Part shown: positions 1 to 64,000 of the stretch, one piece after another
How positions within the stretch are numbered: the first letter of the stretch is position 1
Layout: each line of letters opens with the position of its first letter
Virus record (IMG/VR): IMGVR_UViG_3300009702_001278
Location: 1-64,000 of that record
DNA from: a virus
Length of the DNA stretch: 64,000 bases
Direction: 5' to 3' (one strand)
Program-made: the position numbers and the translations under genes
The notes under the pieces: model-generated
What the model was told of the DNA's origin: nothing
Seen by the model: the letters and a program-made list of their open reading frames with translations, nothing else
The model's database searches: none

Positions 1-120
1 ATCATCAGCAACGTGGTCTAGAATCCCAGTCTTGCCCGCCAGCCTAGCTTGGATTTCTGACTTTTGCTTGGCGAAAGCGGATTTGTCCTTCTGTATCCAT
101 TTATCAAGCGTTGTCGCCAT
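1..120 (-). CDS. N-terminal part of a hypothetical protein
   Basis: The reading frame begins with ATG at position 120 and stays open to the window edge, giving 40 residues that start MATTLDKWIQKDK. The fragment is charged and probably helical. An AGGA element lies just upstream of the ATG. A TTGACT/TAAAAT promoter about 170 nt upstream probably drives it, leaving a leader with an ACGGCC/GGCCGT hairpin near 216-234. No family is recognised and the gene continues outside the window. Confidence 0.6.
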   Translation of the reverse strand, partial: MATTLDKWIQKDKSAFAKQKSEIQARLAGKTGILDHVADD

Positions 121-292
121 ATCCTATTATACCTCGGGATTAAGCAAACCCAGAGAAGATCGCGTCATAACAGATTGTGAAGTCAAAACCCACCCTTGCC
201 CCGTTCGTCTCTCACGGCCACCCGAAGGCCGTTCCCACCGTGAACACTAACTTGCCATGTTATGCCCCAAAATCAACCAACTTACCCAGAAG

Positions 293-321
293 ATTTTAAG
301 GAAACCAGCAGCAAAAGTCAA
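293..321 (-). promoter_or_regulatory. Sigma70-type promoter for the leftmost gene
   Basis: On the minus strand the sequence reads TTGACT, a 17-nt spacer, then TAAAAT. It sits directly downstream of a terminator-like hairpin, so it would restart transcription after the preceding unit ends and read toward the gene at 1-120. The call rests on motif match and position only. Confidence 0.5.
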
Positions 322-322
322 G

Positions 323-345
323 AAAAACCCGCCTATGAAGCGGGG
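323..345 (-). terminator. Rho-independent terminator
   Basis: Just after the stop codon of the 347-697 gene the minus strand reads CCCGC, a short loop, GCGGG and then TTTTT. The GC-rich stem followed at once by a U-run is the classical intrinsic terminator form. It separates that gene from the promoter at 293-321. Confidence 0.75.
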
Positions 346-346
346 C

Positions 347-697
347 CTAACTGGAGATATCGAGAATCGGTGACTTTGGGCAGAATTGTTTTCTGTACTG
401 CCCCAAAACAGTCATCTGCCCTGACTTGAGGTTTGTAGTCAACATAACAACATTGATTGGTTCAAAATGCGATCTCTTTTTGGTGCGGGGCTTTTCTTGG
501 TGGGCAAACCTTTTGGCATGAGCCACCGCTGCAATAAGGCAGTCTCGCAACTGCTCTGTCTCATCCATTGTAAGCCAATGCGCTACAGTTGCCTTGCCTA
601 CATCCTCCGGTTTTGGTATCTTGGTGGGATAAACACTACCAAAGCCTTCGGCATCACTCGTAATTTCGTATTTGACTTCATCACCTTTTTTGGGCAC
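347..697 (-). CDS. Hypothetical protein (116 aa)
   Basis: The start is a GTG at 697 preceded by a good TAGGAGG Shine-Dalgarno sequence. The 116-residue product is basic in its second half (KPRTKKRSH) and has no recognised domain. It lies between the tmRNA gene upstream and an intrinsic terminator downstream, so it may be read through from the tmRNA promoter or from an unseen one. The stop is TAG, and extension past it would run into the terminator, which supports UAG as a true stop here. Confidence 0.65.
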   Translation of the reverse strand: MPKKGDEVKYEITSDAEGFGSVYPTKIPKPEDVGKATVAHWLTMDETEQLRDCLIAAVAHAKRFAHQEKPRTKKRSHFEPINVVMLTTNLKSGQMTVLGQYRKQFCPKSPILDISS

Positions 698-777
698 CGC
701 TCGCCTCCTAAAAGACTATATCGGATTTACAGAGGCCAAAGTTCTCAACTTCTGCAAATCCGTCTCTTCTCGGGAAC

Positions 778-1157
778 TGGAGGTGGGGGGCATCGAAGCC
801 CCCGTCCCGAAGTTCGTTCAACAGCAGCGTCTACGTGAGTAGGATTTCTATCCGCGCATCTAAGATGCGAATTTTACGTCACTGACAGGCGGTAAAGGTA
901 AACCCAACCCGCATTCGCTACCCATCAACCAGACGGTCTTAATTGTCGGCAGCAAGGACGACAGTCTTACTGCTTATCCTGATGCTGCGTCAGTCTGCCT
1001 ATCAGGAAGTCAGCAGGTGACGGCCAGGCTCAAGCGGCCATGGCGAGTGGTGCATCGTTGGCACTTAGTTATTGCACCGATTTTTATACTGGCCGTTCGG
1101 TGAACCAGTCCACGCAACTACGGTCTACTTGCAACCCGGTCGATACCTGTCACCCCC
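778..1157 (-). ncRNA. ssrA: tmRNA (transfer-messenger RNA)
   Basis: The RNA starts GGGGGTG and ends CACCTCC plus discriminator A. These pair as a 7-bp acceptor stem containing the G3-U70 wobble that alanyl-tRNA synthetase recognises. A T-arm (GGGGG, a TTCGAT-containing loop, CCCCC) precedes the 3' strand, and the conserved CTTCGGGAC precedes the T-arm. Near the middle, the minus strand at 1030-1062 encodes the tag ANDAPLAMAA followed by TGA, very close to bacterial ANDENYALAA-type tags. The resume codon GCC follows CTAAGT. CCA is not encoded. The T-loop is one base longer than usual, or closes with an extra C-G pair. Its role would be to rescue stalled ribosomes and tag the products for proteolysis. 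Confidence 0.93.
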
Positions 1158-1167
1158 GTATACTACA

Positions 1168-1195
1168 TTATACCTTGGATTTCTGGAAAGTCAAG
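1168..1195 (-). promoter_or_regulatory. Promoter of the tmRNA gene
   Basis: The minus strand reads TTGACT, a 16-nt spacer and a perfect TATAAT. The end of the -10 box is 10-11 nt before the mature 5' end of the tmRNA, which fits transcription starting at or next to that end. The promoter overlaps the last codons of the HNH gene at 1191-2489. Confidence 0.7.
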
Positions 1196-2489
1196 CCCTT
1201 CCGAATAATTCTCGATCTTTTTGCTGCTCATCAAGCTCTTTGTGATACATCGGCCAATTCGGTCCTTTGTTCATAATTGCCTTTACTTGGGCATCCCTCG
1301 ACATTTTTGCAAGATCGGGAGGAAAGTAGCACTTTTCGTCGAGTTTATCCAGGGTGGCTTTTAGTGTTTCATCATTGAGTGTGACATTTTCCAGGCCCAA
1401 CAAACATGCGTGCTCACAATCCAGAAGTTGCAGAAACCCTTTTTCAGTAGTGGTATGACCGTAAGGCGAGCGACTACCCTTCTGCGAATTAGCCTCAATG
1501 CAGGCAAATTGGCCGTTTTCTTTGGTGTCTTTTCCACCCTTCGCAATCGGAATATCATGGTCTGAAGACCCAGTGATAAAACAATTCGGGTCGGATGCTA
1601 ATTTCTGTCTCAACGAAGTGGCAGTCGAATCTGTTTGCATAAACACGTGTTTTGCATACTGATTGAATGATTCAGAACCGATCAACATCCGGCCTGTCAT
1701 GCTGCACACTCCCCGACTTTCTGTTTTGATTTGGGAATCGATCTCAGCCGAAAAACCTGATGCCGTTTCAGGGACAATATCTGCTCTGGTCATCTCCATA
1801 ATCAATTGTGGCACTGCCTCTGTCAAACCACATCTTGCTACTTTGTCAGGCAATTCTTGGCAGACAAACCTATAGAATATGCCAGCGTGAGTTTTCATGC
1901 CCACATGGCCATGCTTGACTGTTGGATTTTCAGCAGTCATCATCACCCCGGTCGTTAGCATCAACTTATGGAATAATGATCCCTGAATGTCCGCTATATA
2001 AGCATCACCTCTCTCTAACACTCTTTCAAGGTGCTTACGCAGAATAAACTGCCCTGAATATATAGGAGAATCGAGCAGCGCCTCGATTTGAGTACGATGC
2101 TTTTTAATAACAACGATATGGTTAACCAACTCCGGTCGGGGGTTGAGAGAACGCTTTTTGCCTGCACGATAGCCAGGTCCGAAACACCTTCTGTCAATGG
2201 CATCCATCTCTAAGACTAAATTTCTAAAAGTCTCGTCATCCAGACTGTTCAGGCCCTCGCGCAACTTGTCCACAACAACAATACTAAATCGCTTGTTATG
2301 GTGGTCAGGATCAAAAATATTCCTTACTCGATAATCGTCAGCCACCTCACCCACATATTTAGGTAAATTATCTGCTACTTTTTGCCATCGGACTGCTTTG
2401 AAATAGTGCGGTCTGAAACGACTTATTGATGATCGTCTCAAGAAAAGTAACGGTTCTAAAGCAGCATCACTTTCAAACACCTTCTGCAT
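1191..2489 (-). CDS. HNH-motif nuclease-like protein
   Basis: This 432-residue protein has an HNH-like segment in its C-terminal third: SSDHDIPIAKGG, then an Asn about 10 residues on, ending NSQKGSRSP. This matches the DH-I-P-x-x-x-G-G ... N ... N-x-x-K-G pattern of HNH endonucleases. The zinc-ribbon cysteines of many HNH proteins are not obvious, and the first 250 residues match nothing recognised. Translation starts at ATG 2489 after GGGGGAA, 11 nt from the end of the PurA-like gene. It could be a homing endonuclease or a phage defence/counter-defence nuclease; the sequence does not decide. Confidence 0.55.
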   Translation of the reverse strand: MQKVFESDAALEPLLFLRRSSISRFRPHYFKAVRWQKVADNLPKYVGEVADDYRVRNIFDPDHHNKRFSIVVVDKLREGLNSLDDETFRNLVLEMDAIDRRCFGPGYRAGKKRSLNPRPELVNHIVVIKKHRTQIEALLDSPIYSGQFILRKHLERVLERGDAYIADIQGSLFHKLMLTTGVMMTAENPTVKHGHVGMKTHAGIFYRFVCQELPDKVARCGLTEAVPQLIMEMTRADIVPETASGFSAEIDSQIKTESRGVCSMTGRMLIGSESFNQYAKHVFMQTDSTATSLRQKLASDPNCFITGSSDHDIPIAKGGKDTKENGQFACIEANSQKGSRSPYGHTTTEKGFLQLLDCEHACLLGLENVTLNDETLKATLDKLDEKCYFPPDLAKMSRDAQVKAIMNKGPNWPMYHKELDEQQKDRELFGRA

Positions 2490-2500
2490 CTGTATTCCCC

Positions 2501-3751
2501 CTACAAAACTTTCAGTTTATCTGTTTCAGGCCCATAACTGTACATGCTTACAGGACCACAATTTGCGTTAATCTTGCCCACAAACAGAGCCCGAAACTGA
2601 ATATCATCATTATACAGGCTGTAGCTCGGCATATCAATCAGATTCCCCTCATCATACATTTTGATGCCTTCAACGTCAGCCAGGGTGTCTGCATGCATCA
2701 AGGCAATCCCGGTTGCGCCGGTGATCTCCACCGCCTTGCGGGTCAGCCCCAAATCAAACCAACCTATGCGCCGTGGGCGACCAGTAGTGGTTCCATACTC
2801 GCCACCTTTTTCACGAATCTGATGAGACATACACCATTCGCAGTCACATCTCCAACTGAAAACTTCGCCATTTTTATCATGGCATCTTATTTCTTCTAAG
2901 TTTGGATTCCTACAACCAATAAAATGAGTGCTAGGACACAGTTCGCTTGGGAATGGCCCAGCACCAACTCGGGTGGCATAGCATTTGATTACTCCCACAA
3001 TGCGGTCCAGATGAAAGTTAGGCAGTCCGCAAGCCTGTGGTATCGCAGCAGGACCAATTCCCGAAGAAGTACAATAGGGATAAGTACCAAAATCAACATC
3101 AAGGAGGATACCATTAGCTCCTTCAAATAGGATGCTTTCTCTCGTATTCTTAACTTTTGACCTAAGTATTTCATCTGTTACCCGTATCATCGGTTGCAAA
3201 AACTCCGCAGCCTCGACATATTCTGCCCACAATCCCTTACCATGAAAGGCTTCATCCACCGCGAAAAATCTCTGCAATCGTTCATCTTGCAACTTCTCTT
3301 GCAGGTCACCCATTCGGATGGCATTCCACCGGTGTGCCTTGTCTGCGTAAGTTGGCCCGATACCTTTCTTCGTCGTACCTATTTTGCCACCCTTTTTTAT
3401 GTCCGAAGCAATATGCCAAGGCATCACACAATGAGATTTATCACTAATAAGTAAGCGACCCGTAATATCAATTCCAACATGCCGTAGGTCTTTAATTTCT
3501 TCGGCCAGCGAGACAGGGTTGAGCACCATGCCATGAGCCATTATCAGCATGGGCTCATTTTTAGATACTGCGCCAGAAGGGATTTGATGTAACTTGAACG
3601 TATTCCCATCCACAACAACTGTATGACCGGCGTTAGCACCGCCATTGTAACGTACAACGATATCGTGTTTTTCTGACAATAGATGAGTGATCTTGCCTTT
3701 TCCGCAATCCCCCCAGCCCAAACCCACTACTGCTGTATACATTGGTATCAT
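2501..3751 (-). CDS. purA: Adenylosuccinate synthetase family (PurA/PurZ-like)
   Basis: The 416-residue enzyme has the family signatures in order: WGDCGKGK (P-loop with the catalytic Asp kept), GGANAGHTVV, IPSGAV, KKGIGPTYADK, FEGANGILLD, GTYPYCTSS, TRVGAGPFPSE and GTTTGRPRRIGW. PurA condenses IMP with aspartate using GTP, and phage PurZ does the analogous reaction on dGMP. Several usually fixed residues differ: WGDE is WGDC, EGAQG is EGANG, and the TKLD guanine-recognition motif is replaced by MHAD. This suggests altered nucleotide use. The Asp that I recall being changed in phage PurZ is retained. Start ATG 3751 follows CGGAGAG. Confidence 0.88.
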   Translation of the reverse strand: MIPMYTAVVGLGWGDCGKGKITHLLSEKHDIVVRYNGGANAGHTVVVDGNTFKLHQIPSGAVSKNEPMLIMAHGMVLNPVSLAEEIKDLRHVGIDITGRLLISDKSHCVMPWHIASDIKKGGKIGTTKKGIGPTYADKAHRWNAIRMGDLQEKLQDERLQRFFAVDEAFHGKGLWAEYVEAAEFLQPMIRVTDEILRSKVKNTRESILFEGANGILLDVDFGTYPYCTSSGIGPAAIPQACGLPNFHLDRIVGVIKCYATRVGAGPFPSELCPSTHFIGCRNPNLEEIRCHDKNGEVFSWRCDCEWCMSHQIREKGGEYGTTTGRPRRIGWFDLGLTRKAVEITGATGIALMHADTLADVEGIKMYDEGNLIDMPSYSLYNDDIQFRALFVGKINANCGPVSMYSYGPETDKLKVL

Positions 3752-3771
3752 CTCTCCGACTTGAATTGTGA

Positions 3772-4215
3772 TTAATCATCTGTTTCAAAACGGCGGGGCG
3801 GCAACTTGCCTGCCGCTTTGTAGCGAACCTTCACATTGGAACTGGAACTGATTTTATTGTTCTTCCATACCTCGGGGACATCGCTAGGGTAAAAAAAGTC
3901 CATGACAGAACCATAGCTGTCGGCAATTTGTTCGCCATGAATATGGACCAAACAAGGATATTCCGCAGGCTCATTAAACGAATCGTAACATCCGAAGTTT
4001 TTCTTAGCCATCCAGTCTAACCACACCTGCACCAAATCATCTGAGTTCTGCACCAACACCCACTCTCGCTTGTCCTGGCGCTTCTCAATCTCTTGTCGTC
4101 CCACACAAACGGCACAATAGTTATTCCACTGCTTATTGTCACCAGCCTGCGCGAATTCATCACCTTTGCCAATGCCGTTACAATGTGGACAGGTCAATTT
4201 GACCGGATCAGACAT
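3772..4215 (-). CDS. Zinc-ribbon protein of unknown function
   Basis: The 147-residue product begins with a DnaJ-like pair of cysteine motifs, CPHCNGIGKG (about residues 9-18) and CAVCVGRQ (about 34-41), which should bind one zinc ion. The rest is mixed alpha/beta with no known family. Its start overlaps the stop of the upstream gene at 4215, so the two are probably translationally coupled. A nucleic-acid or protein-binding role is possible but not shown. Confidence 0.6.
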   Translation of the reverse strand: MSDPVKLTCPHCNGIGKGDEFAQAGDNKQWNNYCAVCVGRQEIEKRQDKREWVLVQNSDDLVQVWLDWMAKKNFGCYDSFNEPAEYPCLVHIHGEQIADSYGSVMDFFYPSDVPEVWKNNKISSSSNVKVRYKAAGKLPPRRFETDD

Positions 4216-4688
4216 TACTTCTTCTCCTGTTTCACCTCGTACTTGACACCTTCCACGATCAGATACTTGATCTTGCGGTGATCTACAACGACGTGTAGGT
4301 GGCAGGTGGTGACATCCAAATCCTCAACCATACTACGTCCCAGCAATGGTTCAGGGCGCACCAGTCGGCCACGCAGCACTCTCTCAGTCCCATCCAACTT
4401 CTCGAAGCATACTGTTAGCGGTCGATTGTAAGAGGAGATCAGAATCTCAGCCACCCGAGTTTTGGTGACCTTAATCTCTTGCTCAAACTGGTCCGCAGAC
4501 AGACCACGCTCAACTAAGTCTTTACCCTGCACCCGAAAGTCCATATCCTCATCAATATTATGAACATCCAAGCTATTGCCGTCGTTGTTAACAACCTTAG
4601 CCCAGTAAACGAACGCCATAATGTCGTCTTTATGGATGTTCTTTGCCTTCACTGGATGGGTTACTTTGTCTACATCAGTATTCTTCAT
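4215..4688 (-). CDS. Phage SH3-like/Sm-like beta-barrel protein (WYL_2/DUF2693-like)
   Basis: The C-terminal half (about residues 90-155) contains FEKLDGTERVLRGRLVRP and later HRKIKYLIVEGVKYEV. This resembles the small phage family whose members carry F-x-K-x-D-G-x-x-R-V-x-R followed by a closing beta-strand (Pfam WYL_2, formerly DUF2693). The N-terminal half has no recognised fold. Family members are common in phages and their function is unknown. The ATG at 4688 lies 22 nt after the upstream stop. Confidence 0.5.
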   Translation of the reverse strand: MKNTDVDKVTHPVKAKNIHKDDIMAFVYWAKVVNNDGNSLDVHNIDEDMDFRVQGKDLVERGLSADQFEQEIKVTKTRVAEILISSYNRPLTVCFEKLDGTERVLRGRLVRPEPLLGRSMVEDLDVTTCHLHVVVDHRKIKYLIVEGVKYEVKQEKK

Positions 4689-4709
4689 TTCATTTCTCCC
4701 ATTACAATC

Positions 4710-5852
4710 TCACTGTTCGACATCTGCTAATCTCTGTTGAACTTCATCAATCATCCATTCGCCATCGATAAATCTCTCAGGCAATGCAAACTCGGGCAAC
4801 TCCCCTGCATCCACATGTCGTGTCACATGTCCCAGCCTATGCCTTTGAGCTATCCAGTAAGCAACCGTAGTGATGCCCCACGAGGTTGCCATTTCCATAG
4901 CAGAGAATTTGGTGATTTTGTCAGCTTTCAAATCAATCCGCATTCCAACAGATTCATCCCCAGTGACTATTAAAATCAACCTGTCTCGGTGCTGATTGGG
5001 ATCGTAGGCAAGTTTTTTGTCTTGAGATAATTCCTCTGCCAATGCATCGGGGTCACTAAAGTCCCATTTCTCAACCTCTGCCCAGTGACCGGGGTATCGA
5101 ATGGTCTTATAGGTATAGTTCTCAACTCCCAACTCCAATAACCATTCGGCTATCAGGGAGTTATTGGAGGTAGGAGAGCACTCAAACTCTTCATTTTTGT
5201 CGTCAAGACAATAGATATACTCTTCAACGTCGCTGCGTGCAGCAACAGAACCCACTGCCCCATTCTTGATGACTGGGACATCACCTGTATACTCGCTAAT
5301 CAACCCATATGGGTTAAAGAACAGTTTGTATTTCAGGTTATTCTTTGGTGGTTTGAGAGGTAAGCCACCGCAACGAACACTTATGGTCTTCGATCCCTGC
5401 TTGGCTAGGTGCGTAGCATAGACGTTCGCAATGCCGGGTGCTATTCCGCAGTCGGGAACAACAGGCACTTTCTTGCCAGTGGCAAACTCTTCCTGAGCCG
5501 CAACAACTTCTGGGTTGCCACCTAGATCACAGAAAGGAATGCGAGTTCGCACGCATCGCTCAGTCAGTTCCATATTACAACTATATGGAGCACAACTCAA
5601 AGCAACATGAAAGCCGCCCATCTTATTGTCTGGGAATTGCGATTTATGAAACTTGACAATATGTTCCCAATGGGGATTCAGCTTATCAAGAATTGGCTTA
5701 AGCCGTTGATATGCAGATACAATCGCTCCTTCAACTGGATCGACCATTGAGACGTGTCCCGCATCGCAGTGCTTAAGCAGATCATAGACTGCGGCACACC
5801 CACATCGTCCTGCACCATATACTAGATAATTATAGTTGTCCATTCGGGTCAC
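4710..5852 (-). CDS. Saccharopine dehydrogenase / lysine 6-dehydrogenase-like oxidoreductase
   Basis: An N-terminal Rossmann motif YLVYGAGRCG (about residues 9-18) binds NAD(P). PDCGIAPGIANV near residue 135 corresponds to the conserved PDAGLAPG region of the saccharopine dehydrogenase/lysine dehydrogenase family. At about 380 residues the length fits that family. These enzymes act on lysine-derived or polyamine amino acids. The substrate here is unknown, and such a gene is unusual in a phage. The listed start is GTG 5852; ATG 5843 is an equally plausible start, and neither has a clear SD. It overlaps the end of the frame-shifted gene at 5830-6140. Confidence 0.75.
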   Translation of the reverse strand: MTRMDNYNYLVYGAGRCGCAAVYDLLKHCDAGHVSMVDPVEGAIVSAYQRLKPILDKLNPHWEHIVKFHKSQFPDNKMGGFHVALSCAPYSCNMELTERCVRTRIPFCDLGGNPEVVAAQEEFATGKKVPVVPDCGIAPGIANVYATHLAKQGSKTISVRCGGLPLKPPKNNLKYKLFFNPYGLISEYTGDVPVIKNGAVGSVAARSDVEEYIYCLDDKNEEFECSPTSNNSLIAEWLLELGVENYTYKTIRYPGHWAEVEKWDFSDPDALAEELSQDKKLAYDPNQHRDRLILIVTGDESVGMRIDLKADKITKFSAMEMATSWGITTVAYWIAQRHRLGHVTRHVDAGELPEFALPERFIDGEWMIDEVQQRLADVEQ

Positions 5853-6140
5853 AGACGACGACCGTTCCTACTCGCTCTTCGATGCGTGGCAAGCTAAACC
5901 CTATGTCTTGAGGGCTGGAGCCGAGGACCGTTGCATCTTCTCGCATCGGTATTTCATCAGCAGCTTTTTTTCATCTTGGGAACAGCATCGACATTTTCCT
6001 TATTCAGTACAGCCCACCCAATCTTGGGACGCAAACTCATATCGGCACCTTGGGTTGAGCCAATTATCCCAGCCACAAACTCATAATCAAATCGATCAAA
6101 GTAGTATTGCCAAATCTACTTTTGCTATGTCGAATTTCAT
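5830..6140 (-). pseudogene. Small gene interrupted by two +1 frame changes (recoding candidate)
   Basis: ATG 6140 overlaps the stop of the phosphatase gene (ATGA) and opens MKFDIAKVDLAILL, ending at CTT TGA (TGA at 6096-6098). Reading on in the +1 frame from CTT gives DRFDYEFVAGIIGSTQ and continues to a 7-A run (5965-5971). There a second +1 step restores an open frame to TAA at 5830, overlapping the next gene. The joined product would be 102 residues. CUU-UGA is the same slippery pair used by bacterial prfB. Two frame changes also fit a decaying gene or sequence errors. No family is recognised. Confidence 0.5.
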
Positions 6141-6946
6141 TCCTTCTTTCTCCAAGTATCTTCATCAACAGTTGCCTGGCTGATCCAGTCATCCGTCTCA
6201 CAGCAGTAGCTGGTGAGGCTTTCTCCGTCAAAAGCACAGCAGTCAATCAACCTGATCTTTTCCATCTTGATCGGGGCGACTGCATTATAGTAACTAACGG
6301 GCGTATGTCCGAAAACGCCTATTTTGTTCCAAATAGGTTCAACGTAGGCGATGTCACCACCCATTCGTCTGGGAAATCGGTTCCACAAAGGCTTAGTCGA
6401 ACCCTCTGCGAACTCTGTCGGGCTGCTAGATTGGGGGTCTGCCCAAGCGTGAACAGCAAAATGAGTCTCATTTTCCCACGTCAGGGTCAGCGTCTCATAA
6501 AACCGCTTGTGGCTCTCTGGAACCTTGCCCCGAAACTCTTCTACCACGGCTGTTGGGCTAAATCCTAAGTTATTATACACACCCGCAGTCACCAGATGGG
6601 AGGTTACCCCGTAACTTTCTATCGTTTCTTTCAGTCCATTTTGCATCCACCAGTAAACTACTTCGGACTCGGAAGGTACTTCTCCATTAAATTGTTCCAG
6701 CATAGAAGTGGAGTGTTTGTTCAAAAGCCAGTCGATGACATCGCAGTGGTTGCCACGCAGACATGCGAGGATACTTTCGGTCGGCAGACCTAGAATGATA
6801 TCCACGACATCTTTGGAGTTCTTGCCACGATCTGCGTAATCTCCCACAAACACAAACTTGGCCTGTGAGTCAATTGCGTGGATACGGGCAAGCAATCTCT
6901 CTAGGGTGCGAGCACACCCATGCAGGTCTGCGATAATCCAAGTCAT
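6137..6946 (-). CDS. Calcineurin-like protein phosphatase (lambda PP type)
   Basis: The 269-residue protein has the metal-binding motifs of PPP-family and lambda-type phosphatases: ADLHGC at residues 7-12, GDYADRGKNS at about 35-44 and LRGNHCD at about 63-69. Downstream histidines in FAVHAWADP and GHTPVSYYN complete the dinuclear metal site. Lambda phosphatase and relatives hydrolyse phosphoserine, phosphothreonine or small phosphoesters. ATG 6946 overlaps the stop of the 28-residue gene upstream. The target in this phage cannot be inferred. Confidence 0.88.
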   Translation of the reverse strand: MTWIIADLHGCARTLERLLARIHAIDSQAKFVFVGDYADRGKNSKDVVDIILGLPTESILACLRGNHCDVIDWLLNKHSTSMLEQFNGEVPSESEVVYWWMQNGLKETIESYGVTSHLVTAGVYNNLGFSPTAVVEEFRGKVPESHKRFYETLTLTWENETHFAVHAWADPQSSSPTEFAEGSTKPLWNRFPRRMGGDIAYVEPIWNKIGVFGHTPVSYYNAVAPIKMEKIRLIDCCAFDGESLTSYCCETDDWISQATVDEDTWRKKE

Positions 6947-7029
6947 AACTCGTCCTCTGACTCAAAAAGAATCGTTGCGTTGTAAATCAGGCCAGCTCCG
7001 AGAAATGGGATTAGGTCTTTTGCTCGCAT
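6943..7029 (-). CDS. 28-residue coupled microprotein
   Basis: A short frame fits exactly between two genes. Its ATG overlaps the stop of the Ycf35-like gene (TGATG), and its own TGA overlaps the ATG of the phosphatase. It encodes MRAKDLIPFLGAGLIYNA and an acidic tail ending FESEDEL. The central part is hydrophobic. Overlap at both ends is typical of translationally coupled phage genes, which is the main support for it being real. No function can be assigned. Confidence 0.5.
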   Translation of the reverse strand: MRAKDLIPFLGAGLIYNATILFESEDEL

Positions 7030-7442
7030 CATACCCTCAGTTTGATTTTGACCTTATTGTCGGCTGTCTTCTTTTGGGAAACCATCTTCAGTCCCAGCCG
7101 CTTCGCCTGCTTCAGAGTCAAGTGCTTGCCATAGACCTGTTTGATCTTATGCATGAAGTCTTGGGCTTGTTTCTTGCTGCCTGATCGGTCATACGCTGAT
7201 ATGATTAGTTCATATGAACCGTCAGCCTTCTTCAAAAACCCCACGTCGTTGGCGGCTGCCCCCACATGCTGACGACGAACGATAATGTGCGCCTTCTGCT
7301 GCCTTTTATCTCCACCGTATCCGTGGAGATGTTGTGCTCCTTTATGCTCTTCAAAAACATACCCCATCTCTTCTAAAGCAGCCTTTATGGCGTCGGGGTC
7401 TGTCATCTCGACTTGGACAATTGTGTACTCGCTGATGTACAC
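7029..7442 (-). CDS. Ycf35-like protein (DUF1257)
   Basis: The 137-residue product matches the DUF1257/Ycf35 pattern: an N-terminal strand (YISEYTIVQVEM), DPDAIKAALEEMGY, HLHGYGGD, then ANDVGFLKKADGSYELIISAYD and a C-terminal half with a basic tail. Translation starts at GTG 7442 directly after the stop of the homing endonuclease. DUF1257 genes occur in cyanobacteria, plastids and phages, often together with Ycf46-type AAA ATPases. A Ycf46-like ATPase is encoded in this window at 48561-51645. The function is unknown. Confidence 0.75.
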   Translation of the reverse strand: MYISEYTIVQVEMTDPDAIKAALEEMGYVFEEHKGAQHLHGYGGDKRQQKAHIIVRRQHVGAAANDVGFLKKADGSYELIISAYDRSGSKKQAQDFMHKIKQVYGKHLTLKQAKRLGLKMVSQKKTADNKVKIKLRV

Positions 7443-8336
7443 CTACTTTCTATCAAAAACTTGCCTCTTCCTGGCAAGAAACAGATTCGCTTCATTATAC
7501 AAGTAGAAGCGCATTTTGTCAACCACGTTTCTACCACCAAAACCACAGGCATACCCTGCTGCCACTTTATTGCAGCCACAATTGGCAGGAATGTTTGAAG
7601 CAACAAAAGTAATCACATCACTCGTGCCAAAGAACTGGCCTCTCGTGTGTCCGTCCAGGCATCTCGAAATACTACCATCGCCGTCGAAATACCCTCTAAT
7701 CCAATGCCTGACTAAATCTTCACTAAGTCTAGGGGCCTTCAGCACTTTGCTTTTACGCTCAACAATGCCGTGTTTAATCAAAGATCGCACCATGTGGTCG
7801 CTGCAAAGATCAAGTTGAACTGCACCATCCTTGCGTTGATGAATAGGTTTATTCGATCCAACGCATTCTGACAGCTTTACAAGATGGCTTTCATCCTTCT
7901 TTGCCAAGGTTATTGTCAAGAGTCGCTTGGCTGGCCTGTTGATTACGCATCCATCGGCGGCAATGAAACCGAGCCAGTATGCTTTATCTTGAGTGTTTAT
8001 TTCATCAAAGTAGGCGACATCCAGATCATAACTTCCCCAATGTCTGCGCTTAAGATTATGTTTGACAACCCAACTTGTGATTACGCTACGAGAAACATTA
8101 CACTCAGCTGCAATTCTCTCAACTTGTTGATTTTCTTGGCAATATTTCTGCTGAAGCCACGATTTAGCACGATAAGGATCACGAAGATTCCGCAGTTGAA
8201 ACTTCTTCACCCATTCAGTGATTGTGCTTCGTCCGTGTCCGGTCTCTTTGGCTATCTGAGTGATTTGCTTTCTTTGGACACAGAATTGATCGTATAGCCA
8301 TTCTTTGTTCGTATACATCTTATCCTCCGCAGTCAT
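7443..8336 (-). CDS. LAGLIDADG homing endonuclease with helix-turn-helix domains
   Basis: Two N-terminal helix-turn-helix segments (ITQIAKETGHGRSTITEWV and VERIAAECNVSRSVITSWV) are followed by two LAGLIDADG helices, AYWLGFIAADGCV near residue 130 and HWIRGYFDGDGSIS near 220. This two-motif form acts as a monomeric homing endonuclease. The better start is probably the internal ATG at 8318, which has GCGGAGGATAAG before it. It is free-standing and sits immediately 3' of a truncated radical-SAM gene, suggesting it invaded that gene and part of the target was lost. Confidence 0.88.
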   Translation of the reverse strand: MTAEDKMYTNKEWLYDQFCVQRKQITQIAKETGHGRSTITEWVKKFQLRNLRDPYRAKSWLQQKYCQENQQVERIAAECNVSRSVITSWVVKHNLKRRHWGSYDLDVAYFDEINTQDKAYWLGFIAADGCVINRPAKRLLTITLAKKDESHLVKLSECVGSNKPIHQRKDGAVQLDLCSDHMVRSLIKHGIVERKSKVLKAPRLSEDLVRHWIRGYFDGDGSISRCLDGHTRGQFFGTSDVITFVASNIPANCGCNKVAAGYACGFGGRNVVDKMRFYLYNEANLFLARKRQVFDRK

Positions 8337-8347
8337 TCCAACTTTAA

Positions 8348-8683
8348 CTACGGAGAATATCGGTCAAGTTCCTGCCTCAATCTCATGGTAAACAGATTAA
8401 CATTCGGGAAGAACGCCCCTTGTTTGGCAACTTCTTGATAGTCTATCAAGGCATTTGTCACAGCATTAGGTGAACAAGTAGGCTCGCCACTGCTTGTTAA
8501 CGACAAAGACCAGCCACCGTATCTAGCAGATAACTTCAATGCAGATGTGAACGTGGGAGGCATCTGGTCATCGTGAGAGGCATCTTGCCGCAAGTCTTTT
8601 GCCGCGCAGAATAAGCAGTTGCCGTTGCAAACACTACTACCGACAAGAGCACTAACACTGTATATCCTTTCTATGCAAGCCAT
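8348..8683 (-). pseudogene. Truncated radical-SAM protein
   Basis: The 111-residue frame contains CNGNCLFC, the CxxxCxxC iron-sulfur/SAM motif, at about residues 19-26, followed by LSLTSSGEPTCSP, a GEP-type SAM-binding segment. Radical-SAM cores need about 200 or more residues, but this one stops after about 100 with an unrelated tail (MRLRQELDRYSP) next to the homing endonuclease. The 3' half is not found nearby. Its ATG directly follows the TAG of the vWA gene, in the same frame. Confidence 0.6.
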
Positions 8684-9448
8684 CTAAGCACATTCTTCCG
8701 AAACGATTAGATTGCGTGAGCGCATACGTCCAATCGAATCCAAGACATTTTGGACTGTACATTGTAGTCGTGCAGCAATGTCAAATTTGTCATGCAGACC
8801 GTCTTCCCATAGGGAGAGAACATCTTTGTCAAATGCAATGTCTTTGAATTCACGTTCAATTAAAGATCGAATTTCCTTGGTTGCCCTTCGATCACTAGAA
8901 GTGAAATACATCCCACCCGTTAAATTGCTCAACTCTTTGAACGAAGCGATCACCCAAGTCGTCAACCCAATCGAATGCAGGGTGATTCCGGCCTCTTCCA
9001 TAGCTAACGCCGTCGTTTCCAGAGTCTTACCGCAAGGGCATCCATCCGGCCACGCATCATTACCGGAGATATAATACCCGTGGGGTGGGGCATCACCCAC
9101 CAGAATCGCAACTCGGCGGGCATTGTTTCGCCATTTTAAGTTCTCGGCAGCAGCAACCACTCCATCGAATACTGCCTCGGGAGCGTCACCACCACCACCA
9201 AGATGGAGTTGATTGATAACTTCCTGTACGTTTACAAGCAGTACAAACTTGTGAGCCTTGGCAACAAACGTATACTCTTGTGGCTTGTGGTCTCTATACT
9301 CGACTACTCCCACTCGGACATCAACATCAGAGTGCTCTGTTAGTTCTTTGAGTATTTTGACCAAATCTTGTTTAGCAGCCATGATATACGACCCCATGCT
9401 GCCAGTCGTATCAATGATAAATGCAATGTCAAATTCATTCACAGACAT
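8684..9448 (-). CDS. von Willebrand factor A (vWA) domain protein
   Basis: The N-terminus reads FDIAFIIDTTGSMGSYI, a MIDAS metal-ion-dependent adhesion motif with D-x-T-G-S. It is followed by a typical vWA fold with VGVVEYRD, HLGGGGDAPEAVFDGV (the conserved GGGDxPE loop) and ARRVAILVGDAPPHG. vWA domains mediate metal-dependent protein-protein contacts, for example in chelatase or AAA systems. The C-terminal 50 residues look like a small helical DNA-binding-like tail (LQCTVQNVLDSIGRMR). The protein ends in TAG immediately before the next ATG. Confidence 0.85.
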   Translation of the reverse strand: MSVNEFDIAFIIDTTGSMGSYIMAAKQDLVKILKELTEHSDVDVRVGVVEYRDHKPQEYTFVAKAHKFVLLVNVQEVINQLHLGGGGDAPEAVFDGVVAAAENLKWRNNARRVAILVGDAPPHGYYISGNDAWPDGCPCGKTLETTALAMEEAGITLHSIGLTTWVIASFKELSNLTGGMYFTSSDRRATKEIRSLIEREFKDIAFDKDVLSLWEDGLHDKFDIAARLQCTVQNVLDSIGRMRSRNLIVSEECA

Positions 9449-9460
9449 ATCTAAGCTCCG

Positions 9461-9931
9461 TTAGCCCACAGTGATCAAGCAGCCCGTAGCTGAAGCTCTA
9501 ATCTGATCCACAACGTCATTCAGTGCTGAAGTTGCTCCCAAGAAGAACACTATATCAGCATCTTGGAGTAATTGCTTCAGACGACGTAGATACGTCATAT
9601 CTTCAGCTGCACGCCCTGCCGCGGAATAAAACTCATGCCATGAGAAATACGACACACTTCTGCTGTCCAAACGCAGATTGTCTAGCGCTTCCACTGCTTT
9701 ATTATAGACATCAGTGGATGAATAGACAACCACAAAATTATTGTAGCTCTGGCTAATGGCGGTCAGAGCAGCGGCGTTAAGTGCCTCACCGACAGGCCAA
9801 CCCATCGGTGGGTCAATCGTGAAACCGTACAGTCTGTTGAAGTCTGAGTTATTCAGTTCATCATGCGATTCTTTGAAATCGTGAAAATCCAATATGTATT
9901 GTTTCAGGGTCTCCGTCAATGGATGCGACAT
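9461..9931 (-). CDS. Hypothetical protein with Rossmann-like pattern
   Basis: The start chosen is ATG 9931, preceded by GGGAGGAATAATA; a longer frame reaches 9946. About 156 residues with alternating strand/helix pattern (NNFVVVYSSTDVYNKAVE, DADIVFFLGATSAL, CLITVG). This looks like a nucleotide-binding or transferase-type alpha/beta fold, but no specific family is recognised. It follows the HAD phosphatase gene without a gap and may belong to the sugar-acid cassette. Confidence 0.55.
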   Translation of the reverse strand: MSHPLTETLKQYILDFHDFKESHDELNNSDFNRLYGFTIDPPMGWPVGEALNAAALTAISQSYNNFVVVYSSTDVYNKAVEALDNLRLDSRSVSYFSWHEFYSAAGRAAEDMTYLRRLKQLLQDADIVFFLGATSALNDVVDQIRASATGCLITVG

Positions 9932-9933
9932 TA

Positions 9934-10542
9934 TTATTCCTCCCAATTACACCAAGATGCCTTGATATTTTGCATATCTCGGATCATATCCGTGAACTCT
10001 CTCACGCAAAGTTCTCCACCCTTGCGCGACATTACAAAGCCTTCCCCGATCATGGTATCAGATTTATTCTCAACGACAGCAATCACTTCACGAGCAGCAT
10101 CAGCAGGACAGGCAGATAATCCGACCGCAGCCAGCAATGCACAATCGTTAATTTCATCTCCAATGAAGGCGATTTCATCCCAACTGCATTTGCCAGGGCG
10201 ATCACTGCATTCTACATAAGTAGATCGTACAAAGTCAAACTTATCCTGCACCCCTGCACAGACTATGATTTTCCTGCCTGCTCTCTCAAACTGAGGCATC
10301 GAAGGCTCATAAGACCCTGTTAAAGCAACACATTGGATTCCTGCGTTACTCAACATCTGGATGCCTACGAAATCGCAGGTGTTGAACTTGCGAAGATAGA
10401 ATTGCGGAGTCAGTTGTAATCTCGTATCCCTGTCGTCGCAAGAGGGTGGAGACACTTTGATAGAGATTTCAGGAATGCTCGGTGAGAAATAACCCCCATC
10501 CGTAAGGCATCCGTCAATGTCAGTGATGAACAATTTAATCAT
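9934..10542 (-). CDS. KdsC-type HAD phosphatase (nonulosonate-phosphate phosphatase candidate)
   Basis: HAD motifs are clear: I is FITDIDGCLTDGG (residues 5-17), II is ALTGS (about 99-103), and IV is AFIGDEINDCALL. The C-terminal KGGELCVREFTDMI matches the KGGxGAVRE element of KdsC-type tetrameric phosphatases. KdsC removes the phosphate from KDO-8-phosphate, and relatives act on KDN- or sialic-acid-9-phosphate. With NeuB- and NeuA-like genes about 0.5-1.4 kb upstream, a 9-phosphate nonulosonate substrate is likely. Translation starts at ATG 10542. Confidence 0.8.
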   Translation of the reverse strand: MIKLFITDIDGCLTDGGYFSPSIPEISIKVSPPSCDDRDTRLQLTPQFYLRKFNTCDFVGIQMLSNAGIQCVALTGSYEPSMPQFERAGRKIIVCAGVQDKFDFVRSTYVECSDRPGKCSWDEIAFIGDEINDCALLAAVGLSACPADAAREVIAVVENKSDTMIGEGFVMSRKGGELCVREFTDMIRDMQNIKASWCNWEE

Positions 10543-10552
10543 TCTTTAATCC

Positions 10553-10696
10553 TTACAAATACAATCTTCGGTGTCTATATTCGCCGATTTGGTACTCGTT
10601 GATAATTTGTGCTGGTAACCCAGCGAGCCTGGTAACCAAAAAGTATACTGTAACAACAGTCGGTATACAACACTTCCATATCTGCAAGATTGCCAT
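10553..10696 (-). CDS. Possible 47-residue protein
   Basis: Between the HAD gene and the next upstream gene an ATG at 10696 opens 47 codons, ending TAA just before the SD of the HAD gene. The product starts with a hydrophobic stretch (CIPTVVTVYFLV) and ends with a polar, basic part (IINEYQIGEYRHRR), so it could be a small membrane protein. The SD is weak. Support comes from the exact fit into an otherwise empty 160-bp gap and from strand agreement. Confidence 0.4.
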   Translation of the reverse strand: MAILQIWKCCIPTVVTVYFLVTRLAGLPAQIINEYQIGEYRHRRLYL

Positions 10697-10701
10697 TCGC
10701 A

Positions 10702-11073
10702 CTAATTCCCGTCATTCCCAAGCGCTCTAATAAAATGATCGGCAATGCCCTGTATGGTTTTGGTGTCTGGCTCTAGATACCCCTTCGCATCCTTGCCGAC
10801 CAAGGCGACTTCTTTCGACGGTATTGTTACGAAATTGTCTTTCACTGTATCAGGCAAAATTGGCATCACCTCTTCGTGATAGTAAAAAGCAGAACCTGTC
10901 TCAGTTATATCCTCTGCCTTAAGTTCGTACCTAGCAACTTCGGCAGCACCCAACCGGTCAAAGTAAAAAGCTCTCCTCACACTGGATTTATCAATCATAT
11001 CCTGAATATGGCTCATGGCACAATTATCCCATTGTTCAAATTCAGGTGGCCCTAGCACATCTATTAACATCAT
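10702..11073 (-). CDS. Hypothetical protein in the sugar-acid cassette
   Basis: 123 residues, acidic, with no recognised motif. The start overlaps the stop of the NeuB-like gene (ATG 11073, TGA 11070), so it is probably coupled to it. The sequence contains SHIQDMIDKSSVRRAFYFDR and a C-terminal IADHFIRALGNDGN. Its position between NeuB and the phosphatase suggests a role tied to the nonulosonate pathway, but nothing in the sequence confirms this. Confidence 0.55.
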   Translation of the reverse strand: MMLIDVLGPPEFEQWDNCAMSHIQDMIDKSSVRRAFYFDRLGAAEVARYELKAEDITETGSAFYYHEEVMPILPDTVKDNFVTIPSKEVALVGKDAKGYLEPDTKTIQGIADHFIRALGNDGN

Positions 11074-11945
11074 TTCCCTTTCAATTTCCGGCGCTGAGCT
11101 AACTCCGCTTCCGAGAAGCCCAAAATACCATCAGGTTTGTCTGTCATCGCTTTTTGGATTGCCTTCGAGTTACGAGAAATCAGCCGCAAACCATTCGGCT
11201 CCAGACTGAAAGCAGCATCTGTATGCTTCATCGATCTATCATCTACAAAATGTCTCTCTATCCAAGTCGCTCCCAGCACTTGGGCTGCAATATCAAGAGC
11301 AATTCCGTAACCATGATTCGAGAAGCCCACTGCTGATTGTTCAGGTATTATCTCTCGAACATGCGTGATTTCATTCAGGTATATCCTTTCAAATGGCGTA
11401 GGATATTCTGACGTACAATGATAGAAGACCAGTCGCTCTGGGTCAACCCCGCTATTCACTGCATAATCTATTATTTCTTGTCTCTCCTGCTTTGTTACCA
11501 TGCCCAAGGAGATGTGAATCCCTCCCATATAATGATCAAAAAGATACTGGATCATGTCATTGTTTTGGTTAGAAGGGCTCCCAATTTTGATGAAGTCTGG
11601 ATTCAGTGCGACCACTTCTTTCGTAGAAGTCATGTCCCATACTGATGTTGCATACCCAATCCGTAGATCATCTTCACAGAATCTCTTCAACTCGGCATGC
11701 TGCTCTATGGTTAGCTCCAGATTCTTCCTGTGCTCCAAGTAGGTATTTCCGTAGGCAAAGTCTTGGTTAGGATGCGGCTTATACCACATGTCCTTTGGTG
11801 TTGATTCTTCAGGATTGCGCTTCTGGAACTTAACGTAATCCGCATCACAAAATCTTGCTAATTTGCAAAGGTCTTTTGCCCGTTCCATTTTACCAATGTG
11901 AACGCATCCTACCTCAGCAACTATGTGGTATTTCTTGATCTCCAT
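11070..11945 (-). CDS. neuB: NeuB-like N-acetylneuraminate/nonulosonate synthase
   Basis: The 291-residue protein follows the NeuB TIM-barrel family: VAEVGCVHIGKMERAKDL at the N-terminus (family AEIGxNHxGxxxxA), ADYVKFQKRNPEE (VKFQ), DFIKIGSPSNQN (KIxS), HISLGMVT, YHCTSEYPTPFE (HCTxxYP) and VGFSNHGYG (GxSDHxxG), ending with an ERHFVDDRSM metal/substrate loop. NeuB enzymes condense phosphoenolpyruvate with ManNAc or a related sugar, or its 6-phosphate. The C-terminal antifreeze-like SAF domain of bacterial NeuB is missing, so the product is about 55 residues shorter than usual. Confidence 0.88.
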   Translation of the reverse strand: MEIKKYHIVAEVGCVHIGKMERAKDLCKLARFCDADYVKFQKRNPEESTPKDMWYKPHPNQDFAYGNTYLEHRKNLELTIEQHAELKRFCEDDLRIGYATSVWDMTSTKEVVALNPDFIKIGSPSNQNNDMIQYLFDHYMGGIHISLGMVTKQERQEIIDYAVNSGVDPERLVFYHCTSEYPTPFERIYLNEITHVREIIPEQSAVGFSNHGYGIALDIAAQVLGATWIERHFVDDRSMKHTDAAFSLEPNGLRLISRNSKAIQKAMTDKPDGILGFSEAELAQRRKLKGK

Positions 11946-12678
11946 TATCTACCTCATGAACTTGGATATCTATGTCCAGGTTTTCCACATCACCGCTGAA
12001 AACTTGATTAAAGATATCGAAATCGGTCGTGCTGTCGATTTGCATACCTTCTACCTCTGTAATTGGATAAATACACACTCTTTGACCAATTCTACAACCT
12101 GTCTCCACGAGCATGCTTGCTTCACTGAGATAGATATTTCCATTATCAAAATATCGCACACCAGTGCGGCCTAACGATTGTCTCATTGGGCGATTGTGTG
12201 GATCATAAGTAGATTGCCAGATGTAGTCGGAACTATCAACCATAGACTCATACCAAAGGAAGTCATACATCTTGGTGGTAGACAGAAGACTGTCGTAATA
12301 ACCATTGAAATAGGTCTCAAGGGCATGACGTACTCTGCCCCTAGCTCTAATTGGGCTAGTTGGCTGGAGAGTAATAACAGTGTCACATCCATCACCTCTG
12401 GATTGATAGGCTTCGATCAGACAGGATTCTGTGGAAGATAAATCCTGACTAATATCATTGGGGCGTTTATGTGCGATTGCACCCCATTCTTGAGCAATTC
12501 GCAAAATCAAATCATCGTCAGATGATACCAAAATATTGGACTCTGGTATTCCTGCGTCCAAAGCGTGAATAATAGAGTAGACAAACAGAGGCTTGTTGCC
12601 CACTAGTTGTAAGTTCTTCTTGAGTACGCCTTTAGACCCACCACGGGCGGGTATTACACACAGAACATTTTCAAACAT
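11914..12678 (-). CDS. neuA: NeuA-like CMP-nonulosonate cytidylyltransferase
   Basis: The N-terminus VLCVIPARGGSKGVLKKN is the CTP-binding motif of CMP-sialic acid and CMP-KDO synthetases. It is followed by NILVSSDDD, ITLQPTSPIRARG (LQPTSPxR) and FDNGNIYLSEA. The enzyme activates a nonulosonic acid as its CMP-sugar for transfer. At 254 residues the length suits a single-domain NeuA; the final 30 residues are an extra acidic tail. The gene overlaps the NeuB gene by 32 bp, so coupling is likely. Confidence 0.88.
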   Translation of the reverse strand: MFENVLCVIPARGGSKGVLKKNLQLVGNKPLFVYSIIHALDAGIPESNILVSSDDDLILRIAQEWGAIAHKRPNDISQDLSSTESCLIEAYQSRGDGCDTVITLQPTSPIRARGRVRHALETYFNGYYDSLLSTTKMYDFLWYESMVDSSDYIWQSTYDPHNRPMRQSLGRTGVRYFDNGNIYLSEASMLVETGCRIGQRVCIYPITEVEGMQIDSTTDFDIFNQVFSGDVENLDIDIQVHEVDNGDQEIPHSC

Positions 12679-13399
12679 TTAGCACCTCCAACACTGTTGA
12701 CAAGTTCATCTTAGGGAAAATATCCACTTTTGATATCTCTGATGCATTATACACCACACACTTCTTATTTATCTCTCTACCTTGAGTTCTCCAATAATTG
12801 AGTATAGAATCAAGGTCGGAATCACCTGTTTGCTTGACGTGCTTGTATTTATCAGCTTTTCTGCCATCCAATCGTCTCGGCTTATTCTTCCAGTCTGGAA
12901 ACTGCCAGAACCACCTGAAAGCTCTCACTCTAGCACAATCAAGTCCAAGAAGGACTATGGGCGAGCAGCCCATAATGTGAGCAATATGGATAGCTGACCC
13001 TGCTGAAGTACGGCATTGAACTATGCGGTTCTTCTTCCTTTCATGCTCATACTTGTCAGTGATGTTGTAACCTTCTCGATGACGAAACAGAACCGCTCGA
13101 TTACCAAACCAATCTGCTTTATCAGCTAGTTTGTCTTCGTACAAGAAAGGAATCGTTTTGTCCGACTTGCGTAAATCGTGAGCAAAGTACGACCAGACAG
13201 AAGCCTCCCAATCATCAGATATATAGTAGTCAGAGTCGGGCACTGCAACATACCCTGCGTTCACTGCGATAGTGACATAATCTTTGAGTGGCTCAAGATC
13301 AAGGCCGTGGATTGATGGGCCTGAACCCACGATAAACGCAGGAGTACCGGCATGTTTGCCGTTAAATTCTTCTAAGTTCCTATAGGTCTTCGTAATCAT
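12671..13399 (-). CDS. DUF115/Maf-like protein, candidate nonulosonate transferase 1
   Basis: The N-terminus contains PAFIVGSGPSIHGLDLE, the GxGPSL nucleotide-sugar motif shared by the DUF115 (MAF_flag10) family and GT42-type sialyltransferases. Around residue 135, TSAGSAIHIAHIMGCSPI followed by VLLGLDCA matches the second conserved DUF115 block, and VVYNASEISKVDIFP is the typical C-terminal block. Maf proteins transfer nonulosonic acids to flagellin. Placement next to NeuA/NeuB supports transfer of a CMP-sugar, though the acceptor is unknown. Start ATG 13399 follows AAGGA. Confidence 0.68.
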   Translation of the reverse strand: MITKTYRNLEEFNGKHAGTPAFIVGSGPSIHGLDLEPLKDYVTIAVNAGYVAVPDSDYYISDDWEASVWSYFAHDLRKSDKTIPFLYEDKLADKADWFGNRAVLFRHREGYNITDKYEHERKKNRIVQCRTSAGSAIHIAHIMGCSPIVLLGLDCARVRAFRWFWQFPDWKNKPRRLDGRKADKYKHVKQTGDSDLDSILNYWRTQGREINKKCVVYNASEISKVDIFPKMNLSTVLEVLNV

Positions 13400-13658
13400 C
13401 TAAGAATCCTTCATATTTACTAAATATACGAATCGTCCCATCGTCATTCACCATATCATACGGCACGGACATCAATGTATCCCAACCGTCACGAATCTCA
13501 TCAACCCTGTCAACGACAAAAGCTACCACAGGCAGCTTACGCAACTTATCAGGTATCATCTCAGCCGTATGAGTCTCAAGGCGCATTAACCCTTTAGACT
13601 GCATACGCACTGCGTCATCCAGCGTAACAAACCAACCAAAGGCATCTTCCATTTTCAT
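13380..13658 (-). CDS. Hypothetical protein between two DUF115 genes
   Basis: 92 residues with an acidic C-terminus (EGFLDDYEDL) and a central strand pattern (LPVVAFVVDRVDEI). No family is recognised. Both ends overlap the neighbouring DUF115-like genes (20 bp downstream, 4 bp upstream), so the three are likely one translational unit. It may be an accessory to the transferases. Confidence 0.55.
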   Translation of the reverse strand: MKMEDAFGWFVTLDDAVRMQSKGLMRLETHTAEMIPDKLRKLPVVAFVVDRVDEIRDGWDTLMSVPYDMVNDDGTIRIFSKYEGFLDDYEDL

Positions 13659-14395
13659 ATGATTTCTGACAGCTTCTTCTTTTCAAACACGTCAATAACA
13701 GAAAGATTGCTACAATTGTATATTCTTGAGCCGACCCGATCTCCAAGTTTTTTTAGCACCTCATACGATTGGATATTTTCTTCAAACTTGCGTATCTGGT
13801 GAGACTGCTCAGGGCGAAAATTCTGGCCCTTGACCTTGCGTTGGGGCCATTTATCTTGGGGCCAAAACTGCCAAAAGTGTGAATTACCATGTGCCATCCG
13901 GTGGTCTACCCCAAGCAAGTAAATTTCTGTACAGCCTGTTAGCAGGGCAAAGTCTATGCCAGTGGGTACTGAGCTAACTGAGCATAAACCCTGACCATCA
14001 TTAGGCAATGGTGAGATTGTAGGCTCCGGGCGAGGCTTGAAGAACCTGAAGTTATGCTTCATAATCTTATCAGCGTGTTCTTTCCAACTCGTTCGCACTA
14101 TTTTAGTGCAATTTCCACGCAATACTTTCTGCCAGAAGTAATCCCATTGCAGACAAAGGGTATCATTAGAAATCCAATAGCGATCCGTAGACTCTCCCTT
14201 ACTCCAATCCATCAACAGTATTGACGAGTTAATAGTAATCACCACATCATGCTGTAGAGCAGAGGAAATATCTTGGAAAGCCAGTGAAGGACCGGCTCCT
14301 ACTACAAAACACCTCCGACCAGCGTGAATATCTTTGAAGTCACTGAGATCAGTATAGGCTTTTACGTCTCGGCTGCGAATGGCGTCACGTCGCAT
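13655..14395 (-). CDS. DUF115/Maf-like protein, candidate nonulosonate transferase 2
   Basis: A paralogue of the 12671-13399 product. It has CFVVGAGPSLAFQDI near residue 30, a second block FALLTGCTEIYLLGVDHRMA and a third block YNCSNLSVIDVF near the C-terminus. The two proteins share domain order but little overall identity, so they may use different acceptors or one may act on host glycans. The start overlaps a possible short frame and the end overlaps the next gene. Function is inferred from family and neighbours. Confidence 0.66.
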   Translation of the reverse strand: MRRDAIRSRDVKAYTDLSDFKDIHAGRRCFVVGAGPSLAFQDISSALQHDVVITINSSILLMDWSKGESTDRYWISNDTLCLQWDYFWQKVLRGNCTKIVRTSWKEHADKIMKHNFRFFKPRPEPTISPLPNDGQGLCSVSSVPTGIDFALLTGCTEIYLLGVDHRMAHGNSHFWQFWPQDKWPQRKVKGQNFRPEQSHQIRKFEENIQSYEVLKKLGDRVGSRIYNCSNLSVIDVFEKKKLSEII

Positions 14396-14481
14396 CTTAG
14401 TATCTCTTTTAAGAAAGGACTCGGCTCGCAGATATCTATTCTGTTTCTTTTGGTCCCAAAATGATACTTGCGCCGAGTCAT
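14362..14481 (-). CDS. Possible 39-residue protein
   Basis: ATG 14481 opens a frame through the intergenic segment and 34 bp into the downstream DUF115 gene, giving a basic N-terminus (MTRRKYHFGTKRNR) and a Cys/Pro-containing C-terminus. There is no clear SD, and the frame also contains the inverted repeat at 14418-14479, so it may be chance. Confidence 0.25.
   Translation of the reverse strand: MTRRKYHFGTKRNRIDICEPSPFLKEILRCDVTPFAAET
14418..14479. repeat. 8-bp perfect inverted repeat with 46-nt spacer
   Basis: GACTCGGC at 14418-14425 is matched by GCCGAGTC at 14472-14479, with partly complementary flanking CGCA/TGCG. In RNA this would form a stable stem closing a 46-nt loop between the endonuclease gene and the second DUF115 gene. 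There is no U-run, so it is not a classical terminator, and it is too short to be a normal tRNA. It may be an RNA processing or stability element. Confidence 0.4.
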
Positions 14482-14510
14482 ACAGTAGTTAATGGAGAGA
14501 TAATCCTGTG

Positions 14511-15806
14511 CTACAGTCTACAACCTGACTTACGGCACTGCTTGCACCACTTCCCAGATTTTACATTAGTAGGACTAGACTTCCACTGATGTCCTTTGCT
14601 GCATTGCCACACAAGAGGAGTGTGAGCATTAACATATATTTTTGACAAACATGCTCCTTCTCGTTTTTTGGCCAAAGATTGCATATCATCAATTGTGGGT
14701 TTAACCTGTTGGGTGCATTGCGGACACCAAGTACCTCTTTTTACATGAGCAGGAGTGGCCTCCCATTCATGCCCCTTTGAACACTCCCATCGCAACTTCG
14801 AACTATTATTAATATAACTTGTTGATACGCATTTCCCACCTCTGTTTTGAGCTATTAAATCCATCTCCTTGATAGACAATTTATGTGTACCTGAGCATAT
14901 AGGGCACCAAGACATCCTCGTCACAATATTATCAAACGTAGCATCCCAAGTATGCCCCTTGTTACACTTCCATTTTAATTTTGTACGATTGTTCTTATAA
15001 TCTAATGACAAACACTCTCCGTTGCGAGAAGATGCCACTTTTTGTGCATCAATAATCGTTTTAGGTAAATTATTTGCACACACAGGACACCAAGACCCGT
15101 GTTTGATGGATATAGGGGCAGCAGACCACTGATGTTTTTTTGAGCATTCCCAAGTTAGAGGTGTTTTAGTACCCATGTATTTGTCAGTAATCAAAGTGCC
15201 TCCTTGCCTCATAGCTAAATCTCGTAGTTTTTTTAACTGTGATAAATTATTATAAAAAACACACCAATCAACAACAGGTTTTTTAGAGAAGTATTTACCG
15301 ATATAGGTCACTAAGTCATCATCGCTGTTTGTTATATAATATGGAATTTCTATTAAACGAATACCTTTTTTTAAGCATTTTATCCTAACAGTTTCATCTC
15401 GCTTAATCTGCTTATTAAATTCGTAATCTGTTTTGTGAAAATGCTTTATATGAGTATAATGTTGTCTACCGTGATACTCAAATGCTATTTTCAACTCCTC
15501 ACAATATCCATCTATCTCATATCCACTAATAGCACTTCTGCTTTTCGGAAAAGGTTTCTTGAATACAGACTGCAACACATATCGACACTTCTCTTCATTA
15601 AAATACCACGTACAACTAGGACACCAAGTACCTGCATTAACATTATGAAAATTTGCTCGCCAAATATGACCATCTGCACACTTCCAAGTAAGTTTGTGCT
15701 CCCAAGAATAAACAGCAGATAAACATTGTCCTCCGTGGTTTTCAGCTAAATTATGAGCATCCTGTATTGAGTATTTCACTTTTCTGGACATCTGGCATCT
15801 CCTCAA
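14511..15806 (-). CDS. Putative homing endonuclease with five zinc-ribbon repeats
   Basis: Five repeats follow the pattern L-x-W-x-C-x-x-x-H-x-W about 13-15 residues before W-C-x-x-C, for example LRWECSKGHEWEA...GTWCPQC. They match treble-clef zinc ribbons of the DUF4379 type seen in phage endonucleases. Between repeats 1 and 2 is a nuclease-like core, SGYEIDGYCEEL then IAFEYHGRQHY and GIRLIEIPYYI, resembling Vsr-like/EDxHD or PD-(D/E)XK enzymes. ATG 15791 is an alternative start. It overlaps the last 40-55 bp of the helicase gene, as expected for an invading endonuclease. Confidence 0.7.
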   Translation of the reverse strand: MRRCQMSRKVKYSIQDAHNLAENHGGQCLSAVYSWEHKLTWKCADGHIWRANFHNVNAGTWCPSCTWYFNEEKCRYVLQSVFKKPFPKSRSAISGYEIDGYCEELKIAFEYHGRQHYTHIKHFHKTDYEFNKQIKRDETVRIKCLKKGIRLIEIPYYITNSDDDLVTYIGKYFSKKPVVDWCVFYNNLSQLKKLRDLAMRQGGTLITDKYMGTKTPLTWECSKKHQWSAAPISIKHGSWCPVCANNLPKTIIDAQKVASSRNGECLSLDYKNNRTKLKWKCNKGHTWDATFDNIVTRMSWCPICSGTHKLSIKEMDLIAQNRGGKCVSTSYINNSSKLRWECSKGHEWEATPAHVKRGTWCPQCTQQVKPTIDDMQSLAKKREGACLSKIYVNAHTPLVWQCSKGHQWKSSPTNVKSGKWCKQCRKSGCRL

Positions 15807-17715
15807 GTATTTCTTTTATAAATATACTTGGTTCACATACCATAGTCCTGTTTCTTTTTTCACCAAAACTATATTTTCTACGATTTAGACAGTAGGATAT
15901 CGTCAACACTGATTTGGCCCGAGTCATCGCTACATACATCAAACGTCTTTCTTCTTTCTCACCTCGTTCGGCTAATGCCATTTGGTGAGGAATAATCTCT
16001 TTCTCAACACCCACGATAAATACTACTGGGAACTGGAGACCTTTAGCTGAATGCATTGTTAGCAGGGTGACTGCATCGTCATCCTCTGAATCAGCCAGAT
16101 CAGAAGTAAGAATTTGCACGGTATGCAAGAAATCTCTGATTGTGGCAGTAGGCTTTTTTTCCTCGTAGTCTGCCACGCTTGCCAGGAACTCATCCAGATT
16201 GTCAATACGTTTGGATGTCTTATACTCTTTGGCGTCTTCGTTCTCTACATACTCGTAGTACCCCGAATTTTTCAGGAGATTAGAGACCACGGAAGATAAT
16301 CCCTCGTGAGAGGCTTGGGCATGCTGTGCTTTCTGGATGACTCCAACAAACTCATTCAGATTCTCTCGCATCTTAGATGTCAACTTGACATCAGGACTCT
16401 GGCAGGCTTCGAGTATGGAGATATTATTATCCTGACAATACCTCTCTATCCGCCCAATAGCTGTGCTGCCTAGGCTTCGTCTGGGACTGCTGATGGCTCT
16501 AGCAAACTGGATCGAGTCACTGGGGTTTGCCACAAACGACAAATACGCTAAAGCGTCCTTAATTTCTCTGCGATCAAAGAACGAAAACCCTCCAACAATC
16601 TTATAAGGGATGTCGTATTTACGCAGTGCGATTTCAGGCTGCTTGCTCAGAGCATTAGTCCTGTAAAGGACAGCAAAATCATTCAATGAATAGCCGTTCT
16701 TCGCTTTCATGCCTTGTATGGCAGCAGCTATATAGTTGGCCTCCGATTCAACATCAAAATGTCTCTTGAATGAAACTGGTTGACCGTCTCCCCGCTCAGA
16801 TACCAGATGTACATCTCTGGCATTGTCGTTATGCCGTATGAGATTTTGAGCAGATTGTAAGATATGTGATGTTGATCGGTAATTACGTGGCAACACGATC
16901 TCTGATACTTTATCAAAGTCGTGGCTTACTCGCTGAATGTTTTCTGGCTTAGCTCCACGCCAAGAGAAGATTGACTGATTGAAGTCGCCTACCACAAACA
17001 GGTTGCCATCACGTTTCTTCTCGGGGTCAACGATGGAATGCACAAGCTCATACTGTATGGTATTGGTATCCTGCATCTCATCCACAAGAACGAACTGGAA
17101 TTTGTTATTGAGTATTCGGGTGGCTTTGGGGTGCCTCTTAAAGAGCAGCCATGTTTTATAGAGAATACCAGTGAAATCAACTGCATTCCATTTGTCTAGC
17201 AATTCAAGGTATTCCTTAATGACGGCGGGGCCTGGATGAGCCAACTCTTGTATGTGGGTATCAAAGTCGGCTATATCTTCTCGAAAGTCATTCGCAACCT
17301 TGCAATAGTGGTTGATCGTTTTCTTGCGATAAGTAGGCTCGTACCCATGCATACGAACTACTTTGTCCATCAATTCCTTCTGGTCTTTCTCGGTATAGAT
17401 GGAGAAGTTTGATTCTATCCCTACACGAGACCCGTATTTGCGTAGTATAGCAATGCAAAGAGCGTGGAACGTACTGACCCATACCTTCTCTGCCACTTGC
17501 CCTGCCTGCTCCGCAATTCTTTCTCTCATTTCGTTTGCGGCTTTGTTTGTAAAGGTTAAGCAGAGGATATTGGATGGATCAACGTCCTTCTTTTGGACTA
17601 AATCCATCACTCTTGCGGTTAGCGTGGAAGTCTTTCCTGAGCCGGGGACCGCTGTCACAACGCAAACCCCCTTAAAGTGGTCTACGGCTTGCTTCTGCTC
17701 TGCATTAAAATTCAT
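15751..17715 (-). CDS. UvrD/PcrA-type SF1A DNA helicase
   Basis: The 654-residue protein has the UvrD motifs: Q-motif FNAEQKQAVDHF, Walker A TAVPGSGKTSTLT, CLTFTNKAANEMRERI (Ia), FVLVDEMQDTNTIQ (II), VVGDFNQSIFSWRGA (III), LPRNYRSTSHI (IV), LLTMHSAKGLQFPVVFI (V) and RLMYVAMTRAK (VI). It unwinds DNA 3' to 5' in repair or replication restart. Its ATG overlaps the stop of the 59-residue gene. The Q in the usual VGDxxQSIYxWRGA is present. It is slightly shorter than bacterial PcrA (about 720 residues). Confidence 0.95.
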   Translation of the reverse strand: MNFNAEQKQAVDHFKGVCVVTAVPGSGKTSTLTARVMDLVQKKDVDPSNILCLTFTNKAANEMRERIAEQAGQVAEKVWVSTFHALCIAILRKYGSRVGIESNFSIYTEKDQKELMDKVVRMHGYEPTYRKKTINHYCKVANDFREDIADFDTHIQELAHPGPAVIKEYLELLDKWNAVDFTGILYKTWLLFKRHPKATRILNNKFQFVLVDEMQDTNTIQYELVHSIVDPEKKRDGNLFVVGDFNQSIFSWRGAKPENIQRVSHDFDKVSEIVLPRNYRSTSHILQSAQNLIRHNDNARDVHLVSERGDGQPVSFKRHFDVESEANYIAAAIQGMKAKNGYSLNDFAVLYRTNALSKQPEIALRKYDIPYKIVGGFSFFDRREIKDALAYLSFVANPSDSIQFARAISSPRRSLGSTAIGRIERYCQDNNISILEACQSPDVKLTSKMRENLNEFVGVIQKAQHAQASHEGLSSVVSNLLKNSGYYEYVENEDAKEYKTSKRIDNLDEFLASVADYEEKKPTATIRDFLHTVQILTSDLADSEDDDAVTLLTMHSAKGLQFPVVFIVGVEKEIIPHQMALAERGEKEERRLMYVAMTRAKSVLTISYCLNRRKYSFGEKRNRTMVCEPSIFIKEILEEMPDVQKSEILNTGCS

Positions 17716-17891
17716 GCGTATGTCACCGTCAAGGTATCGTCAGGAATACACAATTGTTCTAATAATTGTTGTTTCATCTGCTCTAGAAAATCTTTTATTG
17801 GATTATGTAACGGAGTGCAACTGTAGAAGAAATCTGCCCACTGTTGCTCCTCAAGTCGTTGCTCCTCAAGTCTTAAAACATCAATTATCAC
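17712..17891 (-). CDS. 59-residue coupled protein
   Basis: GTG 17891 overlaps the stop of the thioredoxin-like gene (GTGA), and its TGA overlaps the ATG of the helicase gene. The product is Leu/Glu/Gln-rich and helical (VLRLEEQRLEEQQW, then FLEQMKQQLLEQLC), with a direct repeat LRLEEQ/RLEEQ. Four-base overlaps at both ends argue that it is translated. No family is recognised. Confidence 0.55.
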   Translation of the reverse strand: MIIDVLRLEEQRLEEQQWADFFYSCTPLHNPIKDFLEQMKQQLLEQLCIPDDTLTVTYA

Positions 17892-18160
17892 GACATCCCC
17901 TTTTCTATCTCTTTGATCTTATGCTTGATAGCTCGTGGTGACCAGCCTTGTTGTACATACTTGAACTGAAAATGTACTCTACCAGTTTCATCCACCAACT
18001 GAACTATTGGAATATCTATAATGCGCCATTTGTCAAGGTCTTCTTTATTGCCTTCAGCAACATCATAGGTTATATATGGAAACTTCAGTTTATTCAACCG
18101 AGTTAGATAAGCAGCACACCTTGGACAATTCTTTGATTTAATTACACGAGCCTTCAGCAT
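17888..18160 (-). CDS. Glutaredoxin/thioredoxin-like protein
   Basis: Starting at ATG 18160 (a longer frame reaches 18187), the roughly 90-residue product begins MLKARVIKSKNCPRCAAYL with a CPRC redox motif, followed by ITYDVAEGNKEDLDK and IDIPIVQLVDETG containing the cis-proline (IP) of the thioredoxin fold. Phage glutaredoxin-like proteins commonly reduce ribonucleotide reductase, but no such reductase is seen in this window. Confidence 0.7.
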   Translation of the reverse strand: MLKARVIKSKNCPRCAAYLTRLNKLKFPYITYDVAEGNKEDLDKWRIIDIPIVQLVDETGRVHFQFKYVQQGWSPRAIKHKIKEIEKGMS

Positions 18161-18161
18161 A

Positions 18162-18614
18162 TTATATTCCCAACTTTCCACGAACAATAGTTTCTTCCTT
18201 TAGCAACTCAGCACCATCGAGCTTGCCATCAGCAGCCATCCGGCCGAGTTTTCTCTGCACTTGACCCCACTCATCTTTAAGCCCTTCAGAAACTTTCGTA
18301 AGCTCATCACCTATCTGCTTACTAAACAGGGCAGCATACCTAAGTTGATCTTCCCCACTCATTTGTTCCCTCTTTGGATCATCATCTATGCCAAACTTGA
18401 AAGGGGCTTCACGTTTTGACAAGCAATGGGCAAAATAATGCATGTTTTTGTCTCCCAAATCAGATAAACCAAAGGCTTGTGAAATATCATCTTTGGAGAA
18501 GACGATTAGCTTTTTCTCAGAATTATGTATCAGTGCTCCATTGATGACGAGCATTCCGTTATCTTGATCGTACTTTGCATCTAAAATGCGTACATGATAG
18601 TATGTCATTCCCAT
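18162..18614 (-). CDS. Hypothetical protein (150 aa)
   Basis: The N-terminal 55 residues look like beta-strands (YYHVRILDAKYD, KKLIVFSKDDISQAF). The C-terminus is helical and charged (GDELTKVSEGLKDEW ... DGAELLKEETIVRGKLGI). There is no recognised family. It lies 6 bp downstream of the YkgJ-type gene and overlaps the redox-protein gene by 26 bp only if that gene starts at its longer start. Confidence 0.55.
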   Translation of the reverse strand: MGMTYYHVRILDAKYDQDNGMLVINGALIHNSEKKLIVFSKDDISQAFGLSDLGDKNMHYFAHCLSKREAPFKFGIDDDPKREQMSGEDQLRYAALFSKQIGDELTKVSEGLKDEWGQVQRKLGRMAADGKLDGAELLKEETIVRGKLGI

Positions 18615-18619
18615 TCCCG

Positions 18620-20425
18620 TTAAAGTTTAGCCTCCAACATACCAGAAAGCACTTCTGCAAATGATTCAATGTCTTCTCGGCTAGGCTGTGTTAATTTCAC
18701 TTCCGTCAGCTTATTCAAAGCAGCGGGCTCTAACAACTCTAGCACCAGATGGTCGTGAAAAGTACGATACGATCCGCCAGGCACATCATGTAATGCTATG
18801 CAATCTGGGGAGACTCCGACCGTTTCCTCACATTTGCGAGTATGTTCAAACCATTTATCTTCGTCAGCATCCGAAATAGGCTGCGAAGCAGTAACCTTAT
18901 TGCATTGCGCTCGTACTGGGAAATCCTCTCCCTCGCGATCTTTCAATGCCTTGATACGCTTATCCCAACTATCCTGCGGGATAACCCCATACATCCTACA
19001 TGAGAACGGTCGGTCATCATAGACGTGACATCTGCCTTCCCAAAAGATGCAACCCTTCTCAGGGCTGGTGTCAAGGTAGTTGATGATTGCCCTAACCAGC
19101 ATATCACGCTTGGCAGGCTTCTTCCAGGTCTTTTGAATCGTATCCAAAACCTTCAGAAACTCTACATAGTACATGCTGGGGTTGATTGTGCGACAATTAT
19201 GGACTTCTACAGCATGAGTAACAAAGGATTCTTCTCCCAATATCTCTATGTCATAAACATACCCATCAAATGGTTCTATGGTTAATGATTTAACACTCAG
19301 CAAATGACCATGCTTATGAGGCACGCATTTTGTGTGCTGGGAACAAGTTTTATATACGGAATATGCCTTTTTTCTGCTTGGTCTATCATGGCCAGAAACA
19401 GAATATGTCTCTCCAGACAACCAATACAACATCAACAACTGTTCTGACCAATATCGTGATGTTGTTGTACTTGACCTTCTGTTATTGCGAGATATATCTT
19501 GAACTCCATCCCCAGCATAATATCCGTTAATTAAAGACTTTCGCAGAGTGGCGTTATATACAAAAGCACTGAAGATATTCTCATTCACATGTTTATTTTC
19601 GCACCCCCGTCCGAAAAGGGATTCAAACAGTCTGCTTAAAACCACAGAACACATCCGAACAGTTATCGCATTTCCATGATCTGTTTTCTGATTTACGTTC
19701 AGACCTAGCTTATGAGCAAACTTCTTGATTTTATCAACTAAATGGGTTTCTTTGGCATGTAGGTGAAAATTCACTACTCCATACTGACACGAACCTTCGG
19801 CTATAAAAAGCCCAAAAATAAACGCATCACTTGGTTTTATGTCAAAACGATTAGGGATTGGTTTGCCGTTCTTATGCTTAGATGTAAAGCAAAATCCATT
19901 TTCCTCATGCAGCCCATGTACAAAAGATGATACATAAAAGTGACTAGGACTTTGAGTTAATTTAGGGGATTTCGGAAGAATGACATAGTGACCAAATTTA
20001 TTAGATTTCTTGGGAACTAAAGAACTTGATTCAACGAAATCTGGGGATGAAAGTTCTTGTCGGTCCCATCTGGTTATAGATGAGGCATACACTCTATGAT
20101 CGGGAGTTAATCTAATATCTCGCCCATGAGATAACTTTAACAGCAGAATCTCTTGTGCCTCTTTTTTGCCTACTCGCTTAATTTGCCTTAATCCTGATTT
20201 TGTAAAGACTGAATCACCCACAACCAGATCGGAAATTGGAATTGGTCCTCGCACAGTATACACTAATGTATCTGGAGCAAGACAGCACCAGATGGCATCT
20301 TCACCATAGTGCTCTTCACACTGTTCGCAACCTGTAGTTGTGGGCATACGGTCATACAAAACCTTCAATGATATCAAAGGTCTACGTATGTTTGATTCCG
20401 ATGTATCTACACCAAAGGGATTCAT
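18620..20425 (-). CDS. YkgJ-family zinc/iron-chelating protein carrying an intein
   Basis: Removing the intein leaves about 238 residues with CEQCEEHYGEDAIWCC followed by GCIFWEGRCHVYDDRPFSCR. This is the cysteine pattern (CxxC...CC...GRCxxYxxRPxxCR) of the YkgJ/UPF0153 family, thought to bind zinc or iron-sulfur. The intein splits the adjacent CC pair, so the metal site forms only after splicing. ATG 20425 overlaps the stop of the Gp157-like gene. The function of the family is poorly known. Confidence 0.78.
   Translation of the reverse strand: MNPFGVDTSESNIRRPLISLKVLYDRMPTTTGCEQCEEHYGEDAIWCCLAPDTLVYTVRGPIPISDLVVGDSVFTKSGLRQIKRVGKKEAQEILLLKLSHGRDIRLTPDHRVYASSITRWDRQELSSPDFVESSSLVPKKSNKFGHYVILPKSPKLTQSPSHFYVSSFVHGLHEENGFCFTSKHKNGKPIPNRFDIKPSDAFIFGLFIAEGSCQYGVVNFHLHAKETHLVDKIKKFAHKLGLNVNQKTDHGNAITVRMCSVVLSRLFESLFGRGCENKHVNENIFSAFVYNATLRKSLINGYYAGDGVQDISRNNRRSSTTTSRYWSEQLLMLYWLSGETYSVSGHDRPSRKKAYSVYKTCSQHTKCVPHKHGHLLSVKSLTIEPFDGYVYDIEILGEESFVTHAVEVHNCRTINPSMYYVEFLKVLDTIQKTWKKPAKRDMLVRAIINYLDTSPEKGCIFWEGRCHVYDDRPFSCRMYGVIPQDSWDKRIKALKDREGEDFPVRAQCNKVTASQPISDADEDKWFEHTRKCEETVGVSPDCIALHDVPGGSYRTFHDHLVLELLEPAALNKLTEVKLTQPSREDIESFAEVLSGMLEAKL
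19196..20284 (-). mobile_element. Intein with LAGLIDADG endonuclease in the YkgJ-like protein
   Basis: The 363-residue intein begins CLAPDTLVYT (block A), has RDIRLTPDHRVYA (block B, TxxH), LAGLIDADG helices AFIFGLFIAEGSC and SLINGYYAGDGVQ, block F YVYDIEILGEESFVTHA and block G VEVHN followed by Cys. All residues for standard splicing are present (C1, TxxH, HN, C+1), so it should be active. It is inserted between two metal-ligand cysteines. Confidence 0.92.
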
Positions 20426-21057
20426 ACGTCTAGATCATCCAATTCATCTAGGTCTTGCTCCACTGGCTTCGCGGGATAAGTCTTAGCTGTGGGCAAAGAT
20501 TTGTCCGGCGTCTTCACCGTCGAAATTTTGGATAGTTTTGGAGCATCAGAGTCAAAAGTGATACTGATACTCTCAGCACCTTCCACTTTCTTAACTCCAG
20601 GTACATCTTCAGATTCTACCCAATCTTCGATCATCTTCTTGGCAGCACGAGCGTCAACGCTCTGCTTCACTTTGACGATCTTGTTAAAATCGTCCTTGTG
20701 CTCGTCCTTGACATGCTTCAGGAACTTTGACTCATCTTCAATCTTCCAACTGTCCTTGCCTTTCCGTTTGACCACTTTGGCAATAGCCGGGTATTGGAGG
20801 CTTTTCTCATTCGGCGTCAGGGTGAACATCGTGTTTTGGATCAAGCGGCGGAATTGATTAATCTTTGACTCAAGAGCCTTGATCCTCATGTCTGCCGTTT
20901 CGACCCGGTATTTCTTCAACCCTTTCGCATGCTCAAGCTTGGAATTTAATTCCTGCAATTGTATCAAGACTTCTTCAATCTCAAACTCAGATGACAGTAC
21001 TAGATCAGCAGTGATAGGCGTTCCGCCCGTGATTGCATCAAATGCAGATATACTCAT
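20422..21057 (-). CDS. Gp157/Gam-like phage protein
   Basis: The 211-residue protein has an N-terminal coiled coil (about residues 28-80: EVLIQLQELNSKLEHAKG and following), then PAIAKVVKRKGKDSWKIED and VDARAAKKMIEDW ... VPGVKKVEGAESISITF. This is the layout of siphovirus Gp157 and related Mu Gam-like proteins. A Pro/Lys linker and an acidic tail (LDELDDLDV) follow. Family members are linked to phage resistance or DNA-end protection. The assignment rests on pattern, not on strong motifs. Confidence 0.5.
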   Translation of the reverse strand: MSISAFDAITGGTPITADLVLSSEFEIEEVLIQLQELNSKLEHAKGLKKYRVETADMRIKALESKINQFRRLIQNTMFTLTPNEKSLQYPAIAKVVKRKGKDSWKIEDESKFLKHVKDEHKDDFNKIVKVKQSVDARAAKKMIEDWVESEDVPGVKKVEGAESISITFDSDAPKLSKISTVKTPDKSLPTAKTYPAKPVEQDLDELDDLDV

Positions 21058-21074
21058 TTCACATTCCTCTCAGA

Positions 21075-21500
21075 TCATTTAGTGCCAGACCATTCTTTGA
21101 ACCCCTTAACTGAATACAGGATTGCTGTGACTGTCTCAACGTGAGACTTGTCACGTAATTTACCCAGATTTCCCTCATTGAATGAAGGAGAAAAACACAG
21201 GTCTATGCCTTTAGGAGCACAGTATCCGGTGGCAATAGTAAGAGCCTTGACCGCATTATAATTCGCAAATGGACCAACTGCTCTAACCTTGGCATAGCCA
21301 TGCCGCCGCAGAGCCATAAAGACCGCAGATGCTAATTTCTTAACATGCTCTTTCTCTGCTGATTTTCTGTCAGCCTCAGTCGGCCCTCTAAATCGCCCCT
21401 TAGCAACCAAGAATCCAGGGTCATCCGTTCCGTCTCTAAAGCTGTTCTTCACTGTTTCTTCATCATGCTCCAGCATTGGAGCAGGCATTTCAGTATGCAT
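21075..21500 (-). CDS. SpoVS-like (Alba superfamily) protein
   Basis: Residues about 50-135 read HVKKLASAVFMALRRHGYAK, then VRAVGPFANYNAVKALTIAT and GIDLCFSPSF. They follow SpoVS closely (VAGALAGVLREKG ... IQAIGAGALNQAVKAVAIARG ... VDLICIPAF). SpoVS is a small nucleic-acid-binding protein controlling sporulation in Firmicutes, and homologues occur in Thermus/Deinococcus. A 50-residue N-terminal extension is unique. A TCGACA/TATAAT promoter lies upstream. The role in a phage is unknown, possibly transcription control. Confidence 0.7.
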   Translation of the reverse strand: MHTEMPAPMLEHDEETVKNSFRDGTDDPGFLVAKGRFRGPTEADRKSAEKEHVKKLASAVFMALRRHGYAKVRAVGPFANYNAVKALTIATGYCAPKGIDLCFSPSFNEGNLGKLRDKSHVETVTAILYSVKGFKEWSGTK

Positions 21501-21526
21501 AACATTCTCCCGATACAGATAACCTA

Positions 21527-21554
21527 TTATACCGTCTCTACCATTAATTGTCGA
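21527..21554 (-). promoter_or_regulatory. Sigma70-type promoter before the SpoVS-like gene
   Basis: The minus strand reads TCGACA, 16 nt, TATAAT, ending 27 nt upstream of the ATG at 21500. It overlaps the 3' end of the sigma-like gene. The GTATAAT core recurs before several other genes in this window (near 126, 1168, 27897, 36325 and 40816). Confidence 0.5.
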
Positions 21555-22627
21555 AGCTCTTCGCTGCGTACCGACTTTATTCGAGATCGAACCTCCTTCT
21601 TGTCAATATCCAACGTTGATGCAATATCATCTACCGTATAGCCAGTTGCAATAAGTTTTAGTATTTCCTGATCTGTTTCATCTTTGATGAAGTACTCAAT
21701 AATACCGAATGCACTCTCGAACGACATCGGCACATCACCAGATTTGATATCATCATAGTCGATAGACTCGAACGGACTCGATACTCTATGGTCCCGGTCT
21801 ATATGATCCTGCAAAACACCTTTCTGTTCTTTGCCCACGGGCCGGTGTAAATCATAGACTTCTGACTGAATTAAGGTACAAGGATATTTCTCGGTAAATG
21901 TCGGGTAAGTCATCGGAGTGGCATATCGACTATATTCGATTGGCAAAGACCGGATATATTCCTCATCAATCTGTGGCACGATTCGCTTCGTGAACGGGCA
22001 GAGTACACCTTTATTACCGTCATCTAGTTTCCACGGCCAACGAATACGACGCTTGCAATCGGCAAATGCTTTCACATCACCTTCCTTAAGAGCACCAAGT
22101 TTTGCGTTTGTCTTCTCTCCCCAAATAACTGCATAGACTCTAGGTGAACTGGTTACCTCATAGATGTCACCCTTCCAAACCATGAACTTGGGTAGATCAC
22201 TGATGGTTTTGAAATGCTGGAGGTGCTTCTCATCTATGCGACCAACCATCCGGTTACAAACTGGACACTGAACCGCAGGACGACGTTTTATTCGGAAAGC
22301 AGAGGTCTTGATGTTGGATTTCCAGTTCGATAGAATCTTGTAAAAAAGCCCGTTGAACGCACCTAGCGAGCCGTACCCCTTCGACTTTTGCAAACTGGCG
22401 GCAGTCGAGGCTTTGAACGTATTAACGGCCACAGATAACTTGTAATCAAAATCAGATTCAAAGGTCATCCTGTCCATATAGTCGTCCAACTGAGCAAACC
22501 AGTGATCTTTGTAATTATCATAATAAAACTGTATGGGGAGGTAATCTTTGCCGTCACGAGTTTTCTGGTACAATATAACTTGTTCCGTTACTGGTCTCCC
22601 ATTAAGACAATAGTGTAGTTTTGACAT
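21527..22627 (-). CDS. Divergent sigma-factor-like protein with zinc-finger insertion
   Basis: The C-terminus (DQEILKLIATGYTVDDIAST and LDIDKKEVRSRIKSVRSEEL) is a helix-turn-helix of sigma region 4 type. Residues about 65-110 (KLSVAVNTFKAS ... GSLGAFNGLFYKILSNWKSN) resemble a short sigma region 2. Two cysteine pairs, of which CPVCNRMVG is the clearer, suggest a zinc finger between them. The 366 residues could direct host RNA polymerase to phage promoters. A helix-turn-helix regulator of another kind is the alternative. Confidence 0.5.
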   Translation of the reverse strand: MSKLHYCLNGRPVTEQVILYQKTRDGKDYLPIQFYYDNYKDHWFAQLDDYMDRMTFESDFDYKLSVAVNTFKASTAASLQKSKGYGSLGAFNGLFYKILSNWKSNIKTSAFRIKRRPAVQCPVCNRMVGRIDEKHLQHFKTISDLPKFMVWKGDIYEVTSSPRVYAVIWGEKTNAKLGALKEGDVKAFADCKRRIRWPWKLDDGNKGVLCPFTKRIVPQIDEEYIRSLPIEYSRYATPMTYPTFTEKYPCTLIQSEVYDLHRPVGKEQKGVLQDHIDRDHRVSSPFESIDYDDIKSGDVPMSFESAFGIIEYFIKDETDQEILKLIATGYTVDDIASTLDIDKKEVRSRIKSVRSEELRQLMVETV

Positions 22628-22636
22628 ATCCTCCTC

Positions 22637-23515
22637 CTATTTCACGCCATTCCAGCAATGACCTCGGTATTTGCATTCCAAGCATTTCTTATGCCCACGA
22701 GAGTCATAACCTCTAGGTGGTAATACGTGCTGCCCCTGCGAGTTCGTATTGGTGACTTGGTATCTTAGTCTTATAGCTTCTTCTCGCTTGACAGCTATCA
22801 TAGCATCGTCGCGCAGTACCAAAAACTCTTTTACAGCCTGATTGGCTTTGTTCTCGTACACAAACTTGCCAAACTTTAGGCCACTCAAATAGAGGTATAC
22901 TTGCATCTGCGTTTTATGTTCAGTCTTGGGTTTCTCCAATCCCTTAAACTCAAAAGGATTCATCGTCTTGAAGTCGATCAGGAAATACCTTTCGTCGTCA
23001 GGTAATGCAGCGATATCCTTGTATTCGCCCAACTTCTTGTAGGGCCATTTAGTGATGTCAATAATGGCATCAACATGCCCGCCCCACCAAGTTTCATCAT
23101 CTCTGAAACCGACTTCTGCATATTGGAATTTGGTTGATCCGCATTCACATTTCGATGGCTTGGTACATCCGAATTTTGTCTCCGTACCAAACAACTTAGG
23201 TTCTGGATGTGCAGACCAATTAATACAGGTCCATCTACCCAACAAGGCATCAACAGCCGTGCCCATTAAGTAGTCTCGCCATCGATCATGAGTATAATGA
23301 CCATTGTCAAATATTCGTTCTAACTGACTGTTAAGCTTGAGGGCAGACTCGTCTATATTTATAGCCCCCTTGGATTCATAATAGGAGTAAGCCACCTTGC
23401 GATGGCAGTCTTCCCAGCTACTCGCATGAAAATATGAGTAATCACGGTCGTTTGCTTTGGCTCGGTCAAGTAAATGGCTGTTGACTGCCTTTAGAACGTT
23501 GATATTAACTGACAT
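22637..23515 (-). CDS. Cas4/RecB-like PD-(D/E)XK exonuclease with Fe-S cysteines
   Basis: Nuclease motifs are visible: GGHVDAIID (motif with catalytic Asp), YFLIDFKTMN (D-x-K) and HKTQMQVYLYLSG (QxxxY helix). A C-terminal cysteine cluster HKKCLECKYRGHC, with an earlier Cys (CHRKVAY), is the Cas4/AddB-type iron-sulfur set. An additional CTKPSKCECG zinc-like loop lies in the middle. Such phage nucleases process DNA ends in recombination or replication. It overlaps the primase gene by 25 bp. Confidence 0.8.
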   Translation of the reverse strand: MSVNINVLKAVNSHLLDRAKANDRDYSYFHASSWEDCHRKVAYSYYESKGAINIDESALKLNSQLERIFDNGHYTHDRWRDYLMGTAVDALLGRWTCINWSAHPEPKLFGTETKFGCTKPSKCECGSTKFQYAEVGFRDDETWWGGHVDAIIDITKWPYKKLGEYKDIAALPDDERYFLIDFKTMNPFEFKGLEKPKTEHKTQMQVYLYLSGLKFGKFVYENKANQAVKEFLVLRDDAMIAVKREEAIRLRYQVTNTNSQGQHVLPPRGYDSRGHKKCLECKYRGHCWNGVK

Positions 23516-24276
23516 TGTTTGTCTCTCATTTTCATCAGAGCATCACGGATCATCGTTTTGATAACCTGAATACCGTGCGTTTTAATATGTTCATCTGGGT
23601 CCATACCATCTGGGAGAAGTACCGGACTGAATTTATAAGCCAGTCCAGTACCGACCGAGACTCTTTCTAATTCGCCCATAGAATCACACATAGCGTAACC
23701 TTTCGGTATGGCTTTTTGCATAATCTTCTCGGTACCACTCTGCCCTGCCTTATTGGGATCAGAATCCAGAACTACAATAATTTCATCACAATAGCGATGA
23801 ATCATGGCAAGTTGCACATCACTCAAATTAGTACAACATAGGGCTATTACGTTTTTGACTCCGTGATTATGGAATTGCAATGCATCAACCTGCCCTTCAA
23901 CCACAACTACAAAGCGCCAATGGCGCATATAATCCTTCGCCTTGTCAATTCCGTACAGGTAAAAAGATTTTTCATAATGCTCATGCCAATGGTCAGGAAG
24001 CTGCGAGTCTCCGATCCCAATATGCCGGGACATCAAAGTGATTAGGTTACCGCTCGGATCGTATAGAGGAAAAATTATACGCCCCGCAAGTTGATGACGA
24101 ACATCGTGTGGTATGAAACCTAATCCAAACTCTCTGATGACCCTTTCCGATAGGCGGCGCTGCTCCCGTAGATACGACAATCCGGGGCGGCCTTCCTGCA
24201 ACCAAATGCATTTTTGCGATTTGGCTAAAAGCTCCACCCTTTCGGCGTCACTAAATCTGCTCTTAAATTTCACCAT
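23491..24276 (-). CDS. DnaG-type primase, TOPRIM catalytic half
   Basis: The 261-residue protein corresponds to the DnaG catalytic core without the zinc-binding N-terminus: GLSYLREQRRLSERVIREFG, GRIIFPLYDPSGNLITLMSR, then TOPRIM motifs VVVVEGQVDALQFH (EGxxD) and IIVVLDSDPNKAG (DxDxxG). The missing CHC2 zinc domain is encoded 21 kb away (44934-45575). Together they would make RNA primers for the DnaB/DnaE-type replisome. It lies between RecA and the Cas4-like nuclease. Confidence 0.88.
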   Translation of the reverse strand: MVKFKSRFSDAERVELLAKSQKCIWLQEGRPGLSYLREQRRLSERVIREFGLGFIPHDVRHQLAGRIIFPLYDPSGNLITLMSRHIGIGDSQLPDHWHEHYEKSFYLYGIDKAKDYMRHWRFVVVVEGQVDALQFHNHGVKNVIALCCTNLSDVQLAMIHRYCDEIIVVLDSDPNKAGQSGTEKIMQKAIPKGYAMCDSMGELERVSVGTGLAYKFSPVLLPDGMDPDEHIKTHGIQVIKTMIRDALMKMRDKQCQLISTF

Positions 24277-25504
24277 CTATATCTAAGTCCGTTTGAGGGA
24301 CTTTCTTTGCTGATTTCTTCTTCGGAGTAGCCTTATTCTTTGGCTTCGCACTATAGGTCGATGCCAGTTCCTCAATAGCAAGTGGAACTCTGACAGGCTG
24401 CTTCTTCTTCGTGTTCTTTTCGCTCTTGGCTGCTTCAACGCAGCACGCAGCTAGATGGGCTTCAAGTTGCTGCTCTCGAATGGCCGCTAAGAAGTCCGCT
24501 TCACCTTCTATTCTGAGTATTATATCGTCATTCTGCTTCCAAGTCAAGACTCCGTTTCGGATAGTTACTGCCTGAAGAGCGCGAGCCAAATCATAAGCCT
24601 TTTTAGCATCATCTGGGTTGTACTCAACATAATAGATGGGTATCTCAATAGACACGTTCGGCGGTACAGGAGGTGCCATTCTATTTTTCACAATCGTACA
24701 GCGAGCATAATGGCCTATGAGTTGATCGTGACCTTCCTCATCCTTCACAAAGACTTGTCCTGTCGCACCATTCTTCTTTTCAACGCTAACTCGCTGGTGA
24801 GCAAAAAACTTAAGTGCGCGTCCACCAGGAGTATGGAATCGATCCTGATAGTATTCCCCCGGCTTCTCACGAAGTTGGTTGATGAAGATAACCGTGGTTT
24901 GCGTCTGTGCAGCAGCCTGAGCAATCTTGCCTAACATCTGAGACATACTTCTTGCTATCTCTGCCATCCCTGCTTTGTTCGGATCAAAATCTTCTGACAG
25001 GACTCTTTCTGGGATCAGCCCTGCCACCGAGTCCAGTACAACCACGCCATAGATATTTGCACAGATGGATCGGTAAACCATTTCCAGAATTTCATTGACA
25101 TTCATCAACTCAAATGAATCGTCATCCTCTTTCGTATTCTTCACGAGCGGAGGAAGAAATAACTTTGTCGGGTCCATGCCGTTGATTTCAGAAAGAGCAT
25201 AACTGAATGCCCGTTCCGTATCAAACCATGCACATAGATCACCGGTCTTTTGAGCATTAGCAACAACCCTCATAGCCATCGATGTTTTACCACTGCCCTC
25301 AGACCCCATCAGTTCCACAATACATCCCTTAGCTAACCCTCTTGCTCCTTTAGTCAGCAATACATCAAGATCATCGTGACCTGTTGGGATAGCCTGAAGC
25401 TCAATCGTGGCAAGACCTTTCGTTTTGTAGTTTTCACCAAAACGTGCGGTCAGTTTCTTCAGAACAGTTTCCAGTATTTTGTCTGATACTTTGCGTGTAG
25501 CCAT
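24263..25504 (-). CDS. recA: RecA recombinase
   Basis: RecA features are present: IPTGHDDLDVLL, Walker A ELMGSEGSGKTSMAM near residue 67, YGVVVLDSVAGLIP (Walker B), VIFINQLREKPGEYYQD and TPGGRALKFFAHQRV (loop L2 and following). A basic, lysine-rich C-terminal extension (residues about 345-405) and an acidic end (DLDIDGEI) replace the usual acidic tail. It would catalyse strand exchange in recombination-dependent replication. It is separated from the upstream SSB gene by a terminator hairpin. Confidence 0.93.
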   Translation of the reverse strand: MATRKVSDKILETVLKKLTARFGENYKTKGLATIELQAIPTGHDDLDVLLTKGARGLAKGCIVELMGSEGSGKTSMAMRVVANAQKTGDLCAWFDTERAFSYALSEINGMDPTKLFLPPLVKNTKEDDDSFELMNVNEILEMVYRSICANIYGVVVLDSVAGLIPERVLSEDFDPNKAGMAEIARSMSQMLGKIAQAAAQTQTTVIFINQLREKPGEYYQDRFHTPGGRALKFFAHQRVSVEKKNGATGQVFVKDEEGHDQLIGHYARCTIVKNRMAPPVPPNVSIEIPIYYVEYNPDDAKKAYDLARALQAVTIRNGVLTWKQNDDIILRIEGEADFLAAIREQQLEAHLAACCVEAAKSEKNTKKKQPVRVPLAIEELASTYSAKPKNKATPKKKSAKKVPQTDLDIDGEI

Positions 25505-25528
25505 TTGATATCCTCATTATATATCGAG

Positions 25529-25558
25529 AAAAAGGGTGCGGGCTTTGTGCCCACACCC
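25529..25558 (-). terminator. Intrinsic terminator between the SSB and recA genes
   Basis: On the minus strand GGGTGTGGGC, a short loop and GCCCGCACCC (one mismatch) are followed by TTTTT. The stem plus U-run lies between the stop of the SSB-like gene and the start of recA. It probably limits readthrough, so that SSB can be made in larger amounts than the downstream genes. Confidence 0.78.
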
Positions 25559-25574
25559 TCTCCGCAAGTTGTCA

Positions 25575-26243
25575 CTACCAGTTTATGGGATCATCGCCAG
25601 CGTCGGCAAGATCGCCAATTGCACCCGAATCTGCAACAGCCTGTTGCGGAGTCGTAGCCGGTGCAGGCCCGTTCGTTGATGCCGTGCCAAAAGCTCGGTC
25701 GATCAACTGGTTAAGCGGCGTGGCCTTGAAGACATCTTCTAAGGTGTAAAGATCACCGTTTGCCTTAATGGCTGCACGCTCTTCGTCAGAGATCGGAGCA
25801 GGACCAAGGAAGGTGGTCGTGTATTCACGATTCAAACCCTTGCCTGTTGCCTCGATAGTCCAGTTTCCACCATTCTGGCCGCCTGGATGAGACTTCGTTC
25901 TTTTTGCCCAAGAGCCAAAGTACTTAAAGATCGAGCGTCCACCGTCAAGTACCTTCACCACCTGATCTTCACGATCAATTACGTTCATCGCATAACGATG
26001 AGAAGGCTTGAACTCCTTACCAGTATGCTCGGTCAGTATTTCGGCAGCCTTCGTCCCGTCATCCAGATCAACAACGACTGATCGCTGCGTTTCCTGAATA
26101 AAGAACTTATAAAACTCAACTGCCTTACCTATGGGGCGAACTTCCACGGTCTTGCCGTCCTCAAAACGGATGAAACGGGTCTTACCCTTACCACTTCCAC
26201 TACTTTTTCCACCAACACTGTTCCAATCAACTTCTGTAGCCAT
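25575..26243 (-). CDS. Probable single-stranded-DNA-binding protein
   Basis: The 222-residue protein has a basic, beta-rich core (KTRFIRFEDGKTVEVRPIG, YAMNVIDREDQVVKVLDGG, YFGSWAKRTKSHPGG) followed by a low-complexity Ala/Pro linker and an acidic C-terminus (DLADAGDDPINW). Core plus acidic tail is the plan of T4 gp32-like and other phage SSBs. Its position directly before recA, with a terminator between, supports this. The terminal residues are PINW rather than the bacterial DDDIPF. Confidence 0.6.
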   Translation of the reverse strand: MATEVDWNSVGGKSSGSGKGKTRFIRFEDGKTVEVRPIGKAVEFYKFFIQETQRSVVVDLDDGTKAAEILTEHTGKEFKPSHRYAMNVIDREDQVVKVLDGGRSIFKYFGSWAKRTKSHPGGQNGGNWTIEATGKGLNREYTTTFLGPAPISDEERAAIKANGDLYTLEDVFKATPLNQLIDRAFGTASTNGPAPATTPQQAVADSGAIGDLADAGDDPINW

Positions 26244-26269
26244 TTTCTTTCTCCTATCAGATTCTATTG

Positions 26270-27502
26270 CTACCCTAACATTGACAAATCGTCAGCCTCA
26301 ACTCCAAAGGTCGTAGTCACTACGCCCTGGCCTTGTGGTGCTGAAATTCTTTCTCCTGGCCCGATACTATCAAAACCATCGAGATCATTTACTTGCTGTG
26401 CTTTGATTTTCTCCTCTCCTGCTTGAGTTGTCCCCAGAGGCTCCTTTACTTCTAATTGCAGGCAACTCAACTGTCGGCTCAAAGATTCAGAAGCAGCCTT
26501 CAAAATATTGTCGGCGTGCTTTCCTGATTCCATAACACCTTTTAATTCCCCAATATAGTCTGCAATATCGGACATATGTTCCATTGTTAAACCATGTCTG
26601 CGGTGCGCCCCTTTCAAATCGTGATCTTTCCATAACTTAGACTCTAGTAATTCTCCCCACCGCTCCCAAATATAGAATTGCGGGATTACCTTCAGTATGA
26701 TCGTGCTCAGCCTAGATCGCCATTGGTATGACGCATCTAGCTTGTAACGAATCACGTCAGGTGAAATTACTGTTCTCTCTCCGAGGAAATGATCCGTATT
26801 CACCTCGGCTATTTCATTACGAATATCCGGCATGTCCAAGATTGGATACTTTGTAAGAACCATCTTAAGCATATGAACTTTGTAACGATAGAACTCCTTG
26901 AAGCTCACGCTGCCATCATAGAGAGTAAACTGCGGATACTTCTGGAGACATTCCTGATAGAAATGTAACTCATCGCCTCGTAACCCTAACGGGTTTTCTT
27001 TAGTAACCTTGGGAGTAAAAACTTCATCCTCGACTACATCCTCGACTACATCCTCGACTACATCCTCAACTACATCGAGAGGATCAACACCAGAAGAGGA
27101 GTCTTCCCCTTCTTCTGGTGTTGCCTCCGACTTTACGCCGTCATCCTCAACCTCAAACTCTGCCATATCCCTTGATACTTCAGTCTCATATTGCTTGCCA
27201 CCCTCAATTAGCATTTCGTCTGGCTTAGTGTCAGACTCTTGAGGAGGTGATGTGGAGTTGCTTTCCGCTTCTTCGAGAGCAGCAGCAATTATTTCACGAT
27301 GCTCATCCCCAGTCTCAGATTCCGGTTTCTTAGTCACTTCTTCCTCTACCATCATATCCTTGACGTCTTCACAACGTTCATCAAAAGACCGAGAAGACAT
27401 ATCGTCCGCTGCTGTGGTCCCGTAATCAGACGTATCAGACGTATCAGATTTCTCCTCCACCTCAATCACGTCAAATAGCGATGCCATTGCCTCAGCTTTC
27501 AT
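26270..27502 (-). CDS. Acidic-N-terminus protein of unknown function
   Basis: The first 165 of 410 residues are highly acidic and disordered, including a four-fold VVED repeat. Residues about 170-330 form a predicted globular helical domain (FYQECLQKYPQFTLYDGS ... HRRHGLTMEHMSDIADYIG). The C-terminus is flexible. The second ATG (residue 6) is also possible. Its position among RecA, SSB and DNA polymerase genes suggests a replication-associated role, but no family is recognised. Confidence 0.6.
   Translation of the reverse strand: MKAEAMASLFDVIEVEEKSDTSDTSDYGTTAADDMSSRSFDERCEDVKDMMVEEEVTKKPESETGDEHREIIAAALEEAESNSTSPPQESDTKPDEMLIEGGKQYETEVSRDMAEFEVEDDGVKSEATPEEGEDSSSGVDPLDVVEDVVEDVVEDVVEDEVFTPKVTKENPLGLRGDELHFYQECLQKYPQFTLYDGSVSFKEFYRYKVHMLKMVLTKYPILDMPDIRNEIAEVNTDHFLGERTVISPDVIRYKLDASYQWRSRLSTIILKVIPQFYIWERWGELLESKLWKDHDLKGAHRRHGLTMEHMSDIADYIGELKGVMESGKHADNILKAASESLSRQLSCLQLEVKEPLGTTQAGEEKIKAQQVNDLDGFDSIGPGERISAPQGQGVVTTTFGVEADDLSMLG
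27027..27074. repeat. Four tandem 12-bp repeats within a coding region
   Basis: The unit tcctcgactaca occurs four times in direct tandem, the fourth copy with one change (tcctcaactaca). It encodes VVED repeats in the acidic part of the 26270-27502 protein. Because the unit is a multiple of three, copy-number changes keep the frame. Confidence 0.9.
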
Positions 27503-27513
27503 TATATTTCCCT

Positions 27514-27864
27514 TTAGAGAGTATCCAAGTTATCAAGATTATCCAAACCTGCGCCTGGCTCTGGTCGAGCGTCTTTGTCAAGTTGGTCAACGAAATATGC
27601 CTTCTTGTGTGAAAGCTTGAGTTCATCCAGTACTCGGTCATGAATCTGCTGGAATTCTCTCGTAAGCACCGTCTGCCAGTTCATCACCTTCTTCTCACGC
27701 TCAGAAAGCGATTGCCAGTCAATTTCTTCGTCAATATGGTAATGAATTACGAGCGATTGGTACTTTTCAGTCGAGAGAGTTCGTTGTAACCCCAGTTGCA
27801 AGCGACCTTTACGACGTGGCTTGTCTGACGTGTTAGTATCAAGCTGTATCTTACCATTGGTCAT
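27514..27864 (-). CDS. Hypothetical protein (116 aa)
   Basis: A basic N-terminal part (SDKPRRKGRLQLGLQRT) is followed by a helical segment (WQSLSEREKKVMNWQTVLTR) and a flexible C-terminus with repeated LDNLD. No family is recognised. A GTATAAT motif near 27897, 33 nt before the ATG, may be its promoter. It is 12 bp upstream of the acidic-protein gene. Confidence 0.55.
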   Translation of the reverse strand: MTNGKIQLDTNTSDKPRRKGRLQLGLQRTLSTEKYQSLVIHYHIDEEIDWQSLSEREKKVMNWQTVLTREFQQIHDRVLDELKLSHKKAYFVDQLDKDARPEPGAGLDNLDNLDTL

Positions 27865-27964
27865 TGGATATCTCCTATCTCAAAAATATTACTTTGATTA
27901 TACAACAGATTTGGCGAGTTTGAGCAGAAAAATCTGAAAATCCGAAAATATTTTGCACACATAT

Positions 27965-30900
27965 TTACCTAGCGAACAAATCACCCTTTTGACGCCCAAG
28001 TCCTCTCTTCCGGTCGTTTTTAATGGTGTCAAAGTCTCGGAGTAATTGAGATTTTGGCTTATCCTTACCAAATAGATTCGCATCACATAAGGCTTCAACC
28101 ACTTTGCTGTTGACAGCAGAGCCAACTTTGTTTGCGAATGCAAACATCAAGTCGTTGCCTTTATATGGTTGGTTTTCGATAATCTCGTGAGCAGCCTTAT
28201 CACCAACGTCCCTAATAATGAGTGGGCGCAGCAATTCTCGCTCTCCGATCTTAACGTAATGCATCTTAGATAGATTCAAACTGGGAGGGGCAATCTTATA
28301 GTTATGCTTCCGTAAGTCATCCTCATACTTACTAACCAAATCAAAGTCTCTGCGCTGTGCCTCAACCGACAACCTCGAAGCCATAAACTCAAGCATATAG
28401 TGAGCCTTGAGGTAAGCCGTCTTCCAGCACTCGTAAGCATAACTGGTGGCATGAGAATTTCGATTGACAATACCAGAAGATAGGCAATATAAGTGGGCTT
28501 CACTATCAACTTCAAGGTCATAACATTGATTCAGTCCAGCATACTTGATACTTGTGACCCGTACTTTTTGCCAATTAGCTTGACTACTCCTCTTTCCGGG
28601 CATAACATCACCATGTTTAACAGTCGTTGAAACTCCTGGTGTTTGAATCTTTTGTGATGAGATAACCACACATCGTAAGACATTCGAACAACTAGATACC
28701 CCCATTGACAAAGCTGATCGTTTACCTCTATGTCTTTTTGTTGATTTTGTAACAACTTCGTGTTGTTTATGTGATTTATAAAATGGTATTGCCCATCGTA
28801 TTCCACAACTACCTTGCGATCCCTGTCTATAAAATCCACTTGTCTTCTTTGTGAAATGGAAGTAAATTTCTTGCTTTTGATGATTTGTGAATGCTTGAAA
28901 CCAAGAGGGCATAAAACATCCTTTAGATACAACTCGGGGGCTGAGTGCCATTGATTTTGCCTCATTGCGGGCAAAACGCATTTGATTATAAAATCCTCTG
29001 GATTTTCTACCCGCCATTTCCTGAGTTGTTCTGTCCTCGCCTTCAATATTTCTGGTCGAGCAGATGTTTCGATAGCGGTTTCCACCCTGTTTTTCTGGAA
29101 CAGAGATTTGTGAGTCACGTTGAGTTTCTTCATCAAACAGGAACGCCGATGAATTTCTTCTTCGTTGGATAAGATCGCCGCAGATACCGAGGATGACACT
29201 GTTTTCTTGTATTCCGCGAGCCTTTCTGGGTCTTTTTTGATTTCCTCCCAGAATTTTCTTGATATTTTTCCGTTCGATTCCGAATAATGATGAGACTTTA
29301 TTACCTCCCATTGTTGACACTGCTTCTTGTGAGAATAAAGCTCTCGCTTCGTGAATTTTTGCTCGCAACCTGGACAAACAAAAGTCTTTTTGCTCAGTTT
29401 GTATTCTTCGCATTTTCTCTTGTGTTCTATAAACACTCTTCGGTTCGGCAACACCTCCTGACATCCCAGGCAAATCCAATCTTTCCTTTTTGGCATTTTT
29501 TATCTCCCAATTTTGCATAACAAACAAATTGCGTTCTACAATTTCACGAAGAGATCGTATGCCTTGATTAGTCATAAACTTATGATCTAAAGTACATACA
29601 TGTTTACTACCGTCACTAAATTCGACTTCCCACGTTGGTATCACACCATGATCATATACATCTACAATCTCAATTGGATCACCTTCAGGTGAATAAACAT
29701 CAGGCAAAGATTCTCCGCTTCTCTTTCTATTATACAATTCTTGGATAGAAATGTCATTTTCCGAGGTTATGATTTTTTCCGAAAAGGACAGTGACTTGTT
29801 GAAAGCATAACCACCAAACTTCTCCATATCATCCCAAATCTTCTTGGCAACCCCGGAGGGAACGCCCGTCTCGATGGCGGCTCGTAGGAACTGATCCTTG
29901 AAGTTGTTGATGATCTTGATTTTCTTCTTAGCACAACCTTTCATAAACATGTAACCATCAGAAGCGGTCAAGTCTGCCAGTGCCATGAATGCCTGCATGA
30001 CCTGTTCTTGATAGGCCATAATACCATAGGTTCTCTGGGTGATCTTCCGCAGCAACGGGTGGGGGAATTCAACCTTATGTTTTCCTGTCTTCCTATCGGA
30101 CAACTCAGGGATATAATCCTTGGGGCCTGGCCTGTACATCGCAATAGCAACAATCAAGTCATCAAATGAATCAATGCCGATTTGCTGGAAGGTCTGCTTC
30201 ATTCCTGTTTTTTCAGCTTGGAAACACCCGTCAGTATCACCCTTAGCTAACAAGGTGAGCGTTGAATTATCTTTCAAAGGTAACCGAGACAGGTCAACAT
30301 CAACACCGTGGTTTTCCTTCACAAGTTTGACTGCCATCGCCAACGCAGTCTTCGTAGACAGACCTAGCACATCAAACTTAATAAGACCAAGCGACTCGAC
30401 ATCTTCCTTCGAGAATTGCGTTGCTACTGTCTTCTTGGACCAGTCATCATCTGTTGCACCATGTGTAATATGGAGTGGGCAAATTTGCTCAAGCGGAATT
30501 GGAGAAATAATCACTCCTGCTGCATGGCAATTATGGACAAGAATATCCTGAGCGATGAAGTTGGGCTCGTTTTGATAGAAGTCATCACGATCTTTGAATG
30601 TAATGTCCCAAACTTCCTGTTCTTCTAGAGGTTCTATACTTTCAATGGTATGACATTTTATTACTGAGTAGACCTTATATTTTTGAGGATTTTTTCTGAT
30701 TTCCTCAAATTCTACACAACCTTGATCTGTAAATATCAGGTGCTCATCCGTAACCTTGATCCAAGTCCCCTTAGATAACCGCATTTTGTAGCACTTTTTA
30801 ATACCCGTGCAATGAGGATGGAAATCTGACGTATACAGTTCTTTTCCTACTTTATCTATGTATGCAACTTTGCAAGTATTATCAAGCTGATCTATCCGCA

Positions 30901-31636
30901 CCCAGCCTATATCTGTTTTGATAAGAGTATCTTTAGCCAGACACCCATATGCAGAGATAGAGCCTTCTAGCCGTCTTGCGACCCGATATACTTCCGGGTA
31001 CTGCTTCATATACCGGGCAAAATCTGAGAAGGTTTCACAAGCATCGTCAACGCAGTTAATTAGAGAGCCATCCTTCTTCTTAAATGCTGACTGCGACTTA
31101 GGTAATGTGTTGAGAATCTCATTCTGTAGTGCATAGTTTCTGCTTTTGTCTGGCTTGGAGCCGGAGTAGTCTATGGAGTTCTCTGGGTCAAGAATTTCTA
31201 CAGCCTTGCGAACTGCTGCTTTTGTCTTCAGAGTTAGCGTTGTACCAACGTTGCCAACTCTGTCTTCACCGTACTTCTGCTGCAAGTACTCAATAATTTC
31301 ATGGCGTCGAGCATAGTCGAAGTCCATGTCGATATCAGGGAAACCTGCCCGACCATAGGTACGTCGCTTCTCAACCGCAAACTCACCATTGGGTCGGGCT
31401 GTAGTAATCCCTAAAAAGTATGCTACTAGAGAGTTGAGGATATTTTTTCTGCCCGCTTGGATATCACCCTCAGTCAACCTCTTGTATATCTCCAACAGAT
31501 TGTCTACAATGCCCAGGCGTTCCATCTGCTGGAGTTCATCAAACAACCTTTCTTTGTGTTTGTCAAAATCAGGCTTGTCAGTGATAAACGATATTACCTT
31601 TCTTCCTTTTTCACTTAGTTTCATCATCAACCTCAT
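27965..31636 (-). CDS. dnaE: DNA polymerase III alpha (DnaE-type), C-terminal half, with two inteins
   Basis: The extein parts total about 639 residues. They include FPDIDMDFDYARRHEII with the catalytic aspartates, CHAAGVIISPIPLEQ, GLIKFDVLGLSTKT (third catalytic Asp), MYRPGPKDYIPE, TYGIMAYQEQVMQ and FGGYAFNKSHATSYAY. It therefore carries palm, fingers and a C-terminal helix-hairpin-helix region but lacks the PHP domain, which is encoded at 34423-35807. Its N-terminus also contains a palm-like segment (SLVAYFLGIT) that duplicates one in the N-half. Inteins lie at residues 232-369 and 615-1060. The internal ATG at 31624 is a plausible start. Confidence 0.9.
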   Translation of the reverse strand: MRLMMKLSEKGRKVISFITDKPDFDKHKERLFDELQQMERLGIVDNLLEIYKRLTEGDIQAGRKNILNSLVAYFLGITTARPNGEFAVEKRRTYGRAGFPDIDMDFDYARRHEIIEYLQQKYGEDRVGNVGTTLTLKTKAAVRKAVEILDPENSIDYSGSKPDKSRNYALQNEILNTLPKSQSAFKKKDGSLINCVDDACETFSDFARYMKQYPEVYRVARRLEGSISAYGCLAKDTLIKTDIGWVRIDQLDNTCKVAYIDKVGKELYTSDFHPHCTGIKKCYKMRLSKGTWIKVTDEHLIFTDQGCVEFEEIRKNPQKYKVYSVIKCHTIESIEPLEEQEVWDITFKDRDDFYQNEPNFIAQDILVHNCHAAGVIISPIPLEQICPLHITHGATDDDWSKKTVATQFSKEDVESLGLIKFDVLGLSTKTALAMAVKLVKENHGVDVDLSRLPLKDNSTLTLLAKGDTDGCFQAEKTGMKQTFQQIGIDSFDDLIVAIAMYRPGPKDYIPELSDRKTGKHKVEFPHPLLRKITQRTYGIMAYQEQVMQAFMALADLTASDGYMFMKGCAKKKIKIINNFKDQFLRAAIETGVPSGVAKKIWDDMEKFGGYAFNKSLSFSEKIITSENDISIQELYNRKRSGESLPDVYSPEGDPIEIVDVYDHGVIPTWEVEFSDGSKHVCTLDHKFMTNQGIRSLREIVERNLFVMQNWEIKNAKKERLDLPGMSGGVAEPKSVYRTQEKMRRIQTEQKDFCLSRLRAKIHEARALFSQEAVSTMGGNKVSSLFGIERKNIKKILGGNQKRPRKARGIQENSVILGICGDLIQRRRNSSAFLFDEETQRDSQISVPEKQGGNRYRNICSTRNIEGEDRTTQEMAGRKSRGFYNQMRFARNEAKSMALSPRVVSKGCFMPSWFQAFTNHQKQEIYFHFTKKTSGFYRQGSQGSCGIRWAIPFYKSHKQHEVVTKSTKRHRGKRSALSMGVSSCSNVLRCVVISSQKIQTPGVSTTVKHGDVMPGKRSSQANWQKVRVTSIKYAGLNQCYDLEVDSEAHLYCLSSGIVNRNSHATSYAYECWKTAYLKAHYMLEFMASRLSVEAQRRDFDLVSKYEDDLRKHNYKIAPPSLNLSKMHYVKIGERELLRPLIIRDVGDKAAHEIIENQPYKGNDLMFAFANKVGSAVNSKVVEALCDANLFGKDKPKSQLLRDFDTIKNDRKRGLGRQKGDLFAR
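28457..29794 (-). mobile_element. Intein 2 of the DnaE C-half, with an out-of-frame endonuclease gene inside
   Basis: The 446-residue intein starts at Ser615 (SLSFSEKIITS), has block B HVCTLDHKFMTN and ends with CYDLEVDSEAHLYCLSSG then IVNRN, followed by Ser of the extein FNK-SHATSYAY. The penultimate residue is Arg instead of the usual His. Roughly residues 708-1022 do not look like an intein domain. They are a basic, unstructured-looking translation of a separate gene read in another frame (28531-29496). The intein frame nevertheless contains no stop. Confidence 0.85.
28531..29496 (-). CDS. Homing endonuclease nested in a different frame inside DnaE intein 2
   Basis: ATG 29496 follows GGGAG at normal spacing and opens 321 codons in the +1 frame relative to the intein. 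The product begins with two C2H2-like zinc fingers (CLGCQEVLPNRRVFIEHKRKC and CPGCEQKFTKRELYSHKKQC, each truncated here to its ligands). It has a helical basic middle and a C-terminal nuclease core: RRQVDFIDRDRKVVVEYDG, QYHF, then GYLVVRMSYDVWLSH. The D...VEYDGQYHF pattern fits Vsr-like/EDxHD endonucleases. Its 3' end overlaps the start of intein block F, so about 40 nt are coding in both frames for conserved sequence. Confidence 0.85.
   Translation of the reverse strand: MPKRKDWICLGCQEVLPNRRVFIEHKRKCEEYKLSKKTFVCPGCEQKFTKRELYSHKKQCQQWEVIKSHHYSESNGKISRKFWEEIKKDPERLAEYKKTVSSSVSAAILSNEEEIHRRSCLMKKLNVTHKSLFQKNRVETAIETSARPEILKARTEQLRKWRVENPEDFIIKCVLPAMRQNQWHSAPELYLKDVLCPLGFKHSQIIKSKKFTSISQRRQVDFIDRDRKVVVEYDGQYHFINHINNTKLLQNQQKDIEVNDQLCQWGYLVVRMSYDVWLSHHKRFKHQEFQRLLNMVMLCPERGVVKLIGKKYGSQVSSMLD
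30530..30943 (-). mobile_element. Mini-intein 1 of the DnaE C-half
   Basis: The 138-residue intein begins CLAKDTLIKTDIG (block A), has IKVTDEHLIFTDQG (block B), VWDITFKDRDDFY and FIAQDILVHN (blocks F/G), and is followed by Cys of the extein CHAAGVII. It has no endonuclease domain. All splicing residues are present. It is inserted at the highly conserved HAAGV motif of the polymerase. Confidence 0.9.
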
Positions 31637-32681
31637 TCAAATATAACAACTCATTCAGTATTAGTTCAGCACATTCATATGTGGCTACCCGGTATGATAT
31701 ATTGTGGTCGTCTAAGAACGATCTGATCCGTGCCTGAATTTGTAAGGATTCATCCTTAGTCTGATACCTAATGTTATTCTCGGAATACTCCTGAATTTCA
31801 AGTAAGATAATATCATCATATGTCGGTATATCAAACAACACTTCTTTGTAAATCTTCGCCAACTTTAAGGCACTTTTTTCACAGAAAGGTGTATCATACA
31901 ACATCTGAGCATATATGAAATTCAAAAAAGTGGGGCAATCTGAAACCACAAAGCCAGCGGTAGATGCATCCTGCTCTCTTTTGCGTTGTCCATACAGCAT
32001 AAGCATCTAATCCGCAAATTCTGGATTGCGTCGATACTTCTGAATAAACGAAGTAGCATACTCTGTAACGTGGAAAGCATTTCCGTTAAACCTGGTGTTC
32101 AAAGCATGTGACAACCATTTGGCAGTTTCAGTCTTTCCACTGCTCGGAGCACCGCAAAATGCTATCTTACGATTAAAGTAATCCCAAGTGCACATCGGAG
32201 ACTCTATCAGATTCGTTCCGAAAAGCGTGCGATCAATATCACGAGGAATAGGTATTGAGATCGGTTCACATGCTTCGATCTCTAGGAAAGCGACACGCAT
32301 CGGACGATATACAAAATCCACAGTGATATTATAGGGACGGTCGTAGGGACGTTCAGACGGCACTGTGATACAGAACCTATCTTTGCTAACCACTAAATTA
32401 GCATTCTGAATCAATATAGTAGCAGCTTCCTCGCTCAAGTCTGCCTCATCTTCAAATCGATGACCATCCCTCTTATCTCCAGTCTTGCAGGTCAATCGCC
32501 ATTCATCATCTATGGGAACACCTGCTTCATCAGGTGAGCATTTATGTCGGATACGACACCCTTTGTCATAGTAGTAATCTTCTAGATGAAAGTTGTCATC
32601 ACCTAATTCAATTTTCAACCCCTTGAGAAATTGATGTATCCCCTCATGAGTAAACATAAACGAACGTTCGTGTTCGATCAT
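31611..32681 (-). CDS. CYTH-P-loop kinase fusion interrupted by an in-frame UAG
   Basis: Residues 1-150 look like a CYTH (triphosphate tunnel) domain: HERSFMF, DYYYDKGCRIRHK, DEWRLTCKTGDKRDGHRFED, FLEIEA. Then AFCGAPSSGKTETAKWL is a Walker A motif of an NadR/AAA_28-type kinase, followed by HVTEYATSFIQKYRRNPEFAD. A UAG at 32007-32009 comes next, and the same frame continues MLMLYGQRKREQDAS ... GFVVSDCPTFLNFIYAQMLY, the second half of the same kinase domain. Without UAG readthrough the kinase would be split mid-domain; the ATG after UAG could also start a separate fragment. A role in RNA or nucleotide repair is possible. Confidence 0.7.
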
Positions 32682-33622
32682 TTGAATATTCCTCCAAATG
32701 CTTGCTTAATACGGTTCTTCGCTGTGCGGTAATACTTCTCTTCCTTCTCTGCTGCATAAGAGTTTGCACCTAGTTTTGCTGCCACAATACTAGCCATGCA
32801 AGTGCCACCAAATGGCTCCCACAGCACCATGCCGCTCTTAATGAACGGCAATAATAATCGTGAGACAACCTCATGTGGTTTAGCATTGGGATGCCCATTA
32901 TCTCTTTTAGAACATCGTATTACATTCGTCATACCAATTGGCAATGTAAAATAATACCAATCTCTCATCTCAATACCGCTTGCCTTAGCTCCCTCCATCG
33001 CCTCCATAATTCTCGAAAAGTAGGGAGCACCTCTGGGAGCACCATGTTTGTTAGCATATTCAACCAGCTTCTCTAGCATAGGTTGAGGCGGCGGATACCA
33101 TAAGTGATCCGCAGTCAGATACTTACGAGTCGCTGCATTCTTAACATTACAAGCCTCGTTTGCTCTACTGAATGGCAATTCTGTCCTTGCCCATTCGGAT
33201 CGCAGGTATTCTTGAGCTTCTTGCATAGTGCCTATTGCATAATAAGGTGGTCTACAATAGAAGGCAATCACCTCAGTCACAATAGGGAAGGTTCGCTGCG
33301 TTTCCGAATTCACTCTGCCTGCTACGTGTGATATACTCTTGTCCCAGACGATCAACTGCTTGTATACCCAGCCATTCTCTTCTAATACCGGGTGGACAGA
33401 TGCCCAAGAAATTTCACGACCGCAAAATAACAAAACAGTACGTGACGTGTGCTTCCAATTCTCTATATGAAGACGATACCACTCGGCCAACTCCTTGCCA
33501 TTGACGAAATCCTCGGCAAAAAACTTCAACCCATAGGGGCCATCACAGAATATCACGGATGGCTCAGGCCACTCATTGTAGCAGTCTTCTGCCTTGCCTA
33601 GTGTTAAATTAACCTTACCCAT
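32678..33622 (-). CDS. DNA N4/N6 methyltransferase (DGPY type)
   Basis: Motif IV appears as VIFCDGPYGLKFF, a D-G-P-Y variant of DPPY, near the N-terminus. Motif I is at the C-terminus (GMVLWEPFGGTCMASIVAAK), the circular order of beta-class methyltransferases. ATG 33622 (MGKVNLTLGKAEDCY), after GGAAC, is preferred over the frame start at 33694, which lies inside the neighbour. Substitution of the first Pro by Gly in DPPY is unusual. The gene overlaps the CYTH-kinase gene with an ATGA junction. Confidence 0.75.
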   Translation of the reverse strand: MGKVNLTLGKAEDCYNEWPEPSVIFCDGPYGLKFFAEDFVNGKELAEWYRLHIENWKHTSRTVLLFCGREISWASVHPVLEENGWVYKQLIVWDKSISHVAGRVNSETQRTFPIVTEVIAFYCRPPYYAIGTMQEAQEYLRSEWARTELPFSRANEACNVKNAATRKYLTADHLWYPPPQPMLEKLVEYANKHGAPRGAPYFSRIMEAMEGAKASGIEMRDWYYFTLPIGMTNVIRCSKRDNGHPNAKPHEVVSRLLLPFIKSGMVLWEPFGGTCMASIVAAKLGANSYAAEKEEKYYRTAKNRIKQAFGGIFK

Positions 33623-34418
33623 TGACAGTTCCGAATATATCCTTACGCTTCTTCTGATGCTTCTTGCGGTTATTGGGTGGGATAAACAAATCACCTCTTA
33701 GCCGCTTGCGTGATAACTCAACTGCATCAGGATCATTATCAATACCCACATAAGAAACTCCATAAGCTCTGGCTGCCATCAGTGATGTACCACTGCCGCA
33801 AAATGGGTCTAGTATCAAACCACCCGGATCAACAGAGCATTTAACCATCCTGTTGAAAACTTCGATAGGCTTCTGCCATTTATGTCCTAGTTGCCTATCT
33901 GTTGGATTACCCGCATTAACTGCTGTCACTTCCCAGACATCTCCAGCTATAGCCCCCAACTTGTTGGGTATCCACCCTTGTTTCTTATCGTTGTTGCAAG
34001 GATATTTTAGCCTTTCGGGGTGCAAATATGGGACTCTAGAAGGATCAATCCGGTGAACAAAGTCGCCTTTAGCAAAATACAGAATAGGGTCGTACTGAAT
34101 AGCGAACCGCTTTCGCTCTCGCTTGATGGAATTCTTGTAATGCCACACGATAGTATTAAGCCACCGGAATCCAACTCGCTCTGCCTCATTCCAAAACTCT
34201 CGTAAGGTAGCCTGACCCACACACATCATCAGAGCACTATCTGGTTTCAATAACCGATACGCCTCGCCAAGAAAGTCAGTTGCCACATAATCATCATCAT
34301 CCCCAGTCACTCCATAAGGAGGGTCTGTCAGAATCGCATCAAACGATTCGTCGGAGAAGGACGGTAGTACATCTGCCCAGTTGCCTAAGATGACCTCATT
34401 AGTCTGCATTGAGTCCAC
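33615..34418 (-). CDS. DNA N4/N6 methyltransferase (DPPY type)
   Basis: Motif IV AILTDPPYGVTGD is at residues 28-40 and motif I LILDPFCGSGTSLMAARAYG near residue 205, with IGIDNDPDAVELSRKRL following. The order (IV before I) is the beta class typical of N4-cytosine or N6-adenine enzymes. A basic tail (NNRKKHQKKRK) may help DNA binding. Its start lies 5 bp after the dnaE N-half stop, and its end overlaps the next methyltransferase. Confidence 0.85.
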   Translation of the reverse strand: MDSMQTNEVILGNWADVLPSFSDESFDAILTDPPYGVTGDDDDYVATDFLGEAYRLLKPDSALMMCVGQATLREFWNEAERVGFRWLNTIVWHYKNSIKRERKRFAIQYDPILYFAKGDFVHRIDPSRVPYLHPERLKYPCNNDKKQGWIPNKLGAIAGDVWEVTAVNAGNPTDRQLGHKWQKPIEVFNRMVKCSVDPGGLILDPFCGSGTSLMAARAYGVSYVGIDNDPDAVELSRKRLRGDLFIPPNNRKKHQKKRKDIFGTVNG

Positions 34419-34422
34419 CAGA

Positions 34423-35807
34423 TTATTGATACCTATCCGACATTACTGCCACAGGATTAGATTTATCCAGTTCCCCATCACTTTTATTCTCTGATTTATG
34501 TGTACTATTATATCCGCCGATGCCAAAATCATTCTCAGAGATAAAGTAGGCATCATCAAAACCAAGGAACCGCTCCCACAGCAAGTCCTGTTCTATCGGA
34601 TCAACACCCTCGGTAATACCCAAGCACTTCAAAAGTAGCGAGCCATATCCAGACCCACGAATGCCTGCTGCAATCTTGTTTTCTTTGGCAAACCGCATCA
34701 CATCTTCAACAATCAGAAAATAAGTTGCGAAATCAAACCGTTTAGTATCCCATATGAGTGTGACATCATCTAGCTCTCTGGATAAACGATCACGATGAGG
34801 CTTCGACTGATCTAGGCCCTCTCTCTTCAATCCCGCCCAGGCCAACTTCTTCAGATAGTTCAGAGGGTCGAATTCGCCTTCTGGTAAGTCGAATATCGGC
34901 AGCCGCATCGAGCCAAAGACAATGTCAGAGTAGTCGCATTTGTCAGCGATCTCAAGAGTATTGTACATTGACTGACGACAATGCTTGAAGAACCTCAGCA
35001 TCTCTTCTTCAGACTTCAGATAGAATTCATTAAACGGAAACTTCATTCGCTTCGGATCACGAATGGATCGCTTACTGCTCATACACATCAAATATTCGTG
35101 AAACTCTGCATCATCTTTATTGATATAGTGGCAGTCGTTGGTCACAATAGTCTTGATACCAAGCTCTTTGCTAATCCGTTGGATGCCGGGAAGTACCTTG
35201 GCTTCTAAATCTATTCCGTGGAACATCATCTCCAGATAATAGTCATCACCAAAGATGTCTTGGAATATGCCCGCAGCCTGTTTTGCTGCATCGTATCTAT
35301 CGCAAGAGAGATGCCAGTTAACCACGTTGCTCAGGCAAGCCGACGTTACAATCAGACCTTCCTTGTGCTGTTCAAGCAATTCTAGGTCGATACGTGGATC
35401 ATAATACGTGCCATCCAGGGATGACTTCTGAGCCAAAGCACAAAGATTTTGATATCCCTTATAGTTCTTCGCTATCACGTTGAGATGACGATTACCACGC
35501 CTGCCATCAGGTTGACCCCCCTTGGAGTGGCAGTGGTGATCTCTGCATAGATATGCCTCCACACCCAAGATTGGTTTAATGCCTTGAGTACGGCACTCTT
35601 TCAGGAACACAATAATACCTGCTATTGTGCCATGATCTGTCAGTCCTAATGCGGGCATTCCCATCTCTTTGGCTTTCTTCACCATACCTTTGACAGATGA
35701 GAAGCCATCGAATTTACTGTACTGAACACTCCAGTAGATACTCCCCTACCCAAAAGGCAGGGGAGCAGCTACTGTGAGTGATTATGGATTTGTATAAAAT
35801 CGCTCAT
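34423..35807 (-). CDS. dnaE: DNA polymerase III alpha N-terminal half, with a 50-nt coding gap
   Basis: The start is ATG 35807 after AAGGAG. Twelve codons (MSDFIQIHNHSQ) are followed by UAG. Frame and homology resume 50 nt later as YSKFDGFSSVKGMVKKAKEM, then PALGLTDHG. The joined FIQIHNHSQYSKFDG aligns residue for residue with the E. coli DnaE N-terminus (FVHLRVHSDYSMIDG). The rest is the PHP domain and the start of the palm (FDFATYFLIVEDVMRFAKEN, GSGYGSLLLKCLGIT, LLWERFLGF), ending before the catalytic aspartates supplied by 27965-31636. Without bypassing, only the part from an internal ATG at 35685, lacking the first PHP strand, could be made. Confidence 0.88.
35722..35771 (-). promoter_or_regulatory. 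Putative translational bypass (hop) element, 50 nt
   Basis: Take-off codon CAG (35772-35774) is followed directly by UAG (35769-35771). A hairpin at 35741-35765 has a 10-bp stem (CTCCCCTGCC/GGTAGGGGAG with one G-U) and a 5-nt loop. GGAG at 35729-35732 lies 4 nt before the landing codon CAG (35722-35724). The gap is exactly 50 nt, the size known for T4 gene 60. The same elements there (matched codons, UAG after take-off, hairpin, upstream GAG) promote ribosome hopping. Whether it works needs experiment. Confidence 0.72.
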
Positions 35808-35873
35808 AACCACTAGGTCTCCTTATGGGGTTTTAGTTTGCGTTTGCGTTTACGAGTTTCCTACAAAATTTTC

Positions 35874-36308
35874 TCATTTGATACAGTGCCAATCTTCTGC
35901 TGTCACCATAACTTGCACCCCTGCTCGCTCTGCTTCTTTGGCTAAGGCTAACAACTTTGTGACAACTTCCTTACTCATCCAACCATCGCACGGAAAGAAA
36001 TCCGAGTTATACCTCGTAAGTGCTATTTGCTTCGACGCCCAATTTTCGATATATGTTACGGTGGACTCAAATGTATAGGGCTTGTACTTATCAGGCCATC
36101 GTCGCATCAACAGTTTGAACCACCATCTGTTATTCAGATTGGTTTGCTCATCTTCGATGTACGCTCGCCGTTTCTTCTCGCAAATCGACTCAATGCGATC
36201 TATAGTTCGAGTGCATACTTCAATCACCCGAGCGGGCTGCATAGCAATAAAAGAAACGTGTTTGGTTTCTGAGTTGTTTTGCGACAGACATATAGGAAAC
36301 ATTCTCAA
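35874..36308 (-). CDS. Hypothetical protein (144 aa)
   Basis: Basic and aromatic-rich (NNRWWFKLLMRRWPDKYKPY), with no recognised domain. A GTATAAT motif lies 17 nt upstream of its start (36325-36330). Between its stop and the dnaE start there are 66 bp containing only the dnaE ribosome-binding region. It may start a transcription unit with the polymerase N-half. Confidence 0.55.
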   Translation of the reverse strand: MRMFPICLSQNNSETKHVSFIAMQPARVIEVCTRTIDRIESICEKKRRAYIEDEQTNLNNRWWFKLLMRRWPDKYKPYTFESTVTYIENWASKQIALTRYNSDFFPCDGWMSKEVVTKLLALAKEAERAGVQVMVTAEDWHCIK

Positions 36309-36335
36309 TCCTTATGCGTAGATGATTATACAATA

Positions 36336-36689
36336 TCAATCTTCATCCAGATCACCCGCTTCTAGCAGATTCCATCGATTTATGTTGGGTTTCAGAACAG
36401 CTAGTATCTGGTCAACGGTTATCATCTCTAAACTCAGAATGTCAACATACCTGGCTGTGCGCTTCAGGGTCGAAGATGAAGTGAAAGTGACATAGCTAAA
36501 CTTCTCATCAGCGATGTTTTTGACCCGCACTTTTTTGTAACAGAGTATGCCATTCGTGTCCTGAATCTGCATAGAACAGGTTAGTTCGTGATTGTAGATG
36601 ACTTCAAGAATTGCCTTGATATCCTCCAGTTCGGTGATGTCAGAATCAGCGACCTTCGATATGGTCTTCTTATAGCACTTATATTTCAT
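36336..36689 (-). CDS. Hypothetical protein (117 aa)
   Basis: An alpha/beta pattern with no family recognised (KAILEVIYNHELTCSMQI, FSYVTFTSSSTLKRTARYVD). The start overlaps the stop of the FmdB-like gene (ATG 36689, TGA 36686), indicating coupling. The end is acidic (LEAGDLDED). Confidence 0.55.
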   Translation of the reverse strand: MKYKCYKKTISKVADSDITELEDIKAILEVIYNHELTCSMQIQDTNGILCYKKVRVKNIADEKFSYVTFTSSSTLKRTARYVDILSLEMITVDQILAVLKPNINRWNLLEAGDLDED

Positions 36690-37075
36690 TGTACTTTGTT
36701 CTTGAAGACATTCTTCACGTAGCTGCGATATGATGCTTCGTCTTTCAGCTTTTTGTTAACCTTCTTCGCAACTTTCTTCCTAACTTGAGCTTCTTCTGGA
36801 GAAACGGATTGCTCAGAAACGGTGGGTGCCTTACTGTGACCATCAGCAGGTGTAACCCGATGACGAACCCCGTTCTTATCACGCCAGAACTTGGCCTGTT
36901 GTATATCAGAGTATTGGTTAGCTTCTCTCCCCTTCATTATTACCGCGCCACCAGTGGAAAGCAAGCGAGAAATTTTGCCTCCACAATTAGGGCAAATTTT
37001 CCAGGCGTCATCCATAATGGAATGAGAGATTTCTATCGGACCACAATTGTCGCACTCATAATCATAGGTTGGCAT
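36686..37075 (-). CDS. FmdB-family zinc-ribbon protein
   Basis: The N-terminus MPTYDYECDNCG, followed about 20 residues later by CPNCGGKISRLLS, is the FmdB/CxxC-CxxC zinc ribbon (PTYxYxCxxCG...CPxCG). FmdB proteins are small putative regulators found in bacteria and phages. A lysine-rich C-terminal half (VRKKVAKKVNKKLKDE) is an addition. It shares a translational overlap with the downstream gene. Confidence 0.78.
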   Translation of the reverse strand: MPTYDYECDNCGPIEISHSIMDDAWKICPNCGGKISRLLSTGGAVIMKGREANQYSDIQQAKFWRDKNGVRHRVTPADGHSKAPTVSEQSVSPEEAQVRKKVAKKVNKKLKDEASYRSYVKNVFKNKVQ

Positions 37076-37092
37076 AGGTCACCAAGATCATC

Positions 37093-37977
37093 TTAAAAAT
37101 CATCATCTAAATCGAGCATGTTCACTCTCTGCCCTGGATCATCTGTAGGCTGAACATTGCCATGCAGGGCTGTATGCCCATACTTCTGATATAGGTCAAT
37201 CATCTTGGCGGCTCGATCCTTTGCCTCTTGGACCACAATGGGCACTAACTCATCTGCACTGGCATTCATGATTCGCTTGATCTTGGATCGAAATTCTTTA
37301 GGAGCACATTCCTCACGATCAGGTATCTTTACTCCCAGAGATGCAAAAACCTTCAACATACACGACCGATCCGATAGTACATCACTAACACAGAAGGGCA
37401 GAAAGATTGAGTCAATTACTTCATCATCTGACATACCTTTGGAACGATAATATGGCATACAGTTAGTATAGACAAACTCTTCCTCAGCCATCCGATATTT
37501 AATGCCCCCACCAACTGATTCATACCATTTCAAACGAGCGCCACCCATACCTCTCACTCTGTGCGACACGGCGTGCAGCAGTTCGTAAACAACAACATCT
37601 TCTGTTGCCATTTCAGAGGAAGCTACTTCATTCATCTTCTGACTGAATTTACCCTTACCTGAGCTATGAGACGTGATACGATCTTTGACTAGAATGAGAC
37701 GTAATTCATCTATATAGCAACCACCACATTCCTCGAAACCATTCCTTTTCATCACTTCAGGAGTGGTTTCGTAAATCTTGATATCAGATACATCTACATT
37801 AGGAAAGGTATCAGTAATGAACTGATGTATGTCAGGCCAGTCTGCAATCGATTTGCGAGCAGTATCGGGATGCTTAACAATGCGGTTAACTTGAGTCTCA
37901 AGCTCACGCATCATTTGTTTGCGGATACGATCTCGCTCACGCTTCGCTTGGCTTCTAATTACGCCCCACTTATACAT
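37093..37977 (-). CDS. Hypothetical protein with degenerate zincin-like motif
   Basis: The 294-residue protein begins with a basic coiled region. In the middle it has VVVYELLHAVSHRVRGMGG, resembling a zinc-protease HExxHxxxxxH helix in which the first His is Tyr, followed later by ESVGGGIKYRMAEEEFVY. If it is a metallopeptidase relative it may be inactive or use ExxHxxxH. The C-terminus is acidic (MLDLDDDF). The stop is TAA and the gene overlaps the upstream 75-residue gene. Confidence 0.5.
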   Translation of the reverse strand: MYKWGVIRSQAKRERDRIRKQMMRELETQVNRIVKHPDTARKSIADWPDIHQFITDTFPNVDVSDIKIYETTPEVMKRNGFEECGGCYIDELRLILVKDRITSHSSGKGKFSQKMNEVASSEMATEDVVVYELLHAVSHRVRGMGGARLKWYESVGGGIKYRMAEEEFVYTNCMPYYRSKGMSDDEVIDSIFLPFCVSDVLSDRSCMLKVFASLGVKIPDREECAPKEFRSKIKRIMNASADELVPIVVQEAKDRAAKMIDLYQKYGHTALHGNVQPTDDPGQRVNMLDLDDDF

Positions 37978-38197
37978 CTTGTTCCCCTATGTAGCCCTTG
38001 CAAGCAACGACCATACGTACTTGGTTGTTCACGACCCAGAGGCGAAAATTCTTATTCTTACCCAAGACTGATACCGTCTGTTCTTTGATAGGGTTAGTGC
38101 AGTCCGGGCACCGACAGTCATTACATAGGGGCTCCTGTACTCCAATAGGGTTCACCATGAGTTTGTCCGCAGGTACTAAGTGACACTCATAATCCAT
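37970..38197 (-). CDS. Small cysteine-rich protein (75 aa)
   Basis: The sequence contains CNDCRCPDC near residue 25, probably a zinc-binding knuckle, flanked by short strands (KNFRLWVVNNQVRMVVACKG). No family is recognised. It overlaps both neighbours by 1-8 bp, in line with the coupled operon. Confidence 0.5.
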   Translation of the reverse strand: MDYECHLVPADKLMVNPIGVQEPLCNDCRCPDCTNPIKEQTVSVLGKNKNFRLWVVNNQVRMVVACKGYIGEQDV

Positions 38198-38868
38198 CAG
38201 ATGATATCCTCAGCAGCGGGTACATCCTTCTTGAACTTCGGTCGCGCATGTCCACCCACTCTACCAGGAGCCATTGGGCGAGGCATCGTTTCTCTCATTT
38301 TAGCCTCTTTTTGCCATTCTGACAAGTCATGTTGAGATTGGTCCATCTGCCACCTCTCTGGAGTATCAGGAGCTGGCTCGGCGGCCGCTTCGGGGTCCAG
38401 GCCACTTCGGAATTGAGTAAAATCTTGCACCACAGCGCCAGTCCCCGGTGCAGGAGTAAAAGACTGTATTGGCTCTACTGATTCATCGCTATTAGCCATT
38501 GTCTTATCCACCTGCTGTTGAATTGTGTTGCTTTGTTCAAGCCCTCGATGATCGACAATTTGTGGCCCATGCAGGAACCGGCGATCTACTCCCGAAAATG
38601 TAACTGGATTCTTGCCAGTCATCTGTCGGTAGGCGTCACCTACTTCCAGAAGCATATCACAGTCAATTGTAAACGGTTCGTTATCACATTTGATTATTTC
38701 CTCTTCGCCATCGTCGTTCTTTTGCTTGGTGCTGATATGTTGGCATTGGACGTAAGAACGGTCACCACCAGAGTCAGCGATGGTAATTTCCCAAATGTCC
38801 CCGTCAGGGCTTTCATATTCAAGGACAGCTTTCTTTAGTATAGATTTTTCTTTAATAGGCATCTTCAT
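38197..38868 (-). CDS. Hypothetical protein (223 aa)
   Basis: The N-terminal half has a strand-rich pattern with two cysteines (SYVQCQHISTKQ, IIKCDNEPFTIDCDM). The C-terminal 100 residues are low-complexity with many Pro, Gln and Ala (QSFTPAPGTGAVVQDF, AAAEPAPDTPERW) and end basic. No family is recognised. It overlaps the gene on each side. Confidence 0.55.
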   Translation of the reverse strand: MKMPIKEKSILKKAVLEYESPDGDIWEITIADSGGDRSYVQCQHISTKQKNDDGEEEIIKCDNEPFTIDCDMLLEVGDAYRQMTGKNPVTFSGVDRRFLHGPQIVDHRGLEQSNTIQQQVDKTMANSDESVEPIQSFTPAPGTGAVVQDFTQFRSGLDPEAAAEPAPDTPERWQMDQSQHDLSEWQKEAKMRETMPRPMAPGRVGGHARPKFKKDVPAAEDII

Positions 38869-39301
38869 TATCCTCCTCTAGTTGCTCCATCTGGTATGCT
38901 TCGTTCATTCTTTCCATATTTGCCCCCTCGTGTTTCTTCAAAACATCACTTGTAATGAGACCAATATAAAAGATACGTATCCAGAAATCAAACTCCTGAG
39001 GCGTGTCAAGTAAATCACTTCTAACAATCGGGGTTTGCCACCCATTCAGTTCACACCACTCCTTCAGAAAACGCAGATCATCATCCGGGGCTTCCATAGT
39101 AAGTGGGTGAGTTGTTGCTGCTATATGGACTTTGCCATCATTCCAGAAACGAAGAGTAAAGGTGCTGGCAATCGTCGGGGTAACCACAGATGCTTCTGAA
39201 CTTAACATCCAAACTGGAGGGCCTTCCTTCTCCATTATCTCCCTCACCTGACGATAATTACCATTACCCTCTCTTAAAGTTAAGTCAGAAAACTCTATCA
39301 T
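38852..39301 (-). CDS. Hypothetical protein (149 aa)
   Basis: A strand/helix pattern with PVWMLSSEASVVTP and FTLRFWNDGKVHIAATTHPL, and an acidic C-terminus (MEQLEEDNEDAY). No family is recognised. The start overlaps the UDG gene end by 4 bp (ATGA type), so it is translated after it. Confidence 0.55.
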   Translation of the reverse strand: MIEFSDLTLREGNGNYRQVREIMEKEGPPVWMLSSEASVVTPTIASTFTLRFWNDGKVHIAATTHPLTMEAPDDDLRFLKEWCELNGWQTPIVRSDLLDTPQEFDFWIRIFYIGLITSDVLKKHEGANMERMNEAYQMEQLEEDNEDAY

Positions 39302-40089
39302 AATACCGTAGCAAAACGCAATATTCCATTTTCAGATGCAATGTTCAATGCCTTCTCTCGACGCCATTCTTCCACTGACATATCCATGCGAGGATCGTCA
39401 TTCACCACTTCGGTCCATGTCGTTGCAATCTTCTTGATGTCATTCGCAAAGTCTTCAACGATATAAAACTTGTCGTCATCATTCTGACACCTCAATACAT
39501 ACGACGGATGATAGGTCGCTATAGACCAGACTCTATACTTGTCAAGAAATTTCCAACTACCTCTGTGAGCACCAATTCCTGTATCACCTCTGACATAATC
39601 CAGAGCTTTTGCCCCCAAAGTAACGACGACCTTGGGCTGAACAATCTCGATTTCTTTCCGTAACCAGTTAGTTGCACAGAAGTTGATAATCTCACGAGCC
39701 TTGACGGTTTTTCCTGCCCGTTTTCCTTCTCGAATCACGTAGGGACCATCTGAATCCCTCGGAAAAACGTTATTTTGAGGTCTACAAGCCAAGACGTTGC
39801 TAATCAGGGTATTTGTCCGATCAAACGTCTTGGCGAATTTACGAAGCTCCTGGCGCAATCTCTGGCCTGCTCGATCTATAAATGGTCGCACCTGCTGTAC
39901 TTCATCTGCCCCTCCCCCTTCGCCCACAAACATGAAAATAGGGTTACACCCGTTCCCTTCTGATTGTACCACTTGTCGATAGTGAGAGAAAATTGAACAT
40001 TTCTCACATTGAGATTTTTGCACACAAAACCGTCTGTATGCAGCCGAAGTTTTAGTAAAATTACGCTCAATAATTTTATCTAAGTCCAT
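39298..40089 (-). CDS. Uracil-DNA glycosylase (family 4/5-like)
   Basis: Family motifs: FMFVGEGGGADEVQQVRPFI then DRAGQRL (GExPGxxExxxxxPFxGxAG), NVLACRPQNN (CRPPxNR), VVTLGAKALDYV and ATYHPSYVLR (HPS motif). The N-terminal cysteines (CEKCSIF) probably belong to the Fe-S cluster of family 4. It would excise uracil from DNA. The Pro in GExPG is Gly here. Just upstream lies a broken duplicate of its first 50 codons linked to a homing-endonuclease remnant. Confidence 0.85.
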   Translation of the reverse strand: MDLDKIIERNFTKTSAAYRRFCVQKSQCEKCSIFSHYRQVVQSEGNGCNPIFMFVGEGGGADEVQQVRPFIDRAGQRLRQELRKFAKTFDRTNTLISNVLACRPQNNVFPRDSDGPYVIREGKRAGKTVKAREIINFCATNWLRKEIEIVQPKVVVTLGAKALDYVRGDTGIGAHRGSWKFLDKYRVWSIATYHPSYVLRCQNDDDKFYIVEDFANDIKKIATTWTEVVNDDPRMDMSVEEWRREKALNIASENGILRFATVL

Positions 40090-40651
40090 TAGACAATCTC
40101 CACCGCATCAGGTTAACAGACTTATCCGTTTTCCTCAGCAACTCTGATAACTCCCTAATAGATAAATGCCAATTATCTTCCAATATTCTAATCTGAGTTT
40201 CTGTCCACCATCTTGGTGACCTTACATAAAAATCAGAAAACATCTTTTGCTTCTTTCGAGCAAGTGAAAAACAGTCTTTTTCATATATCAGGTCTCGCAA
40301 TGCCAGAGTGTCTCGTTTATACATGGCAAGAACATATACTGGACTATACTCCGCTTTTCTCTGTTCTCTAATTTTTCCCAACCCTAACCGAGAGTGAATC
40401 TGTTCAATAAATATTTTCGACCCTGATACTATACCTGATTCGATAGAGTTACGCCTTAAATAAACCCATCCATCGCCATCAAACACTCCACGGAGATAAC
40501 TGCCAAAAAAACATCAGGGACATCCGATGGCATCTCGATTATCCTGCTTTTTCTCGGTAGTACTACTTGTAATGCTAACGACTGAACAAGTTCTACAGAG
40601 TTAATTCGCAATCGGCAGGACAAACCTCGCCGGTTCTCGATCTTCGCTTCT
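40076..40651 (-). pseudogene. Homing-endonuclease remnant with a frame break at a 7-T run
   Basis: Read from about 40651, one frame gives AKIENRRGLSCRLRINSVEL ... MPSDVPDVF. At a T7 run (40505-40511) a -1 step joins it to a second frame reading YLRGVFDGDGWVYLRRN, a LAGLIDADG motif, and a C-terminal helix-turn-helix (RWWTETQIRILEDNWHLS, then IRELSELLR) ending at 40076. The first LAGLIDADG helix is missing, so the gene is truncated. The break may be real decay, ribosomal slippage or a homopolymer error. The end overlaps the UDG start by 14 bp. Confidence 0.6.
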
Positions 40652-40801
40652 GGGATTTTTTGCATTGCCTTCAGCCTGCCCGACCTGCTTGTAACAGTCA
40701 TAGATTGAGCACTGACGGCAAGCGTCTTTATCCTTTGCAAACTTCACGTATTCTGAAGTGACCTTAGTAAAATTCCGCTCGATTACTTGGTCAATATCCA
40801 T
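40652..40801 (-). pseudogene. 5' fragment of a second uracil-DNA glycosylase gene
   Basis: Fifty codons beginning MDIDQVIERNFTKVTSEYVK and ending AEGNAKNP match the first 50 residues of the intact UDG (MDLDKIIERNFTK ... SEGNGCNP) at about half of positions, in exact register. Homology stops at codon 50, just before the catalytic GExxG motif, where endonuclease sequence begins. This looks like the left side of a homing insertion site retained next to an intact copy. A GTATAAT motif lies 15 nt upstream. Confidence 0.75.
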
Positions 40802-40826
40802 TGCTTCGTCCCTGAATTATACAAGG

Positions 40827-41144
40827 TTATGACTGATCTTGTTCCGTTTCTTCTTCAGTATCCAACTTCTGCACGAAGTAATCCATTAAAGCTTCTGCCC
40901 AAGGCAATGCCTGCTCTTCGGCGAGTCTCTCAAAGGCTTCTACTGCTTCATCAAATGTATCAAACAAATGAGTGCGTGATATTTCAGAGAACCTCTGATA
41001 AATCTTGGGTGAAGCAACATATAGAGAAAATTCGTCTGCGTTTTTCACCTTCGGATGATTAGGTTTATGAAAGATGGTAGCCAACACTATGTCGTTGTGT
41101 CTTAACTCCCATTTACGGTCTTTGATTTTTGTCCATTCTGTCAT
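40827..41144 (-). CDS. Hypothetical protein (105 aa)
   Basis: The N-terminal half is strand-rich (WTKIKDRKWELRHNDIVLAT) and the C-terminal half is a helix (FDEAVEAFERLAEEQALPW) with an acidic tail (EEETEQDQS). No family is recognised. The start overlaps the stop of the methyltransferase upstream (ATG 41144, TGA 41141). Confidence 0.55.
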   Translation of the reverse strand: MTEWTKIKDRKWELRHNDIVLATIFHKPNHPKVKNADEFSLYVASPKIYQRFSEISRTHLFDTFDEAVEAFERLAEEQALPWAEALMDYFVQKLDTEEETEQDQS

Positions 41145-42302
41145 TTCTTCCCCTCAAATATATCTATGTGGGTCGTTTCTTTCAACCTCTTTTGAGCGAT
41201 TTCAAAAGATTCTGGGTTATTTTCATACCCTATAAATCGGCGGCGCAGCTTCTTGCACGCTTTTCCTGTCGTCCCCGACCCCATAAAAGGATCGAGCACA
41301 TTAACAGGCTCATCCAATCGGGCGGGCCTTGGACTTACCAACTTGATAAGCCGCTCCATCAGCCTAATCGGCTTAACGGTGTCATGAGTATTATACGAAC
41401 GTTTCTCATGTTTGCTGGGTTTTGGCACCATAAAAAAGCGGTCATAATCAGCCATAAGAGGATCAAGCCACACTAAATTGGCAGGCCACCTACCACCCGG
41501 ATGGACATTTACCTGTTTCTTGCCACCTTCATTTGCCGAAAAATACTGCACATCACCGTGTTCTTTACCAGCAAAATGTAAAAATGTCTCTAGCGACCGC
41601 TTATCCTCATCAGACTCATAGGGTATTCTACACGCATCAATGTTGATCGCCCCAACATGCCACTTCAGGATGTTTTCAACGTAGCTGCCCTCTAAAGGCT
41701 TCTGAGCCAAGATGATCGGTTCCCACGCAGTCTTTAATTGAGTTCCCCATCCGTCCCACTTCTTGGCTTCTTCAGAAGCAGGAGCGGTAATATCCCACGA
41801 TTCCGCCGATTCCGCCGATTCGTGTGAACTCAAAGTATCGGCATGATATACATTCGACTTGACTGTTGGGTTGTTCTTCAGTGTTGGATGTACCCTGCGA
41901 GCTATGACTTCACGATCAGCACCAAAATGCTTGTCGATTGCCCGATCAATCGAATACGAATGCGGGAACCCGGTAGCATATCCCCAACACAAGCAGTCCT
42001 TGATCTCAAACCCGGCATCTTCCAACTGTACACCCAAACGATGATACAGTCTGGTGTGGCCGAATGCTACAAGAAATCCGCCAGGGCGCAGCGCCTCAAA
42101 GCATGCTTTCCAAATCTCAATCGGCGGCAACACCTTATCCCAATCCAACCCCATGAAATTCATGCCATAACTAATAAGGTGGGTCAGTGACGATTGCATG
42201 AATTGAATTCTTGTCCAAGTGTTGAGAAATCAATTCAGCGGAATCACCGAGGCCCACCTCGCGCATTTTCCCCTTAAAGTACTTTGCCATATCCAATTCC
42301 AT
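41141..42302 (-). CDS. DNA N4/N6 methyltransferase interrupted by a 7-nt gap after DPPY
   Basis: ATG 42302 opens MELDMAKYFKGKMREVG ... HAIVTDPPY, then UAG (42171-42173). Skipping 7 nt joins it to GMNFMGLDWDKVLPPIEIW, ALRPGGFLVAFGHTRLYHR and, at the C-terminus, NVLDPFMGSGTTGKACKKL (motif I). DPPYGMNFMG is the expected family sequence (DPPYGxxFMG). The take-off and landing codons would both be TAT. The full product is 384 residues. Alternatively the 7-nt insertion is a mutation that has inactivated it. Confidence 0.8.
42167..42173 (-). promoter_or_regulatory. 7-nt coding gap with matched TAT codons (hop candidate)
   Basis: The minus strand reads CCT TAT, TAG T, TAT GGC. A stop follows the TAT codon and an identical TAT occurs after four further bases, where the correct frame resumes. 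This imitates the take-off/landing layout of the dnaE element on a small scale. No strong hairpin is seen next to it. A 7-nt insertion by replication slippage is the competing explanation. Confidence 0.4.
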
Positions 42303-42370
42303 CTAAAATACCAAATCTTTTATAATCCACAAACATCTCAATCTAATTAATCTTTCGTCTCCAATCCTTT

Positions 42371-43255
42371 TTATTTGAAGATGTTACCTGTTTGCCGTCC
42401 CTTAATTGCCTTTTGCCCTCGTTGCTTCTTAGCCCATTCATTAACAGACACTAACAATATCTCTGTCTTTGATGCTTTTTCTTCAGACCCAGATAAGTGC
42501 ATCTTGACATCTTGTGTTACCACTTCACACCCTGCCTTCTTGTACAGCTCTACCACATCGCTTTCTTCATAGTAGCTCACGACATATGAACCTGCTATAC
42601 CCTGAAGATGACAGTACATTTCATTGTGGTCAAACCCATCCTCTTTGTTTACTTCATAATAGTCCGACTCCACTCCCTCGTAAGGTGGATCAAGGTAGAA
42701 GGTGGTCGATTCGCTATCCCATTTCTTGAGTATCTGTCGATAGTCCAGGTTCTCTAAGAATACTGAACGCCACCGCTCATACACCCGAAGAATCAAGTCC
42801 CCCAACTTACTCCAAGTATCATAGTTGATTTCGCCATCCCGAGTAATACTCCACGGCGACATCATCTTCGCACCAAAGCTCTGGCGATTTACAATTAGAA
42901 AAGCCAGAGCCTGGTCCAGCATATCAAGGGACTCTAGTTTGTCCTCATCTTGAACTATCTTAAGAGCCTCATCAAAAAACTTGCGGCTGTACGGGGTGAG
43001 ATTCACAAGTTCTGCAAACTCTGGTGCCTTGCCTTGGAGTACCTTGAAAAATGAGTACAATTTGGCATCCAGATCGTTGTAAACGTATCGGGTATCCCTA
43101 CCTGGACGTAGAACGACATCAAGTACCGCACCCGAACCACCAAAGACATCTACGAATATCTTGTGTGATGGAATATGAAACTTGATCCAGTTAGCAAGCT
43201 TAGATTTGCCGCCAACTCTCTTAATAACCAATCCATTCTCCCATAGCCCCGCCAC
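42371..43255 (-). CDS. Dam-family (D12 class) adenine-N6 methyltransferase A
   Basis: The N-terminal motif KRVGGKSKLANWI matches the Dam GxKxxL SAM-binding start. It is followed by FVDVFGGSGAVLD (motif I), YVYNDLDAKLYSFF and TTFYLDPPYEGVES (motif IV DPPY). Enzymes of this alpha class methylate adenine N6, often in GATC. TTG 43231 after GGGAG is an alternative start. The gene overlaps the nuclease candidate by 35 bp. Confidence 0.88.
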   Translation of the reverse strand: MAGLWENGLVIKRVGGKSKLANWIKFHIPSHKIFVDVFGGSGAVLDVVLRPGRDTRYVYNDLDAKLYSFFKVLQGKAPEFAELVNLTPYSRKFFDEALKIVQDEDKLESLDMLDQALAFLIVNRQSFGAKMMSPWSITRDGEINYDTWSKLGDLILRVYERWRSVFLENLDYRQILKKWDSESTTFYLDPPYEGVESDYYEVNKEDGFDHNEMYCHLQGIAGSYVVSYYEESDVVELYKKAGCEVVTQDVKMHLSGSEEKASKTEILLVSVNEWAKKQRGQKAIKGRQTGNIFK

Positions 43256-43868
43256 GGCGCTGAAGGTAATCTACGCCAGGCTCTTTCACTTCCCACAAGC
43301 TGGTCCATTTTTCGGGTACTTCAAGGAAATGTTCGTACTCTCCTCGAATTGTCCACTTGTACACTTTATCGGCACCGTTTGGACCTGGCCCTGAATAGTC
43401 ATCAGTATCGGTTGTGGGGTGGCGTCCACCGAATCCACGATGACTGATTACTTGTTGGGCTTCTACCAGAGCCCTCTTCGGCACAAGCAAAAGTTGCTTG
43501 CCATCCCCCTTGACTAAACAAACAATAAATTTATACGACGGGTACTTCAGAATCATTCGGAACTTGCGAGCAGGGATATGCACTCCCCTGTAAATAAAAT
43601 CCCAGTCGCGATCCGACTTGATCTCTGCATCAACTAAAAGTGGTGGTCTGTCTGCTATATCTACTTGCAGATCAGGTTCTTTATGGTCTTTGGTAGACTG
43701 TTTATCAAACGGCTTTACCGCTCCACCTTTCCACGAGTAAAACAGTGCAGCATGTTTTTTACCTATTTTGTCGTATTTAGCCCAGTACTCTTTATCAAAA
43801 TAAGCAACTGTATTACCTGATTCATCAACAAACGTAGGCATTAGTTTACCCTCTGAAGACCGATACAT
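43221..43868 (-). CDS. Putative PD-(D/E)XK nuclease between two Dam-type methyltransferases
   Basis: The 215-residue protein contains EPDLQVDIADRPPLLVDAEI then KSDRDWDF. The PD followed by E-x-K (DAEIK) is the metal-binding pattern of PD-(D/E)XK restriction-type nucleases. The remainder does not match a known family. Overlap with a Dam-family gene on each side (35 and 28 bp) gives an M-R-M arrangement like type II restriction-modification. Alternatively it only shares the fold. Confidence 0.5.
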   Translation of the reverse strand: MYRSSEGKLMPTFVDESGNTVAYFDKEYWAKYDKIGKKHAALFYSWKGGAVKPFDKQSTKDHKEPDLQVDIADRPPLLVDAEIKSDRDWDFIYRGVHIPARKFRMILKYPSYKFIVCLVKGDGKQLLLVPKRALVEAQQVISHRGFGGRHPTTDTDDYSGPGPNGADKVYKWTIRGEYEHFLEVPEKWTSLWEVKEPGVDYLQRRGGAMGEWIGY

Positions 43869-44854
43869 CCCTCGATAATGATGTCTTTGTCATTCCCGCC
43901 AATTTTAGCTTTTGCCCACGCATCTGTGCGTGTGGCCGAATACATATCGCAGCCACCCGCAGGCTTACCCTTGCCTTTGGTCTTTTCCTTACCTTTGAGC
44001 ATTTTGTGAAGATCATAATTGGTTATAAATAACTCGGTCTTCTCGTTAGTTCGTTCAACAGATTCTTCCGATGCACTGTATATGATAGGGTCAGTACGGT
44101 AGATAAAGTAATCCCCGTACAGGTCAATCACATCCTGTACATCATCATATGTAATTAGGAACTGGTTTCCATTCACATGTACCTGGTCACAACACTTCTT
44201 AAAGTCTTGGTGGTCTTGGGTACCAAATACAAATTCGTAGTAGTTGGTGCCATCTGCGACAAAGTACGGCGGATCACAATAGAAGAAAACCTTGGCTCTG
44301 GGATCAGAATACTTGTCAATAAGTTTCCTAAAGTCTACCTGCTCGATCTGAGCATTGGTAGAGCTAAACCGTTTTCTGAACCTCTCGAAATCCGTGTTCA
44401 TATTGTATCGGCTTTTAGTCAATGGGGAAGCCTCGTAGCCTCCCTGTTTGATTGAGCTAAAACCTTTCTTGATACAATAGTAATAAACGAAAGCACGTTG
44501 CGCTGGGTTAAGTTCATCCAGCTCTTTGTCTGACAACTTCTGCCACTTAATGAAAGTCTCGCGGGATGCGGGCATCCATTTAACATACTCCACAAACTCT
44601 TTGCGTATCTTCTCATCAAAGTATGTACCAGACAAAACCTTAAACAAGTTGACCAGTTCGTGATTCACATCGTTGATGATTTCGATCTTGGCGGGTGGCT
44701 TGCCAAAGAAAACAGTAGCCGATCCCGCAAACACCTCAACATAACAGTCGTGCTTAGGCATGCAGTTGATAATTGTTGGACGCAAACGAGTTTTACCACC
44801 AAGCCAGCCAATCGGTGCGTTACAATTCATAGGAATGATATGCTTAACTAACAT
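43841..44854 (-). CDS. Dam-family adenine-N6 methyltransferase B
   Basis: Dam-type motifs: PIGWLGGKTRLRPTI, YVEVFAGSATVFFGK (motif I), IEIINDVNHELVNLF and VFFYCDPPYFVADG (motif IV). The C-terminal 60 residues are an extension rich in Lys and Gly (GKEKTKGKGKPAGG). It differs clearly from methyltransferase A, so the two may recognise different sites or strands. M9 is a possible shorter start. Confidence 0.88.
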   Translation of the reverse strand: MLVKHIIPMNCNAPIGWLGGKTRLRPTIINCMPKHDCYVEVFAGSATVFFGKPPAKIEIINDVNHELVNLFKVLSGTYFDEKIRKEFVEYVKWMPASRETFIKWQKLSDKELDELNPAQRAFVYYYCIKKGFSSIKQGGYEASPLTKSRYNMNTDFERFRKRFSSTNAQIEQVDFRKLIDKYSDPRAKVFFYCDPPYFVADGTNYYEFVFGTQDHQDFKKCCDQVHVNGNQFLITYDDVQDVIDLYGDYFIYRTDPIIYSASEESVERTNEKTELFITNYDLHKMLKGKEKTKGKGKPAGGCDMYSATRTDAWAKAKIGGNDKDIIIEGCIGLQRVN

Positions 44855-44933
44855 TTCGATCTTCCATCGTACTTACACGTGTTAGAACAATACTTACTGA
44901 TATTGCCACCGATAGGAGCATCACAGCCGAGTT

Positions 44934-45575
44934 TTATGATATGCTTGCCTTGCATTTTTCTCGCACTCTTTCTAATCGTTTCTTCTTGAGTATGTGCCTT
45001 CGACGTTGGAGCATAGAACTCAGAGATGAAAAGGTCTCGTGAATATCCTCGAAATTACAGTTCGCAATATCACTATCAATGGAAGCGTACAGACTATCTA
45101 TTATACCACATTCTTGAGGATCATTATTGACACTCTCAAGATAACTACGAGACATCGAACTGATCGCCATCAACACATCTTGTAACTGTAGCTCTTCTCG
45201 GGGTCGATTAAATGCTTTGGTTATACGCTCTAGCTCTATATCGATACCATCTGCCAAGCTGATTTCCATACCTTCACTAAGACGAGACAGTGCCTCTTTG
45301 AAAGACAGCCCCTCTAGCCCTGCCAACAGATGAATGATGTTGTACGACCGCTGACATCCGTAGCAGTAGAAGTTCTCAAAGTCTCCCGACTGTGTATACA
45401 CTATGAAACTGGGCTTTGTTTCATTATGGTCAGGGTACGGACATCTAAATTGGTACTTCCCACCCGGCAATGACTTAACAGGTTGATGCCCCTTTTTCTC
45501 AAGATAATCGAGTATTGATTTCTTACGAAGGACTTGATAAATTATTGACTGTGTTGAACTCATCCTGAATCTCAT
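44934..45575 (-). CDS. DnaG primase zinc-binding (CHC2) half
   Basis: Residues about 35-80 carry QFRCPYPDHNETKPSF and FYCYGCQRSYNIIHLL, the CxxxxH...CxxC zinc finger of DnaG, followed by FKEALSRLSEG as in bacterial primase. The catalytic TOPRIM half lies at 23491-24276. The C-terminal 110 residues are helical with no known match. M5 (45563) is an alternative start. It lies just downstream of the DnaB-type helicase genes. Confidence 0.85.
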   Translation of the reverse strand: MRFRMSSTQSIIYQVLRKKSILDYLEKKGHQPVKSLPGGKYQFRCPYPDHNETKPSFIVYTQSGDFENFYCYGCQRSYNIIHLLAGLEGLSFKEALSRLSEGMEISLADGIDIELERITKAFNRPREELQLQDVLMAISSMSRSYLESVNNDPQECGIIDSLYASIDSDIANCNFEDIHETFSSLSSMLQRRRHILKKKRLERVREKCKASIS

Positions 45576-46197
45576 CTATAGAGTATTCTTTATCTTCAAT
45601 CACATTGAACGCCGATTCAAACGTAAACCAAGGAGATAGATCATCACCTCTTCCTAGTACTGCATATGACCCCTTATTCAGCCAGAAAGGGTAAACTTCT
45701 GTCAACTTGCGACCTAGCAGTGAGTTGAATGTGATATTACATAACATCGGATGAGATAGCATTATCACATTGTCATCACGATTGCTCACCGACTCTTTTA
45801 CAAAAGGGACAACCCTAGCTGCACATTGTGATACTGACTCTCCATTTTCAGCACATATACGGGTATGCTGGAATAAGTCAGACTGGAACCCTCGTAACAA
45901 TTTAAGACTTGTCCCAGTCAGAACCCCGAAATTCCGCTCACGTAAGGCATCAGTCTCTTTCACCTTCAGTGGTCGTCCTGATTCAAGACGAAGGTAATGA
46001 AGAATACGTGATACTCTAGCTGCATTACTAGATAGCACTTGCCCAATATGATTCACGTTAGCCAGGACATGTCGAGCAAATATTACTGAATCTCGCATCC
46101 CTTTAGGGGTTAGTGGGACATCTCTGGAGCCAACAAGTAATCCACCTTTGTCTAGTTCGGTCTCAACATCGTTCATAATAACTAGAGCATTTACCAT
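45523..46197 (-). CDS. Histidine-phosphatase-fold protein lacking the RHG catalytic motif
   Basis: The fold is suggested by LLVGSRDVPLTPKGMRDSVI, ALRERNFGVLTG and CAENGESVSQCAARV, which parallel phosphoglycerate-mutase-type phosphatases (xDxPLTxxGxxQA, ExxxGxxxG, GES). The expected N-terminal RHGE is MNDVE, and the second catalytic VSHG reads LSHPM. The phosphorylated histidine is therefore absent and the protein is probably a pseudoenzyme. It overlaps both neighbouring genes. Confidence 0.6.
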   Translation of the reverse strand: MVNALVIMNDVETELDKGGLLVGSRDVPLTPKGMRDSVIFARHVLANVNHIGQVLSSNAARVSRILHYLRLESGRPLKVKETDALRERNFGVLTGTSLKLLRGFQSDLFQHTRICAENGESVSQCAARVVPFVKESVSNRDDNVIMLSHPMLCNITFNSLLGRKLTEVYPFWLNKGSYAVLGRGDDLSPWFTFESAFNVIEDKEYSIDEIQDEFNTVNNLSSPS

Positions 46198-47693
46198 TTG
46201 ACTTCACCGTTATCATCTACATCATCTGGCAACTGCAAATCAGGAGCACCAGCAAAGTTTAAGTGTGATCCGATCTCCTTCTTAATTTCATCTTCAGGCG
46301 TATCCAAAATAGCATCCGTATCAAACTCAGTTGCCATCGCCATATGCTCTATCTCACTCACATTTGTTATGAGACAACAAGCTGGATCAATACGAACTTC
46401 ATATGTCTGCCCTGATCGACCATGACGAGCTTTGACAACATGAATCTTAATCTTGTCTTCTTCATCTTTGTGAGGTAACAGAGCAAAGATGGTATCACTA
46501 TCTGCCGAATACTGGTGAGAACCGTGGATAGAGGTCGAGTCTATAGCATCCTGTTTGCCATCTTTCCAAGCACGAATAGCTGCTCTATTCATCTGAGCAG
46601 CAGAGACAATATGAAAACCATGTCGCTTACCTAAGAACCGCAAGTCTTTTAGAATGGCACCAATCTCGATATGTCGCTGTCCGTACTTGTTATGGGCATC
46701 TGTCTCTAGAGTATCAACATAGTCAATGATAACTACCTTCGGTTTGAACTTGGAAGCCTTGCTTTCAATCTCATGCTTAAGCGTCATAACGGACGTTCGC
46801 TCATCGGCATCAAGTATATGAAAGTACCGCTGTGATTTAGTCCAAAGCTCACTGTTAGCTATTTTATCTATATCCTCATCTGACAGTTTGGTTTTAGGTT
46901 CTGTCAAACCTTCCAATGGAATACCAGTACGATTTGCAACAATACGGTTCAAAAGATCATACCTACTCATTTCCAACGGTATGAACAGCACCCCATGACC
47001 ATGCTCGGCGATATTCAAACCAACGTTCAACATCATGTTGGTTTTGTGACCACCCGTATCGGCAACAAATAAGGTTAAGTGTTGTGGTTTGAATCCATAG
47101 GTCATCGGGGCATCTATCGCTTCAATGCCACACCTAATTCGGGTATCTTCATTCCGCAGCGCCTCCAATTCTTTCATGTAGTCATCCTTCATCTCCTCAC
47201 CAGAGCCATAAAACACTCTACGAGTCTCTGTAACGCTAACGGCAGCATGAAGATTATGTGCTAAGTCTTGAGCAGCTTCGAGATACCCTTTCCTCTTGGA
47301 AGTATCAGCAAAGTCGGCAAGATACCGCTGACTTTTTCTTGCTATGTATGATTCGATAAGTTGGGCTTTAAGTGACCCTAGATCATCAACATCTGCATCC
47401 GTACCTACAAAGCATTTATCGTGCAACTGAACGGCAATATAGATGTTGCCCTGTTGAAGACCTTTCTTACCAAGATATTGCTTGTAACCCTCTCGGGTTA
47501 ATAGTCGCTTATGACCACTATCAGCAAATTCACTAATAGCAGCATCAACGATGGGACGATGAGTACCCTCGAAGAAATCAGGTGAGAAGCCGCCCTCTAC
47601 CATTTCTTCAATAACATGTAAATGGTTGAGCATCAGATGGATTATCTTACGCTCTACTTCAAGATGATATTCAACAGGTTGTATATTATCCAT
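46191..47693 (-). CDS. DnaB-type replicative helicase
   Basis: The 500-residue protein has a DnaB N-terminal domain (ERKIIHLMLNHLHVIEEMVE), a P-loop LFVADTGGHKTNMMLNVGLN, Walker B PKVVIIDYVDTLE and IVSAAQMNRAAIRAW (H3 region), then an arginine-finger-like VKARHGRSGQ. It should be the hexameric 5' to 3' fork helicase, working with the split primase. The P-loop has GGHK instead of GxGK. An acidic tail ends it. Confidence 0.88.
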   Translation of the reverse strand: MDNIQPVEYHLEVERKIIHLMLNHLHVIEEMVEGGFSPDFFEGTHRPIVDAAISEFADSGHKRLLTREGYKQYLGKKGLQQGNIYIAVQLHDKCFVGTDADVDDLGSLKAQLIESYIARKSQRYLADFADTSKRKGYLEAAQDLAHNLHAAVSVTETRRVFYGSGEEMKDDYMKELEALRNEDTRIRCGIEAIDAPMTYGFKPQHLTLFVADTGGHKTNMMLNVGLNIAEHGHGVLFIPLEMSRYDLLNRIVANRTGIPLEGLTEPKTKLSDEDIDKIANSELWTKSQRYFHILDADERTSVMTLKHEIESKASKFKPKVVIIDYVDTLETDAHNKYGQRHIEIGAILKDLRFLGKRHGFHIVSAAQMNRAAIRAWKDGKQDAIDSTSIHGSHQYSADSDTIFALLPHKDEEDKIKIHVVKARHGRSGQTYEVRIDPACCLITNVSEIEHMAMATEFDTDAILDTPEDEIKKEIGSHLNFAGAPDLQLPDDVDDNGEVKW

Positions 47694-47697
47694 ATTG

Positions 47698-48564
47698 TTA
47701 CGATCCTTCCATACATAGCTTTATCTCTACGTTGGATGGATCAAGCATAATCTGCAACGCTCCTGCACCAAGCATCTGTTTGACTCTATCAGAGTTAATA
47801 CCCCCTACTCGGGGCTTACCATGACAGCCAGACAAAAACTCGGGGTTGCACGTTACAATAGTGGGAAGGCTGCTGCGCCTATAGAATAATTGGTCAAGAT
47901 CGACCACTTTATTGTTGGATACATCGAAATTGTCGATAACGAGGAAATTTACTTCCGCCCATTCATCTAACTGTTCAAAGTCAATGTATTTACCAAAGCT
48001 ATAAGCGGCGTCTACCAACACAGAGCCTTCTACCCATCCGAACGTATAGTCCTTACCACTGTCTATTGAGGCTCGAACAACTTCTTTCAAAATCAACGCC
48101 GCAAGCAAAGATTTACCACTTCGATTACCACCCGCAATAACGACATTTCCGCCACACACTGACTTCTCATGAATCAGCGAATGCTTTTGTCGTTCTTCAC
48201 GAGTTGATACCAAATTGATATCATCGGTATCAAAGCAGTAACACATCGCTTGCGAACGAGCCCGTTGAGCGACCATAGCAGCAGTATTCTCATTCATCCC
48301 TTCAATACAACCAATTACCTCGGTTCTGCCGTTTGGATATCGAGTCCGCAATGAGCCATTAAAATCGCTCCAGTTGTAGTACTTGAGTCCTGATGGTTTC
48401 AGCTTGATCTGCTCAAAACGCCACTTGACCGCAGCTAAATGTTGGCATCCACAAGCTGTCCAACCATTATCCCTAAGCACACACTTAACACCCTTACAAC
48501 GAGGGCATTGTGATGCGTAATGTTCCTTGTATTCTGAGTACGATATTAGAGATTGTCGATTCAT
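47698..48564 (-). CDS. DnaC-like AAA+ helicase loader with zinc finger
   Basis: The N-terminal CPRCKGVKCVLRDNGWTACG is a zinc ribbon. The AAA+ core has VVIAGGNRSGKSLLAALIL (Walker A), NFLVIDNFDVSN (Walker B) and PTIVTCNPEFL (sensor 1). This size and order fits phage DnaC/DnaI-type loaders, and it sits directly upstream of the DnaB-type helicase gene, the usual pairing. Confidence 0.75.
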   Translation of the reverse strand: MNRQSLISYSEYKEHYASQCPRCKGVKCVLRDNGWTACGCQHLAAVKWRFEQIKLKPSGLKYYNWSDFNGSLRTRYPNGRTEVIGCIEGMNENTAAMVAQRARSQAMCYCFDTDDINLVSTREERQKHSLIHEKSVCGGNVVIAGGNRSGKSLLAALILKEVVRASIDSGKDYTFGWVEGSVLVDAAYSFGKYIDFEQLDEWAEVNFLVIDNFDVSNNKVVDLDQLFYRRSSLPTIVTCNPEFLSGCHGKPRVGGINSDRVKQMLGAGALQIMLDPSNVEIKLCMEGS

Positions 48565-49736
48565 TCAGTTAAGTCATCTTCAGTCAGATCGTTTAGGTCG
48601 CCCGCCAAATCAAAAGTTCGGTCGGGAGTCGAGACTGCATACGATTTGCCTGAACCAGAAGAGTTGGCCAGACGAGCACGACCGCCCGATCCATCCTTAC
48701 CCTTGGCCCATTCACGCATGACGGTGACTTCCTCTCGCCTGCTATTATACAACGGTTGGAATTTGCCTATCTCACTGACAATATCATCGGTCGTTACCTT
48801 GCGCTTCTTATCTTGGAATGCCAAGAATAGCGCATTATTTATTCCCTTTTCCATTTCAGCAGGGCTGTAGTTATCAGCCGCATCTGCGATTCTCGACAGA
48901 TTGAAGTCGGCTGGGTCTCGATCTTTCCGCTTTAACAAAACTTCTGCAACCTCAACCCGTTGATCCCGGTCGGGTAGATCAAGGAAGAAGATTTCATCGA
49001 AGCGCCCTGCACGCTGAAACTCAGGTGGGATACCATCAAGATTGTTAGCAGTTGCAATAACGAAGACAGGCTCTTCCTTTTCCTGCATCCACGTCAACAG
49101 CGTACCAAAGACTCGGTTGGTAACTCCACCATCAGTGACATTACTACTTGCTACCCCACCAATACCCTTTTCGATTTCATCCACCCAAAGGACACAGGGT
49201 GCAATAGCTTCCGCAGTCTGGATGGCAAGTCGAGTATTCTCCTCAGACTCACCAATATGAGCCGAGAATAAGGCCCCAATGTCCAGCCGCAGAAGTGGCA
49301 TCTCAAAATGGACACCAACTGCATCCGAGATCATCGATTTTCCTGTGTTGTGGGACACGATATCATTGGAATAATATCTATGACTTAAACTCTTCACCTC
49401 TAAATCAAAGGTGTCTTTTACTCCTATAGATTCTTTAGCGACAACTGCTTGCCACCCGGACATTGTGCGTACTAAATCCTCCTGCACATTGATGTCTTCC
49501 GACTTCTTCCATGAATGACACTCAACACTATCACTCGTCCATATGTAATGATCAGCAGAACATCCGAGTTCTTGACCATTTTCCAGCACCAAATTATAAC
49601 AATCTTTATTCCGCTTCTGTACCAGTGATCCTATGTCTTGCCATCCATCGGGAGTATGAATTTGATAAGTACCTCCATCCTTACACAAAGCAAAAAACTC
49701 TTCTATCGTAATTTCCTGTTCTTCATCTTTTTGCAT
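48561..49736 (-). CDS. Ycf46-like AAA ATPase C-part, preceded by a split-intein C-fragment
   Basis: Residues 1-130 are the C-terminal fragment of a split intein: block B ELGCSADHYIWT, block F DTFDLEVKSLSHRYYSNDI and block G VSHN followed by Thr. Residue 131 on completes the Walker A motif (TGKSMISDAVG) and continues LFSAHIGESEENTRLAIQ, PCVLWVDEIEKGIGG (Walker B), ATANNLDGIPPEFQRAGRFD (sensor 1, arginine finger). It must be joined in trans to the 50647-51645 product. Start ATG 49736 has AGAGGA upstream and overlaps the endonuclease end. Confidence 0.88.
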   Translation of the reverse strand: MQKDEEQEITIEEFFALCKDGGTYQIHTPDGWQDIGSLVQKRNKDCYNLVLENGQELGCSADHYIWTSDSVECHSWKKSEDINVQEDLVRTMSGWQAVVAKESIGVKDTFDLEVKSLSHRYYSNDIVSHNTGKSMISDAVGVHFEMPLLRLDIGALFSAHIGESEENTRLAIQTAEAIAPCVLWVDEIEKGIGGVASSNVTDGGVTNRVFGTLLTWMQEKEEPVFVIATANNLDGIPPEFQRAGRFDEIFFLDLPDRDQRVEVAEVLLKRKDRDPADFNLSRIADAADNYSPAEMEKGINNALFLAFQDKKRKVTTDDIVSEIGKFQPLYNSRREEVTVMREWAKGKDGSGGRARLANSSGSGKSYAVSTPDRTFDLAGDLNDLTEDDLTE

Positions 49737-50611
49737 AGAATTTCAATCCTCTTTCGATACTTTCGGTTAAACTCGACTGCACCTTTTTCAAACAAAGACA
49801 CAATCCGATCCGTTTCTAATAATTTCACGTCAACCATCTCAAACTCAAGACCGTTGTTTTTACAAAATTCAATCGCGGCCTTTCTCTTAAGTATATTCGA
49901 TGGAGTTTCCATTAACTGCTTTGGTTTAACTTCTACCAGCACTTTGTTGTCTACTAGAAAATCCGGTCTATATGTTCTTGAAGTGCCATCGTAATTGGTA
50001 TACGGTATAAAGAACTCCTTAGTTTCAGCACTTCGCCATTCATGATCATTTCCCTCAAGAACCCTAATCATATATGACAGCTCTCGAAGACTTCGGAAAT
50101 ACCATCCTTTATACCATCCTCCCCAGCCGCCACCAGACCCCTTTGGAGCAGGCTTCCCGTACATAGGGTTGTTCTCACCAGAAGAATTCTCCGATTGAAC
50201 CTTAAGCCACTTCGCAAACTTTTTTGCAGCTACTTCCCCTCCAAGTTGATCTTTCCAAATGTCATAGAAGCTCCTGCCAAACATCCCATTCTGAGTACCC
50301 ATCCTTGCAGAGGTTTTTTTGAATTCTTCCGTCTGAGTGTAGCTGCGATCAACCTCTTCACTCAAATACTTCTTAGTTTCTTCCGAATGTTTTTTCCCAT
50401 AAAACGAGTTCTTTTCTCCAACCCGTTTTTTGGCTCTCTCCGATCTTTCCTTCTTTATTTCTAATCGCGATCCTACTTCCTTCGATCTGCAAGAACGACA
50501 TAGTTTCTTGTCTTTATCTGCGCGATTCCTATTCTTAATATTCGCATAAGTTAACTCTATCTTACATTCAGGGCAATTCCTTAAAAAAGGAGGTAAAGAT
50601 TTCTTTCGCAT
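49703..50611 (-). CDS. NUMOD3/PD-(D/E)XK homing endonuclease inside the fractured ATPase gene
   Basis: NUMOD3-like motifs (NSFYGKKHSEETKKYLSE, NNPMYGKPAPKG) are DNA-binding repeats of homing endonucleases. The C-terminus has TYRPDFLVDNKVLVEVKPKQ, a canonical PD...ExK nuclease core. An N-terminal zinc-binding pair (CPECKIELTY ... CRSCRSKE) adds a third element. It has its own SD (GAGGAG) and lies exactly between the two halves of the split-intein ATPase, the place expected for the element that fractured the gene. Confidence 0.88.
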   Translation of the reverse strand: MRKKSLPPFLRNCPECKIELTYANIKNRNRADKDKKLCRSCRSKEVGSRLEIKKERSERAKKRVGEKNSFYGKKHSEETKKYLSEEVDRSYTQTEEFKKTSARMGTQNGMFGRSFYDIWKDQLGGEVAAKKFAKWLKVQSENSSGENNPMYGKPAPKGSGGGWGGWYKGWYFRSLRELSYMIRVLEGNDHEWRSAETKEFFIPYTNYDGTSRTYRPDFLVDNKVLVEVKPKQLMETPSNILKRKAAIEFCKNNGLEFEMVDVKLLETDRIVSLFEKGAVEFNRKYRKRIEILCKKMKNRKLR

Positions 50612-50646
50612 AATAGTTTCTCCTCGTCGGATAGCCCGACACAGGA

Positions 50647-51645
50647 CTATTCTACGAAAATTTGATGTTCTCCTTCATCAGAAATCTTTTTTACTCTGAT
50701 TTTTGTATCACCCAAAACACAACCTGGAATGCCCACAAGCAGCACTCCCTTTGGGTTGTCCAGTCCGAAGTCTCTGGCATCGGATTTGAAACCAAGCCTA
50801 CGCATACCTAGCCATTCTTTCAGATTGTCAAGTCCACCGATCTGGTCAAACGAGAACCTACTATCCCTGTACTCCAAGATACCTCCCTTACGGATAATCT
50901 GTTTCTTTTCGTCTAGGATAGTTGATATATCGAACGTTTTCGTCTTGACCAACGATTTAGCATAGGCATTCTCTGCCTCGGTAATCGTCAATCCCGTCGT
51001 TGAATGTAGAATCTCTTCCCGGTTGTCTCTTGCAGACTTCAAGGCATTAGGAAAACGAGCTGGGATATGTTTGCACATCTTCGTGAAAGAAACTTCGACC
51101 TCTTCTCGGGACGGGGGCGGAAAGTCAATCAGGGTGAATTCCTTCTCTAATGCCACTGGGCAGACAAAGACAGGTGAAACAATCACAATATAACAGACCG
51201 ACGTGAAGCTAGCAAACTCTTTGAAGAGCCGCTCGATCACAGGAGCACCTTCCAAAAAGTGGTGGAAGTCGAGCAACATAAAAATCGAGCCTGCTGATGC
51301 CGATTCTTTCTCATTGGCAGACTTGGCTTGATCTATAATATAATGCAGTGCCGCCTCCGCATCGTTGTGAACTTCACTTTCTTTAGCTTGAATTTGCTGC
51401 AACGAGGAAGCATCTAACATCCCCCTGCTGAAATCCCAATGAAACAGATTAAAGCCTTCCGAATAGGCAATCAGTTTGAAGGCACTGATAACCCGACGCT
51501 CTTCTGGGCTGCGGATATAGAGTATCCGGTATCTACTCTTGATATGATAGAATAGTTCACGACCAATTTGGCCGTCACCTAGAGCAAGTAGCTGCTGGCG
51601 ATATTCCCGCCGCACCTTTGGCGTGAGGGTTATTTCCTGGCTCAT
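50647..51645 (-). CDS. Ycf46-like AAA ATPase N-part, ending in a short split-intein N-fragment
   Basis: The N-terminal 270 residues match the Ycf46 layout: RYRILYIRSPEERRVISAF, FHWDFSRGM, then IGGLDNLKEWLGMRRLGF. The ATPase core reaches GVLLVGIPG, the first part of Walker A, and is then cut by CVLGDTKIRVKKISDEGE ... FVE, a 24-residue intein N-fragment (50650-50721). Trans-splicing with 48561-49736 restores GVLLVGIPG-TGKS. A 24-residue N-fragment makes this an atypically split intein (break between blocks A and B). Confidence 0.88.
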   Translation of the reverse strand: MSQEITLTPKVRREYRQQLLALGDGQIGRELFYHIKSRYRILYIRSPEERRVISAFKLIAYSEGFNLFHWDFSRGMLDASSLQQIQAKESEVHNDAEAALHYIIDQAKSANEKESASAGSIFMLLDFHHFLEGAPVIERLFKEFASFTSVCYIVIVSPVFVCPVALEKEFTLIDFPPPSREEVEVSFTKMCKHIPARFPNALKSARDNREEILHSTTGLTITEAENAYAKSLVKTKTFDISTILDEKKQIIRKGGILEYRDSRFSFDQIGGLDNLKEWLGMRRLGFKSDARDFGLDNPKGVLLVGIPGCVLGDTKIRVKKISDEGEHQIFVE

Positions 51646-51665
51646 TATCTGTCCTTCTCAAGTCG

Positions 51666-52149
51666 TCAATTCTTAATCGGATGCACGATAGTATGCACCT
51701 GACCAGTTGAACACTTTATCTGGCCCTGCCTTACCTCTCCGATTTCAGTTATTATAGAGGCTAGCTTCTCATTTGCCAAGTGGGCATTTGCTTTTTCTCT
51801 GCCCTTTAGCTGGATCAACAGTTTGACGCTGTAACCTTTACCAAGGAATTTTTTGATGTGATTTACTTTGGTCGCCTGATCATGAGGGTCAATCGTCAGA
51901 CGAAACTTCATTTCCTTAAGAGACAGCGATCTGCTTGTTCTTCTGAGACTGCTTCTTCCGCTCATACTTCCATTTACCCTCATCCATAATCCGATAAACT
52001 GGGTTTTTGCCTTGCTTGCTGACCTCGATCAAGTCGAGGCCCGCATCCTCTGCATGTTGCTTGGCAGCGGCATAAGACATAGAGCCCAGGTTTGTACCGT
52101 CCTCATCAACAACGAGAATATTATTCCTGAACATCGTTCCGGCACTCAT
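51666..52149 (-). CDS. infC: Translation initiation factor IF3, split by a frame change at UCU-UAA
   Basis: The first frame gives the IF3 N-domain (VVDEDGTNLGSMSYAAAKQH, AGLDLIEVSKQGKNPVYRIM, GKWKYERKKQ) and stops at TAA (51916-51918). The +1 frame immediately continues KEMKFRLTIDPHDQATKVNH ... KGREKANAHLANEKL, the IF3 C-domain. Joined at UCU-UAA-G the product is 160 residues and the junction (IAVS-KEMKFR) fits the IF3 linker (VxVKEIKFR). Possible readings are a +1 programmed frameshift, two separate polypeptides (the C-domain from ATG after AAGGA), or a small insertion. IF3 itself is rare in phages. Confidence 0.82.
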
Positions 52150-52158
52150 ACGTAGTTA

Positions 52159-52992
52159 TTACGCCTCCATAAAATAATGAGTGTAGTCAATATTGTCATA
52201 CTTTTTCTCGATACCGTGGAATTTCAACGCTGGTCGGGCAACCGATATGAAATCCACAACGTCCTCTTTATTATACCGATTTGCGACAGTAATATCAAGA
52301 ACCTTCGCCAAGACTTCCTTGGAATAACTTTTGAGAACGTCAGACAATTGGGCGTAGACGTTATTCAATCCATTCGCAGTAAGTACTCGGTATGCCTCCA
52401 CAATGCCGTGGCCCATGAGCACGAGGCTGATACCTGACATCTTATAAAGTTCTTCTGGAGATACATCGACCTCAATCTTGATCGCACTTTTTGGAGTACC
52501 CATCGGCCTACGAGAATACTGACTAAGAAACTTGGCAATGTCACTATCACGCATCAGGCTGAAGATACCCATTGGTTTTGACGACTTCGACACAGCATAT
52601 GTGCCTATCCACCAATCAATATAGTCCCGCAGGATATAATTGGTCATCGAGCCGCCAATTTCATCTACAAACTTATCGTAGAGCTTCTTGGTCCAATCTG
52701 AGTCCCGTCGGGGATTAATCTCCGGGTCAATCCCAAAGTTGGATAGACTCTGCCAGAAATACCGCACGAAATCAACTGATTTCCAATCTTGGATTGTTCG
52801 CTCTCGCTTCTTGGGAGTAGCTCGACTAGCCCTCTTGGTCGGCTTAAAGATGGGATCAGGCCCAAGAAAGCCCGAATCGAAGATAGGCTTCATTCGCCTT
52901 TGCTTGCGCTTTGCAGGTGCACCCATTTGCAATGCGTTAAGAATCAATTCGGTGTCATTCACCTTGTAGTCTCCACTACCATTATACATCAT
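52159..52992 (-). CDS. Hypothetical protein (277 aa) upstream of infC
   Basis: A basic N-terminal third (PAKRKQRRMKPIFDSG, KRASRATPKKRER) is followed by a helical domain with aromatic residues (DWKSVDFVRYFWQSLSNFG, YILRDYIDWWIGTYAVSK). No family is recognised. It is the first gene after a 500-bp gene-free region and probably begins an operon with infC. A TTGACT, 17-nt, TAGGAT match lies just before the ATG. Confidence 0.55.
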   Translation of the reverse strand: MMYNGSGDYKVNDTELILNALQMGAPAKRKQRRMKPIFDSGFLGPDPIFKPTKRASRATPKKRERTIQDWKSVDFVRYFWQSLSNFGIDPEINPRRDSDWTKKLYDKFVDEIGGSMTNYILRDYIDWWIGTYAVSKSSKPMGIFSLMRDSDIAKFLSQYSRRPMGTPKSAIKIEVDVSPEELYKMSGISLVLMGHGIVEAYRVLTANGLNNVYAQLSDVLKSYSKEVLAKVLDITVANRYNKEDVVDFISVARPALKFHGIEKKYDNIDYTHYFMEA

Positions 52993-53494
52993 CCCATCAT
53001 CCTATCTTCTGTCTTCCCCTCAGTCAACGATTTCTCCTTATGTTCTTTTCGTCCTCCCTCTGCGCGCAACGGCATTCCTTGTGGTTAGAGTAATCCTCTG
53101 CTTTACCAGATGTTACGCAAGCGCACCGCTATACAGTAAACGCTTCAACTTCAGGCATATTGAAACACAGACACATAAGATCACATTCAAGCTCAACCAC
53201 AGATATATAATATAAACCTATTGAGAACGATAGAGTAGATAGGAGACTCATTTTTAACCACATTCGACCCAGGATGTCGCCGTTTCGTCGGAACAAGTAT
53301 CCGCCATTGCCGGGATTTCAGGGCCTACTCATAAGCGCTGGTAAGGCGCTAGCCCCTTATACGCTCCTGTTTTGTACGAGGGTTCTCTCGGGCTGTCACG
53401 TCATCTCAGTAAGATGCCTACATAAATGTAGGATGCCAACGATCCCGTCATTGCTGTCAGGGGACGGTGCTCCGAAACCTGTCTCAATAGTATG
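52993..53494. other. 500-bp gene-free region with several hairpins
   Basis: No convincing reading frame on either strand. On the minus strand there are local stems such as CCTACA-TTTA-TGTAGG near 53418-53433, GCGC-containing stems near 53335-53352, and a CCGTC/GACGG stem near 53451-53470. An AT-rich stretch (TATATAATATAAA) is near 53199-53211. It could hold promoters, a structured non-coding RNA or an untranslated leader. I do not recognise a tRNA, RNase P or group I intron core. Confidence 0.5.
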
Positions 53495-54922
53495 TCATTG
53501 GGCAATAACCAGGTATTCAGAACTCCTGTTAGTTCTGCCTTGATTCTTGCGGTAGAGATAACGGTATTCGTCAGTCAGTACTTCAACTTTAACATCATCT
53601 TTGAACTGCTTTACCAGATCAACGATGTAGTCGATATCCTTCCAAGAGGTATCATTATAGGAGAAGAGCCATATTGGTATGTGGGTAGCCGCATTAAGCA
53701 TCTTTAGGAAGTGCTCTTCGTATTCTCGTTTTCTTACAAAGGTTTTAGCGTTCTGGATATGAGGTAAGTCCTCTAGAGGTTGTCCGTAGATGAACTCCTC
53801 GAAAAATCTATAGATCGTAGCGTAGTCTGAGGACTGACCGCCGTAAGGTGGATCAAAATAAGCGCATTCTACCTTTAACCCGCTCTCTAAAAGGTCTACA
53901 ACATCCATATTTGTTGCTACGCAGTCGCCTGGCATATCTAGGTCAGCAAACGTCCACCATTTGAATCCTTGTCCTGGCTTTCCTTCTGTATCACTGGCTC
54001 CCAATTTGGTATGAAAGTCCATCTCTGTAGTGCCCTCATTGTCCCACGAGGCTTTGATCTGGTTTTTCTGGTGGGACATACGAACTTTCATCTCTGCCAG
54101 AGCTTGCCCTTTATTCATTCTGCCGCCTACAAAGCAGTCTCTCAGGACATGCTGTTGTAGATTAGCGAGAAAGGAGGCTCGTTTGATCTTTGGCTCAAGG
54201 GTTTCTACACGGCAACCCGCAGTAAAATCATCAACATACTTATGGAACCACTTATGAAACTTTAGACTGAGATCGTCGTCATAGTAAATTCCTATACGCC
54301 TATCGTGCCTCGCAGTACCCTTACCGTATGTTTCTTGTTGCTTACGCCTATGAGAGAGAATATCATGGCTAGCGTCTACATTACCAAAGGGCAGGCGCAT
54401 GATAATTGCTGCATTTACAGCTAGTCCGAGGCTTTGCAAGTGGTAGTTGCAGAGATCGTCTATATTTGCGCGAAAATTATCAAGTTGCCTACATTCTTTC
54501 AAGGTGAATTTCCTGAATCGTACATCAGATTCACCTTCACCAAGGTAGTTATCTTCCACAAATGTTGATCGACCAGAATTGTCGTGATTCAGAAGGAATT
54601 CCTTGTCTTTATCACTTAGCTTGATACCGGGGTTCTCTACAAAAGCAACGGCGTTGAGATAAGACGATGTAAGCACGTCATTTGCAATAACTTTCTTACC
54701 CATCAACTTGAATAGCATAGATACAGATGCGCTACCAGAGAAAGCGTCTAAAACCGAGGAGAATTTCAGACTATGCTTCTCGATAGCTCGATGGATATGG
54801 TAGAGCAACTTCTTTTTGTTCCCGGTGTAGGGCAGCGGCAGCTTCTCAATCCGTTTGATCGGAATAGAGAGATCAGTCTCATAGACATCGGGGGTGTTTG
54901 TGAACCGCCTCATTTTTCTCAT
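53495..54922 (-). CDS. Large D12-class adenine-N6 methyltransferase
   Basis: PLPYTGNKKKLLYHIHRAIE (Dam-like GxKxxL), SVLDAFSGSASVSMLFKLMG (motif I) and CAYFDPPYGGQSSDYATIY (motif IV DPPY) are in the alpha-class order. At 475 residues it is longer than Dam (about 280); a 200-residue central insertion probably holds the target-recognition domain. It is the fourth or fifth DNA methyltransferase in the window. ATG 54922 overlaps the helicase stop (ATGA). Confidence 0.85.
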   Translation of the reverse strand: MRKMRRFTNTPDVYETDLSIPIKRIEKLPLPYTGNKKKLLYHIHRAIEKHSLKFSSVLDAFSGSASVSMLFKLMGKKVIANDVLTSSYLNAVAFVENPGIKLSDKDKEFLLNHDNSGRSTFVEDNYLGEGESDVRFRKFTLKECRQLDNFRANIDDLCNYHLQSLGLAVNAAIIMRLPFGNVDASHDILSHRRKQQETYGKGTARHDRRIGIYYDDDLSLKFHKWFHKYVDDFTAGCRVETLEPKIKRASFLANLQQHVLRDCFVGGRMNKGQALAEMKVRMSHQKNQIKASWDNEGTTEMDFHTKLGASDTEGKPGQGFKWWTFADLDMPGDCVATNMDVVDLLESGLKVECAYFDPPYGGQSSDYATIYRFFEEFIYGQPLEDLPHIQNAKTFVRKREYEEHFLKMLNAATHIPIWLFSYNDTSWKDIDYIVDLVKQFKDDVKVEVLTDEYRYLYRKNQGRTNRSSEYLVIAQ

Positions 54923-57795
54923 GAGAATATCTTCTTAGGGTTAGGATCAATATGTTCTATATCAAATTCAGGTTCAGTAGAATACATCTGCGCTCTAGCT
55001 TTAGCATGATCTGCCAAGTATTTTTGGTGCAAATGGAAGTCGATAACCGTGGGGAATGGTTTATCCTTGTCGGGTCTGATGACTCGACCAATTCTCTGCA
55101 TTGCCCTTACTTTAGATTTGCCTTGCCCCGCAAGTATCAAAGTATCCAGAGGTTTTACATCAATACCCTCGTCAAAGATAACAGTACTTATGATGCACTT
55201 GATATCTTTGTTACGCAACTTATCGATAGCGTCGATACGTTTCTTTTTAGGACTATTGCCTGAGAGGAAATGTCCACCAGGAACCATCATTTCTAGGTAC
55301 TTGCCGTGTTTAACTTGAGTCACTAATATAAGCACCAACCTATCTTGTCCTATATAGGCATTTGCTATATTGGCAATTGCGTTGTTGTAGAACTCGTTCT
55401 CTACTACTTGATCTTTGTAAACTGACTGCCATTGCTGATAGAGTGATCTCTTGCCGCGCAAATGCACCATCTTAATATAGGGTTTCATTAAGAATGGTTT
55501 TCCAGTAGATGGATCGATGGTAGTAATCAACTCACTTGCAGTTATCTCGGCTACTTTCTTGCCGAAGCATCCCTGAATCATCATATCATCTCCTTCATCC
55601 CTGTATGGAGTAGCTGATGTCCCATATATAAAGAAGCAGTTAGGCAAACTTCTAGTCACCAGTTGGCAAGTGTCTGCTCGCCAATGTTGGACCTCATCAC
55701 AGATGGCACCTTTGGCATCGTGCAGTAGTGCTCGAATGTCTTCCCGATATTTCTGAACAGGAGTTTGGTCATCCTCATCGTCTGCGTCAAACTTGGTTTT
55801 GGCATCCCATTTCTTACCAAGGGCTCTTACAGCGGTTTGGATAGTCAGAACGGTAATGTCACCGAACTCTATCTTACCCCCACCAATCTGTCCGACAGTG
55901 AAAGGAGACCCGTTAAGTCTGAGGAACTTCTGCAACTCAGTCCTGGCTTGGTGAGCTAGGTCGATTGAGGTGACAAAGAATAGGAAGGGAGAGACCTGAA
56001 GACGTTTGATTAACCCCGCGCAAATTGCGGTATTGTGGTTTACGAATCCTTGGGCAGAGAACTACTGAGAGCAAGGAACTACAAAGTCATAGTTCCTGCT
56101 TATTTCAGATTTAGATGTCGCAACAGCATCATAGTGAAACTGGTCACTACAAGTGTTATTTAGTAGTTCGATTATATCACGAGACTCGTCACATTCGTAA
56201 TCTTGCGACCATGACAAAAATTTTCGTAATGATGACCTGGAAGGATTTCTGTCGGATTGAATCCATGAACGTATAGACCCGTATGACACTCCGCTCTGGG
56301 AGAATACTTTTGTAACGTTATGATATCCAACCTTACTTCGTATAATGTCTTTAAGATTTTTGATTAGGTGCGATTGATGCGGTATCACATCCAGGTTGCT
56401 ATTCGGTTGAATCGACATCTTTTTTGTAATTTGCCTAAGTTTTCGATGTTTATGCCCTAGTTCATCTAGTCCTATGTGTTGAACAAAGATTGGTATATAA
56501 TCTCTGTATATTGAAATTCGGTATGAGGGATGACAATTGGTTTGTTTAACGTGTCTGGTAGAAACTATTCCAAAGTTAAGAAGCATGACTTGGACTTGAA
56601 CGGATAATCGTTCTGATGATGTTGCTAAACAAACTGCATGGTCTTCTACCCACCCATCAGACTCAAATAATCCCCTCAGAAAAGACGCAACAACTTTTTT
56701 TGGAGACTGTCGAATTCGTAAAGGAACTTCCTTGTGTATTGAAAGTGAATATTCACACCCTATCTGATACAGTTCTTCCCGGTATTTCTTATTGTGAATA
56801 AATAGTTCTCGACATTTTTCAGATGTCTTGTGTTTCTTATCGTGTAATTTGAGACCTCGTTTTTTACAATAAGTTTTAGCAAAACGTATGATATGCTCAT
56901 CTTCGTTCGTGAGTCGAACAGTTGTCTTGCTGGTTAAACACCCATCACCAATGAGCAGCCCAATCCAATACCCGTCAGACGAATTCAAAGAGTCGTTTTC
57001 TCCAAAAAGCATTTGATTTTTATGTACTACACAAAAATCGCCCTTTTTAATCTCTTGTAGGCACCGCCATTGTTGTTGTCCTTCACTTGTTAATACTTTA
57101 ATTCTGTGAGATGGAGTACCACATATTTCAAATCCTGATTGAGTGGTAACTTTTATAGATTTAACCAACCCATCATAATAAATATGAGATGATATATCAG
57201 TGCCATTTTCCGAGTCTGGGGTAGAGATAACAGATTTATGTTTGTGATATTCTCCTACATCAAGATCGCACTTAGGTAATTCTTTGTTAAGAAGTTCTTC
57301 AAAAGTTAGGGTACCACTGTCGGTTATCACTAAGCTATCATAACGAATACATTTCCCGGCTCCGGTCGCTGCCTGAATGATACCTCTCTGTTGGGTGGCA
57401 GCATCTTCGCAGACTTTAGACTGGTAGTCTCGTTCTATGAAATCCTCTGACAAAGAGAAATCTGTATTTTGCTCAGGCTTTTCGCGCAGATCACGGGCGC
57501 GATAGGGAATGTTTTCTTCCTTCAGGTACGATGCAACAATTGAGTAAAGACCAGTTGGAAAGTAAGTACGCGTCTTATTCCTCCAGGCTTGGCGCTTCCA
57601 GCCATCCCAGATTCGCTTTACCTTCACCTTCTTGCCGGTTTCTTCATCCGTGCGATAAATCCACCGGTTGTACAGAGGGCTGAAGGTAAATCCTTGAGGT
57701 CTAAACGAAAGTAGTTTCTCGATTTCTTTCCACCGGGAAGTTTTTAGGTCGCCTATGATATCTACAAATACGTTACCTACCCTCAGTTCCAGCAT
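54919..57795 (-). CDS. UvsW-like SF2 helicase with an intein interrupted by an in-frame UAG
   Basis: The first 148 residues end at Walker A (ERDYQSKVCEDAATQQRG, IIQAATGAGK). A LAGLIDADG intein follows (56032-57351), and the helicase resumes TAICAGLIKRLQVSPFLFFV, then AICDEVQHW (DExH), FFIYGTSATPYRDEG, STVIFDEGIDVKPLDTLILA and RAMQRIGRVIRPDKDK (motif VI). Everything is in one frame except a UAG at 56062-56064 inside intein block F. T4 UvsW-type helicases act on recombination intermediates and origin RNA. Unless UAG is read through, no active helicase can form. Confidence 0.85.
56032..57351 (-). mobile_element. LAGLIDADG intein in the helicase Walker A, carrying an amber codon
   Basis: The intein starts CIRYDSLVITDSGTLTFEEL (block A), has GFEICGTPSHRIKVLTSEG (block B), LAGLIDADG helices DGYWIGLLIGDGCL and SFLRGLFESDGWV, and block F NYDFVVPCSQ-UAG-FSAQGFVNHN followed by Thr. 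All splice-site residues are present. The UAG replaces one residue of block F, about 10 codons before the end. It sits in the helicase P-loop (GAGK-T), a frequent intein site. Confidence 0.85.
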
Positions 57796-57967
57796 CAGAT
57801 TCCTCGGTTCGATTAGTCATTTTCAACTTACACTCAGAGCATATACAGCCCGAGCTACCCAATTTTGCCGATCCACCAACTATAAGATTTCCACAGCAAC
57901 TACATTTGAGCAATGTCGTTCCAACTTCGACCGGCTGGCTTATGGGGTTGCTTTTCTTTATCATCAT
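57773..57967 (-). CDS. Small zinc-finger protein (64 aa)
   Basis: Two cysteine pairs, CSCCGNLIVGG and CICSECKLKM, about 20 residues apart form a likely zinc ribbon. ATG 57967 is preceded by GGAGAAGGAGG and by a short GGCGT/ACGCC palindrome. The end overlaps the helicase start by 23 bp. No named family. Confidence 0.55.
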   Translation of the reverse strand: MMIKKSNPISQPVEVGTTLLKCSCCGNLIVGGSAKLGSSGCICSECKLKMTNRTEESDAGTEGR

Positions 57968-58139
57968 GGCGTTTACGCCTCCTTCTCCTTCTCCTCCTTT
58001 TCTTTGGAGTGAACAGGCTGCTTTGACCGTGAGGTTGAACAGGAGTACCTATCTCCCCACCGCCTGGCGAGCCTGGAGTACCTCTACTCTCCTGTCGTTG
58101 GCTTAGGCGCTTTATTGCTTTTGTCAGCCACGATTCCAC
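57900..58139 (-). CDS. Arginine-rich protein (79 aa)
   Basis: GTG 58139 follows a very good SD (GGAGGAGAATA) located in the neighbouring gene. The product has a Gly/Pro-rich middle (GTPGSPGGGEIGTPVQPHG) and a run of nine Arg and Lys residues (about 46-56), suggesting nucleic-acid binding. It overlaps both adjacent genes by more than 50 bp, which is unusual but compatible with the dense packing here. Confidence 0.5.
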   Translation of the reverse strand: MESWLTKAIKRLSQRQESRGTPGSPGGGEIGTPVQPHGQSSLFTPKKRRRRRRRRKRHDDKEKQPHKPAGRSWNDIAQM

Positions 58140-58329
58140 TATTCTCCTCCAAAGTACGAAGCTCGTTAATGTAATTGAGCATCGTGCTGCATTTGACTGT
58201 CGTTCCTTGTAATTTTCTGTCGCACCTTAAGATACGACCATTATCGAGCAAATTCCTGCTCTCTTCAATACGGATAATAATTTCTCGTATGGCGATGTCC
58301 AGCTGCTCAAGATCAACTATTGTTTCCAT
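58084..58329 (-). CDS. Hypothetical helical protein (81 aa)
   Basis: Mostly helical (DLEQLDIAIREIIIRIEESR, MLNYINELRTLEENSG), possibly a coiled coil with two cysteines. It begins 12 bp inside the end of the upstream gene. No family is recognised. Confidence 0.5.
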   Translation of the reverse strand: METIVDLEQLDIAIREIIIRIEESRNLLDNGRILRCDRKLQGTTVKCSTMLNYINELRTLEENSGIVADKSNKAPKPTTGE

Positions 58330-59516
58330 ACCCTGTTCTCCTTCAATAGCACTTCAATTAACTGTCCGGGTTCAACCGCATTATGGTCATACATATCTCT
58401 TGCAGTTTCAAGCAACTCCTCAAAGTTCGACTGAGTTTTACCTTTTTCTTTGGTTCTATCTCGGATCATCAACCGTAAACGATCTTCGTGCGGCTTCACG
58501 TTTTCCGTGGTGGGCCACATAGAACCTCTCATTGGTTCAAGTTGCTTCTCGATCAGACCCATAAGCATTGACCACTGGCTCCATTGTTGGGCAGCCTGCT
58601 GGGTCTGACTTTGTTGCTGGGCCACCTTAATGTGTTGTCTCAAAAATGTATCATCGCTAATCAACTCAGACTGCCTCTTGATAGTATTTATATGCTCATC
58701 CTCAGTCAGAGTCAAGTGGGATTCTAGCAGGACCAAAAATTCAATGATGTACTCCGGTCTGCCATCCACAGTTTTGAGGATCAAAAGTAACAGCGGTAGA
58801 ATCGCATCTTTCTCGTTCAGGAGTATATTATGAACTATTTTACGGGTACGATCCGGTCCTACATTTGCTTCTAGCTGCTTGATAACCAGATGACAATGCT
58901 GTGCAGCCTCGTTATGTACAGACGCATTGCATAAAATCAACGGGTATTCGTGATAACTGATCCCTAACCGATCTATATTATACTCGGATTCAATCTGCGT
59001 GGAAGATTCAACTATCCGGGCTGTATCCGTGAATGGGCAAGGAGTGAACAAAACGGGACGCATATATATACATCCCACCAGAGGTTCTACTATCTCACGG
59101 ATTACCGAGGATGGTACAATGACCTTCTCTAAGTTCACAAGTATGGGCGGTCCTTCAATATGGTCATCCTCATTTTTGTGAATATAATCTCTGCACATAT
59201 GCAACAAACCAACGCCCATTTTATCTCGTTGCACACCATCTAGTATGTGCTCAGATAGAAGATGCTGCAATACACGAAAAATAAACATCGTCACGCAAGA
59301 TGGCTGATGAACGATCACGGTATCCCCTTCAGAAGTTACCGTATCGGGTTCCTGAAATCCATGTACCTGCACGTTGCGGTTGAGCATCTGAACAACAACC
59401 GCTCTCGGCAAATCCACTTCTTGCGTCAGGAAGTATTCCGCAAATTGTAAGTCTTTAACTTTCATCTTCTTCCTTGGTCTTAGGAGGTGGTTCAGGAGGA
59501 AGTTTAGAGGAGCCAA
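58317..59516 (-). CDS. Hypothetical protein (about 380-399 aa)
   Basis: The better start is probably ATG 59465 (MKVKDLQFAEYFLTQEVD), preceded by AAGGA; the frame extends to 59516. The product is mainly helical with hydrophobic segments (AILPLLLLILKTVDG, EFLVLLESHLTL) and a Gln-rich stretch (QQQSQTQQAAQQWSQW) that may be a flexible linker. No family is recognised. It lies in an operon with a zinc-ribbon protein and a metallophosphoesterase. Confidence 0.55.
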   Translation of the reverse strand: MAPLNFLLNHLLRPRKKMKVKDLQFAEYFLTQEVDLPRAVVVQMLNRNVQVHGFQEPDTVTSEGDTVIVHQPSCVTMFIFRVLQHLLSEHILDGVQRDKMGVGLLHMCRDYIHKNEDDHIEGPPILVNLEKVIVPSSVIREIVEPLVGCIYMRPVLFTPCPFTDTARIVESSTQIESEYNIDRLGISYHEYPLILCNASVHNEAAQHCHLVIKQLEANVGPDRTRKIVHNILLNEKDAILPLLLLILKTVDGRPEYIIEFLVLLESHLTLTEDEHINTIKRQSELISDDTFLRQHIKVAQQQSQTQQAAQQWSQWSMLMGLIEKQLEPMRGSMWPTTENVKPHEDRLRLMIRDRTKEKGKTQSNFEELLETARDMYDHNAVEPGQLIEVLLKENRVWKQ

Positions 59517-59928
59517 TAAACTTCATAACGTCATCGAAGCTCTCAGCCTTGTTCATAAAGTCAATGAACGTTGCGACCTCTTCGTCTTCGATTTGGTCAC
59601 CTCTAAACTGTTCTTTCAACTCCTGAGACTTGCGTATACGGCGCTTGTTATGGATTTGCTCTATGAGCATATAGCATAAATCTTCAACCGAAGCCTGCTT
59701 CTCCTTGGCGAAGCTCGTAACAGTACGGGCCTTGCATTTGGAGCATGTATGTTCCACATAAACAGTGCTCTGGCTCTTTCCAAACATTCTTATACCAACT
59801 GCACAAATATCTTTCTTGTTAACTTTGGAGTTGCACTTGTAGCACTTCTTGGTCTCGAAGATACTGGTGATCCATCTAGGGATACACGTATGTAATGGCT
59901 GCTTATTATCCATCTTGGCATCTCCCAT
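59455..59928 (-). CDS. Zinc-ribbon protein (157 aa)
   Basis: CYKCNSKV and CSKCKART, 30 residues apart, form a zinc ribbon in the N-terminal half. The C-terminal half is charged and ends in EPPPKTKEEDES. It could be a transcription- or nucleic-acid-related factor. M6 is an alternative start. It follows the metallophosphoesterase gene by 5 bp. Confidence 0.55.
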   Translation of the reverse strand: MGDAKMDNKQPLHTCIPRWITSIFETKKCYKCNSKVNKKDICAVGIRMFGKSQSTVYVEHTCSKCKARTVTSFAKEKQASVEDLCYMLIEQIHNKRRIRKSQELKEQFRGDQIEDEEVATFIDFMNKAESFDDVMKFIGSSKLPPEPPPKTKEEDES

Positions 59929-59933
59929 TGCAT

Positions 59934-61184
59934 CTATTCCTTCTGGTCGAGTTGGATATTATAGGACCACGTAACACCTTTCTTCGTGTGGATTCCAAAC
60001 AACTTTTGCTCTGCTCGATCCTTCCTGCGAAGGTCTTTCAGGGAATACATATCGCCGCCCATAAAGGAACCATTCATCAAGATGCGACCGCTATTTGTCT
60101 GCAACTCGGCGGGGGTATGAAAATGCCCCAGCAACAGATAGTCTGGCTTCTCTTGCATAAGGCCAAGAATCAAACGTTCTGCTCGTTCTACACCATAGTA
60201 AGGCACACCCATGCTACCACGTATACCATCACCATGAGTCATGTAGAAATTGTGATCCTGTATCTTCTTCTGCAACCACCAAGCTTTGGGAATCTCCCAG
60301 TTGATATTGTCGTATTCGAGCATCGATGCTCTGACAAATTCGTAACAAATACGATCCCAGTTCGTGCTGTCCTTGTGGCTCCCCTTCTTACCAACTCTAC
60401 CATGATTGCCGTAGATGCCATAGAAGTTTACCTTTTCAAATGCTTGCGACCATACGGCTATTACATCTCTGATCGCAGCGGCACCTTCGATGAGTTGATC
60501 GTAGATATCCAGATCGATATAGCTGGAACTCCACGAACCTGCATCATTCATGCCTGCCACAACATCACCCAAGCTAAAAACATGCAGTTCAGGCAAGTTG
60601 CATACATGGCGGTGACGTTCTGCGATGCTAAGTACCGTATCTCTGAGTACACTAAGTCGCTTCTTGGCAATATTAATGTTGAATTCCGATAAGCCGCCTG
60701 TATCCTCTTTCGTGTAACTAGCACCTAAGTGCATATCACTGAGAATAACTCCCATATGTTCGTCACTATACGTCAACTTAGGATTGGGAACATACTTCAA
60801 GTCAGAAGGTTTAGGCTTAGGTAATCGCAATATAGAACTTTGTATAGCATCAATAACAAGTTGAGTCCTAGCTTGCTCTCGCTTGACCAGTCGCTCTTGA
60901 GTGCTTAAGGTAGTTTCAATTACCTTTTGCTTCTCGACCTCCCTATCTTCCATCTCTGCCAGCAATTCTTCCTTCTCGCCTTGGATTTCCAAGAACTTCA
61001 CCCAGTCGGTCTGCTGCCACTTCTTGTGGATTAAGTTCTCGCTATACTCTCGGCGGCTAATCTTATCGCTCATTATGTCAGCGATCTGCTTGTGAGTATT
61101 CTTGGCAACCTTGAGATGGTATAGCATTAACATCTCTTCGGTGGTCCATTTTCCGCCAGTACTGCCGTTGGTTTCGATAATCAT
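59934..61184 (-). CDS. Calcineurin-like metallophosphoesterase with N-terminal helix-turn-helix
   Basis: ATG 61184 follows GGGAG. The N-terminal 60 residues (WTTEEMLMLYHLKVAKNTHK, QIADIM) look like a SANT/Myb-type DNA-binding domain, then a coiled coil. The catalytic domain has VILSDMHLGASY, FSLGDVVAGMN, IYGNHGRVGKKG, MTHGDGIRG and LLGHFHTPAE, the five metallophosphoesterase motifs. A DNA-binding region fused to such a domain suggests a nuclease- or phosphodiesterase-like activity on DNA. Confidence 0.82.
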   Translation of the reverse strand: MIIETNGSTGGKWTTEEMLMLYHLKVAKNTHKQIADIMSDKISRREYSENLIHKKWQQTDWVKFLEIQGEKEELLAEMEDREVEKQKVIETTLSTQERLVKREQARTQLVIDAIQSSILRLPKPKPSDLKYVPNPKLTYSDEHMGVILSDMHLGASYTKEDTGGLSEFNINIAKKRLSVLRDTVLSIAERHRHVCNLPELHVFSLGDVVAGMNDAGSWSSSYIDLDIYDQLIEGAAAIRDVIAVWSQAFEKVNFYGIYGNHGRVGKKGSHKDSTNWDRICYEFVRASMLEYDNINWEIPKAWWLQKKIQDHNFYMTHGDGIRGSMGVPYYGVERAERLILGLMQEKPDYLLLGHFHTPAELQTNSGRILMNGSFMGGDMYSLKDLRRKDRAEQKLFGIHTKKGVTWSYNIQLDQKE

Positions 61185-61198
61185 CGTCAATCTCCCAT

Positions 61199-61981
61199 TT
61201 AATTTTTCTTAATCTCAGTAAAGGAATCCTGCTGAAAAAAAGATGGCCTTATCACAACTTCAGGAAAGTTTCGTCGAACGAACGTAGCCACGATGGCATC
61301 CGTTGCTTCGACCATTTTATCGTTATGTGTGCGCGTTACCCCTTCCGGGTTAATGCGATATTTTATCAGTGGTTCTTGGAAATTATACAGCTTACTGCCA
61401 CCTAATAGTAGACGACACCACAAATGAAGGTCCAGTGCCGTCTGAAGATACGGGTCCATCGAATAACCCCCGACCCTTAAAACAGCGTCCTTACGGTACA
61501 TACTTGAGGAATCTATGATGGGATTCAATTTATGTTTCTTGATGAGACGGAAGGCTTCTTGAGTATTTTGAGGTGGGTAAGACATCGTTCCACGAGAAGC
61601 TCCTGTATAGTTGATCTTGAAAGCATGCGAGCCAATGAAATCAACATCAGAGTTCTCATCGAGGAATTTCACCTCTTTCTCAAACCGTTCCGGCAGGCTG
61701 ATATCATCTCCATCATGTATTGCTATGTAGTCACCTTGAGCAACAAGAAGTGCCCTGTTGCGACTAATCGGTATTCCTTCATTATTGGCGTTCTCCAAAA
61801 GTCGCACGTTGTCATGCTGCTGGAAGTAGTCCAGCATAATCTCTCTGCTATCATCAGTTGAACCATCATTGACAAGTATAAGTTCAAAATCCTGAAATCT
61901 CTGACCAAATACTGAGTCGAGACTGTCTTTCAGGTACGGGCTAGCATTGTAAATTGTCGTGATAACCGTCAATTTAGGCAT
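61199..61981 (-). CDS. Family 2 glycosyltransferase (GT-A)
   Basis: The start is PKLTVITTIYNASPYLKDSL, with VNDGSTDDSREIM and AIHDGDDISLPERF (DxD-like metal motif), typical of GT2 enzymes using nucleotide sugars. 260 residues, single domain, no membrane segment. It may modify phage DNA or virion glycans or act with the GT4 enzyme upstream. Confidence 0.88.
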   Translation of the reverse strand: MPKLTVITTIYNASPYLKDSLDSVFGQRFQDFELILVNDGSTDDSREIMLDYFQQHDNVRLLENANNEGIPISRNRALLVAQGDYIAIHDGDDISLPERFEKEVKFLDENSDVDFIGSHAFKINYTGASRGTMSYPPQNTQEAFRLIKKHKLNPIIDSSSMYRKDAVLRVGGYSMDPYLQTALDLHLWCRLLLGGSKLYNFQEPLIKYRINPEGVTRTHNDKMVEATDAIVATFVRRNFPEVVIRPSFFQQDSFTEIKKN

Positions 61982-62011
61982 AAGCATCTTTCTTTCAGTA
62001 TAATGATATTT

Positions 62012-63106
62012 TCATCGTTCAATTAGTGTTCGGTATTGCGGTAAAACTTTATTCCAAGTCATCTCACGATCTATTTGTCTGCGTCCAAAATCCCCCAATG
62101 AGGGGGTACTCCATAATTCCTGTATATGCTGTCGGAACAGTCGTGTTTCTCTTGCACTTACCATACAATGATAATTGCGATCTTTTCCGCAAGTAACAAA
62201 CCTGCCACCATCTAACCCTCGCACGTTTCCAACATCAAATGACACCCAAGGAGTTCTGGCAGCCATAGCCTCAAGGATCACTAGAGGTGCCACCTCCTTC
62301 TCGGAAGTTAAAGTAAACAGGTTAGCAGCCTTGAAAAACGCCACCACATCTTCTCTGGGTAAGTTCTTCAAAAGATGAGAGTTTGTCACTCGTGATGTAT
62401 GAACCTTCTTCTTCCACAGTGTTTCAAGTTGTAATCCGACAGAGAACTCAATATCATTGCTGATCTGAAGATACTGGAAGTTTTCAAGATGTGTGAAACC
62501 CTTCACTACTTCAACCATATGTTCCTGCCCCTTACCGGGGAAAAAGTTAGCAACGTTAACCACCCAATATTGATTGCTATTGAGATTATACTTGTGAGCA
62601 AGTTCTTCTCTGGATATAGTATTGGAGTCGAATTCATCAGTGTCTACTCCATTCGGAATTACCACAGTTTTAGATTTTAGTGGACCAGTGCAGAATTTGT
62701 AATCCCTGTCATGTTCAGAGTGGCAAATCAACGTCTCTATATTGCTAGATTGCCTATGGAACTGCATGGCGTAGTTGCGGTTGCTATACATGTAGTTAGC
62801 CCCACACAACGCTATAATAAGCCGAGGCTTTATGATGTTCTTTACGATATGTCTGAAGAAGTCAAACACATCACTGTAGATAAAAACTACATCCGGCCCT
62901 ACTTTGTTAAGCTTAGTAAAGAAATGCTGCACATCTTTCGGGCTATACTCAATGATATGATCGGATGATTTGCGACCTGGTACTCTGCGCGTCAGAATAT
63001 ACACATCATGATCGTGAAAGCTCTCAGCGATTTTCTGAGTAACTATTTCACAACCGCCGACTGATGGCGCATAGTGATTGGTGCATATCGCAATCCTAAG
63101 AGGCAT
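62012..63106 (-). CDS. Family 4 glycosyltransferase (GT-B)
   Basis: GT4 features: IAICTNHYAPSVGGCEIVTQ (N-domain glycine loop), VIPNGVDTDEF, VVNVANFFPGKGQEHMVEVV and LTSEKEVAPLVILEAMA (the E-x7-E element). It transfers a sugar from a nucleotide donor. With the GT2 gene it probably builds a glycan. Acceptor unknown. Confidence 0.88.
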   Translation of the reverse strand: MPLRIAICTNHYAPSVGGCEIVTQKIAESFHDHDVYILTRRVPGRKSSDHIIEYSPKDVQHFFTKLNKVGPDVVFIYSDVFDFFRHIVKNIIKPRLIIALCGANYMYSNRNYAMQFHRQSSNIETLICHSEHDRDYKFCTGPLKSKTVVIPNGVDTDEFDSNTISREELAHKYNLNSNQYWVVNVANFFPGKGQEHMVEVVKGFTHLENFQYLQISNDIEFSVGLQLETLWKKKVHTSRVTNSHLLKNLPREDVVAFFKAANLFTLTSEKEVAPLVILEAMAARTPWVSFDVGNVRGLDGGRFVTCGKDRNYHCMVSARETRLFRQHIQELWSTPSLGDFGRRQIDREMTWNKVLPQYRTLIER

Positions 63107-63172
63107 GTTTTAGTTCTCTTATTCCTCGGCACTCACTATAAAACAACGAGTCATTTAGATGAATATACCCTT

Positions 63173-63463
63173 TCATGAGCCTTTATCAGCTGTATTCAAT
63201 ATTTCCACAGTGGGCGGTTCAGAGGCGGGCTTCTTTGCCTTGACCGAAGTCTGTTGCTCTACTGCAATCTTCGGTCCCCATTTGTTAACCCCCTGACTTT
63301 GGGCCATCTGATATATTGTGTCACGTATATCTAGTAGCACCTGGATGCTCACTTTTTGCAAGATAATCTGAATTTTGTCGGGTTCCAGCTTCAAATCCTG
63401 ATTGTCGGGGTGCAACCATTGGAGTAACCCTTCTATTTTTGCTCTGTCATCATGCGGGTTCAT
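63173..63463 (-). CDS. Hypothetical protein (96 aa)
   Basis: ATG 63463 (MNPHDDRAKIEGLLQWLHPD), after AAGGAAGGACACT, is preferred to the longer frame reaching 63568, which runs inside the upstream gene. The product is helical with a Lys/Pro-rich C-terminus. No family is recognised. A 66-bp gap without genes follows it. Confidence 0.5.
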   Translation of the reverse strand: MNPHDDRAKIEGLLQWLHPDNQDLKLEPDKIQIILQKVSIQVLLDIRDTIYQMAQSQGVNKWGPKIAVEQQTSVKAKKPASEPPTVEILNTADKGS

Positions 63464-63710
63464 AGTGTCCTTCCTTTTTATAAGTAATAGAATCAATATT
63501 GCGAGCGTTATATCGTGCAACCAGACGGTCATCCTTCCAGACTCGCAACCATACAATGCTGTATTCACCTAGATATTGCTCTTCGGCATCAATTAGGATT
63601 ACCCCATCCATTCCAACACTAACTGAATCGTATAAGACGCCAGGAGTATAAGGCGAAGCCTCCCACCCAATACGATGGATGGGAGGGCTGTCTATTAGTA
63701 TTTTGTCCAT
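63450..63710 (-). CDS. Hypothetical beta-rich protein (86 aa)
   Basis: Strand-rich (GVILIDAEEQYLGEYSIVWL, RVWKDDRLVARYNARNIDS), possibly a small barrel. No family is recognised. Its ATG lies 8 bp after the GroES stop, and its end overlaps the next gene by 14 bp. Confidence 0.5.
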   Translation of the reverse strand: MDKILIDSPPIHRIGWEASPYTPGVLYDSVSVGMDGVILIDAEEQYLGEYSIVWLRVWKDDRLVARYNARNIDSITYKKEGHYEPA

Positions 63711-63718
63711 AAGATTGA

Positions 63719-64000
63719 TTTACTCTAAAATAGCTAGCACCTCAGCGGCGGCCATAACCAGATAAGTCTTTCCATCGACTTCAACTTCGCTCCCGCCATA
63801 TGTGGCGAAGACCACATTGTCACCAACAGACAGAGGAATAGGTTTGACAGTGCCATCATTCATCAACAGTCCTTCACCAACAGCGACAACTGTCCCACGC
63901 TTAGGTTTTTCCTTCGAGGTTTCAGGAGCATATAGATTTGTGCCACCGAGCTTCTCTTCGGCACTATGCTGCTCAATAACAACTTTGTCAAATAGGGGCT
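63719..64000 (-). CDS. groS: GroES-like co-chaperonin, cut by the window edge
   Basis: The frame, open to the right edge, reads PLFDKVVIEQHSAEEKLGG, LYAPETSKEKPKRGTVVAVG, LSVGDNVVFATYGGSEVEV and TYLVMAAAEVLAILE. It follows Cpn10 from the first strand, through the IVLP-like mobile loop region and VGDxVxFxxYxGxE, to the last strand. Only the first residues are missing. Phage GroES homologues (T4 gp31 type) pair with host or phage GroEL to fold large virion proteins. Confidence 0.88.

Follow-up and report, generated by a model that had tools for sequence, protein, structure and literature searches.

A phage-encoded tmRNA gene with an unreported peptide tag and an unusual T-arm

Analysis of a 64,000-nucleotide stretch of viral DNA (hereafter the window, positions 1 to 64,000 of the 65,778-base IMG/VR virus record IMGVR_UViG_3300009702_001278) revealed a complete one-piece tmRNA gene (ssrA) which, based on comparison with a related contig, very probably specifies a functional phage tmRNA. 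Such RNAs free stuck ribosomes and tag unfinished proteins for destruction. As the original prediction had stated, phage tmRNAs are known but uncommon, having been found in 402 of 18,146 genomes (133 distinct; PMC9004378), with earlier cases including Bxz1 and Bacillus phage G (PMC4131195). What is new here is the tag, and what is unusual is the T-arm; through this gene, a phage group that is otherwise unplaced gains a tmRNA that is conserved, seems to be functional and has a tag not reported before.

The gene was called by ARAGORN on the minus strand (1157-778, tag ANDAPLAMAA*), and cmscan aligned 778-1157 on that strand to the whole of the Rfam model RF00023 (model positions 1-374) with 88.4 bits (E 5.5e-33), above the gathering score of 47. 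The original prediction had placed a complete phage-encoded tmRNA at these positions and had named a search with the Rfam tmRNA covariance model as the check on it; call and score both bear it out. The acceptor stem, as read from the sequence (GGGGGUG/CACCUCC), is of the alanine type and contains the predicted G-U wobble as G3.U, the identity pair of tRNA-Ala. CCA is absent from the gene (CCTCCA-GTT at its 3' boundary). Single-sequence folding of the whole RNA was set aside as evidence on its structure, because pseudoknots cannot form in such folding. The features of the gene are:

778..1157, minus strand: tmRNA gene (ssrA), one-piece, CCA not encoded (ARAGORN, RF00023)
1030..1062, minus strand: tag reading frame, from the GCC resume codon to TGA (ARAGORN, comparison with the related contig L016)
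778..807, minus strand: T-arm with six possible pairs, and 3' acceptor strand with the G3.U pair (RF00023 alignment, T-arm comparison)
1075..1109, minus strand: pseudoknot PK1, ACUGG/CCAGU and CACCGA/UCGGUG (five of the six second-stem pairs replaced on both sides in L016, and still paired)
855..869, minus strand: extra hairpin CGCAUC-UUA-GAUGCG, on the 5' side of helix 2's 3' strand (L016 has one compensatory change)

This is the sole tmRNA of the record. It belongs to a phage genome and is not host contamination, because the record is a virus record with phage replication genes (the window encodes PolIII alpha, DnaB, UvrD and UvsX homologues) and the same neighbours are found in a second viral contig. 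The gene has in common with bacterial one-piece tmRNAs (ssrA, RF00023) the full-length model match, the G3.U acceptor, a tag frame, pseudoknots and the T-loop core UUCGA, and differs from them in an extra complementary T-arm pair, in the extra hairpin that precedes helix 2's 3' strand and in its tag, of which no exact match was found in 84,980 species genomes. Complete ssrA genes are likewise carried by Bxz1 group mycobacteriophages, Bacillus phage G and Melnitz, presumably also with host SmpB, although the Melnitz tmRNA is two-piece. Those phages are often tRNA-rich (29-34 tRNAs in the C1 mycobacteriophages examined), whereas ARAGORN found no tRNA genes in the window; the record may be incomplete, and the phage could still have some.

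Evidence that the RNA is functional came from L016 (IMGVR_UViG_3300035698_026448), a viral contig of 57,404 bases that starts inside its tmRNA and was found by a scan for the window's T-arm form. At the DNA level the contigs match only in the tmRNA, with 81% identity over 352 bases, and the T-arm is the same in both. In the stems compared, 11 pairs are changed on both sides, all of them are still Watson-Crick and none is broken, a count of consistency and not a blind test, as the stems were hand-picked from both sequences. The double changes are spread over PK1, PK2 and PK3, the stems of which pair in both tmRNAs, and the extra hairpin (869-855). The L016 tag, ANSAPLAMAA, differs by a single amino acid (GAT to AGC, D to S); elsewhere in the frame two alanine codons differ synonymously, and the stop is TGA in the window and TAG in L016. 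Because the double changes keep the pairing and a single amino acid differs in the frame, the comparison, which is with one relative whose tmRNA lacks its 5' end, supports the view that RNA structure and encoded tag are each under selection and that the RNA is functional. DNA searches of the phage collection gave no match, a search with the 229-aa protein encoded downstream in L016 returned L016 alone, and among 26 stretches matched by a 16-base word from the PK2 region, only that in L016 was a tmRNA match.

The surroundings of the two genes are also alike. A small ORF downstream of the tmRNA is homologous in both contigs, and by eye the 229-aa ORF of L016 resembles the beginning of the window gene that comes next, which is present from base 120 down to the contig end. 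Unlike the window, L016 encodes CCA, and among the conserved neighbours it has an HNH ORF and a gene for a Dam-type methylase. The HNH endonuclease-like ORF (355-930, opposite strand) separates the tmRNA from the small conserved ORF and is possibly a mobile insertion; the methylase gene follows.

The conservation also bears on whether the RNA might be a decoy that binds host SmpB or EF-Tu and so dampens host trans-translation. Mycobacteriophage DS6A has a TLD-only RNA for which decoy action has been proposed; a molecule of similar kind inhibits tmRNA, possibly through titration of SmpB (PMC4131195). We consider this improbable here, since a decoy would need the tRNA-like part only, whereas compensatory and synonymous changes have preserved the mRNA-like half, the tag frame and the pseudoknots.

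The tag frame reads GCC AAC GAT GCA CCA CTC GCC ATG GCC GCT TGA, that is, ANDAPLAMAA, and the product would be AANDAPLAMAA once the charging alanine is counted, equal in length to the E. coli tag. The frame closes with a stop codon, and the C-terminus resembles a small hydrophobic degron. U and A are present at positions -5 and -4 relative to the resume codon, as they are in E. coli tmRNA. The predicted frame, with its TGA stop, was recovered by ARAGORN, and L016 keeps the frame. The tag had been described as an unfamiliar one, and it is indeed unreported: a search of 2.9 million viral contigs and of 84,980 species genomes for exact amino-acid matches to ANDAPLAMAA found none. The suggestion that the tag could be used to predict the host failed, because it occurs in no genome searched. 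Dozens of tmRNAs with varied tags were seen among the viral contigs fetched, several of the tags ending AMAA.

The T-arm, GGGGG-CUUCGAUG-CCCCC, departs from the five-pair T-stem and seven-base loop that are usual in tmRNAs but do not define them. It can be read as five pairs with an eight-base loop, or as six pairs (GGGGGC/GCCCCC) with a six-base loop (UUCGAU). In every tmRNA of the eight-base form examined, the two extra positions are complementary: C-G in the window, L016 and an actinobacterial MAG (L062); U-A in L014 and in G030, which shows the 3' end only, at a contig edge; and G-U in L004, L005/L011, L006 and L007, as well as in L013, where the tmRNA call is from ARAGORN alone. Rfam backs L004, L006, L007, L014 and L062 as one-piece tmRNAs and L005 as a permuted one. 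The G-U cases are weak evidence, because a U is canonical there too. Pairing was seen in 0 of 5 matches outside tmRNA genes (L003, L008, L010, L015 and L017), while a sixth such match, L012 in a tRNA array, has G-U. Because the extra bases pair in all tmRNAs of this form and in none of those five, the arm is better explained by a T-stem of six pairs closing a six-base loop than by an enlarged loop; the one-base-larger loop of the original prediction is thus real as sequence but is probably better read as an added pair.

T-stem length is known to vary, and a potential sixth pair in helix 12 was noted earlier for the tmRNA of Dehalococcoides ethenogenes (PMC1168896), a cellular and not a phage gene that is likened to ours by its published description, so the six-pair T-arm is rare but not new. 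A far-reaching proposal, which we think unlikely, would be that the sixth pair forms in the folded RNA, giving the acceptor/T stack 13 pairs instead of 12, as bacterial tRNA-Sec has, and that it arose repeatedly in phage tmRNAs as an adaptation altering whether EF-Tu, SmpB or processing enzymes select the phage or the host tmRNA. The rare form, which occurs in several phage tmRNAs and, within one actinobacterial order, in two genomes, could be used to test how tightly trans-translation factors measure this stack.

A promoter just upstream of the gene had also been predicted, and a sequence match to one was found, although it ends 9 and not ten bases from the RNA start. It is one of eight near-consensus sigma-70-like sites on the tmRNA coding (minus) strand that agree with the consensus in no fewer than 11 of its 12 bases. 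Since 0.65 such sites are expected by chance, the phage apparently makes wide use of host-type promoters. Correctly positioned and a member of this enriched class, the promoter match also speaks for a functional tmRNA. The elements around the gene are:

1167..1194, minus strand: sigma-70-type promoter TTGACT-16-TATAAT, the -10 element separated from the RNA 5' end by 9 bases
720..764, minus strand: stable hairpin of 12 pairs in the gap from the tmRNA to the following gene (z -3.3)
347..697, minus strand: 116-aa ORF downstream of the tmRNA, with a homologue beside the L016 tmRNA (35% over 65 aa)
328..344, minus strand: intrinsic terminator after the 116-aa ORF

The hairpin may be a processing or attenuation element. 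Because it is followed by the ORF and then the terminator, the tmRNA and the 116-aa ORF are probably on one transcript. Upstream of the tmRNA, phage family matches identified an HNH endonuclease and a PurA/PurZ-like synthetase; the latter (2501-3751, minus strand) matched PHROG 1211 with 282 bits and retains the WGD motif.

Thirty bases at the 3' end of the tmRNA (T-arm and acceptor) are identical in the actinobacterial MAG ssrA (L062 688-717), near which smpB was seen by eye. Within the genome collection, this MAG provides the one occurrence of the variant T-arm with the window's acceptor tail; the canonical T-arm with that tail has at least 120 matches in viral contigs. The shared 3' end, followed into the MAG's order, is at most a tentative pointer to a host, as only the T-arm and acceptor match and the variant is present in 2 of 58 genomes of the MAG's order (canonical form, 37 of 58). 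As ssrA genes act as prophage integration sites (PMC9004378), the shared end might mark a passive host copy, acquired by integration at the ssrA 3' end and functionless in the phage. This is very improbable: the remainder of the MAG tmRNA does not match, a promoter of its own precedes the phage gene, which L016 retains together with the neighbours, and no integrase was seen among the ORFs scanned, a part of all ORFs.

Overall, the likeliest role for the phage tmRNA is general supplementation of host trans-translation during infection. Transcription, early or constitutive, would start at the gene's own promoter; host enzymes would trim the RNA, the host would provide it with CCA, and AlaRS would charge it through the G3.U pair. 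Host SmpB and EF-Tu would load the charged RNA into ribosomes stalled on truncated mRNA, and AANDAPLAMAA, a degron-like tag ending AMAA, would be added to the stalled product. Host trans-translation may in this way be supplemented while mRNA is cut or degraded during infection, to the presumed benefit of the phage. Counting against a functional RNA, no SmpB gene was found in the record, which may be incomplete, so function would depend on host SmpB, and CCA is not encoded though L016 encodes it.

The original prediction's suggestion that the tmRNA rescues ribosomes stalled by recoding or by the phage's interrupted genes is barely credible, even with several inteins, homing endonuclease genes and one in-frame TAG present, because a ribosome does not stall on an intein that is read in a single frame, release factors deal with stop codons, and the stop codons are used in ordinary proportions (TAA 25, TGA 18, TAG 13). 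The interruptions seen are mainly inteins (in PolIII alpha, in a helicase and at 18620-20425) and homing endonuclease genes. In the DNA polymerase III alpha subunit (27965-31636, minus strand) the intein is in frame and covers residues 630-1057 (Pfam Intein_splicing). That of the helicase gene (54919-57795, minus strand) holds the single in-frame TAG seen (56064-56062), which precedes the predicted HN/T splice junction by ten codons and may reflect readthrough, a broken copy or an assembly error. An AAA+ ATPase (47698-51645, minus strand), with an intein C-part and C-extein in 48561-49736 and an endonuclease-like ORF (49703-50611) upstream, is possibly a fractured gene with a split intein.

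What the first reader, a model, noticed from the sequence alone, without database searches (positions are those of the whole stretch)
48561..51645. Fractured AAA ATPase gene: atypically split intein with a homing endonuclease between the halves
A Ycf46-like ATPase is cut inside Walker A (GIPG|TGKS). The N-gene ends with a 24-residue intein fragment, the C-gene starts with a 130-residue fragment containing blocks B, F and G, and a NUMOD3/PD-(D/E)XK endonuclease lies between them. This is the fractured-gene arrangement described for metagenomic phages, and a 24-residue N-fragment would be among the shortest natural ones, similar to AceL-TerL. The ATPase can only function after trans-splicing.
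Basis: partly seen in the sequence, partly recalled or inferred. Interest (0 to 1): 0.8.

Follow-up and report, generated by a model that had tools for sequence, protein, structure and literature searches.

The report
Split intein gene hosting homing endonuclease
A phage ATPase gene is cut in two inside its ATP-binding loop by a split self-splicing protein element with a DNA-cutting gene between the halves, and relatives in other phages show the same element with the cutter, without it, and fused back into one piece around a scar of the cutter.

Summary
On the minus strand, an AAA+ ATPase is encoded as two genes cut in Walker A (GIPG|TGKS). The N-gene ends in a 24-residue IntN, the C-gene begins with a 130-residue IntC, and an intact NUMOD3 + PD-(D/E)XK endonuclease gene lies between them. 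Uninterrupted homologues join flush at the cut, and no intron is detectable. The arrangement recurs. Two other phage contigs (L092, L178) have the same three-gene layout with a 24-residue IntN. One (L180) keeps the split intein but has lost the endonuclease; its C-gene carries the 15-mer that is the endonuclease's ribosome site and start in the window. The window's sister (L010) has a contiguous intein with an in-frame relic of the endonuclease core exactly at the split. So split appears ancestral and the fusion secondary. The split is S1-type like VidaL (best structural match), not S2-type like AceL-TerL. The endonuclease family is otherwise mostly free-standing, typically ending 11-70 nt before the Walker A of unrelated P-loop genes (12 of 20 versus 16 of 242 background ORFs), which suggests it homes to P-loop codons. 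Trans-splicing and cleavage are inferred, not shown. Verdict: new variant of a known kind, with an unusually complete evolutionary series.

The parts
50722..51645 (-). N-extein: ATPase residues 1-308, ending ...KGVLLVGIPG (first half of Walker A)
   Evidence: phrog_8638 match; homologues in mycobacteriophages and others
50650..50721 (-). IntN, 24 aa CVLGDTKIRVKKISDEGEHQIFVE, then TAG stop 50649-50647
   Evidence: 24-aa IntN conserved in L092, L178, L180, L010
50609..50623 (-). GGAGAAACTATTATG, ribosome site and start codon of the HEN gene; the same 15-mer starts the HEN-less C-gene of L180
   Evidence: only matches among window and 180 loci: here and L180 4989-5003
49703..50611 (-). HEN gene, 302 aa: zinc-finger cysteines, NUMOD3, TnsA-like PD-(D/E)XK nuclease; invariant E177, D217, E227, K229
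   Evidence: Pfam; 16-member alignment
49907..49973 (-). HEN core segment (YRPDFLVDNKVLVEVKPK...) whose counterpart survives as an in-frame scar inside the contiguous intein of L010
   Evidence: 80.6% nucleotide identity over 67 bp to L010 3091-3155
49347..49736 (-). IntC, 130 aa, start codon overlapping the HEN 3' end by 34 bp; SxxH, TFDLEV...SHRYYSNDIVSHN
   Evidence: 53-69% identity to four relatives over IntC plus the following GKS residues; fold of the contiguous relative is HINT, best match VidaL
48561..49346 (-). C-extein: TGKS (+1 Thr) to the C-terminus; AAA+ core with Walker B LWVDE and lid
   Evidence: Pfam AAA E 3.6e-22, phrog_8638 E 3.6e-77

Best explanation
This is a phage AAA+ ATPase gene carrying a naturally split class 1 intein at Walker A, with a homing endonuclease gene as the middle cistron. 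The two proteins associate through the 24-residue IntN and the 130-residue IntC, form a HINT fold, and trans-splice, joining ...GIPG to TGKS... to give an active ATPase (inferred from anatomy). The endonuclease most likely cleaves the Walker A-coding DNA of cassette-free alleles during co-infection, so that IntN-HEN-IntC is copied in as one unit; occupation of the site protects the carrier (inferred). Once HEN is lost the intein can stay split (L180) or become contiguous again through deletions that leave a HEN scar (L010) (the states are shown by sequence comparison; their order is inferred).
For: Flush junction to uninterrupted homologues; 86 of 91 related loci are uninterrupted here. Complete splicing motifs with Cys1, HN and +1 T/C/S in five loci. 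HINT fold with best match VidaL 6VGV, TM-score 0.80 by target length, for the contiguous relative L010; sequence hit to VidaL E 7.8e-7. Same split+HEN layout in L092 and L178. HEN-less split L180 reusing the 15-mer found at the window HEN's start. Contiguous L010 with HEN relic, sister to the window with support 0.998. Purifying selection. Cassette is AT-richer than the exteins: GC 31/40/40% versus 47-49%. Carriers are interspersed with empty-site relatives, e.g. L092 next to L016. No group I or II intron.
Against: No splicing or cleavage was measured. The block F histidine is not conserved in L092 and L178. The HEN model was poor (pLDDT 46). Intein and C-extein divergence are similar (55 vs 50% for window/L092), so vertical descent with repeated loss is not excluded. 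Only two loci with HEN besides the window were found.
Confidence: 0.86

Rival explanations
1. The HEN insertion simply broke the ATPase; both halves are decaying and nothing is spliced.
For: Splicing is unproven. L010, a relative, has odd residues in Walker A and block A (GIPR, CVLRKT).
Against: Open frames, low dN, intact motifs and the same layout in phages whose N-exteins are only 32-35% identical to the window's.
Confidence: 0.06
2. The halves are joined at RNA level by a group I or II intron, or by stop-codon recoding, giving a cis-splicing intein.
For: The HEN has NUMOD3; its sequence also weakly matches intron-associated endonucleases.
Against: No Rfam intron at E up to 10. The N-gene stop is TAG, TAA, TAA and TAG in four relatives. 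HEN and C-gene overlap in different frames. L180 has only a short gap between the halves.
Confidence: 0.03
3. A gene in pieces: the halves assemble non-covalently without splicing, as described for a phage ribonucleotide reductase split by a HEN (cited in PMC10448857).
For: Such a case is known.
Against: Terminal splicing residues (C1, HN, +1 T/C/S) are kept in all five loci, which assembly alone would not need.
Confidence: 0.04

Closest known systems
VidaL split intein (PDB 6VGV/6VGW)
   Same: Short IntN with the split before the first helix (S1), class 1 with Cys; best sequence and fold match
   Different: IntN 16 aa (PMC13014065) against 24 aa here; different extein; its genomic HEN context is not known to me
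Fractured genes with split inteins (Dassa et al. 2009, not held; AceL NrdHF described in PMC7891396)
   Same: Extein gene in two ORFs, split intein halves, free-standing HEN gene between
   Different: AceL NrdHF is split at the canonical site (98 + 48 aa) with a GIY-YIG HEN; here S1 split and a NUMOD3/TnsA-like HEN
AceL-TerL and GOS-TerL atypical split inteins
   Same: Short IntN, long IntC; distant IntC similarity to TerL inteins (29-31%, L011, L093)
   Different: Split after the first helix (S2); terminase exteins
Shigella phage JK32 terminase (MK962753, L175)
   Same: Related PD-(D/E)XK nuclease plus an atypically split intein with a separate IntC ORF
   Different: HEN is fused in frame to IntN rather than being its own gene; TerL site, not Walker A
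Collaborative homing (free-standing HEN with a neighbouring intron, described in PMC10448857)
   Same: Nuclease and splicing element are separate genes that could move together
   Different: The splicing element is a protein intein, and the HEN gene sits inside its split

Membership tests
Class 1 split intein | Cys1, block B T/SxxH, block F D, terminal HN, +1 C/S/T | tested here: met
   block F His present in window but not in L092/L178
Class 1 split intein | HINT fold | tested here: met
   L010 contiguous relative (68% identical IntC): pLDDT 84, Foldseek best VidaL; window halves not folded jointly
Class 1 split intein | Trans-splicing activity | not testable with these tools
   needs co-expression
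Fractured gene (split intein + HEN) | Extein in two ORFs whose joined product matches uninterrupted homologues | tested here: met
Fractured gene (split intein + HEN) | Free-standing HEN ORF between the halves | tested here: met
S1 atypical split (VidaL/PolB16 type) | Split before helix alpha-1 | tested here: met
   alignment to VidaL residue 23 at QEITIEDFF; model helix 58-66 after the split
S2 atypical split (AceL-TerL type) | Split after helix alpha-1 | tested here: not met
Group I/II intron | Structured intron RNA around the HEN | tested here: not met
PD-(D/E)XK homing endonuclease | Catalytic E...D...ExK conserved | tested here: met
   E177, D217, E227, K229 invariant in 16 sequences
PD-(D/E)XK homing endonuclease | Site-specific DNA cleavage that drives its own inheritance | not testable with these tools
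   needs purified enzyme and co-infection
Ycf46 | Membership of the cyanobacterial/plastid Ycf46 family | not tested
   no Ycf46 model came up in the libraries used; core is CDC48-like

The most novel reading that the evidence does not exclude
A family of NUMOD3/PD-(D/E)XK endonucleases homes to Walker A-coding DNA in unrelated P-loop genes. When the P-loop already carries an intein, it lodges inside the intein at a non-canonical position, splitting it. The split state is reversible: HEN loss leaves a bare split intein, and deletion can fuse it back into a contiguous intein with a HEN scar.
Probability: 0.45. Interest if true: 0.82.

Novelty: new variant of a known kind. Interest (0 to 1): 0.7.

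Why it matters
How natural split inteins arise, and whether they are dead ends, is open. Here one insertion site shows every state: empty, split with HEN, split without HEN, and re-fused with a HEN scar. It was argued that all HEN domains within inteins sit at one site and that exceptions should exist if free-standing HENs invaded at random (PMC6801210); L010 and the window are candidate exceptions. The HEN's placement beside Walker A codons of unrelated genes offers a testable target. The 24-residue IntN may be useful for protein labelling.

Tried and rejected
Group I/II intron and other RNA: none. Stop recoding: TAG ends 15 of 61 window genes, and relatives use TAA at the same place. AceL-TerL likeness at the split site: rejected for S1. 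Assembly error: rejected because L092 and L178 repeat the layout. HEN structure: prediction failed (pLDDT 46), so the nuclease fold rests on profiles and conserved residues. Single-sequence searches with the N-gene and HEN found no viral relatives; alignment searches did. IntC search of bacterial and archaeal genome contigs found nothing. 'Fused form is ancestral' was considered: it would need the same split and the same 24-residue IntN to arise repeatedly, and L010 is the only contiguous one among five and nests with the window, so it is less likely. Papers on re-fusion of natural split inteins: none found.

Full report
Observation. The window is part of a 65.8 kb virus record. On the minus strand three genes follow one another: N-gene 51645-50647, HEN gene 50611-49703 and C-gene 49736-48561. 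The N-gene ends ...GVLLVGIPG + CVLGDTKIRVKKISDEGEHQIFVE. The C-gene begins MQKDEEQEITIEEFF... and reaches IVSHN + TGKS. Joining GIPG to TGKS restores a Walker A and an AAA+ protein that aligns without gap or overlap at the junction to intact phage ATPases. All three genes have plausible ribosome sites, and the HEN 3' end overlaps the C-gene start by 34 bp.

Intein. IntC carries SADH (block B), TFDLEV and SHRYY (block F) and VSHN (block G), and the +1 residue is Thr. Pfam Intein_splicing matches weakly on its own (E 0.002), so I looked for better evidence. A contiguous relative in L010, 68% identical in IntC, folds to a confident HINT model (pLDDT 84). Its best PDB matches are VidaL (E 5.8e-8, TM-score 0.80 by target length) and gp41-1. 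The sequence alignment to VidaL starts at the first helix, so the split precedes that helix. That is the S1 position described for VidaL and PolB16, not the S2 position of AceL-TerL (PMC13014065).

Recurrence and states of the site. Ninety-one loci with this ATPase were examined and 86 are uninterrupted across both Walker motifs; two more interrupted loci were found later. Walker A carries an intein in five distinct contigs. The window, L092 and L178 have split intein plus HEN gene. L180 has the split intein with no HEN and a short gap. L010 has a contiguous intein. IntN is 24 residues in the four split cases and aligns over the same 24 in L010. In L010 the DNA runs from the N-gene's last codon (GAATA of GAATAG) straight into a 67-bp segment 80.6% identical to the window HEN core (49973-49907), and then into IntC. 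The segment encodes YSPDFIVDGKVLVEVKPK in frame and lacks catalytic E177, so the nuclease is presumably dead. In L180 the C-gene starts at GGAGAAACTATTATG, a 15-mer otherwise found only at the window HEN's start among the window and 180 loci. This suggests HEN was deleted between the two start codons. The ATPase tree puts L010 with the window (support 0.998) and the other split carriers elsewhere among empty-site relatives. Split with HEN is therefore the most economical ancestral state; L180 and L010 are derived. This inference rests on five sequences.

A second site. L002 and L010 have a different split intein at Walker B, with a zinc-finger/HNH-like ORF between the halves (the HNH label is from reading the sequence, Pfam gave no confident match), and L178 has a contiguous intein there. 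One phage ATPase is thus a repeated intein target with two unrelated endonuclease families.

The endonuclease. Sixteen full-length relatives keep the zinc-finger cysteines and E177, D217, E227, K229. Most are not in inteins. Of 20 non-redundant relatives with a downstream ORF, 12 have a Walker A within the first 80 residues of that ORF, against 16 of 242 ORFs in the same loci (binomial p 5e-10; the background includes the 12). The HEN stop lies 11-70 nt before the Walker A codons. The genes belong to different Pfam families: thymidylate kinase, AAA_33, AAA_28, AAA_30 and APS kinase. The simplest reading is that this nuclease family recognises P-loop-coding DNA, the very site the window intein occupies. 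Relatedness among the HENs means the p-value is not a strict probability, and no cleavage was shown. One branch (L098-L106, the members with sequence to read) lacks the association.

Selection. Pairwise dN is 0.12-0.46 for IntN, IntC and HEN, while dS is 0.36-1.13 for the short IntN and near or beyond saturation for the rest. The cassette is AT-richer than its exteins.

Literature. Fractured genes with split inteins and a HEN between are known (Dassa 2009, not held; AceL NrdHF in PMC7891396). HEN domains inside inteins have been reported at one conserved site only (PMC6801210). How collaborative homing arises is described as unclear (PMC10448857). I found no report of a natural split intein reverting to contiguous, but the library is partial.

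Shown: anatomy, junction, conservation, fold of a relative, the series of states, the HEN's P-loop neighbourhood. Inferred: trans-splicing, cleavage at Walker A, homing, order of events.

Noticed in passing
27965-31636 (-), inner ORF 28531-29496 (-): DNA polymerase III alpha ORF holds an intein whose frame stays open right across a 321-codon nuclease gene (DUF559-like, weak) in another frame: 0 stops against 18 expected in synonymous shuffles, 0 of 5000 shuffles open. This looks like an overprinted HEN inside a contiguous intein; the intein ends NRN, not HN.
   Followed up: partly
27965-31636 (-): The same ORF has a second, mini-intein (SAYG|CLAKDT...LVHN|CHAAG).
   Followed up: no
34423-35685 and 27965-31636 (-): Pol III alpha is split into two genes separated by several ORFs, two of them methyltransferase-like on reading, with no intein seen at that break.
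   Followed up: no
56062-57795 and 54919-55935 (-): Helicase with a LAGLIDADG intein at Walker A (ATGAGK|C) and an in-frame TAG a few codons before the intein's C-terminal HN.
   Followed up: partly
18620-20425 (-): LAGLIDADG intein in a cysteine-rich protein (IWC|CLAPDT...VHN|CRT).
   Followed up: no
51666-52149 (-): IF3-like gene broken by an apparent +1 frameshift at TCT TAA G; a single ORF in L002, L010, L092. Programmed frameshift or sequence error.
   Followed up: no
778-1157 (-): Phage-encoded tmRNA, tag ANDAPLAMAA.
   Followed up: no
L010 2993-3060: Walker A reads GIPR and intein block A CVLRKT, a cluster of G-to-A-like changes; the fused intein may be failing.
   Followed up: no
L010 5827-7017 and 7864-8592: TnpB-like ORF inserted beside the ATPase; DnaB-like helicase with an apparent intein at its P-loop.
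   Followed up: no
L175 950-4061 (Shigella phage JK32): Terminase split as IntN fused to a TnsA-like HEN, with a separate IntC ORF; annotated as two terminase genes.
   Followed up: partly
L093 2580-6077; L011 1580-6191: Terminase genes with AceL-like atypical split inteins; in L093 one has a different ORF (DUF7487 match) between the halves.
   Followed up: no
L130 3863-5557: NUMOD3-type nuclease followed by what looks like a canonical IntC (VIVHN|SGCT): another fractured gene.
   Followed up: no
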